NCBI GenBank assembly: GCA_018883345.1
Contig: VEQG01000009.1
Location: 1-59,953, forward strand
Direction of reading: 5' to 3'
Origin: Candidatus Nanopelagicaceae bacterium
Lineage (GTDB): Bacteria; Actinomycetota; Actinomycetes; Nanopelagicales; Nanopelagicaceae
DNA length: 59,953 bases
Shown here: piece by piece, positions 1 to 59,953 of the stretch
How the letters are laid out: each line of letters opens with the position of its first letter
How positions within the stretch are numbered: position 1 is the first letter of the stretch
Notes under the pieces: generated by a model
What the model was told of the DNA's origin: nothing
Seen by the model: the letters and a program-made list of their open reading frames with translations, nothing else
The model's database searches: none
Made by a program: the position numbers and the translations under genes

Positions 1-700
1 CCTGATCGCTACCTGCGATCTGACCAACAATCAATCCGTTTGGAACTTCAACTGCGGATAGATAGAAGCCAGTTGGAAGATCAACTACCAAACCATCGAT
101 CTGCTTATTCTTCAAAGCGGTGACTCCGGCAGCATTGTCATTAAATACCTGCGCCTTTAGTCCCAAGATATTCTCAATCGCATCTAACGATGTGGTTGCG
201 ACAGCAGCACCTAGCTTGGCATCCTTCAAATCTGCGATGCTCTTAGCGTTAGCGATCTTGCTGCCCTTGAAAGAGACGATAACTTGAGTTGACTTGTAGT
301 AAGGCTCAGAGAAATCTACGGCTTTCTTGCGATCTTCTGTGATCGAAAATTGCTGCAAGTTAAAGTCGAAGGTCTTATCACCCGGTGTGATAGCAGAATC
401 AAATGTGGTGCGAACCCATTTGACCTTATCTCCTTCGTAACCGAGTTGCTTAGCAACTGCTAAAGCCACTGCGGCTTCAATGCCCTGTCCTGACTCTGGC
501 TTGTCGTCGATAACCCATGGATAGTAGGCAGGTTCTCCGGTTGCAATGGTTAATACACCTTCAGTAACTGTTGCTAATTTTCCTGGTTCGCAGCTACTTG
601 CAGCTTCATTTGATGAAGAGCTACATGCAGTTAATAAAGTAGCTAAGAGAAATAGCGGTAGGAATCTAGTTAGAAATTTATTTCGAGCATTTAATCTCAT
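1..700 (-). CDS. Amino-acid-type ABC transporter substrate-binding lipoprotein (partial)
   Basis: Solute-binding protein of the glutamine/polar amino acid family (SBP_bac_3), acting outside the membrane to hand a ligand to an ABC importer. Only the first 233 or so codons lie in the window; the C-terminus runs off the left edge. The start ATG is at 698-700. The N-terminus is basic (MRLNARNK), followed by a hydrophobic segment and a lipobox LLTAC with Ser-rich residues after the Cys, so it should be lipid-anchored. Further on are GEPAYYPWV, GIEAAVALAVAKQLGY and FDFNLQQFSITEDRKKAVDFSEPYY, which follow the family pattern. The ligand cannot be told; its permease genes are probably beyond the left edge. 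Confidence 0.85.
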   Translation of the reverse strand, partial: MRLNARNKFLTRFLPLFLLATLLTACSSSSNEAASSCEPGKLATVTEGVLTIATGEPAYYPWVIDDKPESGQGIEAAVALAVAKQLGYEGDKVKWVRTTFDSAITPGDKTFDFNLQQFSITEDRKKAVDFSEPYYKSTQVIVSFKGSKIANAKSIADLKDAKLGAAVATTSLDAIENILGLKAQVFNDNAAGVTALKNKQIDGLVVDLPTGFYLSAVEVPNGLIVGQIAGSDQ

Positions 701-821
701 AGGTGGAGCCTTTCGGGCGGTTGAGTACCTGCGAAGGCTAGCAATAGAGGTTAGAACGCGCTACATGCGATGGCTTTGCATATCTGTCACGTAGCGCTTT
801 ATCCACTTTATCCATTGGGAG

Positions 822-1823
822 CTACCGAAATTCACCGAAAATTGTTTCGGTAACCCGAGGGTGAAGTTCGCTGCGTAATTGGGCGAATCCATTAGGTGGC
901 CAACCACTGCTAAATACTCGGCGCAGTAATCTGGAGAGTGAGTATTCGGGATCATCTTCGATAGCTCTATCTAACGCTCTATGTGCAATCGCGCCTTCAC
1001 CGTTTTCGTATGCAAGAGCTGCAAATAGCGCTGCAACTGGAGCTACAAATCTTGGTGGCGCTATGCGAAGAAGTTCGCGCCACATCAATAGATAGGAATC
1101 TAAGGTCTCGGGGTTATGGCAGCCAAGTGCATAATCACGGACCTGAATATCACTCAATCGACCAAGTACTCGCGCTTTTAAATCTAAATCATCACATTTT
1201 CGATTTTGGATGTAGAAATCTGCTAGCAGCAAGATTGACTCTGCACCATCTCGTTGCTTGGAATTCTGCTCTGGGTCTTCAGGTGCGATTCGAAATTTGA
1301 GCACTTTCGCATTCCAATTTAGATCCTTAGATAAGGCAGTTGCAGATATCGAATGGCTCAACCCTTCAGAATTATCAAATGGAAGTACTTTGCCATTTGC
1401 CACCTGCTCTGCCGCAATTCGGCTATTTTGAAAATCTTCAACTGGATTTCCTTCGAGCGGACAGCAACTTAAATCGCTACAGAGCAACGAGCGCCAACGA
1501 TTTGAACGAACCAACATCAATTCGCGTACTGGAATCTGCGATACTGAGATGGCATCTGCCACCTGTTTCAAGACCTCTTCGCCTGAGCGATCATCAGAGG
1601 GCTCGTAAGCAATTACTAGTGCGGCCTCTGCGCGATCTTTCTTTAGGTGCGAAGCCAACAATTGATAGGTGCCATCTGGTGGGTTGAGTGGAAAATCGAT
1701 TCGCATCGCCATCTCAAGGGCATCGTTCTTAACTGAAATCAATACTAAAGAATCCGATGGATGGTATCCGATTAAGAATGGAACTGCTGCTAATAAATCA
1801 TGGGGGGTTTTAACTGTAGTCAT
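822..1823 (-). CDS. DUF4192 domain protein
   Basis: A 333-residue cytoplasmic protein matching the actinobacterial DUF4192 family in its opening pattern (TPHDLLAAVPFLIGYHPSDSLV) and in the C-terminal part containing a helical stretch ALAYENGEGAIAHRALDRAI followed by DDPEYSLSRLLRRV. No function is established for the family. It has no signal peptide or membrane segment. It is on the same strand as the binding protein downstream, with about 120 bp between them that hold an inverted repeat. Start ATG at 1821-1823. Family assignment is by remembered pattern; the function is unknown. Confidence 0.75.
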   Translation of the reverse strand: MTTVKTPHDLLAAVPFLIGYHPSDSLVLISVKNDALEMAMRIDFPLNPPDGTYQLLASHLKKDRAEAALVIAYEPSDDRSGEEVLKQVADAISVSQIPVRELMLVRSNRWRSLLCSDLSCCPLEGNPVEDFQNSRIAAEQVANGKVLPFDNSEGLSHSISATALSKDLNWNAKVLKFRIAPEDPEQNSKQRDGAESILLLADFYIQNRKCDDLDLKARVLGRLSDIQVRDYALGCHNPETLDSYLLMWRELLRIAPPRFVAPVAALFAALAYENGEGAIAHRALDRAIEDDPEYSLSRLLRRVFSSGWPPNGFAQLRSELHPRVTETIFGEFR

Positions 1824-1858
1824 GTTCTAATCTTCGAGAGTGCGAAGATTCTTTGAAT

Positions 1859-2587
1859 TTACTTACCCACAAACTTAGTACTTGCGCCTACAACTTTTAC
1901 CTCTACAGCACTTATCTGTCTGATAGCTCCTGGAATCTCTTGAGTTACTCCCGCTACCGTAAAGGATCCGCTCCAGATCGTGGCCACAGAAACTAGGTAG
2001 GTACCGGGCACCGAATACGAATGTGTGATATCCGTTGCCGGATAAGGACGACCAGGTTTCGAAGTTAACAAGGTCGTACCATCTCCAAAATTCCATAATG
2101 AACGCGGTTTTACATTGATTCGAACCGGGACTCCAAGAATTTTGAAATCTTTATTAAATTGACTTGGAAGATCCGTAAAAAAGATCACCGGGACTCTCTG
2201 CAAAACTTTTCCTTCTGGTTGATAGGCAACTTGCAAAGTCGGTAGTGATTGCAAAATCTTATCTGCTAAAGAAGGTGTACTGGCTCTGGGTCTAGTTGAA
2301 CTTCTAACCGTTGGTTTTATTGATGGTTTTATTGATGGCTTAAAGGTTGGCTTTGATTCTGGCTTCTTTGTTTGTTTTGGTATCGGAGCGCTACTTCTTA
2401 CAACACTACTTTTTGTAACACCTGGTTTAGCGGTAGCCCCGGCTCTCTTTCCATCAATGACGATCTTGTCACCTTCGACATAGACATCAATACAGGTTTT
2501 GGTGGTGCACTGCGCAGAGGTTGGTTGGGGTTGATCTATAAGCAAAAAGGCTACAAAAGCCACGAAGAACGCTTTAAATTTATTCAT
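1859..2587 (-). CDS. Secreted PKD-domain protein with Lys-Pro repeat linker
   Basis: A 242-residue protein with an N-terminal signal peptide (MNKFKAFFVAFVAFLLIDQ, cleavage probably near TSAQ). A short Cys pair (CTTKTC) follows, then a low-complexity linker of about residues 75-105 with repeated KPSI/KPTF units, encoded by 12-bp DNA repeats at 2313-2336. The C-terminal part carries a PKD-like signature: LWNFGDGT near residue 165, then HSYSVPGTYLVSVATIW. PKD folds in secreted proteins usually mediate binding or spacing. Probably an exported or wall-associated protein; no catalytic motif is visible. It is divergent from the NUDIX gene. Confidence 0.7.
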   Translation of the reverse strand: MNKFKAFFVAFVAFLLIDQPQPTSAQCTTKTCIDVYVEGDKIVIDGKRAGATAKPGVTKSSVVRSSAPIPKQTKKPESKPTFKPSIKPSIKPTVRSSTRPRASTPSLADKILQSLPTLQVAYQPEGKVLQRVPVIFFTDLPSQFNKDFKILGVPVRINVKPRSLWNFGDGTTLLTSKPGRPYPATDITHSYSVPGTYLVSVATIWSGSFTVAGVTQEIPGAIRQISAVEVKVVGASTKFVGK

Positions 2588-2648
2588 CTGCCAATTAAAG
2601 AGAAATAGATTCGTGCTGAATTTATTAATCCACAGATATCGTTAGCAC

Positions 2649-3122
2649 ATGGCTACTCGCGACGGTGATGGATGGGTTCAATGTCGTTGTGGTGGCAAAC
2701 ATTGGGGTCTAAATGGAGCCGCTGGGCTATTGTTGATCCGCGGTGGCAAGATAATGATGCAACACCGCGCACCTTGGGTTCATAACGGTGATACCTGGGG
2801 CCTGCCAGGTGGTGCCAGGGATTCTCATGAGAGCGTCGAGGAAGCGGCAATCCGCGAGTGCGTCGAAGAGACCGGAATCAATCCTGAGCATGTCGAAGTT
2901 ATAGAACTTTTTACCGATAACCATAACGATTGGCGCTACGACACTGTCATTGCCATCGCGCATGGAAATTTGGATACCGCTTCCTGGAACAAAGAGACGC
3001 ATGACATTGGTTGGTTTGAGCTAAGCGAAATCGCAAAGTTGGACTTGCATCCGAGTTTTGCCAAGAGTTGGCCAACTTTGCAGGGTGTGGTCTTTAGGAT
3101 AATTCAGAGTTTAGAGAGTTAA
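2649..3122 (+). CDS. NUDIX hydrolase
   Basis: A 157-residue cytoplasmic enzyme of the NUDIX superfamily, which cleaves nucleoside diphosphates linked to another moiety. The complete Nudix box spans residues 55-77: G55, E61, R69-E70, E73-E74, G76. An N-terminal CRCGGKHWG element (residues 12-20) precedes the fold, as in a common actinobacterial subgroup. The substrate is not predictable; housecleaning of oxidised or damaged nucleotides is possible. There is no clear Shine-Dalgarno sequence before the ATG, so the message may be leaderless. It is divergent from the PKD-domain gene. Confidence 0.88.
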   Translation: MATRDGDGWVQCRCGGKHWGLNGAAGLLLIRGGKIMMQHRAPWVHNGDTWGLPGGARDSHESVEEAAIRECVEETGINPEHVEVIELFTDNHNDWRYDTVIAIAHGNLDTASWNKETHDIGWFELSEIAKLDLHPSFAKSWPTLQGVVFRIIQSLES

Positions 3123-3177
3123 TCGCAAGTTCCTAGCGTTAATTTAAACCCAAACATTCAATATTTGATGGAGGGTC

Positions 3178-4137
3178 ATGAAACTCTTAAAGAAATCTAT
3201 TTGGTTAGCGCTAATTTGTGCGCTTCTTACTCCACTTTCGGCAAACGCCAAAACCACTGTAACGGGAGGTCCTTTCACCAATTTGCCAGCAACCGGCCAG
3301 ATTGTTACTTTAAAAATGAGTGGATTTCCTGCCAATTCAGGCTTTTACATTCTCCAATGTCTAGATCATCGGGATGATCTGCGCCCTGATATCTGCAATC
3401 CAAATAATCAACTTTGGATCTCAACATCTGCCGGAGCAAATTTCACACCTACTGCAGACATTCAAGTCAGACCAACCGCTACCTTCACATTTAGAAACGA
3501 AAATGTTGACTGTACCAAGCGACGTTGCGAGATCTTCATTCGCCTTGATCACATGGGAACTGGTAACCGTAGCGAAGATCAATTCATTCCGTTGAGTTTT
3601 GTAGGTAGTTCGACACCTACTCCAACAGCCGATGTGCTTACCGCCTATCTAGATAATAAGAAGATCAGAAGTGGCGCTAACATTTCAGTCCGTTACCAGG
3701 ATGCATTTACATTAAGTGTTAGCGCTAGATCTGGGGCCACTGTGACTCTTGCTACTACATCAACGAATTGCACTTTGGTTGGAAATCGAGTGACCATTAC
3801 TCAAGGTACCGGGATCTGTGATATCTCTGCTACTTCACCTGGTAATGCACAATTCACACCTATAACCGAGCATTATCTATTCAAGAGCTATCCTTCGATT
3901 CAAAGGATCACGATAAATACCAATGTGAAAGTCGGAAGCTCAATAACTCTGCCACTTACCTCAAATTTTGGCGAGAAAATTAGTTATGAGAGTTCCAACA
4001 CTGCAAATTGCACCCTAAATGCAAATATCCTTAAATTTGAAAAAGTTGGGGCCTGTCTTGTTAAGGCAACCGCTCTTGCGAAATCCGATACCTACCAATC
4101 TATGAATCAGACGCTCGTCTTCAAGATTCGTAAGTAG
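3178..4137 (+). CDS. Secreted protein with Ig-like Cys-paired repeats
   Basis: A 319-residue exported protein. A signal peptide of about 24 residues ends at SANA. The first domain (about 25-145) holds TVTGGPFTNLPATGQIVTLK and two Cys pairs (QCLDHRDDLRPDIC and CTKRRC), with a look that recalls neocarzinostatin-like beta sandwiches. Two later repeats share an NCTL...GxC pattern: NCTLVGNRVTITQGTGICDI and NCTLNANILKFEKVGACLV. These resemble bacterial Ig-like repeats of large actinobacterial surface proteins. The Shine-Dalgarno GGAGG is 3-4 bases before the ATG. No enzyme motif. The 3' end overlaps dinG by 17 bp convergently. Confidence 0.7.
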   Translation: MKLLKKSIWLALICALLTPLSANAKTTVTGGPFTNLPATGQIVTLKMSGFPANSGFYILQCLDHRDDLRPDICNPNNQLWISTSAGANFTPTADIQVRPTATFTFRNENVDCTKRRCEIFIRLDHMGTGNRSEDQFIPLSFVGSSTPTPTADVLTAYLDNKKIRSGANISVRYQDAFTLSVSARSGATVTLATTSTNCTLVGNRVTITQGTGICDISATSPGNAQFTPITEHYLFKSYPSIQRITINTNVKVGSSITLPLTSNFGEKISYESSNTANCTLNANILKFEKVGACLVKATALAKSDTYQSMNQTLVFKIRK

Positions 4138-6130
4138 CGGCTAAGCGTTTCAGTGACTCCTTGATTATCAAGGGGTCACTGGTGCGCCAAAGTGGGGGGA
4201 TCGAATTTAATAGCACGCTGCCATAACGTTTATTTACGATCCTGGAATCAAGAATCGCAACTACTCCGCGGTCTTCGGTGCTTCTAATCAATCGTCCAGT
4301 ACCTTGTGCAAGCAAGAGCGCAGCTCTAGGTAGCGACACTGACATGAAACCACTGCCACCTGCGGCATCCACTTCCGCGCTACGCGCTGACATCACTGGA
4401 TCATCTGGCCTTGGAAACGGTATTCGATCAATGGCAACTAAAGTGCAGGCAGCTCCTGGCACATCTACTCCTTGCCATAAAGTCATAGTGCCAAGTAACA
4501 CGCTAGTTTCATCACTTGCGAATTTCTCAACTAACGGCGCAACTGCATCGCCACGTTTTTGAGTGATAATGCGAATTGGTAACTCCGACAACACTTTACG
4601 TAAATGTGCATCTGCTGCTTCTACCCCACGCCAAGAGCTAAAAAGCGCCAGAGTTCTGCCGCCGGCGGCATCAATTAATTCTCCAAGATGCTCTAAAACC
4701 TCTTGCGCTACTCCATCTCTACCTGGTTCTGGTAAATGTTTTGGCAGATAGAGCATTCCCTGTTGTGCGAAATCAAAAGGTGAACCAACATCTAGCATCT
4801 GCACATTGGCCGGATCTATCGAGTCTGCCTCTTGATCCTCAGCGCTCTCGGTGTCGGCTTCATTGCCAGTGATGAAACCAATCTGTTTGGCCATGGCATC
4901 AAAGCCACCACCTACAGTCAATGTCGCACTGGTTGCGATCACTGGAGTCTGACGCAACATGTTTTTCCGTAACACATTAGAGACTGAGAGCGGTGCTAAA
5001 TAGAGTGTCTTAAATGTCGGTTCATACCAAAGTACTTGTCCTTTGCCGAGCTTTAATAATTTGGCTGCAGTTACATTTACCTCATTAACTGCGCCTTTTA
5101 CACGAGCACGTTCTGCCAATTCGGTGGTATCTATGATCTCGTCATCAGCTTGAAGAAATTGCATGATTGCCTGAGCGGTTTCGCGGACTCTTCGTACTGG
5201 AGTTTCAAGCTCCTCTGGGAGCGTATCTAGCTTTCGATTTAATTCAGCATCACTTCGAAAAACTTCAGCATATGCATCCATGGCATCGCTGAAGTCATCG
5301 GATGCATGGGTAAAGGCATCCACTAACTTATTGCTTAAGGCTTTATATTTACGGGCCATCGCGGCCGCTCGTGAAACCCTTGGTGCGGTTAACTCTTCAG
5401 TAACTGCTTGTGTAGTGCGATCCATGAACTCATGAGCCTCATCAAGCACAATCAGATCCCGCTCCGGCAAGATCGGATGAGACTCGACAACTTCAAGAGC
5501 TAACAACGTGTGGTTAGTTACAACGATATCGGAATTTATCGCCTTAGCTTTGGCATTTGCCGCAAAACATTTAGCGCCAAAATTACAGATATCCGCGCCA
5601 ACACATTCACGTCCACTTACCGAACTTGCTGCCCATACTCTGCGATCTACTTCAGGGGCTTCATCTCGATCTCCTGAAACCCCAGGAGTTTCTGCCCAGG
5701 CGCGTAGCCGCTGCGCCTCTTTACCTAAACTAGAAATTTCTAAAAGTAGTTCACTATCCGGGTCTGGCTCTTCGGAATTTAACTTCTGTAGACAGACATA
5801 GTTGCCAACACCTTTGTAGATTCCGTAGCTGATCTGGCGACCTAACGCTCTTTCAAGGGCAGGCACGATCTTCGGTAAATCTCGCTCAACTAACTGTCTT
5901 TGTAGCGCCAAAGTCGCAGTTGCAATCAAGGTGCGCTTGCCGCTAGTAATAGCTGGAACTAGATAAGCCAAAGATTTTCCAGTGCCAGTTCCGGCCTGCA
6001 CCATCAGATGATGTTCTTCGATAATCGAGTTCGCGACCGCTTCAGCCATCTCGATCTGACCTTCACGAGGTGAACCTTCGATAGCCCCAACTGCGATTTC
6101 TAGAGCCTTTCGCACCTGGGTTAGATCCAT
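4121..6130 (-). CDS. dinG: DinG/YoaA-type ATP-dependent DNA helicase
   Basis: An iron-sulfur superfamily 2 (XPD-like) 5'-3' helicase, about 669 residues. It shows the Q-motif region GSPREGQIEMAEAV, Walker A QAGTGTGKS, four cysteines for the 4Fe-4S cluster (VCLQ, then RECVGADICNFGAKC), DEAH in LIVLDEAHEF, and C-terminal motifs IATSATL, GTMTLWQGVDVPG and the motif VI stretch AQGTGRLIRS. I place the start at ATG 6128-6130 because AGGA lies 8 bases upstream and the protein then begins MDLTQVRKALE. ATG 6146-6148 is possible, and the longest reading frame would run into the divergent dioxygenase gene. Family members resolve R-loops, D-loops or unusual DNA structures. Confidence 0.9.
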   Translation of the reverse strand: MDLTQVRKALEIAVGAIEGSPREGQIEMAEAVANSIIEEHHLMVQAGTGTGKSLAYLVPAITSGKRTLIATATLALQRQLVERDLPKIVPALERALGRQISYGIYKGVGNYVCLQKLNSEEPDPDSELLLEISSLGKEAQRLRAWAETPGVSGDRDEAPEVDRRVWAASSVSGRECVGADICNFGAKCFAANAKAKAINSDIVVTNHTLLALEVVESHPILPERDLIVLDEAHEFMDRTTQAVTEELTAPRVSRAAAMARKYKALSNKLVDAFTHASDDFSDAMDAYAEVFRSDAELNRKLDTLPEELETPVRRVRETAQAIMQFLQADDEIIDTTELAERARVKGAVNEVNVTAAKLLKLGKGQVLWYEPTFKTLYLAPLSVSNVLRKNMLRQTPVIATSATLTVGGGFDAMAKQIGFITGNEADTESAEDQEADSIDPANVQMLDVGSPFDFAQQGMLYLPKHLPEPGRDGVAQEVLEHLGELIDAAGGRTLALFSSWRGVEAADAHLRKVLSELPIRIITQKRGDAVAPLVEKFASDETSVLLGTMTLWQGVDVPGAACTLVAIDRIPFPRPDDPVMSARSAEVDAAGGSGFMSVSLPRAALLLAQGTGRLIRSTEDRGVVAILDSRIVNKRYGSVLLNSIPPLWRTSDPLIIKESLKRLAATYES

Positions 6131-6149
6131 ACCCAAAATCCTAGCCATT

Positions 6150-6178
6150 TTGGGAATAGTTGAAATTTCAACTATGTT
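6150..6178 (+). promoter_or_regulatory. Candidate promoter of the LigB-family dioxygenase gene
   Basis: TTGGGA at 6150-6155 and TATGTT at 6173-6178 are separated by exactly 17 bases, a good sigma-70-type pair. The predicted transcription start is only about 9 bases before ATG 6194, so the leader is very short. The spacer is filled by the palindrome at 6156-6175. Confidence 0.45.
6156..6175. promoter_or_regulatory. 20-bp perfect palindrome, candidate operator
   Basis: ATAGTTGAAATTTCAACTAT is a perfect 20-bp inverted repeat in the divergent dinG/dioxygenase region. It fills the spacer and touches the -10 box of the candidate promoter, where a dimeric repressor (for example of the MarR or PadR type) would block transcription. 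No regulator gene is adjacent, so the binding protein is unknown. Confidence 0.55.
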
Positions 6179-6193
6179 GTAAAGTATGTGACT

Positions 6194-6967
6194 ATGAACC
6201 GTATGCCCGCGCTTTATATCGGCCATGGGGCTCCGATGCTTTTAGATGATCCACTTTGGACATCTCAATTACGCGATATTGCTGCAAAGCTACCAAAACC
6301 AAAAGCAATTCTGATTGTTTCAGCGCATTGGGAATCAGAGCCCGTAACGCTCTCAGCATCCGAAGCTGCTACTCCTTTGGTTTATGACTTTAGCGGCTTT
6401 GATAAAAAGTATTATCAAATGACTTATGAGACACCTGATGCCACCTTTTTAGCGCGCCAAGTTGCAAGCTTGATGCCAGATACCGAACCGGTTTATCAAG
6501 CAAACCGCGGACTAGATCATGGGGCCTGGGTACCTTTAAAGGTGATGTATCCAGATGCAGATATTCCAGTGCTTCAGATGTCGATGCCAACTTCAAACCC
6601 TGAGAAGTTGATGCAACTTGGTAAACGTTTGCAGACTCTTCGCGACCAAGGGGTATTAATTATCGGTTCTGGTTTCTTGACACATGGATTGCCTTTTTTG
6701 CGAGACTGGCGCATCGATGCGCAAGCACCTGGTTGGTCTAGTGATTTCGATGCTTGGGCTGCTGAGGCGCTTGCAAATGGCGATGTTGATTCTTTAAGTA
6801 ATTTCAAAGAGTTAGCGCCTGGAATGCCCTATGCACATCCAACGGTCGAACACTTCACACCACTTTTTGTAACTTTGGGTGCTGCAGAAAATCCAGAGAG
6901 CGCTCCGGATACTTTAATTGATGGATACTTCATGGGTCTTTCAAAGCGCTCGATTTTGGTTGCTTAA
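6194..6967 (+). CDS. ygiD: LigB-family class III extradiol dioxygenase (4,5-DOPA dioxygenase-like, YgiD type)
   Basis: A 257-residue cytosolic metalloenzyme of the LigB superfamily; YgiD members open catechol-type rings such as DOPA with a divalent metal. Conserved histidines appear in YIGHGAPML, VSAHWES, LDHGAWVPL and FLTHGLPFL, and the protein ends with HPTVEHFTPLFVTLGAA, typical of the family. The start is taken as ATG 6194 (MNRMPALYIGHG matches family N-termini); GTG 6188 is in frame but lies beside the candidate promoter. The natural substrate is not evident from context. Confidence 0.85.
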   Translation: MNRMPALYIGHGAPMLLDDPLWTSQLRDIAAKLPKPKAILIVSAHWESEPVTLSASEAATPLVYDFSGFDKKYYQMTYETPDATFLARQVASLMPDTEPVYQANRGLDHGAWVPLKVMYPDADIPVLQMSMPTSNPEKLMQLGKRLQTLRDQGVLIIGSGFLTHGLPFLRDWRIDAQAPGWSSDFDAWAAEALANGDVDSLSNFKELAPGMPYAHPTVEHFTPLFVTLGAAENPESAPDTLIDGYFMGLSKRSILVA

Positions 6968-6970
6968 TAA

Positions 6971-6990
6971 AAGCCTATGGGCTTAAAAAA
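6971..6990. terminator. Weak hairpin between convergent genes
   Basis: AAGCC-TATG-GGCTT followed by six A on the plus strand; on the minus strand the hairpin is followed by T-rich sequence. It lies between the convergent dioxygenase and START-domain genes. The stem is only 5 bp, so this is tentative. Confidence 0.3.
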
Positions 6991-7452
6991 TTAGGGTTTT
7001 GCTTCAATAATCCGCTTTAAATTCACCAAGGTCTTGGCGATTGCTTTATCTGCCCAAGTGATCTCGCGCTTCATAAGTATTTTAGGAGCTTTACGCCCAT
7101 CCATCCACTGGGTCACTTCGGTAGAGCCATCGGACAACTGCTTTAGTTCATAGCGCCAGGTATTTTGAGCTAATGGTTTCCAACCCAAAAGTTCATTCTC
7201 CCGAAATTCCACCACCATATTTTTCATAATATAAGGAAGGCCTTTTCGCATCCGCATGTAGAACTTAGAGCCCAACTTAAGTTTCTGAGGGCCAACCATT
7301 CTTCCTTTGACCATTTTCGAACCATCAATCTTCGCATGATTATGTGGGTTGGCAATAAAGCTAAAAATCTTCGCGGCTGGTGCATCAATCGTGATTCTTG
7401 CACCAACTAAATACTTCTCGCCAGAGTTAAGGATCTCTGCCTTTTGTTCCAT
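6991..7452 (-). CDS. SRPBCC (START/polyketide cyclase-like) protein
   Basis: A 153-residue protein with the SRPBCC pattern: an N-terminal strand ARITIDAPAAKIFSFIANPHNHAKIDGS, central strands GSKFYMRMRKGLPYIMKNMVVEF, and a C-terminal helix ADKAIAKTLVNLKRIIEA. Such proteins form a deep hydrophobic pocket and bind or process lipids or aromatic ligands. No signal peptide. A GGGG ribosome-binding stretch lies 4 bases before the ATG. The ligand is unknown. It is upstream of no clear operon partner; the CapA-type gene is transcribed in the same direction about 80 bp upstream. Confidence 0.75.
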   Translation of the reverse strand: MEQKAEILNSGEKYLVGARITIDAPAAKIFSFIANPHNHAKIDGSKMVKGRMVGPQKLKLGSKFYMRMRKGLPYIMKNMVVEFRENELLGWKPLAQNTWRYELKQLSDGSTEVTQWMDGRKAPKILMKREITWADKAIAKTLVNLKRIIEAKP

Positions 7453-7534
7453 ATACCCCTTAACCCTCTCTCTAATTTTGAAATATGAAATGACAAATTA
7501 TGGGCGCTTGTAGACCAGTTTAGCCAGTTTTTGA

Positions 7535-8548
7535 TTAGTTACCTAGGCTCTTACAAGACCTCTGTTTCTTGGAGATTGCATCCTTCTTCTGCTGCCCACT
7601 TAAAAGTACTGGTGCTCCGGTATTTGGATTGATGATTGCCGGGTGGAATTGATAGTCCACTACATCACCAGCTGGCGTGATGGTTAAAGTACCAACCCCT
7701 GACTCCAAGCCACCACCACTGGTTGCGTAAAAGACGAAGTTTCCGAGTGAGTAATCAACCAATTTCGCACCATACCTGATTGCTGGTTGTTGCCTATGTG
7801 GATGGCTGCCTATTACTGCGGTTGCGCCCCAATCAAGCCATGCCTTGGCGTCTTCGACTTCGCTCTTTCGTGGGCAACGATCTTCTTCTACTCCCCAATG
7901 GGTATAGACGATGACAATCTTGGCTTGGCGCGCAGCTGCTTTAATCGCTAGCTCTATGACTTTTGGGTCCCAACCATTTGTAGTTCCTGCTAGCTCTCCG
8001 TTAGCCAGAGTTGGTACGCCGCTATTGATCTTCGCGATTCCAAGCAGCGCCACTTTGGTTCCGCGCACTTCGATGGTCTTGGCAGTCCACGCCTCTCGCC
8101 CACTATCTCCTGCACCAATCACCTGCATATTGCGATCTTCAATATTCTTTAGAGTCTCTAATAAACCTTCGCGCATGTAGTCGCCAGCATGATTATTTCC
8201 AAGATTAACTACGTCGATACCTGAAGTCTTCATCCAATCCAATAGATATGGATTGCTATTAAATAGATATTTCTTCTCTTGCGTGATCTCATGGGTGGTA
8301 ACTGCGCTTTCGAGATTTACTACTGAAATATCCGCACTGGATAAAAGATCAGAGACTGCGGAAAATGGATTTCCACCACTATTTAAAAAGTTGGAGATTT
8401 GATAGACGCCATGGGTATCTCCGCCAAAAGCGATAGTGATGTTTTGTGCAGTTGGAGTCGGGCTTGCCTTTGGTTTTTCTGGCGCTGCTTGGCTAGCGCA
8501 ACCCGATAAAAGTGCGCCTGCAATTAATCCAGCTAGCGCTCTTTTCAT
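7535..8548 (-). CDS. CapA/PgsA-type metallophosphatase-fold lipoprotein
   Basis: A 337-residue exported lipoprotein: signal segment LAGLIAGALLSGC with the lipobox Cys near residue 17, followed by a Pro-rich spacer. The calcineurin-like CapA pattern follows: IAFGGDTHGVYQI, VVNLESAVT, GNNHAGDYM, YTHWGVEED and IGSHPHRQQP, which supply the predicted metal-binding Asp, Asn and His residues. Family members take part in poly-gamma-glutamate capsule formation (CapA/PgsA) or act as extracytoplasmic phosphoesterases. There are no capBC/pgsBC partners beside it, so a capsule role is not supported by context. Confidence 0.85.
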   Translation of the reverse strand: MKRALAGLIAGALLSGCASQAAPEKPKASPTPTAQNITIAFGGDTHGVYQISNFLNSGGNPFSAVSDLLSSADISVVNLESAVTTHEITQEKKYLFNSNPYLLDWMKTSGIDVVNLGNNHAGDYMREGLLETLKNIEDRNMQVIGAGDSGREAWTAKTIEVRGTKVALLGIAKINSGVPTLANGELAGTTNGWDPKVIELAIKAAARQAKIVIVYTHWGVEEDRCPRKSEVEDAKAWLDWGATAVIGSHPHRQQPAIRYGAKLVDYSLGNFVFYATSGGGLESGVGTLTITPAGDVVDYQFHPAIINPNTGAPVLLSGQQKKDAISKKQRSCKSLGN

Positions 8549-8577
8549 ATTGATAATTCTAGAGCTTTCTTAAAAAG

Positions 8578-8611
8578 AAAAATCCCTGTCCTTAAATGGA
8601 CAGGGATTTTT
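8578..8611. terminator. Strong intrinsic terminator after nrdJ
   Basis: A 14-bp perfect stem (AAAAATCCCTGTCC with its complement, 6-base loop) lies 17 bp past the nrdJ stop. On the minus strand it is followed by a T-rich run, so it should end the nrdR-nrdJ transcript. Confidence 0.85.
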
Positions 8612-8627
8612 CTACTTAACTAATCAA

Positions 8628-11510
8628 TCAAGAGCAACCAGAGGTATTACCGCAACCTTCGCAGACATAGCAAGCGCCAGATGCACGCATCTTTACGCCA
8701 CAGGTCATGCAAAGTGGTGCATCTGATTTGATGCCTGAGATCTTTTCAAGAAGTTCAGTTGATGAACCAACCGCCGATTGTGGCGCTGCGCTTTCGATCT
8801 TGATCTCAACTGGCTTGGCAGGTGAAGTTATTGGCGCCACTGGAGCCACAGGAGCTGCTGCTACTTCGACACCTTGTGCAATTGATGCAGTGATTGCATC
8901 GACATCGGGTGTGTATTCGCCGGTCTCAAGTGCGCGAGCGCGCTCTGAGGCAGTGTAAAGACCGATTGCAGCACGCTCTTCGAATGGTAGGTAATCAAGT
9001 GCTAGACGACGGAAGATGTAATCAAGCATTGATTGTGCCATACGTAAATCTGGATCATCGGTCATACCTGCTGGCTCGAAGCGCAAGTTCATGAACTTCT
9101 CTACGAATGTTTGTAATGGAACTCCGTATTGCAGACCGATTGATACTGCGATGGAGAATGCATCCATCACGCCAGCAAGAGTTGAACCCTGCTTACCAAG
9201 TTTCAAGAAAACTTCACCAAGAGTGCCATCGTTATATGCACCTGCAGTCATGTAGCCCTCTGCGCCACCAACATTAAATGAAGTAGTGCGAGAAGGACGT
9301 GACTTTGGTAAGCGCTTACGAACTGGAGTTGCTGGTGCTTCTGCAGTTGCAGCGGCTTCTTTCTTTTCGGCCTTTGCATCAGATAGTGGCTGGCCAACTT
9401 TGCAATTATCGCGATAGATCGCAATTGCCTTAAGGCCTAGCTTCCAACCCTGGAAGTAGACATCCTCTACCTCTTCAACGGTTGCATCTTCTGGCAAGTT
9501 AACGGTCTTAGAAATCGCACCAGATAGGAATGGCTGGCATGCTGCCATCATTCGAACGTGGCCCATTGGCGCGATAGAACGCTTTCCAAGTGCACAATCG
9601 AAGATGTCGTAGTGCTCTTGCTTTAGGCCAGGCGCATCGATTACGTGGCCATTTGCTGCGATGTACTCAACAATCGCTTCGATGGTCTCTTCGTTGTAGC
9701 CAAGCTTACGAAGCGCTAGCGGGACGGTCTGATTGACGATCTGCATTGATCCACCGCCGACTAACTTCTTGAACTTAACTAGTGAGAAATCAGGCTCGAT
9801 ACCAGTGGTATCGCAATCCATCATCAGACCAATAGTTCCGGTTGGAGCAAGCACAGAGATCTGTGCATTGCGCCAGCCATTCTTATCGCCTATTGCCAAG
9901 CAATCATCCCAGGCCTTATTAGCCGCTGCCCATACATCTGCATCCATTGTTGCAAATGATTTTGCAGCAGATGATGCTGATGCGTGCTTACGCATTACGC
10001 GAGCATGTGGTTGTGCATTACGTGCAAAGCCATCGTAAGCACCAACAATGCCTGCAAGTTCTGCAGAGCGCTTGTAGGTAATACCTGACATCAAAGAGGT
10101 AATCGCACCAGCTAGGGCACGGCCACCTTCTGAATCGTATGCAAGGCCAGATGCCATAAGTAGCGCACCAAGGTTTGCATAACCAATACCTAGCTGACGG
10201 TAACGCTTTGTGGTGTCACCAATTGCTTCAGTTGGGAAATCAGCGAAGCAGATTGAGATATCCATTGCAGTAATGATCATCTCTGCTGCTTTCGCAAAGG
10301 TACGTGAATCAAATGAACCATCTTGCTTTAAGAACTTCATCAAGTTAAGTGAAGCTAAGTTGCAAGAAGAGTTATCTAATGACATGTATTCAGAGCATGG
10401 GTTTGATGCATTGATGCGACCGGTCTCTGGATTTGTATGCCAATCATTAATTGTGGTGTCGTACTGAATTCCTGGATCAGCGCATGCCCATGCAGCTTCT
10501 GCCATCTTGCGGAATAGTTGACGAGCATCAATCTCTTCAATTACTTCTCCGGTAGCGCGCGCCTTAAGACCGAACTTCTCGCCCTTTTCGTATGCGTGCA
10601 TGAAATCATCTGAAACGCGAACTGAGTTATTTGCGTTCTGGTATTGAACAGAGATGATGTCCTTGCCACCTAGATCCATATCGAAACCAGCATCGCGAAG
10701 TGCGCGAATCTTGTCCTCTTCACGGACCTTGGTCTCAATGAACTCTTCGATATCTGGATGATCTACATCTAAAACAACCATCTTTGCCGCACGACGTGTT
10801 GCGCCACCTGACTTAATGGTTCCGGCAGAAGCATCAGCACCACGCATAAATGAAACTGGGCCAGATGCGGTTCCGCCTGATTTTAGAAGCTCTTTTGAAG
10901 AGCGAATGCGTGAAAGGTTTAGACCAGCACCAGATCCACCTTTGAAAATCATTCCCTCTTCGCGATACCAGTTAAGGATTGAATCCATGGTGTCATCTAC
11001 AGACAAGATAAAGCATGCGCTTACCTGCTGTGGTTGGTTGGTACCAACATTGAACCAAACTGGTGAGTTAAAACTAAATACCTGATGCAACAACATGTAT
11101 GTCAATTCATGTTCGAAAACTTGTGCATCTTTATCTGTTGCGAAATATCCGTGTTCTTTACCCGCCTTGGTGTAAGTAAGAACCACGCGATCGATTACTT
11201 GACGTAGTGACCATTCGCGATCTTCACGTCCAACAGCACCACGGAAATATTTGGTGGTAACAATTGTCGATGCGTTAATTGACCAGAAATCTGGAAACTC
11301 AACCCCACGTTGTTCGAAGACGGTCTCGCCGGTCTTCCAATTTTGTTGAACAACATCGCGACGTTCCCAACTTACTTCGTCGTATGGATGCACACCTTCG
11401 TTGGTGTAAATGCGCTCAATACTTAGGCCTTTGCCCTTTTTGGTGTTATGAGCGAAAAGATCTTTGACAGAAGATCCTTTAGTAGGTCGATTGATGACCG
11501 TGTCTGACAT
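8628..11510 (-). CDS. nrdJ: Adenosylcobalamin-dependent ribonucleotide reductase (class II)
   Basis: Reduces ribonucleotides to deoxyribonucleotides using a B12-generated thiyl radical, needing no second subunit and no oxygen. The protein is 960 residues, the usual size for the long class II form. Visible features are FNSPVWFNVG (147-156), the redox cysteine in VSACF (166), the phosphate-binding GGSGAG stretch near 191, the catalytic NPCSE (370-374, radical Cys372), the partner Cys in SSCNL, and PTGTIG further on. The C-terminus carries CMTCGVKMRASGACYVCEGCG, a mobile redox/zinc tail. It starts 33 bp after nrdR, so the two are probably co-transcribed under NrdR control. Confidence 0.95.
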   Translation of the reverse strand: MSDTVINRPTKGSSVKDLFAHNTKKGKGLSIERIYTNEGVHPYDEVSWERRDVVQQNWKTGETVFEQRGVEFPDFWSINASTIVTTKYFRGAVGREDREWSLRQVIDRVVLTYTKAGKEHGYFATDKDAQVFEHELTYMLLHQVFSFNSPVWFNVGTNQPQQVSACFILSVDDTMDSILNWYREEGMIFKGGSGAGLNLSRIRSSKELLKSGGTASGPVSFMRGADASAGTIKSGGATRRAAKMVVLDVDHPDIEEFIETKVREEDKIRALRDAGFDMDLGGKDIISVQYQNANNSVRVSDDFMHAYEKGEKFGLKARATGEVIEEIDARQLFRKMAEAAWACADPGIQYDTTINDWHTNPETGRINASNPCSEYMSLDNSSCNLASLNLMKFLKQDGSFDSRTFAKAAEMIITAMDISICFADFPTEAIGDTTKRYRQLGIGYANLGALLMASGLAYDSEGGRALAGAITSLMSGITYKRSAELAGIVGAYDGFARNAQPHARVMRKHASASSAAKSFATMDADVWAAANKAWDDCLAIGDKNGWRNAQISVLAPTGTIGLMMDCDTTGIEPDFSLVKFKKLVGGGSMQIVNQTVPLALRKLGYNEETIEAIVEYIAANGHVIDAPGLKQEHYDIFDCALGKRSIAPMGHVRMMAACQPFLSGAISKTVNLPEDATVEEVEDVYFQGWKLGLKAIAIYRDNCKVGQPLSDAKAEKKEAAATAEAPATPVRKRLPKSRPSRTTSFNVGGAEGYMTAGAYNDGTLGEVFLKLGKQGSTLAGVMDAFSIAVSIGLQYGVPLQTFVEKFMNLRFEPAGMTDDPDLRMAQSMLDYIFRRLALDYLPFEERAAIGLYTASERARALETGEYTPDVDAITASIAQGVEVAAAPVAPVAPITSPAKPVEIKIESAAPQSAVGSSTELLEKISGIKSDAPLCMTCGVKMRASGACYVCEGCGNTSGCS

Positions 11511-11543
11511 TGGTGCTCTTTCTCTAGTGTGTTTAGTTTTTAT

Positions 11544-12071
11544 TTATCCGCGTGGGGATACGGATTTCATTGCTGAATTTTTTACTGAACTGTTTTCTTC
11601 ATTTGAAGCTAATGTTGCAGCTGCTGTTGGGAATTCTCGAAGCAGGGAAATTTCGCCTTCGAAGTCAGCAAGGGAAGCAAAGTTACGATATACCGAGGCA
11701 AATCGTAGGTAAGCCACGGCATCTAATTCTTTTAGTGGCGCAAGTATCGCCATTCCCACTTCATGCGCCTCAATATCTGCTTGGCCAGATTTGCGAAGCG
11801 TCTCTTCAACGCAAGATGCCAAGCGAGCCAGATCATCTTCTGAGACCGGGCGACCTTGGCAGGCCTTGCGGACGCCGTTGATCACCTTTGCGCGGCTAAA
11901 TGGTTCGGAGATTCCTGATCGTTTAATGACGTTAAGAATGGTGGTCTCTTGAGTTGAGAATCGCTGGCCGCACTCTGGGCATTCACGGCGGCGGCGGATC
12001 TGAAGACCATCTTCAACTACGCGAGAGTCGACAACACGTGAATCATCATGCTTGCAAAAAGGGCAATTCAC
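11544..12071 (-). CDS. nrdR: NrdR transcriptional repressor of ribonucleotide reductase genes
   Basis: A 175-residue ATP/dATP-sensing repressor. The zinc ribbon opens the protein ([16 protein letters not shown], then [10 protein letters not shown]) and the ATP cone follows ([24 protein letters not shown]), with a conserved end [13 protein letters not shown]. The start is GTG at 12069-12071: GAGGAG lies 8 or so bases upstream and it is the only start that puts the zinc ribbon at the N-terminus. A reading frame continues 26 codons further upstream but lacks homology. It lies directly upstream of nrdJ, its expected target. Confidence 0.95.
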
Positions 12072-12122
12072 CTTCTGTCTCCTCTCTTGCTTATTCTCGT
12101 GCTTGGATAGAAGCGGTAACTT

Positions 12123-12149
12123 AGCGTATTCAACTTCCAATAACCACAA
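12123..12149 (-). promoter_or_regulatory. Candidate nrdR-nrdJ promoter
   Basis: On the minus strand TTGTGG (complement of 12144-12149) and TACGCT (complement of 12123-12128) are spaced 15 bp, followed by about 50 bp to the GTG start. The -35 box coincides with one of the candidate NrdR boxes. The spacing is short of ideal, so this is tentative. Confidence 0.3.
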
Positions 12150-12159
12150 CTAATGGAAG
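12144..12159. promoter_or_regulatory. Candidate NrdR box (weaker, promoter-proximal)
   Basis: CCACAACTAATGGAAG matches the NrdR box consensus (acaCwAtATaTwGtgt) at about half of its positions. It is supported mainly by starting exactly 31 bp from the better box at 12175, the usual three-turn spacing of tandem NrdR boxes. Confidence 0.35.
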
Positions 12160-12174
12160 TTTTGATGCTTTGAA

Positions 12175-12190
12175 CCACTACATATTGGGG
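12175..12190. promoter_or_regulatory. Candidate NrdR box (better match)
   Basis: CCACTACATATTGGGG matches about 12 of 16 positions of the NrdR box consensus, including the central ATAT-like core and flanking C and G. It is about 100 bp upstream of nrdR, in the right place for autoregulation of nrdR-nrdJ. Confidence 0.5.
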
Positions 12191-12277
12191 TAAGTGAGAG
12201 AACCATAAAGCATGACTTGAAGGTTGTAAATCATCTGAGCATGCGCGACACGCGCGAGTATTTTTACTCTATAGCGA

Positions 12278-12315
12278 GAGGCTAACTAGAGGCTAATTAG
12301 AGGCTAATTAGAGGC
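12278..12315. repeat. 11-bp tandem repeat (about 3 copies)
   Basis: GAGGCTAACTA, GAGGCTAATTA and GAGGCTAATTA run in tandem and end inside the last codons of the NlpC/P60 gene, so the stop codon lies within the array. On the minus strand the array is the first part of the 3' untranslated region. Confidence 0.75.
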
Positions 12316-13306
12316 GTTTAGCGCCAACAAAGGGCTTACTGCCTAAACGAATAGCCGTGGCAATCTCAACGCGCTTTCCCGGACGAGGTGCATGGACCAT
12401 CTTGCCTTTGCCCATATAAATACCGACATGGCTAATCGGACGACCAAAGAAGACTAGATCACCGGGCGCGAGCGCGCTTCGTGGCACATTCTTGCCATAT
12501 CTAAATTGGGCAGCTGCAAAGTGCGGCATTGATACACCAGCCTTTTGGAAGGCGCGCATCGTTAAACCACTGCAATCCCATTTGGTTGGCCCGGCGCCTG
12601 CCCATACATAAATATCGCCTAATTGATCAAGTGCATATTTCAAAGCAATTGCGCCCTTAGTTGAACCACCTGCATATAGAGCAGCCAATCGCTTTGATTC
12701 AGCAAGAATCTTCTTCTGCTCAGCATCATCTGCCGCAGCAAGTCTTGCGCGCTCCTCTGCCTTTAAAGAAGCCAATAATTTTTCAGCCTTTTTCAACGCG
12801 GCATTTGCAGAGGCCACTTGTTTTTCTAACCTTGCTTGTGCAGCTTTTAACTGCGCAGTGCGGTCAGAGACTACTAATTGACTTGATTGCAAGCCTTGGC
12901 TGTAAGTCTGCAATTGGCGAAGTTTTGTTGAATATCTCTGCGCCAACACATCAAGCATCGCAGCATCAGATAGATACTTCGCAGGATCTCTTGAAAGCAG
13001 AAGTTCCAGGCCATTTCCTAGTCCGCCATTCTTGTAATTCTCAACGGCTAACTTTGAAATTTCACTCTTTAATTTATTAGCTTTGGCATTGGCTGCCGCT
13101 TCTCCAGCTTTTAAACCATTTAATTCGCGCTGCAATTTTGAGATCTGATATTTAATTCCATTAGCAGCTTCATATTTTCCAGCCGCCTCTTCACGAAGTT
13201 CATTAACCTGTTTCTGAACTTGGGCGGCTGTAGGCGCGCCAGTAGCGCTCGGAACTAGCGTCACGGCTAGGGCTACCGATGCAGTTAGGGAAATCAACTT
13301 GCGCAT
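12308..13306 (-). CDS. NlpC/P60 peptidoglycan endopeptidase with coiled-coil (RipA-like)
   Basis: A 332-residue secreted wall hydrolase. A signal peptide (about 1-23, ending SATGA) is followed by a long Ala/Lys/Glu-rich coiled coil (about 30-215), as in actinobacterial RipA and Bacillus CwlO-like proteins, whose coiled coil restrains and localises the enzyme. The NlpC/P60 domain (about 220-332) has the catalytic Cys in KWDCSGLT, the His in ISHVGIYMG, and a further His in MVHAPRPG. It likely cleaves the stem peptide between D-Glu and diaminopimelate during daughter-cell separation or growth. No SH3 or LysM domain is present. Confidence 0.9.
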   Translation of the reverse strand: MRKLISLTASVALAVTLVPSATGAPTAAQVQKQVNELREEAAGKYEAANGIKYQISKLQRELNGLKAGEAAANAKANKLKSEISKLAVENYKNGGLGNGLELLLSRDPAKYLSDAAMLDVLAQRYSTKLRQLQTYSQGLQSSQLVVSDRTAQLKAAQARLEKQVASANAALKKAEKLLASLKAEERARLAAADDAEQKKILAESKRLAALYAGGSTKGAIALKYALDQLGDIYVWAGAGPTKWDCSGLTMRAFQKAGVSMPHFAAAQFRYGKNVPRSALAPGDLVFFGRPISHVGIYMGKGKMVHAPRPGKRVEIATAIRLGSKPFVGAKRL

Positions 13307-13430
13307 AGAACGTAAAGGCTACATCGGTGAGTGAAAAATGGCTAAAAAAATCGGGTAAAAATCCTTATTTATCAAGGTTTTCACAGGTTTGACGCTGGAA
13401 ATTGCGCCTATTCGTAAAGCGCGATGTGTC

Positions 13431-14033
13431 CTATTTGGCCAAGGGGCCTAACTTGTAGGAATCTAATCGAACTGCAGGTTTGCTCTGATTTTCATGTTGC
13501 GAATTAAAAGCAGCGCTTCCATCTACACCGCATAAAGACAAAATAGCTGAAGCCCCACCTGGATGTGAATTAATCCAACGAGTTAGATCATAAACATAAT
13601 TATCAATAATCGTCCAACAACTTTGGCGTGAATTATTAGCTTTTACTTGGGCTAATGTGTAACCCGAATTAGCAGCGGTTGGAGTTGCTGATTTGGAAGG
13701 AGTTTGAGTTGGGGTTGAATCAGTAGTTGGTGTGGGAGTCGGTGTGGGAGTCGGTGTGGGAGTTGCTGGTGTTGGTTTTGGTGTTGGGGATTGCTTTTTT
13801 ACTTGAACGCCCTTATTCCAAATTAATTTTTTACCAGAATTGTTTGACTTAATACAAGTGAAAATTTTATTCTGGTAGGTAACTTTCTGATTTAAGACTT
13901 TACAACTTGCTCCTGGAGTTATCTTGGTAGCTGCCGATGAATTAGTCGGCAAAGGCGCCAAAAAGAGCGATGAAATAAGGGTTATTTTGAGGGCTTTCTT
14001 TAAAGCTGCCTTTTTCAATACTCCGGTGGTCAT
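13431..14033 (-). CDS. Secreted cytochrome b5-like heme-binding protein
   Basis: A 200-residue exported protein in three parts. A signal peptide (about 1-34, hydrophobic ITLISSLFLAPL) leads a small domain with ASCKVLNQKVTYQNKIFTC and KKLIWNKG (about 35-80). A Pro/Thr-rich linker (about 82-118) is encoded partly by three 12-bp repeats at 13729-13764. The C-terminal domain (about 122-197) follows the cytochrome b5 pattern: YTLAQVKANN, SCWTIIDNYVYDLTRWI, NSHPGGASAIL, then GVDGSAAFNSQH. The HPGG His and the later NSQH His are the expected heme ligands. An exported b5 domain suggests an extracytoplasmic electron-transfer or heme-binding role; the partner is unknown. Confidence 0.8.
   Translation of the reverse strand: MTTGVLKKAALKKALKITLISSLFLAPLPTNSSAATKITPGASCKVLNQKVTYQNKIFTCIKSNNSGKKLIWNKGVQVKKQSPTPKPTPATPTPTPTPTPTPTTDSTPTQTPSKSATPTAANSGYTLAQVKANNSRQSCWTIIDNYVYDLTRWINSHPGGASAILSLCGVDGSAAFNSQHENQSKPAVRLDSYKLGPLAK
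13729..13764. repeat. 12-bp minisatellite, three copies
   Basis: GGTGTGGGAGTC repeated three times (last copy ends in T) inside the Pro/Thr linker of the cytochrome b5-like gene; it encodes a PTPT-type linker that could change length by slippage without shifting the frame. Confidence 0.85.
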
Positions 14034-14070
14034 AGGAAAATATTAAAGGAGCGCTATTGTTTAAAAAACT

Positions 14071-14691
14071 CTAGCGGACGCTTCGAAGTACTGCGGTTAC
14101 TTTGCCAAGAATTTCACAGTTATCGCCATTGATTGGCTGGTAATCAGGGTTAGCTGGCATTAACCAGATATGGCCATCCTTACGGGTAAAAGTCTTAACT
14201 GTCGCCTCTCCATCAATCATGGCCGCGACAATTTCGCCCTTTTCGCAAGTTTTCTGAGAGCGGATCACAACGTAATCGCCATCGCAGATTGCAGCTTCGA
14301 TCATTGAATCGCCAACTACTTTGAGCATAAATAATTCGCCACTTCCGACGATTGATTCAGGAAGCGGAAAGGTCTCTTCGATGTGCTGTTCGGCCAAAAT
14401 TGGGCCACCAGCTGCGATGCGACCAACGAGAGGAATCTGGCGGGAGCGATCTGCGATTACGTTGGAATCTGATTCGACCACTTCGATGGCGCGGCCAAGG
14501 CTGGCATCGCGGCGGATAAATCCCGCTTCCTCGAGCGCCTTTAGCTGGTACTGGACTGAGGCTGAGCTTGAGAGCCCTGCCGCTACCCCGATCTCACGGA
14601 TCGATGGTGGGTAGCCATTGTTTTGAATGCCCTCTTGAATCGCAGTGAGGATCTTTACCTGGCGCGGGGATAGGCCGGATGTATCTGTCAT
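14071..14691 (-). CDS. lexA: LexA SOS repressor
   Basis: A 206-residue repressor that undergoes RecA-stimulated self-cleavage. The N-terminal winged helix is visible (PPSIREIGVAAGLSSSASVQYQLKALEEAGFIRR, about 28-61). The cleavage site is Ala94-Gly95 in RIAAGGP; the catalytic dyad is Ser129 (VVGDSM) and Lys166 (EATVKTF). A LexA-box-like sequence at 14724-14737 lies about 33 bp upstream of the ATG, consistent with autoregulation. No Shine-Dalgarno sequence is evident, so the message may be nearly leaderless. It is divergent from a LysM protein gene, the arrangement seen for SOS division inhibitors next to lexA in Mycobacterium, Corynebacterium and Bacillus. Confidence 0.97.
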   Translation of the reverse strand: MTDTSGLSPRQVKILTAIQEGIQNNGYPPSIREIGVAAGLSSSASVQYQLKALEEAGFIRRDASLGRAIEVVESDSNVIADRSRQIPLVGRIAAGGPILAEQHIEETFPLPESIVGSGELFMLKVVGDSMIEAAICDGDYVVIRSQKTCEKGEIVAAMIDGEATVKTFTRKDGHIWLMPANPDYQPINGDNCEILGKVTAVLRSVR

Positions 14692-14723
14692 GGCATAAGG
14701 GTCTCATAGCAGGAAAGAAAATT

Positions 14724-14737
14724 CAAACATTTGTTCG
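14724..14737. promoter_or_regulatory. LexA box, lexA-proximal (imperfect)
   Basis: CAAACATTTGTTCG matches the Gram-positive/actinobacterial SOS box CGAACRNRYGTTYG except at position 2 and in the central bases. It lies 33 bp upstream of lexA, where it would mediate autoregulation. Confidence 0.65.
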
Positions 14738-14745
14738 AAAATTTC

Positions 14746-14775
14746 TTGACCTATGTCGGTGGGGTGTTCTATGGT
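14746..14775 (+). promoter_or_regulatory. Candidate promoter of the LysM protein gene
   Basis: TTGACC (14746-14751) and TATGGT (14770-14775) with an 18-bp spacer. The predicted start of transcription (about 14782) abuts the strong LexA box at 14785, so bound LexA would block initiation. Confidence 0.55.
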
Positions 14776-14784
14776 TCTCTTATT

Positions 14785-14798
14785 CGAACAGGTGTTCG
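14785..14798. promoter_or_regulatory. LexA box, LysM-gene-proximal (consensus)
   Basis: CGAACAGGTGTTCG is a full match to the SOS box CGAACRNRYGTTYG with intact 5-bp arms. It sits just downstream of the candidate -10 box of the LysM gene, about 50 bp before its start codon. Confidence 0.88.
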
Positions 14799-14824
14799 AT
14801 AAACCAAAGTAGCCTTCCCCGAGG

Positions 14825-14840
14825 CTCCTAAATGTAGGAG
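14825..14840 (+). promoter_or_regulatory. Hairpin that sequesters the Shine-Dalgarno sequence
   Basis: CTCCTA-AATG-TAGGAG forms a perfect 6-bp stem with a 4-base loop. Its 3' arm is the TAGGAG ribosome-binding site used by the ATG at 14849, so folding would reduce translation of the LysM protein. Confidence 0.55.
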
Positions 14841-14848
14841 TGAAGACC

Positions 14849-15166
14849 ATGAGCAATATCCGTCGAAATACCAGAAGTCGCCGAGCAAATATCCGTCTTG
14901 CCCGCTTCCTCGTGGTCCTATCACTTACAACTGTTTTTGGCGCAGGTTTCGCGATGCAAGCTGGCGCCGGTTCAAAGGATCTTCCTACGAAAGCTGGCGC
15001 TTACGTCACTGTAACGCTCGCACCTGGCGAAACTCTCTGGTCGCTAGCAAAGGCGCTTAACGATGGCGGAGATGTGCGCGAACTTGTAGACACAATCATC
15101 AAAGTTAATGGATTGACTTCAAGTGATATCGCTGCAGGCAGCAAAATCCGAGTACCGCTAAATTAA
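14849..15166 (+). CDS. SOS-controlled LysM membrane protein, likely division inhibitor (YneA/ChiZ/DivS type)
   Basis: A 105-residue protein with a basic N-terminus (RRNTRSRRANIR), one membrane segment (about 18-38) and a LysM domain (about 52-104: YVTVTLAPGETLWSLAKAL, VNGLTSSDI, GSKIRVP). This is the layout of Bacillus YneA and mycobacterial Rv2719c/ChiZ, SOS-induced proteins encoded beside lexA that delay division. ATG 14849 is preferred because TAGGAG lies 8 bases upstream; GTG 14840 overlaps that site. A consensus LexA box and promoter precede it. The division-inhibitor role is inferred from gene position and domain layout. Confidence 0.82.
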   Translation: MSNIRRNTRSRRANIRLARFLVVLSLTTVFGAGFAMQAGAGSKDLPTKAGAYVTVTLAPGETLWSLAKALNDGGDVRELVDTIIKVNGLTSSDIAAGSKIRVPLN

Positions 15167-15181
15167 TTTTTCTTAAGCAAA

Positions 15182-16558
15182 TTAATCGCGTTCTTTCTGT
15201 AATACTCGTAAGTGAAAGAGCGCAACCAGGCCAGTACTAATTAAGATTCCAAGTGGTGTACTTAATTGAACTTGATCTAGTCCACCAATTAAAAGCGCTT
15301 TGAAGAAGGCGTATACAACCCAGACCGAACTTCCAAGAGCTACTAGCGTTGGAATACCAATTAAAGCGTACAAATATATTCTTCGAATCGGAGCATGGTG
15401 TTCAACTTCAAAATCGACTGCCATAGCAAATTGGCATTTGCGCCAATGCAACCACCAGGTCGGCAAAGTTGTAACTATTAAACTTGCGCCAAAGATAATT
15501 GCATCATTTTGATCTGCGCTATCTAGCAATCCTGCGATTACTGCACCAATAGAAATGGCGATACCAACCATCGCCATTGCGCTAATTAGATATTGATAAA
15601 CACGGGTCAACTCATCACGCTCATAACCTTTTAGCAATCTACGGAAGAAGCTGATGGTTGCAAATAGGACGATTGCAGCTGCGGTAGTGCTTGCAGTTTC
15701 ATCCCAATATGCATCTCCGCCAGATAACCAGGTGAAGAAGGTGTTTATGGAAAAAGTGGCAGCAATCGTTGCAAAGAGCGCTGGGATTACCTGCCCGCCG
15801 AGGTAGCGGTAAGCACGGATCTCAATCAGACTAGCCTTTGCATCAAAGTTCTGCCAATAAAAGATTGCAGTGGGCAAAGAAAGCGCCCCACCAATAATCG
15901 CTTCTTGAATCAACTTATGGCCAGTTGGTTGGCTAGATACCTTTTCTATAACCCATTCCAATAGATTCATTAGCGCAATTACTAATCCAGTAGCGCCCGC
16001 GAACCAACCAATGAATCTATGAATATTGGACATTAGCGATTGGTACTTATTGATTAGGCGGATATGCACCAACCAGATTGCAAATGCTATTAAGCCATTA
16101 GCAATTCCCTTTGGGTTGTAATCAGCACCAGCTAACACATTTAGTGAGCCAATCATGAATAAGAACCATATTAAGAGCGAGAAAGAAGTTGCGGCCAACA
16201 AATACAACTGCCAGGCTGGTTCTGAACTAGCTTTCGGTTCTTTTGCGAAATCTCTTCTAATCCACCAAGTAAGTACTGCAACAACTGGTATACCTACAAA
16301 CACAAAGGATAGCCACCTGGCTATATCTTCTTTATTCGTATAAGCAACTTGATTTGGATCAATAACTTCAGTCAGTAATCCAGCTAGACCGAAACTTAAG
16401 AAGAATAAAGATAAGAAGAGCGCCGCGTATTTCAAAATATCTCGAAGGAATTCAAGTCCTTGTGAATTTTGATGCTTATCAATAGTTGCTTTAATTCCTA
16501 CCAGCGCAAAATACCCAACTGCACCCATAATTGCTAAAAAGAGAATCCCGAAGATCAT
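15182..16558 (-). CDS. Multi-pass membrane protein, DUF5671-like
   Basis: A 458-residue integral membrane protein with about 11 or 12 hydrophobic segments and short charged loops (for example WWIRRDFAKE and RRLLKGYERDELTRVYQYL). The repeated layout of a helix group followed by WLSGGDAYWDETAS-type loops resembles DUF5671 proteins, which have no known function. It begins 3 bp after prpD on the same strand, so it is likely the last gene of the hydrolase-SDR-prpBCD operon. It could be a transporter or sensor for the same substrates, but no transporter signature is recognisable. Confidence 0.6.
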   Translation of the reverse strand: MIFGILFLAIMGAVGYFALVGIKATIDKHQNSQGLEFLRDILKYAALFLSLFFLSFGLAGLLTEVIDPNQVAYTNKEDIARWLSFVFVGIPVVAVLTWWIRRDFAKEPKASSEPAWQLYLLAATSFSLLIWFLFMIGSLNVLAGADYNPKGIANGLIAFAIWLVHIRLINKYQSLMSNIHRFIGWFAGATGLVIALMNLLEWVIEKVSSQPTGHKLIQEAIIGGALSLPTAIFYWQNFDAKASLIEIRAYRYLGGQVIPALFATIAATFSINTFFTWLSGGDAYWDETASTTAAAIVLFATISFFRRLLKGYERDELTRVYQYLISAMAMVGIAISIGAVIAGLLDSADQNDAIIFGASLIVTTLPTWWLHWRKCQFAMAVDFEVEHHAPIRRIYLYALIGIPTLVALGSSVWVVYAFFKALLIGGLDQVQLSTPLGILISTGLVALFHLRVLQKERD

Positions 16559-16561
16559 GAG

Positions 16562-18004
16562 TTAATTCTTCACGTAAAGAGAGATAAAGTCATCAGCATT
16601 CATAGTTAAAAAATGGTCAAAGTTGAGTGTTGCCGCTTCTATCTTTGAAACTTGTGAATCATCAAAAATTCGTCTCAAATTCCTCTTATATTTCTCAACT
16701 AATAGTGGCAAACCTTCTGCTCTTCTCCGCTTATGTCCAACTGGATACTCAACAACAATTTCATCGCTCTTTGTTCCGTCATTAAATTCGATAGTTACCG
16801 CATTAGCGATAGAGCGTTTCTCAGGATCATGGTAGTCAGCGGTAAATTGGGCATCTTCGACACATACAATTTTTTCGCGTAGCGCATCAATTCTTGGATC
16901 TGCGGCAATTTCATCTTCATAATCTTTGGCAGTTAATCGACCAAATATCAGCGGCACTGCAACCATGTACTGAACACAATGATCGCGATCTGCTGGGTTA
17001 TTTAAAGGGCCTTTCTTATCAATGATTCTGACGCAAGCTTCGTGTGTGCGGATGGTGACTTGCTTGATATCTTCACTGCTCTTGCCATTAGCAACCATCC
17101 ACTTATGTAAAGTGAAAGCGGCTTCGCAGGCTGTCTGTGAATGAAATTCAGCTGGAAATGAGATCTTCCAAAGCACGTTCTCCATCACATAAGTTCCGTA
17201 AGGGCGTTGGAATTTAAAGTTTGCACCTTTAAACGAAACGTCATAAAAACCCCAAGTTTTTGCAGTTAGAGCTGATGGAATACCCATCTCTCCCGCCTTA
17301 GCCATTAACGCTAATCTCACAGCGCGCGATGTGGCATCGCCTGCGGCCCAAGATTTGCGTGAGCCGGCATTTGGATAGTGGCGGTAAGTACGTAGAGATT
17401 GACCATCAACCCAAGCTAGCGAAACCGCATTTAAGGTTTCTTCGCGAGTTAACCCCATCATCTGACAAACCACAGCTGTAGATGCAACTTTTACTAATAT
17501 GACGTGGTCAAGACCAACTTTATTAAAAGAATTTTCAAGTGCGATACAACCTTGTATTTCGTGAGCTTTAATCATTGCCGTTAAAACATCTCTGACCGTT
17601 AATTTTTTCTGGCCACTTCTGTTTAACCAATCAGCTACCGCGAGAATGCCTCCCAAATTATCGCTTGGATGACCCCACTCTGCCGCAAGCCAAGTATCGT
17701 TGAAATCTAACCAGCGAATTGCAGTACCGATATTAAATGCGCCTTGAACCACATCTAATTCAAAATTAGTACCTGGAACTCTGACACCATTTTCTACCTT
17801 CGTTTCTGGCACTAAGGGTCCAAGCAACTTGGTACAAGCTTGATATTCAAGAGATTCCAGGCCGCAACCAATAGTGTCAAGCAGTCCAGACCAAGCAGTT
17901 TTGTAAGCTAACTCTGATTTAACTTCGTAGTTCAATGCATAATCAACAATATCTTGAATCTCTTGATCAAACGGTTGATTGGATTTCTGTATGTGTGATG
18001 ACAA
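16562..18004 (-). CDS. prpD: 2-methylcitrate dehydratase (MmgE/PrpD family)
   Basis: Dehydrates 2-methylcitrate to 2-methyl-cis-aconitate in the methylcitrate cycle of propionate oxidation, in the cytosol. The 480-residue length is normal. Family patterns include LDTIGCGLESL, AIRWLDFNDTWLAAEWGHPSDNLGGILAVADW, and NAVSLAWVDGQSLRTYR, with EFHSQTACEAAF further on. It starts at TTG 18002-18004, supported by GAGGAG 6 bases upstream and by lying right after the prpC stop. It is the third prp gene in a B-C-D order. No separate aconitase gene is seen nearby. Confidence 0.93.
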   Translation of the reverse strand: MSSHIQKSNQPFDQEIQDIVDYALNYEVKSELAYKTAWSGLLDTIGCGLESLEYQACTKLLGPLVPETKVENGVRVPGTNFELDVVQGAFNIGTAIRWLDFNDTWLAAEWGHPSDNLGGILAVADWLNRSGQKKLTVRDVLTAMIKAHEIQGCIALENSFNKVGLDHVILVKVASTAVVCQMMGLTREETLNAVSLAWVDGQSLRTYRHYPNAGSRKSWAAGDATSRAVRLALMAKAGEMGIPSALTAKTWGFYDVSFKGANFKFQRPYGTYVMENVLWKISFPAEFHSQTACEAAFTLHKWMVANGKSSEDIKQVTIRTHEACVRIIDKKGPLNNPADRDHCVQYMVAVPLIFGRLTAKDYEDEIAADPRIDALREKIVCVEDAQFTADYHDPEKRSIANAVTIEFNDGTKSDEIVVEYPVGHKRRRAEGLPLLVEKYKRNLRRIFDDSQVSKIEAATLNFDHFLTMNADDFISLYVKN

Positions 18005-19135
18005 TTAACGCTCCTCTAGTCTCTTGAAAACCAAATCTTCTGGGCCGGTGTAATTTGCAGACGGTCGAATTATTTTTCCATCAGCTCTCTGTTCAATCAC
18101 GTGCGCAGACCAGCCCGTGATTCTAGAAATCACAAATATAGGAGTGAAAAATGAGGTAGGTATTTTCATTGCGTTATAAGCAACCGCGCTAAACCAATCC
18201 AAATTTGGGAACATTTTCTTTAAATCCCACATCACAGTTTCGACTCTTTCAGCAATATCAAAGAGTGTTCGATTGTCGGATGATAGATCTTTGGCAATTG
18301 ATTTGATTATTGGGTTTCGGGGATCTCCGATTGTGTACACCGGATGTCCAAATCCGATCACTACTTCTTTTGCAGCTACTCGCTTTCGAATATCAACTTC
18401 TGCTTCATTTGGATCGGCATATCGCTCCTGGATTTCAAGTGCCACTTCATTGGCGCCACCATGCTTTGGTCCCCGCAACGCTCCAATTGCCCCGGTGATC
18501 GCAGAGTAAATATCGCTGCCAGTACCTGCAATAACTCGGGCGGTAAAAGTTGAAGCATTAAATTCATGTTCGGCATACAGTATTAATGAAGCATGCATGG
18601 CGCTTTCCCATTGCGCACTTGGCATTTTCCCGTGCAACATCTCCAAGAAATGGCCGCCGATTGAATCTGATGTCGTGCTGCATTCAATACGTTTGCCGCT
18701 ATTTGCAAAGTGATACCAATAGCAAAGCATTGATGGCGTTGATGCAATCAAGCGATCAGCAATGGCCTTTGCTGCGCTTTCAAGATGGCCATCATGTTCG
18801 GGCTCTATGGTTCCTAATGTTGATACACCAGTGCGAAGTACATCCATTGGATGCGTAGATTTAGGTAATTTTTCTAATACTTCCCTAACTTGCGGCGGTA
18901 GATCTCTTAGATTTTTTAATTTCGCTTTGTAGGCAGATAGTTCAACTTTGTTTGGAAGATGTCCATGAATCAAAAGGTACGCAACCTCTTCAAATTGGCA
19001 GTTAGCTGCTAAATCAGCAATATCAAAGCCACGATAATGTAAATCATTACCACTTCGACCTACGGTGCAAATTGCAGTATTACCTGCCGCAACCCCCGAT
19101 AAGGCAACGGATTTCTTGGGCTTAAATTCACTCAT
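18005..19135 (-). CDS. prpC: 2-methylcitrate synthase (citrate synthase family)
   Basis: Condenses propionyl-CoA with oxaloacetate to give 2-methylcitrate. The 376 residues are typical of the short type of citrate synthase. Signatures are [14 protein letters not shown] near the N-terminus, GPKHGGANE for the active-site His region, [19 protein letters not shown] for the second His, and [16 protein letters not shown]. Sequence alone does not separate methylcitrate from citrate synthase with certainty; its place between prpB and prpD, with the prpB stop directly before its ATG, argues for methylcitrate. Confidence 0.9.
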
Positions 19136-20017
19136 TTACTTGCCTTGAAATTTATCTAAAGCTTCTTCATATTTGTAATAATCAATTGCTTCATAAAGCT
19201 CTTCGCGAGTTTGCATATGATTTATTGCGCTCTTTTGAGTACCTTCGGAACGAATGGTCTTGTAAACAAGTTCCGCAGCTTTATTCATAGCTCTAAAAGC
19301 CGACAATGGATAAAGCACAATGTCTACATTCGCACTTCGCAGTTCCGCAACCGTAAATAATGGAGTTTTTCCGAACTCGGTGATGTTGGCAAGAATCGGA
19401 ACTCCCGCTGCTTCGCTAAATTTTCTGTAAGTCTCTAGATCTCCCACTGCTTCTGGGAAAATCATGTCTGCGCCAGCTGCCACATATTGGTGAACTCGAT
19501 CCAGTGCGGCATCTAATCCTTCGTTTGCCAAAGCATCAGTGCGCGCCATGATTGTAAATTCTGAAGAATTACGACCATCAACTGCTGCTTTTATGCGATC
19601 GACCATCTCATTTACGCTAACAATTTCCTTATTAGGTCGATGCCCGCATCTTTTGGCAGCTACTTGATCTTCCATGTGGACTGCAGAAGCGCCAGCTTTC
19701 TCAACATCCTTTACCGTTCTGGCGATATTAAACGCTGAGGTCCCAAAGCCAGTATCAATATCTACCAGTAGCGGTAAATCGCAAACATTTGTAATTCTTC
19801 GAACATCAGTTAACACATCATCTAAAGTAGAAATCCCAAGATCTGGAAGACCTAACGAACCAGCCGCCACACCTCCGCCACTTAAATAGATAGCTTTATA
19901 ACCTGCGCGCTTTGCAAGCAGCGCATGATTTGCATTGATTGCACCTACGACTTGCAGCGGGTGTTCTTCCTTTACCGCTTCCTTAAAAGATTTGGCATTA
20001 CTAATTGCAAAACTCAT
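19136..20017 (-). CDS. prpB: 2-methylisocitrate lyase
   Basis: Splits 2-methylisocitrate to pyruvate and succinate, closing the methylcitrate cycle. The 293-residue protein shows the PEP mutase/isocitrate lyase pattern: [43 protein letters not shown] with the catalytic Cys in KRCGH, then [19 protein letters not shown]. The start is taken as ATG 20015-20017, which overlaps the stop of the upstream SDR gene as ATGA, a coupled arrangement. An ATG four codons further upstream is possible but sits on the GGAGG site itself. Confidence 0.93.
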
Positions 20018-20814
20018 TGTGAAGTCCATCCTCCATCAACTGGAATGGCAGCACCAGTGATGTTGTGTGCTGCCTTTGAACATAGAAAAACTGCAACTGC
20101 GCCAATATCGGAAGCAGTGGCTAAACGTTTTGAAGGTTGTTTTTCAGATAACAAATCTGCAATTCCTTTAACTCGATCTCCGCCAAATTTATCTGCTCGT
20201 GCTTGAATTTGTGGTTCGATGAGCGCAGTTTCAACCCAGCCAGGACAAATTGCATTTACAGTAACTCCACCAGACTCTCGGGTGCCGGCATCTGCATATT
20301 CCAAAGCTGCAACCCTAGTTAAACCGATTACGCCATGTTTTGCAGATACATAAGGCGCTTTAGCAACTGATGCCACAAGCCCATGAACAGATGCGGTATT
20401 AATTACACGCCCATAACCACGTTCTTTCATCTGAGGCAATAACAATCTCATGGTGTCGAAAAATGATTCTAAATTAATAGCAATAATGTCGTTCCATTTT
20501 TCTCTTGGCATTTCTGCAGTCGGTGCGGTGTGCTGAATTCCAGCGTTATTGCAAAGGATGTCTACCGGCCCACCTGCTAATATTTTTGCAATCAAATCTT
20601 CGGTTGCTGCAGGATCTCGTAAATCAGATACAAAAGATTCAACTTTTCCGGCACCCGCTGCTTTAACTTCCGCTTCGGCGTTTGCAATCACTTCGGCGCT
20701 ACCGAGGCCATGAAGCACAATATCTGCGCCTGCTTTTGCAAGTTCGGTCGCTATGCCCAATCCAATTCCTTGGAAAGAGCCGGTAATAAAGGCGCGACGT
20801 CCTTTTAGTGTCAT
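20014..20814 (-). CDS. 3-hydroxybutyrate dehydrogenase-type short-chain dehydrogenase
   Basis: A 266-residue NAD-dependent SDR, best matching D-3-hydroxybutyrate dehydrogenases, which oxidise 3-hydroxybutyrate to acetoacetate. Visible are the cofactor motif TGSFQGIG (about 11-18), [14 protein letters not shown] (about 86-99), the catalytic Ser in INTASVHG and the YVSAK Tyr-Lys pair (about 155-159), and the family-typical region [20 protein letters not shown]. The C-terminus [13 protein letters not shown] is also typical. It overlaps both neighbours by 4 bp (ATGA). The substrate could be another short 3-hydroxyacid, for instance 3-hydroxyvalerate; acetoacetyl-CoA synthetase across the island fits either. 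Confidence 0.85.
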
Positions 20815-21692
20815 TTTGCCTCCCCGTAGATAGCTTCAGCTATTTGTTTGCAGCCAATCGGATGTAAAAACATGTCGTAATGATTTACATCATCAAGATT
20901 AATAAGTTTTAATTTTGGATATTGCGGTAACGCCATCTCTAAAATTGGTAATGGGTAAAGTCCACCCTCTTCATTTTGCAAACCACGCGGCGCGCGAATA
21001 AATAAGGTCTCTTCATTTAAATTCTTTAGCGCCTTATCAATAATGTCATCCCCAAATAGATCTCTCGAGTCATCTTCTACTGCTTGAGGGTTAGTTGATG
21101 GTTTTCCATTTCTAAGATCATAATCAACGTATTCACTTAACTCAGCTGACCAGCCACGATTAAAGGCAGGATGTGGTCTCCAGTAATCGCGATACGCTTC
21201 TTTAGATTCAAAAGTCATAGACAACCTTGCGAGCGCCGGTCCCAATATCAAGGGCATAATCTGTTCGATACTCATACCTGGTGGCATTGGAAGTGGAATT
21301 CCACCATCTGCAAAAATAACTTTTCCTACTTGTTCTGGATAAAGTCCAACCAAAGCTGCAGTTACAAAACCGCCCATTGAGTGTCCGATTACATCTGGCT
21401 TATTCCATTTAAAATGATTAATAACTTCAACCATATCTTTTGCATGTTGAGCCATGCCAAAAGGTCCAGGCAAATTATTGGAATCTCCGCGGCCACGAAG
21501 ATCTACTGCAAATGGTGATTTTCCACGTTTGATTAATTCGTCAGCAAATATCTGAAATGCCCTATTTGATGATGTAACGCCGTGAATTAACAGAACTGGC
21601 TCGCCGCCATTTGAAAGATCATCGCCATATCTGAATACGGCTAATTGACCGCCTGCTACGTTGACTAAGAACTTCTCTGTCGGCATTGACAT
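20811..21692 (-). CDS. Alpha/beta hydrolase, possible short-chain ester or hydroxyacid-oligomer hydrolase
   Basis: A cytosolic alpha/beta hydrolase of about 293 residues, first gene of the minus-strand operon. The oxyanion-hole region LLIHGVTSSNRAF, the nucleophile elbow IGHSMGGF and the C-terminal catalytic His in DDVNHYDMFLHP are all present. No signal peptide. I use ATG 21690-21692 (MSMPTEKFLV), since the longer form adds an atypical 12-residue stretch. Its place before a 3-hydroxybutyrate dehydrogenase suggests that it frees a hydroxyacid from an ester or oligomer. Other substrates such as lactones are possible. Confidence 0.75.
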   Translation of the reverse strand: MSMPTEKFLVNVAGGQLAVFRYGDDLSNGGEPVLLIHGVTSSNRAFQIFADELIKRGKSPFAVDLRGRGDSNNLPGPFGMAQHAKDMVEVINHFKWNKPDVIGHSMGGFVTAALVGLYPEQVGKVIFADGGIPLPMPPGMSIEQIMPLILGPALARLSMTFESKEAYRDYWRPHPAFNRGWSAELSEYVDYDLRNGKPSTNPQAVEDDSRDLFGDDIIDKALKNLNEETLFIRAPRGLQNEEGGLYPLPILEMALPQYPKLKLINLDDVNHYDMFLHPIGCKQIAEAIYGEAK

Positions 21693-21897
21693 GGCTTTAG
21701 TCTGCCTTTCCAATGGGGATAGAGCCACCCTAGTTGTAGTTGTCTACCTCTCAAATACTTCCGAGTAGGCACATATTTGCGCGAAAAGTTATGAAACGGA
21801 TACCAAATAAGCGTAGTTCTGGAGGAATTGCCCAAGTAGCCTTGCCAGCAAGCGGACCGGGCCCGGCTCGCAAGAAACGACTCAATGAGGAGAATAA

Positions 21898-23061
21898 ATG
21901 AGCAAGCGCTCACTACTCGCACGCATTAGCGTTGCAACACTCGCAGCTGCAATCGTGGCACCTTCAATGGCGCCAGCACAGGCAGCAAGCGAAATTAAAA
22001 TCGGCGTAATCACATCTACATCTGGCGCATTAAAGTCATATGGCGATGCATATGTTGATGGCCTTAACTGGGGTCTTAAGTATTACACCGGCGGCAAGAT
22101 GACCATCAACGGTCAAAAGCTTGTTGTTACCGTTAAAGATGATGCTGCAGATCCAGCATCAGCAACTGCAACATTCAAAGACATGGTCGGCAATGGCACC
22201 AAAGTTATTGTTGGTACAGCATCTTCAGGTGTTGCGCTGACTCTTGCGCCACTTGCTCAACAGAATAAAGTTCTTTATATCTCTGGACCTGCAAAGAATG
22301 ATGCAGTTACATCCGCAGCAAATAAGTATGTATTCCGTTCAGGAAATACTTCTACTCAGGACTTAGCTCCACTTGCCGGAATTAAGCCAATCACAGGCCG
22401 TAAGGTTGTGCTATTCGTGGAAGATAACGCTTTCGGTGCAGGTAACATCGCTGCAGCTAAAGCATTGATGGCACCTAAGGGCGCAACATTCCAGGAAATT
22501 AAGGTTCCGACTTCAACATCTGACTTCACACCATTTGCAAAGCAAGCAGCTGATGCAAAGGGAACATACATCTTCATCGCATGGTCAAATGCACTTACAG
22601 CAGGCGCGATGCTTACCTCTCTAAAGCAGCAGGGCGCTTTCGTTAAGCAGCGTCCAATCACAGGTCTTGCTGGCGCTGCAACTTACAACATCTACGGTGC
22701 GTTATTCGAAGGAACAAATGCGATCCTTACAAATAGCTATTTCGGTGGCGTTGGCAAGTCAAAGGCTGCGGCAGACCTAGCTGCTTCATTCGCCGCATCA
22801 AAGAAGGCGCAAGATCTATTTACTTGCACCGGCGCTGATGCTGCAAAGATGATTGTTCAAGCACTTACTGGTAATCCAGATCAGAACATTGATGATGCGA
22901 TTGCAAAGCTTGAAGGTTATTCATGGGTAGGCGTTAAGGGCTTAATGAAGATTAACCCAACAACACACTCACTAACACAGCCAATGTTCTTGGTCTCTCT
23001 AAAGAAGACTGCTGCTGGATACGTTCCACAGCTAGATAAGACCATTTCAAACGTTGCGTAA
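21898..23061 (+). CDS. Branched-chain-type ABC transporter substrate-binding protein
   Basis: A 387-residue periplasmic-binding protein of the Leu/Ile/Val family (Peripla_BP_6): IKIGVITSTSGALKSYGDAYVDGLNWGL, then DDAADPASATATFKDMV, and FVEDNAFGAGNIAAAKAL in the second lobe. The signal peptide (about 1-30) ends AQAASEIK and shows no lipobox Cys, unlike the binding protein at 1-700. A GAGGAG site lies 6 bases before the ATG. It heads the importer operon and is followed by a strong terminator, the usual way to make binding protein in excess. The ligand is unknown; context suggests short hydroxyacids or ketoacids rather than amino acids. Confidence 0.88.
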   Translation: MSKRSLLARISVATLAAAIVAPSMAPAQAASEIKIGVITSTSGALKSYGDAYVDGLNWGLKYYTGGKMTINGQKLVVTVKDDAADPASATATFKDMVGNGTKVIVGTASSGVALTLAPLAQQNKVLYISGPAKNDAVTSAANKYVFRSGNTSTQDLAPLAGIKPITGRKVVLFVEDNAFGAGNIAAAKALMAPKGATFQEIKVPTSTSDFTPFAKQAADAKGTYIFIAWSNALTAGAMLTSLKQQGAFVKQRPITGLAGAATYNIYGALFEGTNAILTNSYFGGVGKSKAAADLAASFAASKKAQDLFTCTGADAAKMIVQALTGNPDQNIDDAIAKLEGYSWVGVKGLMKINPTTHSLTQPMFLVSLKKTAAGYVPQLDKTISNVA

Positions 23062-23088
23062 GACACATAAATAAATATAGTTAAAAAG

Positions 23089-23140
23089 AAACCCCGGTTC
23101 TTTTCTTAAGTTAGATTATGGAAAAGAACCGGGGTTTTTT
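23089..23140 (+). terminator. Terminator/attenuator between binding protein and transporter genes
   Basis: A 17-bp perfect stem (AACCCCGGTTCTTTTC and complement, 15-base loop) followed by a T run on the plus strand. It lies 28 bp past the binding-protein stop and about 45 bp before the ATPase gene, so read-through would set the ratio of binding protein to membrane components. Confidence 0.88.
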
Positions 23141-23184
23141 ATACTCTTAGGCAGCTAGCAGGACTAACAAGGGAGTTGTCGCAA

Positions 23185-23937
23185 TTGATTTCGGCTATAT
23201 CGGTAAATGATTTGTCGCTATCAATCGGCGGCGCGAAAATTCTGGACGGCATTACTTTGTCGGTCAACAAGAACGAAACGCTTGGAATAATCGGTCCAAA
23301 TGGAGCTGGAAAAACCTCTCTATTTAATTTGCTAAGTGGCGTTCGCCAACCAACACGTGGTCAAATATTCATAAATGATCTAGATGTGACTTCGTTAAAG
23401 CCATATGAAAGAGCGAAAGTTGGCTTAGCACGCACTTTCCAAACTTCTTCTATTTTCGCAAATCTAAGTTGTTTAGAAAATGTACGAATTGCCGCACAAG
23501 CTGCAAATGGTAAATCAATGAATCTGACCAAGAACGCCTACAAATTTACGGATGTGGTTGCGCACGCACATGAATGTCTGGCCAAAGTTGGCTTATCACC
23601 TCGTGCGATGCAAGTGGCTGGGTCCCTATCTCATGGCGATAAGCGCCGACTTGAAATTGCAATCGTACTCGCATCAAAAAGTGAGATTGTCCTACTCGAT
23701 GAACCAATGGCAGGCATGAGTGTTGAAAACGTACCCGAGTTGGTCGAAATCATTAGATCACTCAAAACCGAACATAATAAAACGGTATTAATTGTTGAGC
23801 ACCACCTAGAAGTTATTTTGGGGCTGGCTGATCGAATCGCAGTTCTTAACTATGGTGAATTATTAGTCTGCGATACTCCACAAAACGTAATCAATAACCC
23901 GGTGGTTCAATCTGCTTACATTGGAGAAGCGCTATGA
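23185..23937 (+). CDS. livG: Branched-chain-type ABC transporter ATPase, LivG type
   Basis: Cytoplasmic ATPase of a Liv-type importer, about 250 residues. Walker A is GPNGAGKTS, then the LivG-typical GLARTFQTSSIF, signature LSHGDKRRLEIAIVLASK, Walker B EIVLLDEP and H-loop IVEHHLEVI. No ATG start exists. TTG 23185 lies 9 bases after GGGAG and is preferred; TTG 23176 abuts that site. The signature LSHGDK for the usual LSGGQ is normal in LivG. It overlaps livF by 4 bp. Confidence 0.93.
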   Translation: MISAISVNDLSLSIGGAKILDGITLSVNKNETLGIIGPNGAGKTSLFNLLSGVRQPTRGQIFINDLDVTSLKPYERAKVGLARTFQTSSIFANLSCLENVRIAAQAANGKSMNLTKNAYKFTDVVAHAHECLAKVGLSPRAMQVAGSLSHGDKRRLEIAIVLASKSEIVLLDEPMAGMSVENVPELVEIIRSLKTEHNKTVLIVEHHLEVILGLADRIAVLNYGELLVCDTPQNVINNPVVQSAYIGEAL

Positions 23938-24635
23938 GCAATGTGCTATCCATTAAAGATCTACATGTAAAGATTAACCAATCTCATATCCTCCATGGCG
24001 TCAGCTTTGATGTACCAAATAACAAAGTAACTGCACTGCTAGGCCGAAATGGCGTTGGTAAATCAACAACTTTAAAAACAATAATGGGTTTTTATCCTGG
24101 TACTGGCTCCATCTCTTTCAAAGGCTCCGAAATTCTAAATGGCGATACCTTCAAAATCGCCAAATCAGGAATTGCCTACATCCCAGAAGATCGCGAAATT
24201 TTCTCTTCACTTTCGGTTAAGGAGAATCTGGCGCTTGCGGCGCGAGGCAAAGATCATGGGGATGCGTACAAATTTGTACATTCGCTTTTCCCGGAACTTG
24301 ATACCCGTGCCCAGCAGCGCGCTGGTTCTTTATCTGGTGGCCAGCAGCAAATGGTTGCTATTGCTAGAGCCTTACTAAATAAGAACGAAATCTTGCTAGT
24401 TGATGAACCAACCAAAGGTTTAGCGCCAAAACTTGTTACTGAAGTAGCGGATGCATTGGCGCAGGTAGCTCATGAAAACACCATGTTGCTAGTCGAACAG
24501 AACTTGGCATTGGTTAAACGTATTGCAGAGAATGTGATTGTGATGGATCAGGGCAAAGTTGTTTACCAGGGCGGACCAGAAGTTCTGCATGATGAAAAAT
24601 GGGTTCATCAAATGCTCGGCGTAGGAGGCAAATGA
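23934..24635 (+). CDS. livF: Branched-chain-type ABC transporter ATPase, LivF type
   Basis: Second ATPase of the importer, 233 residues. Walker A LLGRNGVGKSTT, the LivF pattern GIAYIPEDREIFSSLSVKENL, signature LSGGQQQMVAIARALL, Walker B EILLVDEPTKGLAP, and H-loop LLVEQNLALVKRI are all present. Its ATG overlaps the livG stop as ATGA, and its own stop overlaps the first of two ATGs for livH, so the genes are translationally coupled. Confidence 0.94.
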   Translation: MSNVLSIKDLHVKINQSHILHGVSFDVPNNKVTALLGRNGVGKSTTLKTIMGFYPGTGSISFKGSEILNGDTFKIAKSGIAYIPEDREIFSSLSVKENLALAARGKDHGDAYKFVHSLFPELDTRAQQRAGSLSGGQQQMVAIARALLNKNEILLVDEPTKGLAPKLVTEVADALAQVAHENTMLLVEQNLALVKRIAENVIVMDQGKVVYQGGPEVLHDEKWVHQMLGVGGK

Positions 24636-25516
24636 TGTCAACGTTCCTACTAATTCTTATTACTGGCATCGGACTAGGTGCGCTTTACTTTTTGGTGGCT
24701 TCAGGCCTCTCCTTAATTTATGGGCTAATGGGAGTTCTTAACTTTGCACATGGGGCTTTCTTAACTGTAGGTGCATTTTTCGGATTTTGGTATGCAAAGC
24801 AATCTGGATTCATGATTACAACTCCAAAATTCCTTTTATCAATGTTGATAGGTGGCTTAGGGGCTGGCGCATTTGCGTTGCTAATGGAGCAATTAATTAT
24901 CGCCCGAATGTATGAGCGTCATGTTGATCAAGCGCTTGTTACTGTTGGTGTTGCACTTGTAGTTGGAGCTGCACTTGGTGGTTGGTTTGGAAACGATTTG
25001 GTTCTTTATCCAACTCCCCCGTATTTCCTTAATGGAGTAAATATTGCAGGTGCCATCATTCCAGCCGATCGTTTCTTCTACATCGGAACCGCGCTAATAC
25101 TTTTGATTGCTAACTGGGCGCTTCTTAAGTACACCCGAATTGGCTTAATTATTCGCGCGGGTGTTGAGAATAGAAATATGGTTGCCGCGCTGGGAATCAA
25201 TGTACGTCGTGCATTTAGCACTGTCTTCTTTCTAGGTGGATTTGCGGCGGGAGTTGGCGGCGTCTTGATTTCAGTCTATGCAAACGGTGTATCTCCACTT
25301 ATCGCTGGCCAATATTTAATTTATGGTTTCATCGTCGTGGTAATCGGCGGCATGGGCAGCGTTCCCGGAAGTTTTATAGCAGCAATGATGATCGGCGTAA
25401 TCCGTCAGTTCGCGAATTACTATGTCACCGGCTTAGGAGACTTCGTAGTTGTAATTCTGCTAGCTGGAGTCTTACTAATTAGACCACAAGGTTTACTTGG
25501 AAAGGCGGCGTCATAA
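24635..25516 (+). CDS. livH: Branched-chain-type ABC transporter permease, LivH type
   Basis: Integral membrane permease of about 293 residues with eight or so membrane segments. The LivH signature GLSLIYGLMGVLNFAHGAFLTVGAF opens it, with IRAGVENRNMVAALGINVRR as the cytoplasmic EAA-like loop and IVVVIGGMGSVPGSFIAAMMIG near the end. ATG 24635 is 6 bases after GGAGG and preferred; ATG 24632 directly before it would be only 3 bases away. It partners LivM in the channel. Confidence 0.93.
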   Translation: MSTFLLILITGIGLGALYFLVASGLSLIYGLMGVLNFAHGAFLTVGAFFGFWYAKQSGFMITTPKFLLSMLIGGLGAGAFALLMEQLIIARMYERHVDQALVTVGVALVVGAALGGWFGNDLVLYPTPPYFLNGVNIAGAIIPADRFFYIGTALILLIANWALLKYTRIGLIIRAGVENRNMVAALGINVRRAFSTVFFLGGFAAGVGGVLISVYANGVSPLIAGQYLIYGFIVVVIGGMGSVPGSFIAAMMIGVIRQFANYYVTGLGDFVVVILLAGVLLIRPQGLLGKAAS

Positions 25517-26532
25517 TGTTGCGTTGGAAGTATTCCCGTCAGCTGCTTGCAGTCGTACTTGTACTTTTTGCTATCGCACCGATGCTGGGTGGAAATCCCT
25601 TGGCTCAACCTGGCTTACAACAAACTTTGGCAGTTGCTTTTATTTATGGCGGATTGGCATTGACCTACGATCTTCTATTCGGGTTCACAGGACTGCTCTC
25701 ATTCGGTCATGCAATTTACTTTGGTTCAGGTATGTACATCACCTGCATTCTTATTAACCATGATGTAGTTCCTTGGTATTTAGCTATGGTTATTGCGGTG
25801 GCAATCACTGCGATTTTTGCGATGCTAGTCGGAATGGCTTCTCTACGCACAACCGGCATTACATTTGCGATGGTGACGTTAGCTTTTGGCGAGGCGGGAC
25901 ACGTAATTATTAATCGCAATTTCTTTGGTTTAACTGGCGGCGAAAATGGAATTGCTCTAGATGCCACAAAAGTTCCACAATTCTGGATTGGTGTTGTAAA
26001 TACCAAGTATCTTTATTGGACAGCTTTACTTGCGTTAATCATCGTTTATGCAATTATTTGGTGGATCACGGAGAGTTCAGCTGGACGTGTATTTGCAGCC
26101 CTTAGAGATAATGAATTACGCGTACAAGTTCTTGGTTTGGATACCCAGAAATTCAAGCTACTTTCTTTTGTAATCGCAGGTTCTCTTGCCAGCTTCTTAG
26201 GTGTAATTATGTTGCTTGCCGCAGGCAGCGCAGCTCCTAGATTTGCTGATGCCAATTTAACGATTGCGCTACTGCTTATGGTTATTCTTGGTGGAGCGGT
26301 AACTCGTTGGGGTGCAGTGATTGGTGGCATTCTCTATTCGGTTGCAACTACTCGAATGCAGGATTTAACTCAACAGCCATTCTTCACAGATCTGCCGAAA
26401 ATTGTTGGTGGTCCATTATCTGAGCCAGCTTTAACTCTAGGAATACTATTTATACTTGTGGTGATGTTTGCGCCAGGAGGATTATCTGGTGCTTATTACA
26501 AATTACGCGCGAGGGCGATAGCTAAAAAGTGA
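25516..26532 (+). CDS. livM: Branched-chain-type ABC transporter permease, LivM type
   Basis: Integral membrane permease of 338 residues. Family patterns are LTYDLLFGFTGLLSFGHAIYFGSGMY near the N-terminus, the loop FAALRDNELRVQVLGLDTQKFKLLSFVIAGSLASFLG, and VILGGAVTRWGAVIGGI. Its ATG shares a base with the livH stop (TAATG), and it overlaps the next gene by 4 bp (GTGA), tying transport directly to acetoacetyl-CoA synthetase. Confidence 0.93.
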   Translation: MLRWKYSRQLLAVVLVLFAIAPMLGGNPLAQPGLQQTLAVAFIYGGLALTYDLLFGFTGLLSFGHAIYFGSGMYITCILINHDVVPWYLAMVIAVAITAIFAMLVGMASLRTTGITFAMVTLAFGEAGHVIINRNFFGLTGGENGIALDATKVPQFWIGVVNTKYLYWTALLALIIVYAIIWWITESSAGRVFAALRDNELRVQVLGLDTQKFKLLSFVIAGSLASFLGVIMLLAAGSAAPRFADANLTIALLLMVILGGAVTRWGAVIGGILYSVATTRMQDLTQQPFFTDLPKIVGGPLSEPALTLGILFILVVMFAPGGLSGAYYKLRARAIAKK

Positions 26533-28403
26533 GCTTGCTCTTTCAACCTAGTAATCCGCAAGAAACCGCGTTAGGTAAATTAGAGCGCGAAAAAAATACT
26601 GACTACTGGGGCTTGCATACTTGGAGTATCGAGAATCCCGGAGATTTCTGGTCACGTGCTTGGGATGACTTGAATCTAATTGGAGAAAAGGGTGATATCG
26701 CCTACCAAAGTGGCGAGCGATTTATTGACGCAAAGTTTTTTCCAAACGGTGTGATTAATGTGGCTGAAAACTTGCTCGCCCACGGAGATGGCGTTGCAAT
26801 TGTTGGAATTCTTGAAGATGGCACAAGACGTGAAATTACATATGCCGAACTCAGAGAGAAAAGTGCTGCCGTTGCTGCAGCTATGAAAGATTTAGGAATC
26901 TCTGTAGGTGATCGGGTAGTTGCATGGGCACCAAATGTTCCAGAAGTAATGATTTTTGCTTTAGGTGCACTCAGTATTGGAGCAATTATTTCTACCGCTT
27001 CACCAGATTTTGCCCCTAATGCAGTTGAAGACCGATTTGGACAAGTCGAACCTAAGTTAATTCTGTTGGGAGATGATTACCAATACAGTGGCAAGAGTTT
27101 TGATTTAAAAGACAAGGCCGATGAAATCATTGCGCTACTGCCTACTTTAAAGAAAGCGATTCGAATCTCTGAATTTGAAACTTGGATTGCGCCGTTCAGT
27201 GGTGCAAAACCAGAATTTACAAGACTGCCATTTGACCACCCTGGCTTCGTGCTCTTCTCTTCGGGTACCACCGGTAAACCTAAATGCATCACTCACAGCG
27301 GCGCAGGAGTCATGCTCAAAGCAGGTGCCGAACAGTTGTATCAATTCGACATGAAAGCAGGTGAAAGAGTTTTCTTCTTCACCACCTGTGGCTGGATGAT
27401 GTGGAATTGGTTATTTATGTGTCTGATTCGCGGCGTAACCATTGTCCTGTTTGATGGTTCTCCGGTATTCCCAAGAGCCCATCGTCTCTTTGACATTGCA
27501 GAGAAAGAGAAGTTGAATTTTTTTGGAGTGTCAGCAAAATTTATTGATGGCATTAAGAAAGTTGGATTAAAGCCATCTGAAAGTCATGATCTCTCCAATT
27601 TGCGCATGATTGGTTCGACTGGGTCGGTATTGGTTCCTGAGGGTTTCGATTACATATATAAACATGTGAAAGCTGATGTCCATCTTGCTTCAATGTCAGG
27701 TGGCACTGATATCTGCGGTTGCTTTGTCGCCTCAGTTCCAACCCTTGGTGTATATCGCGGTGAGTTACAAGGGCCTTGTTTAGGCATGGCAACAAAAGTA
27801 TTTAATGCTAAAGGCGACATCGCAAAAGAAGATGAGAAAGGTGAATTGGTCTGCACCGTTCCGTTTCCATCAAAACCAATTGGTTTCTGGGGCGATGCAA
27901 ATCATGAGAAATATTTATCAGCATACTTTGAAGGCTTTCCAGGAGTTTGGACACACGGGGATTTTGCATCAGTTAGTAAAACTGGTGGCTTCACTTTATT
28001 TGGTAGAAGCGACGCTACCTTAAATTCAAAAGGTGTTCGAATTGGAACTGCCGAAATTTATCGAGTTGTTGAAACGTTTCCGCAAATTCAAGAGTGCATG
28101 GCCGTTTCTCAAGATTGGGACAATGACACCCGAGTAGTGTTGTTTGTCGTCTTAAAAGAGGGACAAAAATTTGATGAAGACGTTGCTAAAGAGATTAAGA
28201 AAGCGCTTAGAGATCAAGCTAGTCCAAGACACGTCCCGGATAAGATCATTGTGGCGCCTGAGCTACCGCGTACCAAATCAAATAAATTAGTCGAGTTGGC
28301 CGTTACAGATGTAATTAATGGCAGAGAAGTTAGAAACTTAGACGCTTTAGCAAACCCAAAAGCGCTTGAATGGTTTAAAAATCTTCCAGATCTATTAAAG
28401 TAA
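26529..28403 (+). CDS. Acetoacetyl-CoA synthetase
   Basis: An adenylate-forming ligase (ANL superfamily) of 624 residues that activates acetoacetate with ATP and CoA. The AMP-binding P-loop is LFSSGTTGKPK; the acetoacetyl-CoA synthetase pattern FFTTCGWMMWNWLFMCLIRGVTIVLFDGSP and MSGGTDICGCFV mark the subfamily. The C-terminal domain holds the HGDFA, GRSDATLNSKGVRIGTAEIYRVVE and catalytic Lys in PRTKSNKLVE. It starts at GTG 26529, overlapping livM as GTGA. Homologs can act on other 3-ketoacids such as 3-ketovalerate. The usual gene name is aacS. Its coupling to an importer is unusual. Confidence 0.92.
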   Translation: MSLLFQPSNPQETALGKLEREKNTDYWGLHTWSIENPGDFWSRAWDDLNLIGEKGDIAYQSGERFIDAKFFPNGVINVAENLLAHGDGVAIVGILEDGTRREITYAELREKSAAVAAAMKDLGISVGDRVVAWAPNVPEVMIFALGALSIGAIISTASPDFAPNAVEDRFGQVEPKLILLGDDYQYSGKSFDLKDKADEIIALLPTLKKAIRISEFETWIAPFSGAKPEFTRLPFDHPGFVLFSSGTTGKPKCITHSGAGVMLKAGAEQLYQFDMKAGERVFFFTTCGWMMWNWLFMCLIRGVTIVLFDGSPVFPRAHRLFDIAEKEKLNFFGVSAKFIDGIKKVGLKPSESHDLSNLRMIGSTGSVLVPEGFDYIYKHVKADVHLASMSGGTDICGCFVASVPTLGVYRGELQGPCLGMATKVFNAKGDIAKEDEKGELVCTVPFPSKPIGFWGDANHEKYLSAYFEGFPGVWTHGDFASVSKTGGFTLFGRSDATLNSKGVRIGTAEIYRVVETFPQIQECMAVSQDWDNDTRVVLFVVLKEGQKFDEDVAKEIKKALRDQASPRHVPDKIIVAPELPRTKSNKLVELAVTDVINGREVRNLDALANPKALEWFKNLPDLLK

Positions 28404-29621
28404 ATTCATTTCAGCTGCTGCTTTAGCCAGCTCTTCTTTAGCATCTGGATGTGCTGCATATCTGATTATGTTTGCTGCTTGTTGTTTGGTTGGATGGCCA
28501 AAACATGGGGCGATTCCCTGCTCGGTTGCCACATACGAGTGCTGGAAAGACGTTACCGGAGTATCAAGTTTTGGAATAATTGTTGAGACATCAGCTTTTG
28601 GATGCCATGAAGGTAGCGCCATAAAGGATTGACCGCCTCGAGAATGTAGCGCTCCAACGATGAAATCAGTTGAGCCACCAAATCCAGAATAAATTTGACC
28701 TCTAACAAAGGATGCGTTCGCCTGATCATACAAATCAATTTGTAGGGCAGAATTGATCGAGGTCATTTTCGCTTGGCGGGCTATAACTGATGGATCATTT
28801 GAAATTTCGGTTCTACGCATTCTGATTTTTCGATTCAAATGCACCCAGTCGTAAAGTTCGCGTGAGCCGAATAAGAATGATGCATTTAATGGCAGCTCTT
28901 CATCTAAAACTCCAGCTTTGAATAAATCTAATACCCCATCGCTAAACATTTCAGTCCAAATGCGCATATTCTTGCGATTAGTCAAAGCGCTTAATACCGC
29001 ATCAGGTACACCGCCAATACCTAACTGCAAGGTTGAGTTATTCTCAATCAAAGCGGCAATTCGATTACCAATCTCTTTTTGGGTATCAGTAATTTGTGCA
29101 ACCGGTTTTTCTAGCAAAGGCTCATCAACTTCAATTAGATAATCAATTTCAGATTCATAAATTTGTGCATCGCCATATGTGTAAGGCATTTGCTTGTTAG
29201 CCTGAGCTATCACGATTCCATTACGGGCTCTGGCAGCTTCGATAGCCGCAGGGAGAATATTTACTTCTACTCCCAGAGAGACTGTGTCGTATCTTTGAGG
29301 TGAAGTGTGTAGAAAAACTATATCTGGACGATAGTGATCACGAAATAGAATCGGAACCATTGATAATCGCGATGGTATGTAGTGAAGTCGTGGGTGTCGC
29401 CGCATGGCTGGCCCCACGAAAGCAGATTCGTAATCAACACCTTCGCGATCAGGTATGCCAGGGTGCGCATTCAACATATGCAGATTGAAATTCTCAATAG
29501 TTTCATCTGCAGCTTTCAATAAAGTCATTGGTGGTGCGAAATTTCCAGAGGCCACAATGCGAGGCCATTCTGATTGCTGAGCTAAGACACTCTTTAATTG
29601 CTCATAATTAATAACACGCAC
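28395..29621 (-). CDS. Acetyl-CoA hydrolase/transferase family protein (4-hydroxybutyrate CoA-transferase-like)
   Basis: A 408-residue CoA-transferase or hydrolase. The N-domain has IVASGNFAPPMTLLKA, the centre has LQLGIGGVPDAVLSAL followed by the catalytic Glu in WTEMFSDGVLDLF, and the C-domain has YSGFGGSTDFIVGALHS plus a FQHSYVATEQGIA stretch. Family members move CoA between small acids (acetate, butyrate, 4-hydroxybutyrate, succinate, propionate). It is convergent with acetoacetyl-CoA synthetase, overlapping by 9 bp. The start is GTG 29619-29621, with no clear ribosome-binding site. It could activate or release an acid of the same pathway. Confidence 0.85.
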   Translation of the reverse strand: MRVINYEQLKSVLAQQSEWPRIVASGNFAPPMTLLKAADETIENFNLHMLNAHPGIPDREGVDYESAFVGPAMRRHPRLHYIPSRLSMVPILFRDHYRPDIVFLHTSPQRYDTVSLGVEVNILPAAIEAARARNGIVIAQANKQMPYTYGDAQIYESEIDYLIEVDEPLLEKPVAQITDTQKEIGNRIAALIENNSTLQLGIGGVPDAVLSALTNRKNMRIWTEMFSDGVLDLFKAGVLDEELPLNASFLFGSRELYDWVHLNRKIRMRRTEISNDPSVIARQAKMTSINSALQIDLYDQANASFVRGQIYSGFGGSTDFIVGALHSRGGQSFMALPSWHPKADVSTIIPKLDTPVTSFQHSYVATEQGIAPCFGHPTKQQAANIIRYAAHPDAKEELAKAAAEMNLL

Positions 29622-29677
29622 AGAGTGAGTTTATTCTTAAAAATCGGCTCGATTTCACTTTCGCGAGTGCAAGCCCT

Positions 29678-30346
29678 TTACTGGTTGTGATTTGCGCGTG
29701 ATTCACCAGCAGATTTACGCCATTTTGCGATTTCTGCATGATTGCCAGAGAGTAAAACCTCCGGAACTTTTATACCTCGCCATTCAGCAGGTTTTGTAAA
29801 TGCGGGATATTCAATATAACCATCTTCAGAATGTGATTCATCAACAATAGATTCAGGATTTCCAAGTACGCCTGGAATTAGTCTTGAAACTGCCTCGGCA
29901 ATTACGATTGCTGCTACCTCACCGCCATTTAATACGTAATCACCAATTGATACTTCACGTACTTTGAAACCTTCATTTAAGTAATATTGACGCACACGAT
30001 CATCGATGCCTTCATAGCGTCCGCAAGCAAAAATTAGATGAGCAGAATTTGAAAGTTCTTCAGCCATTCTTTGATTAAAAAGCTGGCCGGCTGGAGTTAA
30101 TATAATTAGTTCGGATTCCTGGGTAATGACTTTATCAATTGCTTTACCCCAAACTTCCGGCATCATGACCATGCCTGCGCCGCCACCATATGGTGTGTCA
30201 TCTACTTGGCGATGAACATTAATCGCTTGGTCTCTTAAGTCATGCACGCCTATTTCGATAATTGATTTGTCACGTGCTTTTCCAATTAGTGAAAGTTTTA
30301 GTGGTTCGAAAAATTCAGGAAATATAGAGATGAAATCTAACTTCAT
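29678..30346 (-). CDS. trmD: tRNA (guanine-N1)-methyltransferase
   Basis: Methylates G37 of tRNAs reading CNN-type codons, using S-adenosylmethionine and a trefoil knot fold. The 222 residues include DDTPYGGGAGMVMMPEV, the SAM-binding knot FACGRYEGIDDRVRQYY and VSIGDYVLNGGEVAAIVIAEAVSRLIPGVLG. It overlaps rimM by 4 bp and ends the rpsP-khpA-rimM-trmD operon. The usual rplS after trmD is not next; the CoA-transferase gene is. Confidence 0.97.
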   Translation of the reverse strand: MKLDFISIFPEFFEPLKLSLIGKARDKSIIEIGVHDLRDQAINVHRQVDDTPYGGGAGMVMMPEVWGKAIDKVITQESELIILTPAGQLFNQRMAEELSNSAHLIFACGRYEGIDDRVRQYYLNEGFKVREVSIGDYVLNGGEVAAIVIAEAVSRLIPGVLGNPESIVDESHSEDGYIEYPAFTKPAEWRGIKVPEVLLSGNHAEIAKWRKSAGESRANHNQ

Positions 30347-30831
30347 GACATCACCGGTGGAATAACTACAACTCTCTTACCTGCTAAATCAACGATAGGT
30401 ACGAGCTGGCGGACAAAAGGAATTAATACCTCGCCGCTCTTAGTTTTGATTACAAGACAATCTTGTGCTGGCAGATTCAAGACGTCGGTAACTACGCCAA
30501 ATTCTGAACCATCTTCTAATTCTGCTCGAAGGCCAATTAATTGTTGTACGTGGTAATCATCTTCATCTTCGCCAGATTCGTTTATATCTACATCGGCATA
30601 GAGCAAAGTGTTGCGAAGCTTCTCTATATCATTGCGAGTGTTTATACCTTCAAAGCCAAGCAAGAGAATTCCGTTGTGAACGCGTGCGCTTGAGATAGTT
30701 AATTTGCCATCTTCGGTTAGAACTTCTGCGCCAACAGCAAAGCGACGCTCGGGTTCGTCCGTGCGAACCTCGATTGTCGCTTCACCTAAAATTCCGTGAG
30801 CACGTCCAATGCGCCCAACGTTAAGTCTCAT
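30343..30831 (-). CDS. rimM: 16S rRNA processing protein RimM
   Basis: A 162-residue assembly factor that helps mature the 30S head and binds S19. The N-terminal part (VGRIGRAHGILGEATIEVRTDEPERRF) and the PRC-barrel end (LIGLRAELEDGSEFGVVTDVLNLPAQDCLVI, then VLIPFVRQLVPIVDLAGKRVVV) are typical. It lies 9 bp after khpA and overlaps trmD as ATGA. Confidence 0.95.
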   Translation of the reverse strand: MRLNVGRIGRAHGILGEATIEVRTDEPERRFAVGAEVLTEDGKLTISSARVHNGILLLGFEGINTRNDIEKLRNTLLYADVDINESGEDEDDYHVQQLIGLRAELEDGSEFGVVTDVLNLPAQDCLVIKTKSGEVLIPFVRQLVPIVDLAGKRVVVIPPVMS

Positions 30832-30840
30832 TAAAGAGCG

Positions 30841-31080
30841 CTAACGAACTTCGTCAGCCTCGATGAGATCTACGCGTACCGAACGACCTGCAAGCGCGCT
30901 CATCACAGTACGTAGCGCTTTCGCAGTACGTCCGTTGCGACCGATTACCTTGCCAATGTCTTCTGGATTGACATTAACTTCAAGAGTTGTGCCACGACGA
31001 TGTGTCTTCTCTTTAACAATTACATCTTCAGGATTTTCAACAATCCCTTTAACTAAATGTTCTAGAGCTTCGTCAAGCAT
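30841..31080 (-). CDS. khpA: KH-domain RNA-binding protein
   Basis: A 79-residue single KH-domain protein. The GXXG loop lies in IGRNGRTAKALRTVMSAL, following VNPEDIGKVI. KhpA-type proteins bind RNA, affect cell size and division, and in several bacteria dimerise with KhpB. Its ATG shares a base with the rpsP stop (TAATG), the standard actinobacterial order. Confidence 0.95.
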   Translation of the reverse strand: MLDEALEHLVKGIVENPEDVIVKEKTHRRGTTLEVNVNPEDIGKVIGRNGRTAKALRTVMSALAGRSVRVDLIEADEVR

Positions 31081-31640
31081 TATTCAGCTGCTGCTTCTGC
31101 TGTTGCTTCTGCTGTTGGAGCAGCTTCTTCAGCAACTACCTCAGCAACAGCTTCTGCTGCTGGTGCTTCCTCAGCAACAGCTTCTGCAACTGGTGCTTCT
31201 TCAGTTACAACTTCAGCAACTGGTGCAGGAGCAGACTTCGCAGCTAATTTATCTTGCGCCTTCTTCTTTGCAGTTGTTGCGCCTTCAGCTGGTTCGTTAG
31301 CAGCAGCTTTAACTGCAGCTTCGTAATTAGCCTTCTTATCAAATCCTGGCTTCTGTGGTTCTACCGAACTTGAAGTTGAACCTTCACCTGTGAACTTACC
31401 CCAGTCGCCTGTTAGCTTAAATAACTTTGTCACTGCTGCAGATGGCTGTGCGCCAACCTTTAACCAGTGCTGTGCGCGATCTGAGTTGACCTCTACTACT
31501 GATGGATTCTTTCCTGGAACATAGCGACCAATCTCTTCGATTGATAGACCATTACGCGCCTTCTTAGAATCGATAACGACGATACGGTAGAAAGGTGTGC
31601 GAATTTTTCCAAGACGCATTAAACGAATCTTTGTTGCCAA
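31080..31640 (-). CDS. rpsP: 30S ribosomal protein S16 with long Ala/Glu-rich tail
   Basis: S16 core at about 1-85 (KIRLMRLGKIRTPFYRIVVIDSKKARNG, IGRYVP). The remaining 100 or so residues extend it to 186, with a Lys/Ala-rich segment and then about 50 residues of AEVV/EEAPVAEAV-type repeats. Many actinobacteria have some extension, but this one is long. The start is TTG 31638-31640, supported by AGGAG about 8 bases upstream. It begins the rpsP-khpA-rimM-trmD operon. Confidence 0.95.
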   Translation of the reverse strand: MATKIRLMRLGKIRTPFYRIVVIDSKKARNGLSIEEIGRYVPGKNPSVVEVNSDRAQHWLKVGAQPSAAVTKLFKLTGDWGKFTGEGSTSSSVEPQKPGFDKKANYEAAVKAAANEPAEGATTAKKKAQDKLAAKSAPAPVAEVVTEEAPVAEAVAEEAPAAEAVAEVVAEEAAPTAEATAEAAAE

Positions 31641-31743
31641 AGTATTGCTCCTAATAAATAAAATTTTGCTATCTATGCCAGAAGAATTTCCACAATGGAG
31701 TTCGTGGGAACTTTTCTTGCCTTTACATCCGACGCGGGTAGAG

Positions 31744-31789
31744 GGCCGCGCTCAGGGTCGTAATTCTGCCAGCGCTCTGAGAATCGGCC
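31744..31789 (-). promoter_or_regulatory. Structured element upstream of rpsP
   Basis: Two nested inverted repeats, GGCCG/CGGCC outside and CTCAG/CTGAG inside, separated by small internal loops, lie in the 169-bp gap between ffh and rpsP. It could be a structured rpsP leader or a 3' element of the ffh transcript. The rest of the gap shows no gene. Confidence 0.35.
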
Positions 31790-31809
31790 AAATCGGGCAA
31801 TTTAAGCTC

Positions 31810-33279
31810 TTAGCGCCCCTCTTCGGCGGCTCTCTTTGCGGGATTGCCACTCTTGGACTTCTTCTTATTTGGAATGGGAGGCTTCTTGCTTCCTGCACCT
31901 GACATGCCTGGCATTGCTGGCATACCTGGCATACCTGGCATTGCTGGCATACCCGGAATAGCTGCACCGCTTCTTGCCATCTTCATTGCTTTCTGCGCCT
32001 GGCCAAATCGATCTACCAAATTATTAACCTCTGAAACTTGGCGACCGCTGCCCTTTGCAATTCGAGCTCGACGCGAACCATTAAGAATCTTTGGATCTCT
32101 GCGCTCTGCTGGCGTCATTGATTGAACAATTGCAGTTGATTTTGTGATTTCTGAATCATCAATTGCTTCTAATTGTTTCTGCATTTGCTTATTGGCAGCA
32201 CCAGGAATCATTGAGAGTATTTTGGACATATTGCCCATCTTGGCAATGCCCTGCAACTGCTCCAGAAAATCTTCTAAAGTAAAATCTTCACCTTTAACAA
32301 ATTTCTCTTCTAATTTCTTAGAAGTTTCACTGTCTAAAGCCTTTTTTGCTTGCTCTGCAAGAGTGGCAATATCTCCCATGCCCAAAATACGAGAAGCCAT
32401 TCTCTCTGGATAAAAGACATCGAAGTCACTTAACTTTTCGCCAGTAGAAGCGAAGAGAATTGGTTTGCCAGTTTGCTTTGCGATTGAAAGCGCTGCGCCA
32501 CCTCTAGCGTCACCGTCCAATTTGGTAAGCACGACACCATCAAAGCCGACACCTGCTCCAAATGCATTCGCAGTACGTACCGAATCTTGTCCGATCATTG
32601 CATCAACAACAAAAAGAATTTCGTCAGGATTTATTACATCTCTGATAGCCATGGCTTCGTTCATCAGCTCTTGATCTACACCAAGACGTCCTGCCGTATC
32701 CACAATGACCATGTTGTGTAGCTTTTGCTTTGCAAAATCCAAACCATCTTTTGCAACTTTAATTGGATCGCCAATTCCATTGCCTGGTTGAGGAGCAAAT
32801 ACTGGTACTCCTACTTGCTCTCCTACTACCTGCAATTGCGTAACCGCGTTTGGACGCTGCAAATCTGAAGCAACTAATAGTGGAGTGTTACCTTGCTCTT
32901 TAAGATATTTAGCTAATTTTCCAGCCAATGTGGTTTTACCGGCACCTTGCAAACCTGCCAACATGATGACAGTTGGTGGATTTTTGGAAAATCTAATACG
33001 TCTAGCCGAACCACCTAGAATATTTACTAATTCAGTATGTACTAAATCAAATACTGCCTGTGCTTGATTCGTGCCAGCTTGGATATCCTTTAAGAGATCT
33101 AAAGATTTATTTTGGGTGTTGTCGACAAACTCATTAACTACATCTAGAGCTACGTCTGCGTCAATTAGCGCATCACGAATTTCTGCAAAGGTATCAGTGA
33201 TATCCGAAGACGATAACTTTCCGCGGCTTCGCAGTTTTGAGAACGCGCCGCTAAATCTTGAGGTAAGGCCTTCGAACAT
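31810..33279 (-). CDS. ffh: Signal recognition particle GTPase
   Basis: SRP54/Ffh targets nascent membrane proteins with SRP RNA. Of 489 residues, the N domain is about 1-90, the G domain has GLQGAGKTTLAGKLA near 110, DTAGRLG near 190 and TKLDGDARGG near 250. The M domain follows with GDIATLAEQ, ILSMIPGA, SMTPAERRDPKIL and RRARIAKGSGRQVSEVNNLV. The tail is an unusual run of Met-Pro-Gly repeats (about 440-465) encoded by imperfect DNA repeats, and then a basic end. It starts 12 bp after glnD. Confidence 0.97.
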   Translation of the reverse strand: MFEGLTSRFSGAFSKLRSRGKLSSSDITDTFAEIRDALIDADVALDVVNEFVDNTQNKSLDLLKDIQAGTNQAQAVFDLVHTELVNILGGSARRIRFSKNPPTVIMLAGLQGAGKTTLAGKLAKYLKEQGNTPLLVASDLQRPNAVTQLQVVGEQVGVPVFAPQPGNGIGDPIKVAKDGLDFAKQKLHNMVIVDTAGRLGVDQELMNEAMAIRDVINPDEILFVVDAMIGQDSVRTANAFGAGVGFDGVVLTKLDGDARGGAALSIAKQTGKPILFASTGEKLSDFDVFYPERMASRILGMGDIATLAEQAKKALDSETSKKLEEKFVKGEDFTLEDFLEQLQGIAKMGNMSKILSMIPGAANKQMQKQLEAIDDSEITKSTAIVQSMTPAERRDPKILNGSRRARIAKGSGRQVSEVNNLVDRFGQAQKAMKMARSGAAIPGMPAMPGMPGMPAMPGMSGAGSKKPPIPNKKKSKSGNPAKRAAEEGR

Positions 33280-33291
33280 GATTGGTGAATC

Positions 33292-35508
33292 TTAATCGAT
33301 TGCGAAACGGATACTCGCCACTACCTCTTCAGCTTTGGTTTTTGAGAGTTTTTCGCCTGATATTTCAGTTACGTAAAGTGTGTCAATTGCTTCAGCGCCA
33401 AGAGTAGATGCAATTACAGAGCGGATATCGACTTCCAATTGTCGGACCGCAGCACCGATTCGGTAAAGCAATGCAGGGCGGTCATGACTTCTAATTTCAA
33501 TAATTGTGGCACTCGATGCTAAATCTTCAATAATTTCCACTTCCGGTGGAGGTACTGGCACCCCGGGTAGCGGTGCATATGACTTAACTTTGGCATCAAT
33601 TTTCTGCGCCAACTTCTCGTTATCACTTAGCGCATCCTGTAGCGCTTGCGTTATTTTGACATCCGTTGGAAGTGTGGCAAACGGATCCAAATTCACTATC
33701 CAAGTCATTACAGCTGATTTGCCATGAGTTCTGGTTTTAGCAGCTCTAATATCTAGTTTCAATAAATTTAAAGTGCCAGCAACAATCGAGAACAAGCCAG
33801 TGCTATCTGGCGCGATAATTTCAATAGCAAAACTTCCTGAACTTTCGGATATTGAAACTTTTAAATCACTATTAGCTGCCTCTTGTTTCTGCAGCTCATT
33901 CAATTCCATTTCTGGCGCAACTAACGTCCCTTTCATTGCGCTCTTTACGCGATTTACTAAATCCCTTACTAAACGCGCTTTCCATTCACTCCAAGCGGCT
34001 TTGCCGGTGGCTTCTCCATCAGCTATCGATAGTGCATGCAGAAGCTCAAGGTGCTGCAAATCTGGGACCACATCTAGAATTGATTGAATTGTTGCTGGAT
34101 CATCTAAATCTCTGCGGGTTGCAGTACTTGATAAGAGCAAATGATTTCGAACTAGGAATTGCAAAGTTCGAATATCTGTATCTGAAAAGCCTATTCTCTT
34201 CGCAATAGGTTCGATAAGGCGTTCACCTCGTTCAGAGTGATCTTCTTCTGTGCCTTTGCCGATGTCATGAAATAGCGAACCGACTAAGAGTAAATCTGGT
34301 CTATGAACGGATCTGGTTAATTTTGCGGCAACAATAGCTGTTTCCACCATGTGCCTATCAACAGTATGGCGATGTAGGGCATTTCTCTGTGGCAAAGATC
34401 GAACAGTGCTCCATTCAGGAAGCCACTCTTCGATAATTCCCGCTTGATCTAGCGCTTCCCAAACTCGTTCCATTGCACTTCCACCGCCGATAAAAGCCAC
34501 CAAATCTTCTCGAGCTTCTCGCGGCCAAGGATTTTCCAAGCCAAGACCTTTAATTAATTCACAAGAATCTAATGAGATTGGCAGACCCAATTGAGAAGCT
34601 TTTGCAGCTGCTCGCATGCCAACAGTTGGGTCCAGCGCTTCGATAATTATTTCGTGGTTCTCTACTCCAATATTCTTTCCAACATTGGTTGCTTTTGGTT
34701 TTCTAAAGGAAAACTTACTGCGTCGATTGTCATATCTATGCCAAGCGACATTTAATTGATAGTCGATTGATCTAGCAATGGTAGCGACTTGCCCCATTAG
34801 GACATCCGCATCAACTAAACCTAAATCTGCCGCAACTTTATCTTGTTCCTGGAAAAGCAGCAGATCTTTATCTCTTCCACTTACCTTATGCAGGCTATCT
34901 CTTACATTTAATAATTTCTCTTCAAATTCATCTAATTGATCTGTGTTTATTGCAATGACTTCACTGCGTTGTATTGCTCTTAAGGCATTGATATCTCTAA
35001 TTCCGCCTCGAGCTTCTTTAATGTCCGGTTCGAGTAAATATGCCAAATCACCAAATCGCTGATGTCTTTCGTTTAGAGACATCCGAAGTTCTTCTAGGCG
35101 ATCTTTTTTCCAAGCAACTTCTGCTTCCTGCTTAATTAATTCAAATTGAGAAATCTCCCCACAAATAAATCTTGCATCAAGTAATCCAAGAGCAACTTTT
35201 AGATCCTGCCAAGCTTCTTTGGTCTCTTTGATTGTACGAACCGAGTAATCAATACTTTTAGGAAGTGATGATGGACCTTGTTTATCCCAAATCGGATAAA
35301 GCATTGAGTTAACGAACTCTGACAAATTGCCCAAAGAGCCATCATGAAGAATAAGTAAATCTAAATCTGAACCCGGAGATAGCTCGCCGCGGCCGTAACC
35401 ACCGACCGCGACGAGCGTTATCCCGTTTGGTTTGCCTGCTTCTAGAAAAAGATGGGAAAGGTAAGCATCACTCTCGTTTGATCTCGCCTTGCGCTCTGGC
35501 AAACCCAT
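33292..35508 (-). CDS. glnD: [Protein-PII] uridylyltransferase/uridylyl-removing enzyme
   Basis: The nitrogen sensor enzyme that modifies PII in response to glutamine; in actinobacteria GlnD may adenylylate PII instead. Of 738 residues, the nucleotidyltransferase domain has VAVGGYGRGELSPGSDLDLLIL near 35-55, the HD domain has LFHDIGKGTEEDHSERG near 410, and two ACT domains end the protein (IEIIAPDSTGLFSIVAGTL and IEIRSHDRPALLYRIGAAV). It is slightly short at the N-terminus relative to enterobacterial GlnD. It follows glnB and amtB, with a 24-bp palindrome just upstream. Confidence 0.95.
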   Translation of the reverse strand: MGLPERKARSNESDAYLSHLFLEAGKPNGITLVAVGGYGRGELSPGSDLDLLILHDGSLGNLSEFVNSMLYPIWDKQGPSSLPKSIDYSVRTIKETKEAWQDLKVALGLLDARFICGEISQFELIKQEAEVAWKKDRLEELRMSLNERHQRFGDLAYLLEPDIKEARGGIRDINALRAIQRSEVIAINTDQLDEFEEKLLNVRDSLHKVSGRDKDLLLFQEQDKVAADLGLVDADVLMGQVATIARSIDYQLNVAWHRYDNRRSKFSFRKPKATNVGKNIGVENHEIIIEALDPTVGMRAAAKASQLGLPISLDSCELIKGLGLENPWPREAREDLVAFIGGGSAMERVWEALDQAGIIEEWLPEWSTVRSLPQRNALHRHTVDRHMVETAIVAAKLTRSVHRPDLLLVGSLFHDIGKGTEEDHSERGERLIEPIAKRIGFSDTDIRTLQFLVRNHLLLSSTATRRDLDDPATIQSILDVVPDLQHLELLHALSIADGEATGKAAWSEWKARLVRDLVNRVKSAMKGTLVAPEMELNELQKQEAANSDLKVSISESSGSFAIEIIAPDSTGLFSIVAGTLNLLKLDIRAAKTRTHGKSAVMTWIVNLDPFATLPTDVKITQALQDALSDNEKLAQKIDAKVKSYAPLPGVPVPPPEVEIIEDLASSATIIEIRSHDRPALLYRIGAAVRQLEVDIRSVIASTLGAEAIDTLYVTEISGEKLSKTKAEEVVASIRFAID

Positions 35509-35517
35509 TTCTCTAGA

Positions 35518-37170
<1,653 letters not shown>

Positions 37171-37332
37171 GAATAATCCTTAATAGAAGTCAATTGTTGA
37201 AAATTGAAAACGGAATAACTCAACGCTGAGATAGATGAAGTTTCGGCCTCTTACGTTACAAAGAGCTGCTTTATGTGTTGCCAAAAGAATAAGAATAGGT
37301 AAAGGCTATTTGTTCAGAATGTTACAAGGGTG

Positions 37333-38223
37333 TTAACCAAGTAGCCCTGATAGGTAACTTTGAGCGTCAAAAGGGGCAAAGTCATCTACCCCTTCACCGC
37401 TTCCCACCCATTTAATTGGGATATTGAATTTATGCTCGATAGCTAGGGCGATGCCGCCACGAGCAGAGCCATCAAGCTTGGTGAGGATAATTCCAGTTAC
37501 TTCAACAGCTTCGGTGAATACCTGAGCCTGAGCAAGACCATTTTGTCCAGTAGTCGCATCGATAACCAATAGCACTTCAGAAACCGGTGCGCTCTTTTCG
37601 ATAACGCGTCGTACCTTTCCAAGTTCAGCCATTAAGTCAGCTTTATTATGTAATCGCCCCGCGGTATCTACAATTAAATTGTCAGCACCTGAATCCATAA
37701 ACTTCTTAGATGCATCAAATGCAACTGCTGCTGGATCGCTATTTGCCGCGCCACTAATAACCTCAACGCCAATTCTTTGACCCCAGGTGCTTAATTGTTC
37801 AACAGCCGCTGCACGAAACGTATCTGCTGCAGCTAAGACGGTCTTACCTGGAAGTTGCTTTGCTAACTTAGCAACCGAAGTAGTTTTGCCAGCTCCGTTG
37901 ACCCCGACTACCAAAATTACTCCCGCTTTGGTTTCCCTGGATTTTTTTGAAAGCGCTTCTTCTAATTTCAATTTTATGGCTTGAAGTGGTTTCTCTTTAG
38001 AACGCTTACCTGCTTCGATTAGTTCGCTAGATAACTCTCTGCCTAAATCAGATTGAATTAGGTCGCTTGCCAATTCATCCCAATCAGAATCTTTTATTTC
38101 AAGCGATATTGGCTTTGACCAAATATCATCTTTAGGTAATTCTTTAATCTCAATCTCTTGGATTGGCGCAGCGGTTTCAGATTTATTTGTGAATTTATCT
38201 ACGAACTTCTTAAAGAGGCTCAT
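37333..38223 (-). CDS. ftsY: SRP receptor GTPase
   Basis: Membrane-associated receptor for the SRP. The 296 residues contain only a short charged N-terminal part (about 1-40), so the acidic A domain is minimal. The NG domain has VVGVNGAGKTTSVAKLA near 105, DTFRAAAVEQLSTWG near 135, DTAGRLHNK near 190 and LTKLDGSARGGIALA near 250, ending GEGVDDFAPFDAQSYL. It overlaps the smc stop by 4 bp (ATGA). Confidence 0.96.
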   Translation of the reverse strand: MSLFKKFVDKFTNKSETAAPIQEIEIKELPKDDIWSKPISLEIKDSDWDELASDLIQSDLGRELSSELIEAGKRSKEKPLQAIKLKLEEALSKKSRETKAGVILVVGVNGAGKTTSVAKLAKQLPGKTVLAAADTFRAAAVEQLSTWGQRIGVEVISGAANSDPAAVAFDASKKFMDSGADNLIVDTAGRLHNKADLMAELGKVRRVIEKSAPVSEVLLVIDATTGQNGLAQAQVFTEAVEVTGIILTKLDGSARGGIALAIEHKFNIPIKWVGSGEGVDDFAPFDAQSYLSGLLG

Positions 38224-41200
38224 ACTGTTTCGGATTCGCGTAAACGCTGCGAAATAACTTCAGTGACTCCATCACCGCGCATAGTTACGCCATAAAGTGC
38301 ATCTGCAACTTCCATGGTGCGCTTTTGGTGTGTGATGATGATTAGTTGCGAACTGGTGCGAAGATCTTCAAGTACGCCAAGAAGACGCTGTAAATTAACA
38401 TCATCAAGCGCTGCTTCAACTTCGTCAAGAATATAAAACGGACTTGGACGCGATTTAAAGATAGCAACCAACATCGCCACAACGGTTAGTGATTTCTCGC
38501 CGCCAGATAGCAAAGATAAGCGCTTTACTCGTTTTCCTGGCGGGCGTGCTTCGATATCAACTCCAGTAGTAAGTGGATCCTCTGGGTTGGTAAGAATTAA
38601 ACGACCTTCGCCGCCAGGGAAAAGTCGAGCAAAGATATCTTTGAAGTGTTTCGCAGTTTCTTCAAAAGCCTCCATGAAAATAAATTGAACACGATCGTCA
38701 ACCTCTTTTACGATATCTAATAAATCCTTTTTGGTGCGCTTTAAGTCTTCAAGCTGCTCAGACAAGAACTTCAGGCGCTCTTCCACTGAGTTGTACTCCT
38801 CGAGCGCAAGTGGATTGATTTTTCCAAGTAAATTCAATTGCTTTTCAGTCTGCGCCAAACGTTTCTCTTGCTGATCACGTCGATATGGAACATGTTCGCC
38901 TTCAATAATCTGTCCGTCCTCGGTCTCAAAGAAGGTAGGTACGTCTTTATGTGGGCCATATTCGTTTTGAAGTGTTTCGACATCTACACCAAATTCCTCA
39001 AGCGCTTTCTGCGCAAGAGCTTCAATACGTAGGCGCTGTTCACTTCTAGCCAACTCATCTCGATGAACACTAGATGTTAATTGTTCGAGTTCGTGAGTTA
39101 ATTCGCGATTGCGAGTACGAACTGCAAGGGTCTCGCCTTCTCGATTCTGTTTTGATTCTTCCAAACGAGAGCGTTCGGCACCGGCTTTAGCGATTGAACG
39201 TTCGATGTGAACCAGAGTTTCATAAGCGGCTTCTCCGATTGCTTGTGAAATAACCGCACCTTGTGCTCGAGTAGCTCTACGTGCAATTGCATTTTCATTT
39301 GCTATTCGTTCAGATTGCGCAGCCGCTTCAAGCGCTTGAGCTCGCTCTGCGATTGAGTTAACGCGCTCTTCAGCGGTTCGAACCGCCAAACGGGCTTCAA
39401 CCTCGACACTTCGAGCTGAGGTTAACTTCTCTCTAAGTGCTTCTGCTTGCGAGTGATCTGGTTCTGAAATTTCACCATGTTGGCCCAATTGGCTCTTTGC
39501 GATCTCTAGTTCGCGTTCGTCTGAACGTCGCTCATTATCCGCTTCGTTGATTGCAATGTTCAAGCGCTCAACTTCTGCATTTGCAGACTTAATGTTTTGA
39601 CCAGCTACCGCTAATTGTTCTGTTAGAGCTGAGATTCGGGCATCAGAATCATTTAGCCTTGATAATGCCTGGTCGTATTCGCTTTGGCGATTGCTCAAGG
39701 CATGCTGTGCATTCTGAATCTCAAAACTTAAGCGTTCGCATTCATGGGTTGCGGTGGTTAGCTCTTCTGAAAGTTGATTAATTAATGCCTGAATTTCAAC
39801 TAGTGAACTTGAATTCTTTGAACCACCGCGTACGCGAGTTGCAGTAAAAGTATCTCCATCTCTGGTGACAACATTTACATTTGGATTTGCATTTAGAATT
39901 TCAGCGGCACTTCGGGCATCATCTGCAACCGCAGTATTTCCAAGCAATGCAGCAAGCAAACTTGAAACTTCACTTCCTCGTACGTGATTTAGAATCGGAG
40001 TTAATCCGCTTGGCACTTGTGCCCCACTAATGACAGCATTATTTGAAACTAATAATTCAGCTTGGCCTAGATTCTCATTCCTCAAGGCGCTAATCGCAGT
40101 TACAGCCGCATTCATATCTTGAACTACAACTGAATCTGCCAAGCTACCTAGTGCTGCTGCTACCGCTGCTTCGAAGCCTTGGTCAACCGTAATCAAAGAA
40201 GCTAAAGATCCAAGAATTTTTACGCCTCTTGAATCATGGAGCAATGCGCTTGCGCCATCGCGATTTGCAGTTGTCAATCGAATTGCCTCTAATTTGGATT
40301 CGATTGAATTACGTTTGCGGTCTGCATTTCTCTCAGATTCAGTTAGCTTAGCTACTAATTCTTTAGCTTCTGCCAGATCGCGCTTTGCAGATTCGAAGGC
40401 AGTATCCAAACCAATTTCACCACTATCAGCGCTAGCAATCTCTAGTTCATGTTGTGCGTATTCAGATTGCGCGTTTGCGGCGCGAGTCTGTGCATCATCG
40501 CGAGCCTTTGTAAGTCGAGTAATTTCTTGCGACATCGCATCAAGGCGTGCTTGAAGTGATTTAATGTGACCTTCTTGGCGGGCAGTTCCTTCGCGCTGAT
40601 CGGCAATTGCGCGAAGCGCCGCCGCAATTCGATCTTCTTCAGCCTTTACATCTGCTTCTAGAGCGCGCATTGCTTGAATTGCTTGATTTAATTCATCTTG
40701 TTTTGAATTCAAACCAGAACGCAATTCGCTTTCCTCTTCGCGCAGAATTAACGCTTCGGATTCCAAAGCTTCTGGATCGCGGCCAGCTGTAATTTCAAGT
40801 TCTTGAGTCAAGAAGCGAGTGCGTTCTTGAGCCAGCGCTGCAACCGCACGTAATTTTTCTCGGATTCCTGTTAGCGCGTAATAAGTCTCTTGAGCTGCAG
40901 AAAGCAAAGGTCCTTCAAATGCAGCTTCGGCATCCAGCGATTCTTCGCGAGCGCGAACGCCCTCAAGATCTGCTTCTACGATTGCGCGACGTTCACGAAG
41001 TGCATTTTCATCTGCAACTTCAGTTGAAAATACTTTGTTCATTGAAATGTAGTCATCTGCAAGTAGGCGCAGCTTTACATCTCGGAGATCTGCTTGAATC
41101 GTTGCTGCTTTCTTTGCAACTTCAGCCTGCTTACCCAAAGGCTTTAGCTGTCTACGAAGTTCGACCGTTAAATCCTGCACGCGCGCCATGTTGGCTTGCA

Positions 41201-41750
41201 TTGAATCTAGTTTGCGAAGGGCTTTCTCTTTGCGCTTACGATGCTTTAGCACGCCAGCTGCTTCTTCAATGAATGCGCGTCGTTCTTCCGGTGTCGCCAT
41301 CAAAATTGCATCAAGTTGACCTTGACCCACAATCACATGCATTTCGCGGCCAATACCTGAATCAGAAAGTAGTTCTTGAATATCTAGTAAACGAGCGCCT
41401 TCTCCGTTAATTTGATATTCACTCTGTCCATTACGGAACAAAATACGTGAAATAGTTACTTCACTGAAATCAATTGGCAATGAACCATCTGTGTTATCAA
41501 TAGTTAAAGAAACTTCCGCGCGACCAAGTGGCGCGCGACCAGAAGTGCCAGCGAAAATGACATCTTCCATCTTTCCGCCGCGCAAAGATTTCGCACCTTG
41601 TTCGCCCATTACCCAACTAATCGCATCCACGACATTTGACTTGCCAGAACCATTTGGACCGACCACGCAGGTGATGCCTGGTTCGAGAAGAAGGGTCGTT
41701 GACGAGGCGAAGGACTTAAAGCCCTTGATGGTCAGACTCTTCAAATACAC
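38220..41750 (-). CDS. smc: Chromosome segregation SMC ATPase
   Basis: A 1176-residue SMC protein, normal length. N-terminal Walker A GPNGSGKSNVVDAISWV (about 32-48), then a long coiled coil, a hinge in the middle (about 500-660, including RGVKILGSLASLITVDQGFEAAVAAALG), a returning coiled coil, and a C-terminal head with signature LSGGEKSLTVVAML and Walker B FYILDEVEAALDD. It acts with ScpA and ScpB to compact and separate chromosomes. It lies between mutM and ftsY as in other actinobacteria. Confidence 0.97.
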   Translation of the reverse strand: MYLKSLTIKGFKSFASSTTLLLEPGITCVVGPNGSGKSNVVDAISWVMGEQGAKSLRGGKMEDVIFAGTSGRAPLGRAEVSLTIDNTDGSLPIDFSEVTISRILFRNGQSEYQINGEGARLLDIQELLSDSGIGREMHVIVGQGQLDAILMATPEERRAFIEEAAGVLKHRKRKEKALRKLDSMQANMARVQDLTVELRRQLKPLGKQAEVAKKAATIQADLRDVKLRLLADDYISMNKVFSTEVADENALRERRAIVEADLEGVRAREESLDAEAAFEGPLLSAAQETYYALTGIREKLRAVAALAQERTRFLTQELEITAGRDPEALESEALILREEESELRSGLNSKQDELNQAIQAMRALEADVKAEEDRIAAALRAIADQREGTARQEGHIKSLQARLDAMSQEITRLTKARDDAQTRAANAQSEYAQHELEIASADSGEIGLDTAFESAKRDLAEAKELVAKLTESERNADRKRNSIESKLEAIRLTTANRDGASALLHDSRGVKILGSLASLITVDQGFEAAVAAALGSLADSVVVQDMNAAVTAISALRNENLGQAELLVSNNAVISGAQVPSGLTPILNHVRGSEVSSLLAALLGNTAVADDARSAAEILNANPNVNVVTRDGDTFTATRVRGGSKNSSSLVEIQALINQLSEELTTATHECERLSFEIQNAQHALSNRQSEYDQALSRLNDSDARISALTEQLAVAGQNIKSANAEVERLNIAINEADNERRSDERELEIAKSQLGQHGEISEPDHSQAEALREKLTSARSVEVEARLAVRTAEERVNSIAERAQALEAAAQSERIANENAIARRATRAQGAVISQAIGEAAYETLVHIERSIAKAGAERSRLEESKQNREGETLAVRTRNRELTHELEQLTSSVHRDELARSEQRLRIEALAQKALEEFGVDVETLQNEYGPHKDVPTFFETEDGQIIEGEHVPYRRDQQEKRLAQTEKQLNLLGKINPLALEEYNSVEERLKFLSEQLEDLKRTKKDLLDIVKEVDDRVQFIFMEAFEETAKHFKDIFARLFPGGEGRLILTNPEDPLTTGVDIEARPPGKRVKRLSLLSGGEKSLTVVAMLVAIFKSRPSPFYILDEVEAALDDVNLQRLLGVLEDLRTSSQLIIITHQKRTMEVADALYGVTMRGDGVTEVISQRLRESETV

Positions 41751-41759
41751 GCGGAAAAC

Positions 41760-42593
41760 CTATCGGGTCTGGCAGGCAGGACAGAGGCGCGACGAGCGGT
41801 TAGTGAAGGCAATTCTGATAATTTCTCCGCCGCAGGTGCGTTGTCTGCGACATGGCTCACCTTCTCGGCCATAAACGGCCAAAGATCTTTCAAAATATCC
41901 ACTCTCGCCATTTACATTGATATAGAGCTCATCGAAACTGGTTCCGCCAGCTGCCAAGGCCCTAGTCATGACTTTTTGAGCTGCGGTCAGCAAATTTAGA
42001 ATTTGAGTAGAAGACAAATCCGATGCGATTGATTCTGGATGAATTCGCGCATACCAAAGCGCTTCATCTGCATAAATATTTCCAATACCGCTAACTACTT
42101 CTTGGTCAAGAATTACTTTTTTTATCTGGCCACGCTTTAAGTTAATTTTTTTCACGATACTTTTCTTATCAAAAGTCGGGTCGAAAAGGTCTGTCGCGAT
42201 ATGTGAGACGACTGACGGAACGCCTTCTTCAAGTTGGTCAACACAGAGCCAACCGAATGTTCGTTGGTCAACAAAACGCATCTCTTTGCCATTAGAGAGC
42301 TCGAATTTAGCGCGTAAATGAGCTTCGTTATCGCTTCCAGCCTTCTGAATCTTAAATTGTCCACTCATGCCTAAATGTGCGACCAAGACTTCTGGCCGAT
42401 CAAATTCCAGCCACATAAACTTTCCACGTCTCTTAACGGCTTTAATCTTGGCATTTTTAAATACGGTCAATTTATTTAGAGAGTCACTTCGAAGTGCTCG
42501 AGGATGTAATTGTTTTACTCCAATAATTTTCTTGCCGACTACATGTTTCTCAAGGCCAGCTCGAACTGTTTCGACCTCAGGAAGTTCTGGCAT
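41760..42593 (-). CDS. mutM: Formamidopyrimidine-DNA glycosylase
   Basis: Removes 8-oxoguanine and formamidopyrimidines and nicks the site. Of 277 residues, Pro2 and Glu3 (MPELPEVETVR) are the catalytic N-terminus. The helix-two-turn-helix region QEVVSGIGNIYADEALW is present. The C-terminal zinc finger is odd: the first Cys pair is CRRQRTC, spaced by five residues instead of the usual two, followed by NRSSRLCPACQTR with a normal pair. The gene shares a base with the rnc stop (TAATG). Confidence 0.95.
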   Translation of the reverse strand: MPELPEVETVRAGLEKHVVGKKIIGVKQLHPRALRSDSLNKLTVFKNAKIKAVKRRGKFMWLEFDRPEVLVAHLGMSGQFKIQKAGSDNEAHLRAKFELSNGKEMRFVDQRTFGWLCVDQLEEGVPSVVSHIATDLFDPTFDKKSIVKKINLKRGQIKKVILDQEVVSGIGNIYADEALWYARIHPESIASDLSSTQILNLLTAAQKVMTRALAAGGTSFDELYINVNGESGYFERSLAVYGREGEPCRRQRTCGGEIIRIAFTNRSSRLCPACQTR

Positions 42594-43264
42594 TAAGAAA
42601 TTAATTTCTCATAAGCAAGGCGAGCCGCAATTTGCTCTGCCTCACGTTTACTTTTACCTTCTCCAGTGGCGATTGCATCCCCACCAACTACAGCTGTTGC
42701 GACAAAAGTTTTATCATGATCAGGACCGGATTCAGTTATCTGATATTCCGGTGGAGAAATTTTTCTAGCAGCTGCCAACTCTTGAAGTGCAGTTTTTCCA
42801 TCTAAACCAGCGCCTTTATCTTTCGCACTCTCCATAGTTTGACTAATTAATTCTCCAACTATTTTCTGGCTAGCTGCAAAACCTTGGCTTAAATAAATCG
42901 CTCCAATTAACGCTTCTAAAGAATCTGCTAGTAAGGAATTTTTGTCGCGGCCACCGGTAACCTCTTCACCTTTACCAATTCGCATGTATTGGCCAAGCTC
43001 TAGCGAGCGCGCAATGTCTGCCAAAGCTCGCATATTTACAATCCCAGAACGAAGTGGTGATAGACGAGATTCATCTAAATCTGGATATTTCTTGTAAAGC
43101 TCTTCGGTGACAACTAAACCAAGTACTGAATCACCGAGGAATTCCAAACGCTCATTGGTTTCGGAAATACCATTTTCATAGGCGAATGAACGGTGGGTAA
43201 AAGCTAATTCGAGAAGCTCTTGTCTTATCTCTAAGCCAAGTCGCGCTTGTAATTGCGCGAACAT
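42593..43264 (-). CDS. rnc: Ribonuclease III
   Basis: Double-strand RNA endonuclease for rRNA and mRNA processing. The 223 residues contain the signature NERLEFLGDSVLGLVVTEEL, a second acidic metal site in DSLEALIGAIYLS, and a C-terminal dsRNA-binding domain (about 150-220: GKTALQELAAARKISPPEYQ, then AEQIAARLAYEKL). It begins 5 bp after rpmF. Confidence 0.96.
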   Translation of the reverse strand: MFAQLQARLGLEIRQELLELAFTHRSFAYENGISETNERLEFLGDSVLGLVVTEELYKKYPDLDESRLSPLRSGIVNMRALADIARSLELGQYMRIGKGEEVTGGRDKNSLLADSLEALIGAIYLSQGFAASQKIVGELISQTMESAKDKGAGLDGKTALQELAAARKISPPEYQITESGPDHDKTFVATAVVGGDAIATGEGKSKREAEQIAARLAYEKLIS

Positions 43265-43268
43265 AAAA

Positions 43269-43442
43269 TCAAACCTCTACGACTTGGCGACGGTTATATG
43301 TACCGCAAGTAGGGCAAGCAGTGTGTTGAAGCTTTGGCTGCTGGCATTGAGCACAGGTAGAAATCGCTGCAGCAGTGGTTTTCCATTGGCTACGACGTGA
43401 ACGTGTCTTTGAACGCGACATCTTTCGCTTTGGTACTGGCAC
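43269..43442 (-). CDS. rpmF: 50S ribosomal protein L32 (zinc-binding form)
   Basis: A 57-residue ribosomal protein beginning VPVPKRKMSRSKTRSRRSQW. The start is GTG 43440-43442, with AGGAAGAG upstream; this fits the conserved L32 N-terminus, whereas the reading frame extends 11 codons further without homology. Two CxxC pairs (CAQCQ and CPTCG) make it the zinc-containing form. It sits between yceD and rnc, the common order. Confidence 0.95.
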   Translation of the reverse strand: MPVPKRKMSRSKTRSRRSQWKTTAAAISTCAQCQQPKLQHTACPTCGTYNRRQVVEV

Positions 43443-43540
43443 TTTTCTCTTCCTTTGATCAAACCCTGAATGCAACGCTTTGGCGTGCGGGGCTAAGTAT
43501 CGCTCATTACCGCCTAGCGGGGCAAATTAGTGAAATTGGG

Positions 43541-44071
43541 TTAATTCTCTTCCTGAAGCAGCCCTTTTAACGCTGACCAACGGCTGTCCACCTGTTCGTG
43601 GGCATGCCCCGCAGGTAGCTCTGCCCATTTTTGACCACATTCAGGACAGAGCCCTTCACAATCTTCATCGCAAACCGGATTAATTGGCAGCGCCAAAACA
43701 ATTGCATCTCTTATAGGCGCCTCCAAATTCATGACCTCGCCATCCATTAAAAGTTGGTCTTCTTCGAGTTCGTCGGGGTCATCGCGATTTGGTTCGTAGG
43801 CATACAGTTCTTGAAAGTTACGATTCAATGTAAGCGCGATTGGATCAAGGCAGCGGATGCACTCTCCCTCTGCCACGGCTTCAAATTCACCTGTTGCAAG
43901 TATGCCTTCAGCGACAGATTCAAGGCGTAAATCTAAATTTAATGTTCCAGCAGGAACTGCAATCACATCAATTCCAATTGGTTTATCGAATTCAATAGCC
44001 AGTTGATATTCCTTCATCTCTCCTGCGCGACGAGGAAGATCATGAGTATTAAGCAGAAATGCTTTTGACAT
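43541..44071 (-). CDS. yceD: YceD/DUF177 family protein
   Basis: A 176-residue protein of the DUF177 family, found beside rpmF in most bacteria and linked to 23S rRNA accumulation. Visible are CIRCLDPIALTLNRNFQELYAY, PIRDAIVLALPINPVCDEDCEGLCPECG with paired cysteines, and a C-terminal DSRWSALKGL. The four Cys suggest zinc binding. About 100 bp separate it from rpmF. Confidence 0.9.
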   Translation of the reverse strand: MSKAFLLNTHDLPRRAGEMKEYQLAIEFDKPIGIDVIAVPAGTLNLDLRLESVAEGILATGEFEAVAEGECIRCLDPIALTLNRNFQELYAYEPNRDDPDELEEDQLLMDGEVMNLEAPIRDAIVLALPINPVCDEDCEGLCPECGQKWAELPAGHAHEQVDSRWSALKGLLQEEN

Positions 44072-44079
44072 CGAAATAA

Positions 44080-44559
44080 TTACTTATCGGAAAGTTGAGA
44101 TAAAACATCTTTATCTGAAGAACCGGCAAGTCGTTCACGTCCTCGCGTAATTGCTTCTTGTGTTTTATTTAGGATGACTTCTAAAGTTGCAAGTCGAGAA
44201 TCAATATATTCTTCGATTTCTTGCTTTTGTTCGGCGGCTTCTTGGCGCGCTTGAGCCAAAATATTCTTCGCTTCTTCTCGAGCTTGTTGCATGATTGCGG
44301 TCTGTTCGATTAGTTGTGAAGCCTCTTCTCGAGCCATTGCAACCATTTGCTCTGCTTGCATCCGGCCCTCATCAATAACTTTATCTCTATTTGCAACAAT
44401 TGATTCCGCTTTTGCGAAAGATTCAGGAAGTGCAGCTTTCGCTTCATCTAGAACGCCGAGCATCTCTCCACGGTGAACAACGCATGAAGCAGAAAGCGGA
44501 ACGCCGCGCGCCTCTTCAACCATTTTGATTGCCGAGGCTAATTTCTCAACTGCATCCAT
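44080..44559 (-). CDS. Coiled-coil septal protein, SepIVA/DivIVA-like
   Basis: A 159-residue cytoplasmic protein, nearly all helix. The N-terminal MDAVEKLASAIKMVEEARGVPLSASCVVHRGEMLGVLDEAKAALP is followed by a coiled coil rich in Ala, Glu and Gln (about 65-150). In Mycobacterium the gene between coaD-side genes and DUF177/rnc is SepIVA, a DivIVA-domain divisome regulator, and the sequence pattern and position match. ATG 44557-44559 is preferred (AGG six bases upstream) over TTG 44565. Function by analogy is division or septal growth. Confidence 0.75.
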   Translation of the reverse strand: MDAVEKLASAIKMVEEARGVPLSASCVVHRGEMLGVLDEAKAALPESFAKAESIVANRDKVIDEGRMQAEQMVAMAREEASQLIEQTAIMQQAREEAKNILAQARQEAAEQKQEIEEYIDSRLATLEVILNKTQEAITRGRERLAGSSDKDVLSQLSDK

Positions 44560-44576
44560 TTTCAACCTGCATCTTT

Positions 44577-45047
44577 CTATGACAGTTTCTTAACAAGTGC
44601 GGCTTCAACCGAAGGTGGAACCATCTTTGAGATGTCACCATTGTATTTGGCTAATTCCTTGACTAGCGAAGATGAGAGGAACGAATGTGCTGGATCTGTG
44701 GCCATAAACATAGTGTCTACGCCGGCCTGTAGATTTACCTGAGCCTGTTGTAATTCATAATCAAAGTCTGAAACTGCTCTTAGGCCCTTAGTTATTACAT
44801 CGATATTGTTTCGCTTGCAATATTCGACAGTTAAACCGCTCCAAGAATCAACCATAATGTTAGGCAGTTCCTTTGTGGTCTCTTTGATCATTTCAATTCG
44901 CTCTTCGACTGTGAAAAGACTTTGCTTAGTGCTGTTAATAAAAACTGCAACCACCACTTCGTCAAAATGAGCACTAGCGCGCTTGATAATGTCCAAGTGA
45001 CCATAAGTCACTGGATCAAAAGAACCCGGGCATACTGCGCGTCTCAT
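44577..45047 (-). CDS. coaD: Phosphopantetheine adenylyltransferase
   Basis: Fourth step of CoA synthesis: transfers AMP to 4'-phosphopantetheine. The 156 residues include the nucleotidyltransferase motif PGSFDPVTYGHLDII, the pantetheine-binding GLRAVSDFDYE, and the C-terminal SFLSSSLVKELAKYNGDISKMVPPSVE (SSSLVKE motif). It is 9 bp after rsmD, and precedes sepIVA. Confidence 0.96.
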   Translation of the reverse strand: MRRAVCPGSFDPVTYGHLDIIKRASAHFDEVVVAVFINSTKQSLFTVEERIEMIKETTKELPNIMVDSWSGLTVEYCKRNNIDVITKGLRAVSDFDYELQQAQVNLQAGVDTMFMATDPAHSFLSSSLVKELAKYNGDISKMVPPSVEAALVKKLS

Positions 45048-45056
45048 AGGTAAAGA

Positions 45057-45620
45057 TTAACGCATCTCTCCATAGTAAAGCGTTGCTACTCCATATTCCT
45101 TCGTGCGTAGCTCCTTTAAAGGCGCTGGCCAATTAACATATGAGCCCTTGGTAGCACGCTCAATAACAATAACTCCACCTGACTTTATGAAATTATTTTG
45201 CAAAATCATATTCAGCAACTCATGAACCGCTTGGTCACTAAAATCATACGGAGGGTCAATGAATATTATGTCGTATTGATTCCCGATATTTCCCAAAAAC
45301 TTCTGAGCGCTCATTGCATATAGATGAAAAGTGCCAGCAGGTTTTGATTTCTCAACTATCTCTTGATTGGCACGTATGGTCTTAACTGCCGCATCATCTT
45401 TTTCAACAGCATGCACTAGAGATGCACCTCGAGAAAGCGCCTCTAATCCAACCGCAGCAGAGCCTGCAAAAAGATCTAAGAATTTTAAATTATCGAATTC
45501 GCCAAACTCAGAGAGTAGAGTCGAAAAAAGTGCTTCACGTGCACGATCAGATGTAGGTCTTGTTGCTCCAGCAACCGAAGCCAAATTTCGACCTTTTGCT
45601 ACACCTGCAATTATTCTCAC
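45057..45620 (-). CDS. rsmD: 16S rRNA (guanine966-N2)-methyltransferase
   Basis: A 187-residue methyltransferase. N-terminal RIIAGVAKGRNLASVAGATRPTSDRAREALFS, SAM-binding LDLFAGSAAVGLEALSRGA and the catalytic IIFIDPPYDF motif are all present. The start is GTG 45618-45620. It is 18 bp after recG, on the way to coaD. Confidence 0.95.
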   Translation of the reverse strand: MRIIAGVAKGRNLASVAGATRPTSDRAREALFSTLLSEFGEFDNLKFLDLFAGSAAVGLEALSRGASLVHAVEKDDAAVKTIRANQEIVEKSKPAGTFHLYAMSAQKFLGNIGNQYDIIFIDPPYDFSDQAVHELLNMILQNNFIKSGGVIVIERATKGSYVNWPAPLKELRTKEYGVATLYYGEMR

Positions 45621-45638
45621 TTGTTAAACCTTTACCTA

Positions 45639-47801
45639 TTAGCCTTTATCTAAGAATTCAACTTCACGTTCGGCCATGAGCTTTTTAATTTCGCGCTCTA
45701 GAGTAGGGCTAATTCCATTAGTTAAGGTAATTTCAGCTGCGCTTCTCGCTTGAATAATTATCTCTTCATCTCGCAACACTCTTAACAATTTCAAATGCGA
45801 GCGTGAGCCGCTTTGAGATACTCCCAATACATCACCTTCTCGGCGTTGATCTAGATCTATTCTTGCCAATTCAAATCCGTCTAAGGTATTTGCAACCGCA
45901 TTTAATCTTTCGAAAGCCAAAGAATTCTCTGCAACTTTCGTTATCAATAGACATAAGCCTGGTGCTTCGCCACGGCCGATTCGGCCACGTAATTGATGAA
46001 GTTGCGAGATGCCGAAACGATCGGCGTCCATAATCACCATAACAGTTGCGTTAGGAACGTCGACACCAACTTCTATAACTGTAGTTGAAACCAACACATC
46101 AATCTCGTTTGCCGAGAATGCCTGCATGGTTGCTTCCTTCTCTTCCGAGCTTTGCTTTCCGTGCAATTGCGCTACTCGCAAACCCTTTAAAGCACCTGTT
46201 GCAAGTTCAGGAGCTAACTCGGTAACGGCAGCCATTTCTTTGCTTTCGGTGCCAAATAGAAAATCCATATCAATATCTTCAGAATTTCCGGCGCTTATTC
46301 GCGGCGCTACTACATATGCTTGATGGCCAGCAGCTACCTCTTCTCTAATTCGTTGCCAAGCTCGCTCAAGATAATTCGGCTTACTTAAAGCATTTACCAA
46401 ATGAGTAGTAATTGGGGTTCGACCTAATGGCAACTCACTCAATGTAGATATATCCAGATCTCCGAAAACTGTAATTGCCACTGTTCTTGGAATTGGCGTA
46501 GCTGTCATAACTAACAAATGTGGCGGAGTTTTTGCTTTGGCTCGTAGAGCATCTCTTTGCTCCACTCCAAATCGATGTTGTTCATCAACTACGACCAAGC
46601 CCAAATCATTGAATTCAACAGCTTCAGAAAGAAGTGCATGCGTCCCAACTACTAAATCTACTTCCCCGCTTCTGATTCGAGCTTGAGTTTCGCGCTTCTC
46701 AGATTGGGACATCGAACCAGTAAGTAGCGCAACATTTATAGCAAGCTCGGGCGCCCCCAATTCTCCCTTTGTAGAAAGTTCTCCTAATTGTTTTTTGATT
46801 GTTCGATAGTGCTGTTGTGCCAAAACTTCAGTAGGAGCCAAAAACGCGACTTGGGCACTTGCATCAATCACATTTAACGCCGAACGTAATGCCACGATGG
46901 TCTTACCCGATCCGACTTCACCTTGCAATAATCGATGCATAGGATGTTCTGCAAGTAGATCCCTAAATATTTCTTCGGAAACTGAAATTTGCCCTGGGGT
47001 AAGTTGGAACGGCAACCTCTTATCAAATTCCGCAAGCACCCCATTAGCTTTTGGAATTCGAGCCAGGGTATAAATTTTTGCTTGCTCTCTCTTTTGATTT
47101 AACATCGTTAGTTGAAGTAAAAATGCCTCATCAAATGTCAAGCGTGCTTTTGCAAGATCGGCGCTTTGGATATCTGTTGGGCGATGCACTTCTTTGAAGG
47201 CAAGATATAAATCTGGAAATTCGTATTGAGTTCTTATAGTTTCAGGCAAAAAATCTTCAACTTGATCTAGCGAATCAAGGACTATTTCTAATGCTTTCGC
47301 AATTTTCCAAGATGGAAATTTACCGGTGGCTGGATATATCGGCAGATACTTATCGGCAAAAGATTCAATCGCATCTTCTACATCGCTATCTCCTGGTAGC
47401 CATTCAAGTTCAGGGTGCGCTAACTGCCTAGACCCTTTGAATGTTCCTATTTTCCCTGCAAATAACCCTTGGCGACCAATGCGCATCTCTTTCTCACGCC
47501 ATGCTTGGTTGAAGAAAGTTAGTGACATTTTCTCTCTATTGTTATCTTCAATAATTACTTCAACAATAACTTGTTTTCTATTTGCCATGCGGCGACTTTT
47601 CACTGAATGTACTTTTGCAAGTACTGTCGCCTCTTCACCTTCGCGCAGTTCGGCTATGTTTGTAAGTTCACCACGTCTTACATATCTTCGAGGATAATGG
47701 TGAAGAAAGTCTCCTACCGTCTTATAACCTAATTCAGAGGCAACGACTTTGGCGCTTCGATCGCCAATTACGTCGATTAATTTGGTCTCTAAATTTGCCA
47801 C
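45639..47801 (-). CDS. recG: ATP-dependent DNA helicase RecG
   Basis: Remodels stalled forks and Holliday junctions. Of 720 residues, the wedge/OB domain is about 60-180, Walker A is LLQGEVGSGKTIVALRSAL, the DExH box is VVDEQHRFGVEQRDALR, and C-terminal motifs include VLVSTTVIEVGVDVPNATVMVI and QLRGRIGRGE. It starts at GTG 47799-47801, 10 bp after the end of the cytochrome bd cluster, which may transcribe into it. Confidence 0.96.
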   Translation of the reverse strand: MANLETKLIDVIGDRSAKVVASELGYKTVGDFLHHYPRRYVRRGELTNIAELREGEEATVLAKVHSVKSRRMANRKQVIVEVIIEDNNREKMSLTFFNQAWREKEMRIGRQGLFAGKIGTFKGSRQLAHPELEWLPGDSDVEDAIESFADKYLPIYPATGKFPSWKIAKALEIVLDSLDQVEDFLPETIRTQYEFPDLYLAFKEVHRPTDIQSADLAKARLTFDEAFLLQLTMLNQKREQAKIYTLARIPKANGVLAEFDKRLPFQLTPGQISVSEEIFRDLLAEHPMHRLLQGEVGSGKTIVALRSALNVIDASAQVAFLAPTEVLAQQHYRTIKKQLGELSTKGELGAPELAINVALLTGSMSQSEKRETQARIRSGEVDLVVGTHALLSEAVEFNDLGLVVVDEQHRFGVEQRDALRAKAKTPPHLLVMTATPIPRTVAITVFGDLDISTLSELPLGRTPITTHLVNALSKPNYLERAWQRIREEVAAGHQAYVVAPRISAGNSEDIDMDFLFGTESKEMAAVTELAPELATGALKGLRVAQLHGKQSSEEKEATMQAFSANEIDVLVSTTVIEVGVDVPNATVMVIMDADRFGISQLHQLRGRIGRGEAPGLCLLITKVAENSLAFERLNAVANTLDGFELARIDLDQRREGDVLGVSQSGSRSHLKLLRVLRDEEIIIQARSAAEITLTNGISPTLEREIKKLMAEREVEFLDKG

Positions 47802-47811
47802 GGCCTATTTT

Positions 47812-49344
47812 CTAATGATTATTTAAAAATCTCTCTATTTCTAGTTGCGGCACACCGCACCAACCTGAGTGAGTTATCACTAAAAGAGCCCGGTCACGAT
47901 ATTTCTCAAGAATTCTACTAGTAATACGTTCTGCTAAGTCAGGATCTAAATGTTCGGTTGGTTCGTCAAGAACCAATAAAGGTGCATCACTTAAGAGAGC
48001 TCTTGCTAGAACTATTCTTTTCGCTTCACCTCCTGAAATTGGTCGACCAAAATCCCCGATAATTGTGTCTAATCCTTCTGGCAACTCTGAAACCAGTGTT
48101 TCCAACTCAAGTAAAGTGAGTACCTCTTGCAAATTATCAGAACCGGAAATTCTCAAATTCTCTCGAAGCGAAGTATTGAAAATGTGTCCATTTTGCAGAG
48201 CGCCTGCGACTAATTTTGGTAAATTATTAATTTTCCTTATTTCTACACCGTTGATGGTTAAAGAACCTACATATTGAGTTAAGTTAAGTATTCCCATGGC
48301 ACTTGTACTTTTGCCAATACCACTAGGGCCTCGTAAAACTAAGACTTCACCTCGCTTCAACTTAAATTCAAGAGGTTTAATTATTTGATTGCTCCAAAAG
48401 GGGCTATAACTATTTGCAACAAGTTGATCAAACTCCACATCTAATTTCTTTTCTGGCTTAACTTCAGGAATATTCGCCAGCTTGCTTTGAGCTAATTTCA
48501 ATTTTCCACTTGTGTATAAATTTGGATACCAATTAAGGATTGACTCAAAACCAGTTAACGCTAGAAAAACAAACATTGTGATTTGTACTGGAGGGAGCGA
48601 GTATCTACTTGCAAAAAAGAATGTCCATATTAGTAAAGAAGTGATTATGAAATTGATTAATAATTGGAATCCACGAATAATCCTTAAAATCTCACGTTCT
48701 AGATCGAATATTTGATTCTCTACTTTGTGAGCTCTAGCTATCACTTCATCGAGGTAACCATAAATCTCTGCCTCTAATGCTCCATGCACACTACTGCGTA
48801 TGGCATCTGAATATTTACTCTCTAACTCTTCCAGTTTTCTAGTAGGACTAGCTAATGCTCTTTGAATAACCATTGGCGCCAACAATGTCGCGGCAATTGA
48901 GATAATTAGCCAAGCTAATCCCATTTGGGGTTGTAACCAAAAGGCCAAACCCGCAGCCCCGAATGTCGTGATGATTGCAGCTGCACCAGGCAGGAGTACT
49001 CGTAATTCATATTCTTGCGCGCGCTCAACGTCATCAACAACTTGTTTAATTAATTGTCCGCCGGTTCCGGTATTCAAAATTTGCTCAGGGTTGCTAGCAA
49101 TTCTTCGATAAAGATCGCTTCTTAATTTAGCTAGTTTGTTGAAGACTGATTTATGGCTAATAATCCGTTCTAAATATCTGGTTACCGCTCGTCCAATTCC
49201 AAAGAAGCGAACCATCACAACGGCGACACTGAGAGTTAACACGGGTGGCATGAATGACGCCATCGTGATTAGCCAAGCGCCTGTTACATTTAATCCAATT
49301 CCAGCTAAGTAAGAGAATGCTGATAATAGATAAGCAGTAATCAT
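47812..49344 (-). CDS. cydC: Heterodimeric ABC exporter for cytochrome bd assembly, CydC subunit
   Basis: CydDC exports cysteine/glutathione or moves heme and is needed to make cytochrome bd. Of 510 residues, about 1-300 are the six-helix membrane domain and the remainder an ATPase with Walker A RGPSGIGKST, Q-loop GALQNG, signature ISGGEAKRIVLARALL, Walker B LLVLDEPTEHLD and H-loop LLVITHSG. Its ATG overlaps the cydD stop by 4 bp. Order cydA-B-D-C is the common actinobacterial one. Confidence 0.9.
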   Translation of the reverse strand: MITAYLLSAFSYLAGIGLNVTGAWLITMASFMPPVLTLSVAVVMVRFFGIGRAVTRYLERIISHKSVFNKLAKLRSDLYRRIASNPEQILNTGTGGQLIKQVVDDVERAQEYELRVLLPGAAAIITTFGAAGLAFWLQPQMGLAWLIISIAATLLAPMVIQRALASPTRKLEELESKYSDAIRSSVHGALEAEIYGYLDEVIARAHKVENQIFDLEREILRIIRGFQLLINFIITSLLIWTFFFASRYSLPPVQITMFVFLALTGFESILNWYPNLYTSGKLKLAQSKLANIPEVKPEKKLDVEFDQLVANSYSPFWSNQIIKPLEFKLKRGEVLVLRGPSGIGKSTSAMGILNLTQYVGSLTINGVEIRKINNLPKLVAGALQNGHIFNTSLRENLRISGSDNLQEVLTLLELETLVSELPEGLDTIIGDFGRPISGGEAKRIVLARALLSDAPLLVLDEPTEHLDPDLAERITSRILEKYRDRALLVITHSGWCGVPQLEIERFLNNH

Positions 49345-50780
49345 CGGTTAATCCTGATTACTTGGTCATTTTCATTAAATATTTCTTGATCATGAGTAAT
49401 AACGATTACGCCGCAATTTAGTGAGCGAAGCGTGCCCATAACTTTAATGGCTGAAGCCCTATCTAGATCAGCAGTTGGCTCATCAGCTACTAATAATTCT
49501 GGTTTATGCGCGATTGCGCGTGCCAGGGCTACTTTGCGAATCTGCCCGCCAGAGGCAGCGCTCAACAATTCATTTCCTGACTCGAGCATTGAATCTAATC
49601 CATTTGGTAATTCGCTCACATCTAATGCGACCAAATCTAAGTAGTGGCAAATTTCCAAATCACTTATTTCAGGATGTATAAGTTGAAATTGCTTTCGAAC
49701 ACTTCCTTGGGCAAGTTTTGGATGTTGTGGAATCCATCCAACTCCGCTTTTGTCTAAAGAATTGATTAACTTCATGGCCGCTGAAGTCTTGCCGGCTCCA
49801 GAAGGGCCTACCCAGAACTGCAATCCTTTTGGATATTCCTTGCTGAGGCTTTCCTTTTTATTTTGTACTGGTATCGCTTCTATATTCTTTAAAGCTTCTG
49901 TGCCGTCCGTGGATGCATGAAATAAGGCAGCTGCATTACGAAGGGGAAAGTAGATCTCTGGTGCCAAAATCAGAATCATTAGAGCTGAGCTAAATTGGAT
50001 ATTTCCACCTACCAAACGAAGCCCAATTTCAACAGCAATCACCGCAACCGAAATGGTCGCAGCTAATTCAAGTGCCAGGCTAGATAAAAATGAAATGCGT
50101 AGAACTTTCATAGTTTCATCGCTGTAACGCTGGCCCATTTCCTCTATTCGATCGGATTGCTTTTCAGTTCTGCCAAAAATCTTTAGTGTCGCAAAACCTT
50201 TTAATGAGTCCTCGAAATATGTCGAGAGCGTCCCTAAGGTTTTCCACTTCTTGCCTACCGCATCATTTGTATAACGACCAATTAGCGCCCCAAAAAAAGG
50301 TATTAATGGCAGTGTGAAGAGTGCAACAAAAGCACTTAGCGGATCATTAAAAAACAAAATTAATATTAACAATGCAGGAACAAATATTGAAAAGAGTAAT
50401 TGCGGTATAAATCTTCCATAATAAATATCGATTGAATTCAAACCCTTAGTGAGCAGATTGCTCATAGCGGCTGGTGAAAACTGTCTTAGACCATAAGAAT
50501 TAGCTGTGGCACGATTACGTAATTGATGTTTGGCTTTAAGGGCTTGGTTCGAAGTCCAATTTTCAAAACCTGCAAGAAAAAGGGATTTGAAAATCCATAA
50601 TGATATTAAATAATAAATTTGCGGATAGATGTGTTCTTGATTAATTACTTTGATAATTAAATCAGCAATTAGCCACGCGTTGAATATTAAAAGAGCGGAC
50701 CAAAGCAGCGCAGCAAAACATGAAGCCAGAAAAAGATAACGGCTGCTACCTTTAAGTAGCAGCCGAATATCTATTTTCAC
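49341..50780 (-). CDS. cydD: Heterodimeric ABC exporter for cytochrome bd assembly, CydD subunit (compact ATPase domain)
   Basis: Partner of CydC, 479 residues, short against the usual 550-590. The membrane domain (about 1-300) is complete, with LGTLSTYFEDSLKGFATLKIFGRTEKQ. The ATPase domain is compact: Walker A WVGPSGAGKTS follows after only about 20 residues, so the usual strand with the adenine-stacking A-loop is missing, and only about 15 residues separate Walker A from the Q-loop WIPQHPK. Signature AASGGQIRKVALARAIA, Walker B LLVADEPTADLD and H-loop ITHDQ are intact. It starts at GTG 50778-50780, overlapping cydB. Confidence 0.88.
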   Translation of the reverse strand: MKIDIRLLLKGSSRYLFLASCFAALLWSALLIFNAWLIADLIIKVINQEHIYPQIYYLISLWIFKSLFLAGFENWTSNQALKAKHQLRNRATANSYGLRQFSPAAMSNLLTKGLNSIDIYYGRFIPQLLFSIFVPALLILILFFNDPLSAFVALFTLPLIPFFGALIGRYTNDAVGKKWKTLGTLSTYFEDSLKGFATLKIFGRTEKQSDRIEEMGQRYSDETMKVLRISFLSSLALELAATISVAVIAVEIGLRLVGGNIQFSSALMILILAPEIYFPLRNAAALFHASTDGTEALKNIEAIPVQNKKESLSKEYPKGLQFWVGPSGAGKTSAAMKLINSLDKSGVGWIPQHPKLAQGSVRKQFQLIHPEISDLEICHYLDLVALDVSELPNGLDSMLESGNELLSAASGGQIRKVALARAIAHKPELLVADEPTADLDRASAIKVMGTLRSLNCGVIVITHDQEIFNENDQVIRINR

Positions 50781-51826
50781 AGAGGCAATTTATCGCCATC
50801 CAGGACCCCACGCTCGGGATGTGCGATTTGACTTGCGCTTACACGTTTGCGGAAGACCCAGTAAGTCCAACCTTGATAAATCAGAACTAGCGGGGTCATG
50901 ATTACCGCAACCACGGTCATTACTTTTAACGTGTATTCGGTACTAGATGCATTAGTTATAGTCAGATCAAATTTTGAACTGATTGAACTTGGCATGACTC
51001 TTGGATAAAGCGCATAAAAGAGGTCACTTACAAAACTTACGATAGCAAGTGAAGAGAAGATGAAGGCCCATCCCTCGCGACCTCTTAAATTCATTCCAAG
51101 TGCAGTTAGCCAAAAAATCGCAACTAAAGCAGATAAAACCAATACGATGGTTTTCTTTTCTGGCAGGGAAATTATGGTCCAAACTAGGTATGCCACTGCG
51201 GCCACCGCTGCGATTAATCCGTATCGAGTAGCGAGGGCGCGAGACTTTTTGCGGATGTCGCCAGCTGTCTTTAGCGATAGGAAGATTGCCCCGTGGGTTA
51301 AGAAAACCGTTAATGTCACAATTCCGCCTAGCAGAGAATATGGATTTAGAAGATTGAAAAAGCCACCTGTGTATTCAAGATGACCATTTATCTCTTCGAT
51401 TGGAACTCCTCGAACAATGTTGCTAAAGGCAACTCCCCAAAGCAGGGCAGGAATTGCGCTTGCAACAACAATTGCGATGTCCCAACGCTGGCGCCATTCA
51501 GCTTTCCCATACTTACTTCGATATTCGAATGCTACGCCTCTAACAATTAACCCAACCAAGATTAAAAATAGCGGTAAATAAAAACCACTAAACAAAGTTG
51601 CGTACCACTCAGGGAACGCTGCAAAAGTCGCACCACCTGCAACTAATAACCAAACTTCATTGCCATCCCAGACTGGACCGAGTGTAGTTAGAACTGCACG
51701 TCGATCAGCTTCGTTAGAAGAAACCTGCGGAAGTAACATCCCAACTCCAAAGTCGAACCCTTCAAGAATGAAGTAACCAATCCAAAGTACTGCTATTAGC
51801 AGAAACCAAATTGTTTGTAGATCCAT
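50777..51826 (-). CDS. cydB: Cytochrome bd oxidase subunit II
   Basis: Membrane subunit of 349 residues, nine or so helices. It opens with IWFLLIAVLWIGYFILEGFDFGVGMLLP and has GPVWDGNEVWLLVAGGATFAAFP, both family signatures. It pairs with CydA to reduce oxygen to water using quinol with high affinity. It starts 13 bp after cydA and overlaps cydD as GTGA. Confidence 0.95.
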   Translation of the reverse strand: MDLQTIWFLLIAVLWIGYFILEGFDFGVGMLLPQVSSNEADRRAVLTTLGPVWDGNEVWLLVAGGATFAAFPEWYATLFSGFYLPLFLILVGLIVRGVAFEYRSKYGKAEWRQRWDIAIVVASAIPALLWGVAFSNIVRGVPIEEINGHLEYTGGFFNLLNPYSLLGGIVTLTVFLTHGAIFLSLKTAGDIRKKSRALATRYGLIAAVAAVAYLVWTIISLPEKKTIVLVLSALVAIFWLTALGMNLRGREGWAFIFSSLAIVSFVSDLFYALYPRVMPSSISSKFDLTITNASSTEYTLKVMTVVAVIMTPLVLIYQGWTYWVFRKRVSASQIAHPERGVLDGDKLPL

Positions 51827-51839
51827 TTTCGCCTCCTCC

Positions 51840-53249
51840 TTAGTAACTCATAGCCAATGGCTTGTCACTTGAACCGCCAATTTCTGTTGGCTCGTGATAT
51901 GTAACTGACTCATCAGGTCCAAGTTTGATTGCACGAATCATCAATTTGACTTCTACAGCAGCAAGCAATCCATAAAGTGCGATGTAGCCAATCAATGTAA
52001 TCCATAGTGCAACCACGCCGACTTGTGGACTGACGCCATCAGAAGTCTTAATTAATCCAAATACCGCCCATGGCTGGCGTGCTGTTTCTGTAAATATCCA
52101 GCCAAAAGAATTTGCAAGTAGCGGCAAGAATGGCATCCAGATCATTGCCGGAGCAAACCATTTTGCAGTTGGAACAGTTCCACGGCGACGAATTTGCCAA
52201 AGTGTCATCAATGCAAAGAACGCTGCAATCGCACCAAAGCCAATCATTAATCGGAAACCCCAATATGCCATTGGAATATTTGGTTTGTAATTGCCAGGGC
52301 CATATTGTTCGACATATTTCGCTTGCAGGTCATTTATGCCCTCGACTGTGCCGTTAAAACTTCCAGTAGACATAAATGAAAGGAAATTAGGTACGCCAAT
52401 TTCAAATATAGATTTAGAACCATCTAATGTTCCAATAGTTAGCAACGAAAATGGTGCTGAACTTGTTGTGTCATAAAGAGCTTCAGCCGCCGCCATCTTC
52501 ATTGGCTGCTGTGCTGTCATCACGCGTGCAGACCAATCTCCGGATACACCTACCAATAAGAAGCTAACCAGCACAGTAACTAAACCTAATTTTAAGGTTG
52601 GTAGTAGAACTTCTTCGTGGCGCTTCTTTGCTAGCAAGTAGCCTGATACACCAACTAGGAAAGCGCCTGATGTAAAGGCAGCTAAAGTCATAGTGTGCGC
52701 AAAAGTTGCTAGAGCTGTTTGCTGAGTTAATACATCAACAATGCTTGTTAACTCGGCGCGACCTTTTTCGACGTTCATCGTGTAACCCACTGGGTGCTGC
52801 ATCCAAGCATTGGCTGCAAGAATGAAATATGCCGAAAGCATTGTGCCAGTTGCTGCCAGCCAAATTGATGCAAGATGTAGTTTCTTTGGTAGGCGATCCC
52901 AACCAAAAATCCACATTCCTAAGAATGTTGATTCAAGGAAGAATGCAAGCAGTCCTTCCATAGCTAGAGGAGCGCCAAAGATATCTCCGACAAAACGTGA
53001 GTAGTTTGACCAATTCATTCCGAATTGAAATTCCTGCACAATTCCGGTTACTACGCCCATAGCAAAATTGATTAAGAATAATTTTCCAAAAAACTTAGTT
53101 GCATGTAAGTACTTATCCTTACCGGTGCGATACCAAGCAGTTTGTAATCCAGCGACTAAGAAGCCGGTGCCGATCGTGATTGGCACAAATAAGAAGTGGT
53201 AGACAGTTGTCGCTGCAAACTGCCACCGGGCTAGGTCTAATGCATCCAT
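51840..53249 (-). CDS. cydA: Cytochrome bd oxidase subunit I
   Basis: Heme-bearing subunit that oxidises quinol, 469 residues. MDALDLARWQFAATTVYHFLFVPITIGTG gives the N-terminal heme-ligand His; FAHTMTLAAFTSGAFLVGVSGYLL gives the second, and WGFRLMIGFGAIAAF and the GWIFTETARQPWAVFG stretch follow. I take ATG 53247-53249: GGAGAG lies 4 bases upstream and family proteins start there; the ATG four codons upstream overlaps that site. The leader between this gene and rpmB holds inverted repeats. Confidence 0.95.
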   Translation of the reverse strand: MDALDLARWQFAATTVYHFLFVPITIGTGFLVAGLQTAWYRTGKDKYLHATKFFGKLFLINFAMGVVTGIVQEFQFGMNWSNYSRFVGDIFGAPLAMEGLLAFFLESTFLGMWIFGWDRLPKKLHLASIWLAATGTMLSAYFILAANAWMQHPVGYTMNVEKGRAELTSIVDVLTQQTALATFAHTMTLAAFTSGAFLVGVSGYLLAKKRHEEVLLPTLKLGLVTVLVSFLLVGVSGDWSARVMTAQQPMKMAAAEALYDTTSSAPFSLLTIGTLDGSKSIFEIGVPNFLSFMSTGSFNGTVEGINDLQAKYVEQYGPGNYKPNIPMAYWGFRLMIGFGAIAAFFALMTLWQIRRRGTVPTAKWFAPAMIWMPFLPLLANSFGWIFTETARQPWAVFGLIKTSDGVSPQVGVVALWITLIGYIALYGLLAAVEVKLMIRAIKLGPDESVTYHEPTEIGGSSDKPLAMSY

Positions 53250-53319
53250 AAATCTCTCCATCTGTTCTGTATGGAACTGGTAGCAGTCTTCTCTTTTGGG
53301 CGCCTTTCAGGCGTAAAAA

Positions 53320-53359
53320 TGTGAGTGGAAGCCCTACCGGAAAGACGATTTCGCTCACA
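53320..53359. promoter_or_regulatory. Inverted repeat in the cydA/rpmB divergent region
   Basis: TGTGAG (53320-53325) and CTCACA (53354-53359) are inverted copies 28 bp apart, next to a CGCC-TTTCA-GGCG hairpin at 53301-53313. They could be a regulator site for cydABDC or a leader structure. The spacing does not fit a known CRP- or Rex-type site. Confidence 0.25.
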
Positions 53360-53426
53360 CGCCAGGTTCAAGTAACATCAGCCCCTGTAAATAGTTCGAA
53401 AAAGAACCCAACATAAGGAGTAAGCA

Positions 53427-53618
53427 GTGGCATCTGTATGCGAAATCTGCGGCAAAGGCCCTAGCTTTGGAAACAACGTTTCTCACTCACAGGTAAAGAC
53501 TCGTCGCCGTTGGAACCCAAATATTCAGCGAGTCCGTGTTTTTCTAAATGGCCGTTCAACACGCCAGAACGTTTGCACCTCTTGCCTTAAGGCAGGCAAG
53601 GCTGCCCGCACTAAGTAA
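53427..53618 (+). CDS. rpmB: 50S ribosomal protein L28 (zinc-binding form)
   Basis: A 63-residue ribosomal protein: MASVCEICGKGPSFGNNVSHS with a CxxC, then RRWNPNIQRVRV and NVCTSCLKAGK with the second CxxC. Together they form the zinc-binding type of L28. AAGGAG lies 8 bases before the GTG start at 53427. It is one of the few plus-strand genes in this half and ends in a strong terminator. Confidence 0.95.
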   Translation: MASVCEICGKGPSFGNNVSHSQVKTRRRWNPNIQRVRVFLNGRSTRQNVCTSCLKAGKAARTK

Positions 53619-53623
53619 TTCAG

Positions 53624-53672
53624 AATTTAAACTAAAAAAGCGCCTCACGTGGGCGCTTTTTTAGTTTAAATT
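53624..53672. terminator. Strong bidirectional terminator
   Basis: A 21-bp perfect stem with a 7-base loop and GGCGC core, with T runs in both directions, separates convergent rpmB and the nitronate-monooxygenase-like gene. Confidence 0.92.
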
Positions 53673-53682
53673 TAATTAATTT

Positions 53683-55098
53683 CTAAACCAAACTTAAAAG
53701 CCAATTAACTGCCTCATCAGCTCCATATCCATCTGGATGACTCTTTAACAGAACTTTCGCACCTTCGATATCGCTTCCTAAAGTGACAATTGGCGCTTCA
53801 ACGTATCCGTCTTTACGCACTTGCGGAAGTCCTATATTTGCCATCAAACCATTGCAGAGACATTTACGTCCATCAATATCTTCTACTGCTCCACCTTTTT
53901 TGATGAATTGATCATCAGGTTCGGATGGGCAACGATAAATTGTGCGCCCAGTTTCTGAAATTGCAGGTTCGCGTAGATAGCCTAAATCGCAGAGCTTTGG
54001 GCGAGCTGCAAATCCTTCGGAAGTAGATGTATGACCTTCTAGTTTTGCAATTTTAATTGGAAATGATGTTGGCGATGCTTTTACATCAGTTTTGATTTCC
54101 AATGTATCGCTCTTTAATTTATCTAATAACTGCTTTCGAGTTTTGCCACTAAAACCTGAATGATTAGAGATTGCAAACAAAGTTCCAACCTGTACTCCGG
54201 CTGCGCCTTGATTTAATGCAGCTTTTACTCTTTCTGGAGAGCCATATGTTCCGGCCAACCAGAATGGAAGATCTAATTTCTTCATCTTTTCAATATCAGC
54301 AATATCTTTCGGTCCGTAAATAGGTTCACCGTTTGTATCAAATTCCCACTTACCGCGTGGCGGAGCATTGTGACCGCCTGCAGAGTTATGTTCAATGATA
54401 AAACCATCAGGACGAGTCTCTTCATCACGAGCTAAATAAGTTCCTAGTACGTCGACCGAAATAATCGCCAAGAATTTTGGTTTCTTAATTTTGGTTCCGG
54501 CAGGTACAAAATCAAGTGGATTGATTGTGGTCTGCGCAGCTGGGCCACCGATTACATCTACCGGCACTGAACCAACTTCTAATTTTGAAATTTGTCTGAT
54601 TAATTTTGGCAATTCGCGTGGAATACCTGCACCCATGATTATGTAATCAACACCCGCCAGCATTGCACCTAAAACGCTTGCTGCTGTAGTCATTTGAATT
54701 TTATGTAAGAAATTAATTCCGACAAGACCATCGTGGCCCTCTTTAGCTAGCCATACTTCAACGAAATTTGCCACGATTAAAATCTCTTGGGCATCGCGCT
54801 TTTGATCTAAAGTTATTTTCGGAACCATGACGTACGGTGTTTCTGGAGCTTTTCCGCCATCAATGAAGTATTTAGCCAGAATCTTCTGAACTATTTCCTG
54901 ATTAGGAAAAGCTGCTAATGCTCTGCGGGTGTTGCCAGATTTATCGCCATCTTGTAATCGTCTTGCCATCACATTATCGATTGCGGTGCCAGAGACCACA
55001 CCAAGTTGGCCTTTAAGAGAAACTGTTTTTGCAAGTTCCCAATTTGAAACAGCAATACCCATTCCACCTTGAATGATTACAGGCAAATGTTCTGACAT
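53683..55098 (-). CDS. Nitronate monooxygenase-like FMN protein with C-terminal extension
   Basis: A 471-residue TIM-barrel flavoprotein of the nitronate monooxygenase/2-nitropropane dioxygenase group. VIIQGGMGIAVSNWELAKTVS opens it; VIGGPAAQTT, EHNSAGGHNAPPRGKW, PFWLAGTYGSPERVKAALNQGAAGVQVGTLF follow, which bind FMN. It is about 100 residues longer than usual; the extra end has Cys residues (CDLGYLREP, CPSEPDDQ, CLCNGL). Activity may differ from nitronate oxidation; PfaD-type enoyl reductases are related. It lies between thiL and rpmB. Confidence 0.8.
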   Translation of the reverse strand: MSEHLPVIIQGGMGIAVSNWELAKTVSLKGQLGVVSGTAIDNVMARRLQDGDKSGNTRRALAAFPNQEIVQKILAKYFIDGGKAPETPYVMVPKITLDQKRDAQEILIVANFVEVWLAKEGHDGLVGINFLHKIQMTTAASVLGAMLAGVDYIIMGAGIPRELPKLIRQISKLEVGSVPVDVIGGPAAQTTINPLDFVPAGTKIKKPKFLAIISVDVLGTYLARDEETRPDGFIIEHNSAGGHNAPPRGKWEFDTNGEPIYGPKDIADIEKMKKLDLPFWLAGTYGSPERVKAALNQGAAGVQVGTLFAISNHSGFSGKTRKQLLDKLKSDTLEIKTDVKASPTSFPIKIAKLEGHTSTSEGFAARPKLCDLGYLREPAISETGRTIYRCPSEPDDQFIKKGGAVEDIDGRKCLCNGLMANIGLPQVRKDGYVEAPIVTLGSDIEGAKVLLKSHPDGYGADEAVNWLLSLV

Positions 55099-55129
55099 CC
55101 AACCTGCCTCTCTCCGTGGGGCTGGATCC

Positions 55130-56086
55130 TTAAAGGAAATGCTGCCAGCCGGGTTGCGGTGTCTCTACGTGGAGAAGTCTAACGCCACTTCCTGCAACTA
55201 CTTTCCCTATCTCAAAGCCTTTAAGCGAGTGACCTGTTGCCAAAAAACAATGGTCTTCGCCACCACTTAGGATTAAATCAAATACTGAGACATTTAAAGT
55301 CTTCGCTACCTGCAAAAGCTCTGCAAATTCAGGATGTTTCGTTATTAAATCGCCATCAATTTCTAAACAAGTTCCAGATGCTTCTGCGATTTGTTCAGCT
55401 TGAATGAGTAGCGAGTCACTTATATCGCAAAGCGCATTTGCACTAAATGCGATTTGCTCTGCATTTTCGTAATCAACAGATGGTGCTTGGTGTTCTGATA
55501 TTGCAAAATCAATCAGCTCTCCATGAATGTTTCGTTGCAAGGCAATTAATCCAGCTGATGACCAGCCCGGAAGGTTTGAAATAAATATTGAATCACCTAT
55601 TTCGGCGCCGCTTCTTAGAATCGGCCTTTTACCTTCTCCGATTTCACCGGTTGCGGTAATGGAAATAACTATTTTCTTGGATTTAGACAAATCCCCGCCA
55701 ATTACTTGCGCCCCAACGATATGCGCTTCATGTGCAATGCCGCGTGCCACATCAAGCATCCATTCCAATTCTTCATTTCCGGTTGCGGCCATTGCAACCG
55801 TTAGATATTTCGGTTTTCCGCCCATTGCAAAAATGTCAGCCAAATTTGCAGCAGCCACTTTTCTGCCAATCTGATACGCGCTCGACCAATCAAGTCTGAA
55901 ATGGACATCCTCTACGGCCATATCGGTTGTCACAATTAAAGGAGTATCTGGTCTGGCTACTACCGCTGCATCATCGCCAATAGGGACTAAAAGATCGGAA
56001 TTGGCCTCCGCGAAAATTTCAGAGATATTGCGAATCAACTCCCGCTCGCTCCAACGCGCCTTTGCCTCGGGAAATTCGCTAGCCAT
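55130..56086 (-). CDS. thiL: Thiamine-monophosphate kinase
   Basis: Makes thiamine diphosphate from the monophosphate. Of 318 residues, the AIR-synthase-like pattern includes VPIGDDAAVVARPDTPLIVTTDMAVEDVHFRLDWSS, AANLADIFAMGGKPKYLTVAMA, IVGGDLSKSKKIVISITATGE and CDISDSLLIQAEQIAEASG, then SGGEDHCFLATG. It is divergent from the AsnC-type gene and about 30 bp from the flavoprotein gene downstream. Confidence 0.93.
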   Translation of the reverse strand: MASEFPEAKARWSERELIRNISEIFAEANSDLLVPIGDDAAVVARPDTPLIVTTDMAVEDVHFRLDWSSAYQIGRKVAAANLADIFAMGGKPKYLTVAMAATGNEELEWMLDVARGIAHEAHIVGAQVIGGDLSKSKKIVISITATGEIGEGKRPILRSGAEIGDSIFISNLPGWSSAGLIALQRNIHGELIDFAISEHQAPSVDYENAEQIAFSANALCDISDSLLIQAEQIAEASGTCLEIDGDLITKHPEFAELLQVAKTLNVSVFDLILSGGEDHCFLATGHSLKGFEIGKVVAGSGVRLLHVETPQPGWQHFL

Positions 56087-56134
56087 AGGTAAAACTTATG
56101 GGATAAGTTTGGTTTAGGGAAAAGGAGAAAGCTA

Positions 56135-56377
56135 ATGTCAGTTCAGGCATACATCTTGATTCAAACTGAAGTTGGTAAAGCATCGTCAGTTGCGCAGGCA
56201 GTTTCAGGAATCTCTGGCGTAACTCTCGCTGAAGGCGTTACCGGTCCTTACGATGTGATTATGCGTTGCGAAGCGCCATCAATGGAAGATTTTGGTCGCG
56301 TGATCCTTGGCAAGGTGCAAGCAGTCCCTGGCATCACACGTACATTGACTTGCCCTGTAACTGGCAATTTTCACTAA
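56135..56377 (+). CDS. Stand-alone Lrp/AsnC ligand-binding (RAM) domain protein
   Basis: An 80-residue protein made only of the Lrp/AsnC effector-binding domain: AYILIQTEVGKASSVAQAVSGISGV, then EGVTGPYDVIMRCEAPSMEDFGRVILGKVQAVPGI. No DNA-binding domain is present, so it probably binds amino acids or mixes with full-length Lrp proteins. AAGGAGAAAGCTA precedes the ATG. A gene of this kind next to ddl and thiL is common in actinobacteria. Confidence 0.88.
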   Translation: MSVQAYILIQTEVGKASSVAQAVSGISGVTLAEGVTGPYDVIMRCEAPSMEDFGRVILGKVQAVPGITRTLTCPVTGNFH

Positions 56378-56397
56378 GTAATTAATTATATTTAGAG

Positions 56398-57390
56398 TTA
56401 TTTGGATTTACTAAGCGCGGTCTCAATTAGCGCGCTAATTATCTCTGAATAACCAAGGCCGCTAACGCCCCATAATTTAGGGAAAACCGATTTTGGCGTA
56501 AATCCTGGCATGGTGTTTAGCTCATTAATTATTATTTGATTATCCGCAGTGTAAAAGAAATCTACTCTAGCAAGGCCCGAACATCCTAGAGATATAAATG
56601 CCTCTATGGCTGCTTCTTGAATTTCCGTAGTTTTATCAATAACTGCTGGCGCAATTACGGTTGTGGCATCATCCAAATACTTTGCTTCGAAATCATAAAA
56701 TTCAAACTTAGGATCAATCTTAATTTCTCCGGGCACTGAGCACTGAACTTTGCCATCTTTTTCTAAAACCGCACATTCAACTTCGCGACCAGGAATCGCC
56801 TTTTCTAGCATTACTTTTGAATCATAATTAAATGCATCATTTACGGCACTTGCTAAATCTTCTTTTCTTTTTACTTTGTGAGTGCCTCGAGATGAACCTC
56901 CTCTAGCCGGCTTCACGAATAATGGATATCCCAATCCTCGATCATCAATTTCATCTCCGCGACGTATCACCAATCCCGGGGCTACTTGTATGCCATGTGC
57001 TTTGAAAATTTGTTTGGCAAAGTCTTTATCCATTGCCACCGCGGAAGCCAAAACTCCATTACCAACATAAGGCATATCAATCATTTCAAATAGCCCTTGA
57101 ATGGTGCCATCTTCTCCAAATGGACCGTGGAGAATTGGGAAAACTACATCCGCTTTAATTTGATCTATTTTAATTTCGGGCGCATTTTCTGGTACTTCCG
57201 GCAAATTATCGCCCGTGATTTCAAAGTTAGTATCGGCGGGAAGTGAAACCCACTTTCCACTCTTTGTGATGCCAATTAGTGATGGCTGGAATTTGCTCTT
57301 ATCAATTGCGGAGATAACGCCACTTGCGGAGATACAGCTGATTTCATGCTCGCTGCTCTTGCCTCCGCAAATGATGGCAACATTAATCAC
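56398..57390 (-). CDS. ddl: D-alanine-D-alanine ligase
   Basis: ATP-grasp enzyme that joins two D-Ala for peptidoglycan precursors. Of 330 residues, ICGGKSSEHEISCISA opens it, HGPFGEDGTIQGLFEMIDMPYVGNGVLASAVAMDKDF follows, with VKPARGGSSRGTHKV, ALVDFFYT-type LARVDFFYTADNQIIINELNTMPGFTP at the end. It is shorter than many actinobacterial Ddl proteins but complete. It is convergent with the AsnC-type gene. Confidence 0.95.
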   Translation of the reverse strand: MINVAIICGGKSSEHEISCISASGVISAIDKSKFQPSLIGITKSGKWVSLPADTNFEITGDNLPEVPENAPEIKIDQIKADVVFPILHGPFGEDGTIQGLFEMIDMPYVGNGVLASAVAMDKDFAKQIFKAHGIQVAPGLVIRRGDEIDDRGLGYPLFVKPARGGSSRGTHKVKRKEDLASAVNDAFNYDSKVMLEKAIPGREVECAVLEKDGKVQCSVPGEIKIDPKFEFYDFEAKYLDDATTVIAPAVIDKTTEIQEAAIEAFISLGCSGLARVDFFYTADNQIIINELNTMPGFTPKSVFPKLWGVSGLGYSEIISALIETALSKSK

Positions 57391-57440
57391 TTAGACAAAA
57401 CCTTCCGCTTCGGCTTTTGAAAGCTCTGTGCTAACTCTAC

Positions 57441-58202
57441 TCAACGCCTCTTGTTTTTCCTGAAATTACCAGTTCTTGGCAAATCTGACTTACGTAAGTC
57501 GAATAATTGAGACGGCGCAGGTTCATTACGTAATTGCCCAACCATGTCAGCCAATATTCGCATGGCATAACCAGTGGCCTCTTCCATCGCCGCTGGATCA
57601 TCTTCCTTGCCTTGCCATTTACTTAAATCAATCGGGTCCCCACACATTAATGAAATAGGTTTTGGTGGAAATAACTTTAAAATTTTTGAATACGGAGCGA
57701 GAATCTTGTGGTCTCCCCATTGAGCTACTGGAATTAAAGGAGCGCCTGCTGCAAGCGCCAATCTAACTGCGCCGGTTTTTCCAGACATCGGCCAAAGATT
57801 TTGATCTCTAGTTAAAGTGCCTTCTGGGTAAATTCCAATTGCATGTCCCATTTTTAAGGCGCTGATCGCTTCTGATAGCGCAACTGCCGCACTATTGCTC
57901 TCTCGTTTAACCGGAATTTGCTCTGCTTTGTAAAGAATCCAGCCAAAAATTGGAATTCTAAATACCGCTTCTTTCCCAATAAAACGCGGCGCACGACCAT
58001 TTTCAAAAAGATAATGTGCAAAGACAAATGCATCTATGTATGAAACATGGTTGCTGTAAAAAACCACTGGCCCGCTCTTTGGTATTTTTTCAACATTTAG
58101 CCAAGTTCGTTTAGTGATTAATTTAAGAATTGGGATTAAGACTCCGGCGCCAATTCGAAAACCAAAATTTAAGCCAAGTGGTTTACCGGATGGCGGTTTC
58201 AT
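57441..58202 (-). CDS. plsC: 1-acyl-glycerol-3-phosphate acyltransferase family protein
   Basis: A 253-residue membrane-associated acyltransferase in phospholipid synthesis. The catalytic motif is VVFYSNHVSYIDAFVF (an NHxSxxD form), then FIGKEAVFRIPIFGW, IGIYPEGTLTRD (acyl acceptor site) and APLIPVAQWGDH. The C-terminus ends in a basic tail. Several PlsC-like enzymes may exist, so the acceptor is not certain. Confidence 0.88.
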   Translation of the reverse strand: MKPPSGKPLGLNFGFRIGAGVLIPILKLITKRTWLNVEKIPKSGPVVFYSNHVSYIDAFVFAHYLFENGRAPRFIGKEAVFRIPIFGWILYKAEQIPVKRESNSAAVALSEAISALKMGHAIGIYPEGTLTRDQNLWPMSGKTGAVRLALAAGAPLIPVAQWGDHKILAPYSKILKLFPPKPISLMCGDPIDLSKWQGKEDDPAAMEEATGYAMRILADMVGQLRNEPAPSQLFDLRKSDLPRTGNFRKNKRR

Positions 58203-58226
58203 GCGTGAAGTCTATTTAGATAAGAA

Positions 58227-58255
58227 AAAAGACCACCGAAATTCGGTGGTCTTTT
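58227..58255 (-). terminator. Intrinsic terminator after hupB
   Basis: A 13-bp stem (AAAGACCACCGA with its complement) with a tight AT-rich loop, followed on the minus strand by a T run. It lies 13 bp past the hupB stop. Confidence 0.85.
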
Positions 58256-58267
58256 AACTAGAAGTTC

Positions 58268-58711
58268 TTACTTGCGCTTCTTAGCCTTTGATGCAGCCTT
58301 CTTCTTAGGAGCTGCCTTCTTTGCGACCTTCTTCTTAGGAGCTGCCTTCTTTGCTGCTTTCTTAGGAGCTGCCTTCTTTGCCGCTGCCTTAGGAGCAACT
58401 GGTGCTGCTGGCTTTGGAGCTGGACCTAGCTTGCGATCGCCAGCGATGATTTCCTTAAGTGCCTTTGCAGGGAGGAAACGTGGCTTCTTGCTTGCCTTGA
58501 TCTGGATGGTTTCGCCAGTGAAAGGGTTGCGACCCTTACGTGCCTTGCGATCAACCTTCTTAAACTTACCGAAATCGTTGATGGTTACATCTTCACCCTT
58601 TTGGATGTTGCGTGTAATTGAATCAAAAACGATATCTACAGCGTGAGCTGCTTCTTTCTTGCTGCCGTTGAAGTGAGGAGCCAACGACGCAATGAATTGG
58701 GTCTTATTCAT
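58268..58711 (-). CDS. hupB: HU-type nucleoid protein with Lys/Ala-rich tail
   Basis: A 147-residue DNA-binding protein: the HU core is about 1-92 (MNKTQFIASLAPHFNGSKKEA, then GRNPFTGETIQIKASKKPRFLPAKAL), followed by a histone-H1-like tail of PKKAAKKA repeats (about 100-147). This two-part layout is characteristic of actinobacterial HupB. The tail binds DNA and is often acetylated or methylated. It is strongly terminated and has a long leader with several palindromes. Confidence 0.96.
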   Translation of the reverse strand: MNKTQFIASLAPHFNGSKKEAAHAVDIVFDSITRNIQKGEDVTINDFGKFKKVDRKARKGRNPFTGETIQIKASKKPRFLPAKALKEIIAGDRKLGPAPKPAAPVAPKAAAKKAAPKKAAKKAAPKKKVAKKAAPKKKAASKAKKRK

Positions 58712-58722
58712 TAACTTCCCCT

Positions 58723-58753
58723 ATTTACGCGTAAATTTGATGCATTCGCATCA
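58723..58753. promoter_or_regulatory. Palindromes in the hupB leader
   Basis: A 14-bp palindrome ATTTACGCGTAAAT (58723-58736) lies 11 bp before the hupB start codon, and TGATGC-ATTC-GCATCA (58738-58753) follows. A second TTACGCGT copy is at 58766-58773. These could be operator or mRNA hairpins. The rest of the gap up to 58872 is AT-rich with a CGCTA/TAGCG hairpin and no gene. Confidence 0.5.
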
Positions 58754-58872
58754 AGTAGTTAAAACTTACGCGTTAGAAATGCTTATATTTCGCTAATTTA
58801 TAGCGTGTCGCAAATAAATTTTTTCGAGAAAATTGCAGTTTTCCCTATTTTTATTCGTAAAAACTAGCGAAA

Positions 58873-58897
58873 AACTCTAAAGTAATTATTGAGAGTT
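58873..58897 (-). terminator. Weak hairpin after leuD
   Basis: AACTCT/AGAGTT with a 13-base loop, then a short T run on the minus strand, 10 bp past the leuD stop. The stem is weak. Confidence 0.35.
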
Positions 58898-58906
58898 ACT
58901 AAGTTT

Positions 58907-59503
58907 TTACTTTACCGGAAGTGTTTTAGGCTTAAAAGAAGGGCGTTTCTCTTCAAATTTAGCAATTTCATCGAGATGTTGCATGGTCAAACCAATGTCA
59001 TCGAGGCCTTCCATGAGGCGCCAACGTGTGTAATCATCGATTTCAAAAGAGACTGAATTGCCTTGATAAGAAACGGTGCGATTTTCTAAATCTACAGTTA
59101 TTTGCGTTGCAGGTTCTTTCTCAATCTCTTCCCAAATTTTTTCGACTTCCGCTTGCGGCAAAATCACGGTCAATAAACCGCCTTTAGCGCTGTTGCCTCG
59201 GAAAATATCAGCAAATCTAGAAGATATGACTACTTTGAAACCGTAATTCTGCAAAGCCCAAACGGCATGTTCGCGCGAAGAACCGGTTCCGAAATCTACC
59301 CCCGCCACCAAAATGGTGCCGTTCTTATATTCATCCTTGTTAAGTACAAAATCTGGGTCATTGCGCCAAGCTGCAAATAGTCCATCTTCAAAGCCGGAAC
59401 GGGTAACGCGCTTTAAATAAACCGCTGGAATGATTTGATCAGTATCAACATTTGAGCGACGTAGTGGAACTGCGATGCCAGTGTGCTTTAGAAATTTCTC
59501 CAT
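58907..59503 (-). CDS. leuD: 3-isopropylmalate dehydratase small subunit
   Basis: Small (swivelling) subunit of isopropylmalate isomerase in leucine synthesis. The 198 residues open with [31 protein letters not shown] and contain [21 protein letters not shown] and [15 protein letters not shown], typical of LeuD. It starts 10 bp after leuC. Confidence 0.96.
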
Positions 59504-59513
59504 TAGTTTCCTC

Positions 59514-59953
59514 CTACAAATCCGCCGGTGATGCCATTGTGCCCTTTAAGGCTGTTGCAGCTGCAACTAAAGGCGATGCCAAGTGGGTGCGTCCACCTTT
59601 TCCTTGACGACCTTCGAAATTTCGATTGGAGGTTGAAAGGCTTCGCTCTCCTGGCTTAAGTTGATCTGGATTCATGCCTAAGCACATTGAACAGCCGGCG
59701 CTTCGCCACTCTGCTCCCGCTTCAATAAAAACTTTATCTAAACCTTCTGATTCGGCTTGTAAACGAACGCGAGCTGAACCTGGCACGACTAGCATGCGAA
59801 GAGAATTAGAAATTTTCTTACCCTTCAAAATTGCAGCTGCAGCGCGCAAATCTTCAATGCGACCATTAGTGCAAGAACCCAAGAAAACTGTATCTACCTT
59901 GATTTCTTTCATCGGGGTGCCGGCGGTTAGACCCATATATTCAAGCGCGCGCT
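59514..59953 (-). CDS. leuC: 3-isopropylmalate dehydratase large subunit (partial)
   Basis: C-terminal part of the aconitase-type large subunit; the N-terminal two thirds lies beyond the right edge. The visible part starts RALEYMGL and contains [16 protein letters not shown] and [17 protein letters not shown], which bring the three cysteine ligands of the 4Fe-4S cluster, and ends [20 protein letters not shown]. It works with LeuD to isomerise 2- and 3-isopropylmalate. The reading frame is open to the window edge. Confidence 0.95.

Follow-up and report, generated by a model that had tools for sequence, protein, structure and literature searches.

A predicted exported, stalked cytochrome b5 protein of Nanopelagicaceae and its modular relatives: a probable electron carrier outside the membrane

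The window analysed here, i.e., a whole stretch of 59,953 nucleotides (contig VEQG01000009.1 of the Candidatus Nanopelagicaceae bacterium assembly GCA_018883345.1), encodes at 13431–14033, on the minus strand, a 200-aa protein (ATG start, stop codon included in the coordinates) that combines a signal-peptide-like N-terminus, a small module which we denote CysW, a Pro/Thr-rich linker and a cytochrome b5 domain. We propose, with a probability of roughly 0.6, that this protein is a tethered carrier of single electrons on the outside of the membrane, namely an exported b-type cytochrome of the b5 family served by small membrane redox proteins. The exported b5 group of Actinobacteria and ultra-small bacteria as a whole probably carries electrons outside the membrane. 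Cytochrome b5 is textbook eukaryotic biochemistry and Nanopelagicales are abundant freshwater bacteria; the exported bacterial versions of b5 seem to be hardly studied. The individual b5 domain is ordinary, and the interesting part is the exported, modular, Cys-paired family together with its links to DoxX and DUF2231 proteins.

An earlier note on this DNA had proposed a signal peptide, a small domain with a Cys pair, a Pro/Thr linker coded by a 12-bp repeat and a b5-type heme domain with both expected His residues, and all these parts are present in the ORF, the N-terminus being recognised by eye. Residues 1–35 (13929–14033, minus strand as are all features of the ORF) include a KK...KK stretch followed by a hydrophobic segment and a cleavage-like SSAA end, and relatives have similar N-termini; a simple hydropathy scan detected no segment of membrane-helix strength in the 200-aa protein. 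The CysW module (aa 38–78, 13800–13922) is modelled as three short strands. The linker (aa 79–122, 13668–13799) is defined by its composition and includes a tandem repeat coding for PTPT at 13725–13763, with a period of 12 bp, 3.2 copies and 96% matches. The b5 domain (aa 124–199, 13437–13664) is supported by Pfam, the structural model, Foldseek and VIA-align. The match to PF00173 (aa 126–198, 65.6 bits at a cut-off of 23.7, E = 4e-18) is the sole Pfam domain above cut-off in the ORF and the only PF00173 match in the whole assembly (1.4 Mb in 58 contigs, 85% complete). In the AlphaFold2 model, which was built with 58 sequences, pLDDT per block is 90–95 for residues 41–80 (the Cys module) and 89–98 for residues 121–200 (the b5 domain), and the signal peptide and the linker are of low confidence.

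The b5 domain is confidently predicted to adopt the b5 fold; a predicted structure at odds with it, which by the earlier note would have refuted its reading, was not obtained. All 50 of the Foldseek matches listed (of 195) are b5-type, with TM-scores by target length of 0.60–0.87, and the best VIA-align match is rat cytochrome b5 (1icc_C), with Z 14.3 and an rmsd of 1.3 for 78 residues. The candidate axial ligands, H157 of the HPGG motif (13563–13565) and H180 (13494–13496), are invariant in all 58 rows of the structure alignment (the window protein and 57 of 78 references), as are P158, G159, G160, I164, C168 and G169, none of which was used for choosing the rows. C139 is invariant in the same 58 rows as well, but since the rows were gathered by patterns requiring VY[DN]LTxWI and C[WV], the invariance of C139, W140 and V147–I154 comes partly from that choice. 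Among 88 ORFs with the b5 head from the order Nanopelagicales, three fail to match a strict two-His pattern: the first is truncated where its contig stops, another retains both His residues outside the pattern, and the third (G046:C72) has truly lost both.

This conservation bears on the possibility that the protein is a structural or adhesive surface component whose b5 fold accommodates a ligand other than heme, in the manner of the MAPR/steroid-binding relatives. Such a role would fit the description of PF00173 as a heme/steroid binding family and the resemblance of CysW and the Pro/Thr linker to parts of surface proteins. However, MAPR/steroid-binding b5-like proteins are not known to have the axial His pair, whereas that pair is invariant here, and in this respect the window protein appears unlike the MAPR group; furthermore, the best structural matches are cytochromes b5 at Z 13–14, compared with only Z 7.7 for PGRMC1 (4x8y). 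We consider a structural role quite unlikely.

A feature that is absent from the earlier note is a second pair of Cys residues, C139 (13617–13619) and C168 (13530–13532), located inside the b5 domain. By pattern, the Cys of the [ILM]CG motif is found in 88 of 88 ORFs of the order, themselves chosen by PF00173 alone, and the Cys of CW/CV in 85. The bacterial b5 fold of cytochrome b558 from Ectothiorhodospira vacuolata (1CXY), which aligns over 77 residues at 35% identity and Z 13.2, likewise has both of these Cys, with CW and CG aligned in the profile alignment, and we take its two Cys to be disulfide-bonded. Of the five solved structures that were aligned, 1CXY is the only one with both Cys; a viral b5 and flavocytochrome b2 have the CW alone, two have neither, and all four non-1CXY alignments show AG in place of the CG cysteine. 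The likeness to 1CXY has its limits: the solved chain consists of a b5 of 90 residues and has neither CysW nor a Pro/Thr stalk, and the residues around its second axial ligand align differently from the QHENQ of the window protein. The other PF00173 cytochromes b5 (microsomal, outer-mitochondrial, flavocytochrome b2) share the fold, the HPGG motif with the second His and the VYDLT...HPGG...D core. To our knowledge, neither the microsomal and outer-mitochondrial b5 nor the heme domain of flavocytochrome b2 is exported on a stalk.

Of 201 genomes of the order, 82 carry PF00173; when just the more complete genomes are counted, it is 52 of 108. In a class-wide draw, 20 of 197 genomes have a match, 13 of these 20 belonging to the window's own family. 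The order yielded 91 match rows, of which 88 were read as ORFs and three were not fetched. By simple patterns, these ORFs fall into N-terminal classes denoted HQPV (35), CysW (27), DUF2231-like membrane part (18) and others (8, several of them truncated at the end of a contig or having masked linkers). Thus, the architecture for which the earlier note suggested a search, an exported CysW module followed by a linker and a b5 head, recurs in 27 of the 88 ORFs by pattern. The HQPV domain is an exported-type region of ~170 aa that starts with HQPV and precedes the b5 head (e.g., loci L153, L156 and L184). It has no Pfam family, all HQPV loci were found through b5, and a search of the window's own genome, run without a positive control, gave no match to it; DUF2231 is not found in that genome either.

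A single peptide pattern, run against one genome per species (84,980 species), recovered 228 relatives, and the top 80 were retained. Among the named relatives, those with the highest scores belong to Nanopelagicales, e.g., 'Ca. Planktophila lacus', whose cultured strain MMS-21-148 (locus L146) encodes a protein of the window protein's architecture, and on this basis the window is placed in this acI-type group; some entries of the list are titled as other genera and appear to be mislabelled. Outside Nanopelagicales, Aquiluna and other Micrococcales-type genomes have stalked heads of lipoprotein-like appearance (lipobox by eye), and the stalked heads at seven Patescibacteria loci have hydrophobic-looking N-termini, likewise judged by eye; a hydropathy scan of two of these Patescibacteria heads called a segment in one. 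DUF2231-b5 fusions, with both domains above the Pfam cut-offs, are present in Propionibacteriaceae, Intrasporangiaceae and some Nanopelagicales. In these fusions the identical type of Cys-paired b5 head follows a linker, but it is preceded by four predicted membrane segments and not by the secreted-type CysW. The b5 head is modular, i.e., the same head is found on several kinds of N-terminus. A mobile origin of the b5 gene finds no support: at E 1e-5, there was a single match among 72,556 plasmid records (31% identity) and none among 50,697 phage records.

The CysW-b5 proteins do not form one clade. The window head is nearest to the heads of HQPV proteins (77% identity) as against other CysW-b5 heads, and no starred branch of the tree fixes its placement. 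Forcing the 23 CysW rows into a single clade costs 212 log-likelihood units (−212, p-AU 3e-88; 102 rows and 77 columns, five of 107 rows with long branches having been removed beforehand), and the starred branches alone imply at least seven changes of the CysW label. The classes were fixed before a quick tree was made, and that tree was seen before the clade test. Together with the distribution of CysW outlined below, this test implies that a lineage-typical module has been joined to the b5 head more than once.

CysW comprises ~40 aa, with C44, C60 and W72 unchanged in all 12 rows compared, and matches no Pfam family above cut-off. Of 61 genomes of the order, 58 encode it, with up to nine per genome; in the class-wide draw, all 11 genomes of the window's own family have it, as do 2 of the 137 others. 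In the window's own genome, CysW is present on four proteins including the b5 protein. A second is truncated by a contig end; a large one contains a HELGH motif and has metallopeptidase matches below the Pfam cut-offs; and another, C22 (locus L143), is of the secreted type, with CysW, two similar Cys mini-domains (by eye) and a large region, and has no Pfam match. The chitin-binding entries head the weak lists for CysW: 1ED7 is at the top of the profile list (E 0.81) and chitinase B at the top of the Foldseek list (E 0.44). None of the 172 Foldseek matches, however, is at E ≤ 0.001, and for CBM5/12 the score of the window module is below the PF02839 cut-off (19.8 compared with 26.2 bits, E = 8e-4), with E ≤ 1 reached by only one of 19 members. 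The best VIA-align match, for a single-sequence model with pLDDT 80, is a protease inhibitor at Z 2.6. The similarity of CysW to chitin-binding modules is suggestive only.

The linker between CysW and b5 varies in length between species, spanning 14–73 aa in 25 of 26 proteins measured; the 26th has a linker of 392 aa, within which lies an additional domain containing a HEFFH motif (by eye). Locus L068 (genome G186) encodes tandem CysW-b5 genes, the second of which, a 539-aa frame, has the HEFFH domain between CysW and b5.

In the window, a gap of 37 bp separates the b5 gene from lexA (14071–14691, minus strand), which precedes it on the same strand, and an NlpC/P60 gene follows; lexA is divergent from a LysM-protein gene (14840–15166, plus strand). 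Read-through from lexA into the b5 gene is possible. Among 87 fetched b5 loci, lexA is found only in the window's own, and in 29 other lexA loci (~1.5 kb on each side; 30 of 41 match rows were fetched) there is no b5 gene, with a LysM gene in 25 and nrdR in 20. The order lexA-b5 is therefore local, and membership of b5 in an SOS or cell-wall operon was rejected on the same grounds. Between the divergent lexA and LysM-protein genes lies an exact palindrome, CGAACAGGTGTTCG (14785–14798), which presumably fits the actinobacterial SOS box; 24 matches to the box pattern with two or fewer mismatches were found at 18.7 expected, and 14785–14798 is the only one with none. No RNA family reached the gathering score at 11000–16000. 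A run of genes at 16562–20029, read from the ORF list, we take to be prpD/prpC/prpB-like, of the methylcitrate type.

There is no redox gene beside the b5 gene in the window, and for the CysW-b5 class no conserved partner was found; the neighbours vary by subclade. It might be argued that the protein is a redundant fusion under weak selection that persists by chance. The patchy presence of b5 in the order, the varied neighbours of the CysW class and the loss of both His residues in G046:C72 are compatible with this, but the window ORF is intact and the eight residues listed above that were not selected for, from H157 to H180, are invariant in 58 rows that include both Actinobacteria and Patescibacteria; persistence by chance is very unlikely.

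The link to membrane redox proteins comes from related heads. In four of the seven Patescibacteria loci, a DoxX gene (above the Pfam cut-off) directly follows the b5 gene, and loci L203, L209, L213 and L217 are two-gene units of b5 and DoxX with stop and start codons nearly touching or overlapping. In two Adlerbacteria loci (L210:4339–4761 and L211:4302–4721, starts by eye), the b5 gene is directly followed by a gene for a membrane protein with weak matches to DUF2214/DUF6644 below the cut-offs and, in the one tested, four predicted membrane segments; the one remaining Patescibacteria locus has no such neighbour. In mycobacteria, according to work cited in PMC6201333, DoxX associates with SodA and SseA in an oxidoreductase complex of the membrane. 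Among HQPV-b5 genes, 19 of 34 have a same-strand DCC1 (11), MauE-like (8) or DoxX-like (1) gene within 500 bp, one having two; this is a raw count without a background rate, for gene types chosen after they were sighted beside HQPV-b5 and with seeds from those same loci, and, since the HQPV genomes are close relatives, the independent cases are far fewer. The corresponding counts are 0 of 26 for CysW, 0 of 18 for the DUF2231 type and 0 of 7 for the others (one HQPV and one CysW ORF were missed by the pattern and are not included), and three CysW-b5 ORFs have a MauE-like gene at a distance of 1154 bp. The DCC1 proteins score above the Pfam cut-off, and the MauE-like and the Nanopelagicales DoxX-like proteins below theirs. 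The window's own genome encodes one DoxX and one DCC1 protein above cut-off, both on contigs other than that of the b5 gene.

The earlier note had left the function open between an extracytoplasmic electron carrier, a heme scavenger and a heme sensor; the redox neighbours of the related heads, although not those of the window gene itself, favour the first, and the other two receive no support here. Surface proteins that capture heme and transfer it to an importer are familiar from the NEAT proteins of Firmicutes. A scavenger or heme store of this kind, which would capture or hold heme at the surface and hand it over to an importer, would be consistent with the signal-like N-terminus, with a module that is common on secreted-type proteins of the lineage and with the general capacity of the b5 fold to bind heme tightly. 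However, no heme-uptake gene was recognised by eye beside b5 in the window, the related heads adjoin DoxX, DCC1 or MauE-like genes or carry DUF2231, and bis-His b5 sites usually retain their heme, so that heme scavenging appears unlikely. As for a surface sensor of redox state or heme that would signal to another protein, a small soluble stalked head with a Cys pair that could switch would suit this role, but no signalling domain was recognised by eye among the ORFs of the order listed, few of which were scanned with Pfam, and no recurrent signalling neighbour was noticed; we regard sensing as highly improbable.

For the electron carrier, we envisage the following scheme. The signal-like N-terminus would send the protein across the membrane, and CysW, which is common to other large secreted-type proteins of the lineage, may hold it at the cell surface or wall, with the Pro/Thr linker, given its composition and low model confidence, serving as a flexible stalk. 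The head is predicted, from the modelled fold and the aligned His residues, to bind one heme b between H157 and H180, and a disulfide between C139 and C168, a conserved pair with Cys at both positions in 1CXY, could stabilise it outside the membrane. It would then shuttle electrons one at a time, with a small redox protein of the membrane on one side and an extracytoplasmic acceptor on the other. The type of partner is suggested by the relatives, i.e., the fused DUF2231, the downstream DoxX in Patescibacteria and the DCC1 and MauE-like proteins encoded beside HQPV-b5. Against the carrier role stand the solitary position of the window gene, the patchy presence of b5 and the G046 head without both His residues.

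More tentatively, and with the odds somewhat against it, we hypothesize that these proteins belong to a so far unnamed modular extracytoplasmic b5 redox system that extends across planktonic Actinobacteria and Patescibacteria, with interchangeable stalks (CysW, HQPV, lipoprotein-like, a hydrophobic anchor or DUF2231) and small membrane redox partners (DUF2231, DoxX and MauE/DCC1-like). In the window's own genome, the head would be placed on the lineage's own surface module and the partner would be encoded elsewhere.

Among the literature matches listed, we found no description of an exported CysW-linked or Cys-paired b5 family in Nanopelagicales, Patescibacteria or bacteria in general, nor of DUF2231 or DoxX tied to a cytochrome b5 family; as the search covered open-access literature only, this absence carries little weight. 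In the parts of the sources available to us, one line of PMC8080830 names cytochrome b5 among the electron carriers of Absconditabacteria and Vampirococcus, the paper on flavinylation (ApbE; PMC8238504) mentions neither cytochrome b5 nor DUF2231, and PMC4785604, considered as a source on b5, concerns cytochrome b562 instead.

If the modular system exists as outlined, it would provide a single-electron route to or from the surface for cells with reduced genomes, among them Patescibacteria that lack a respiratory chain. The DoxX-b5 pairs of Patescibacteria represent a two-gene system simple enough to be rebuilt in a laboratory host. In Nanopelagicales, a b5 head present in 82 of 201 genomes would link energy metabolism to the surroundings of the cell in a testable manner.
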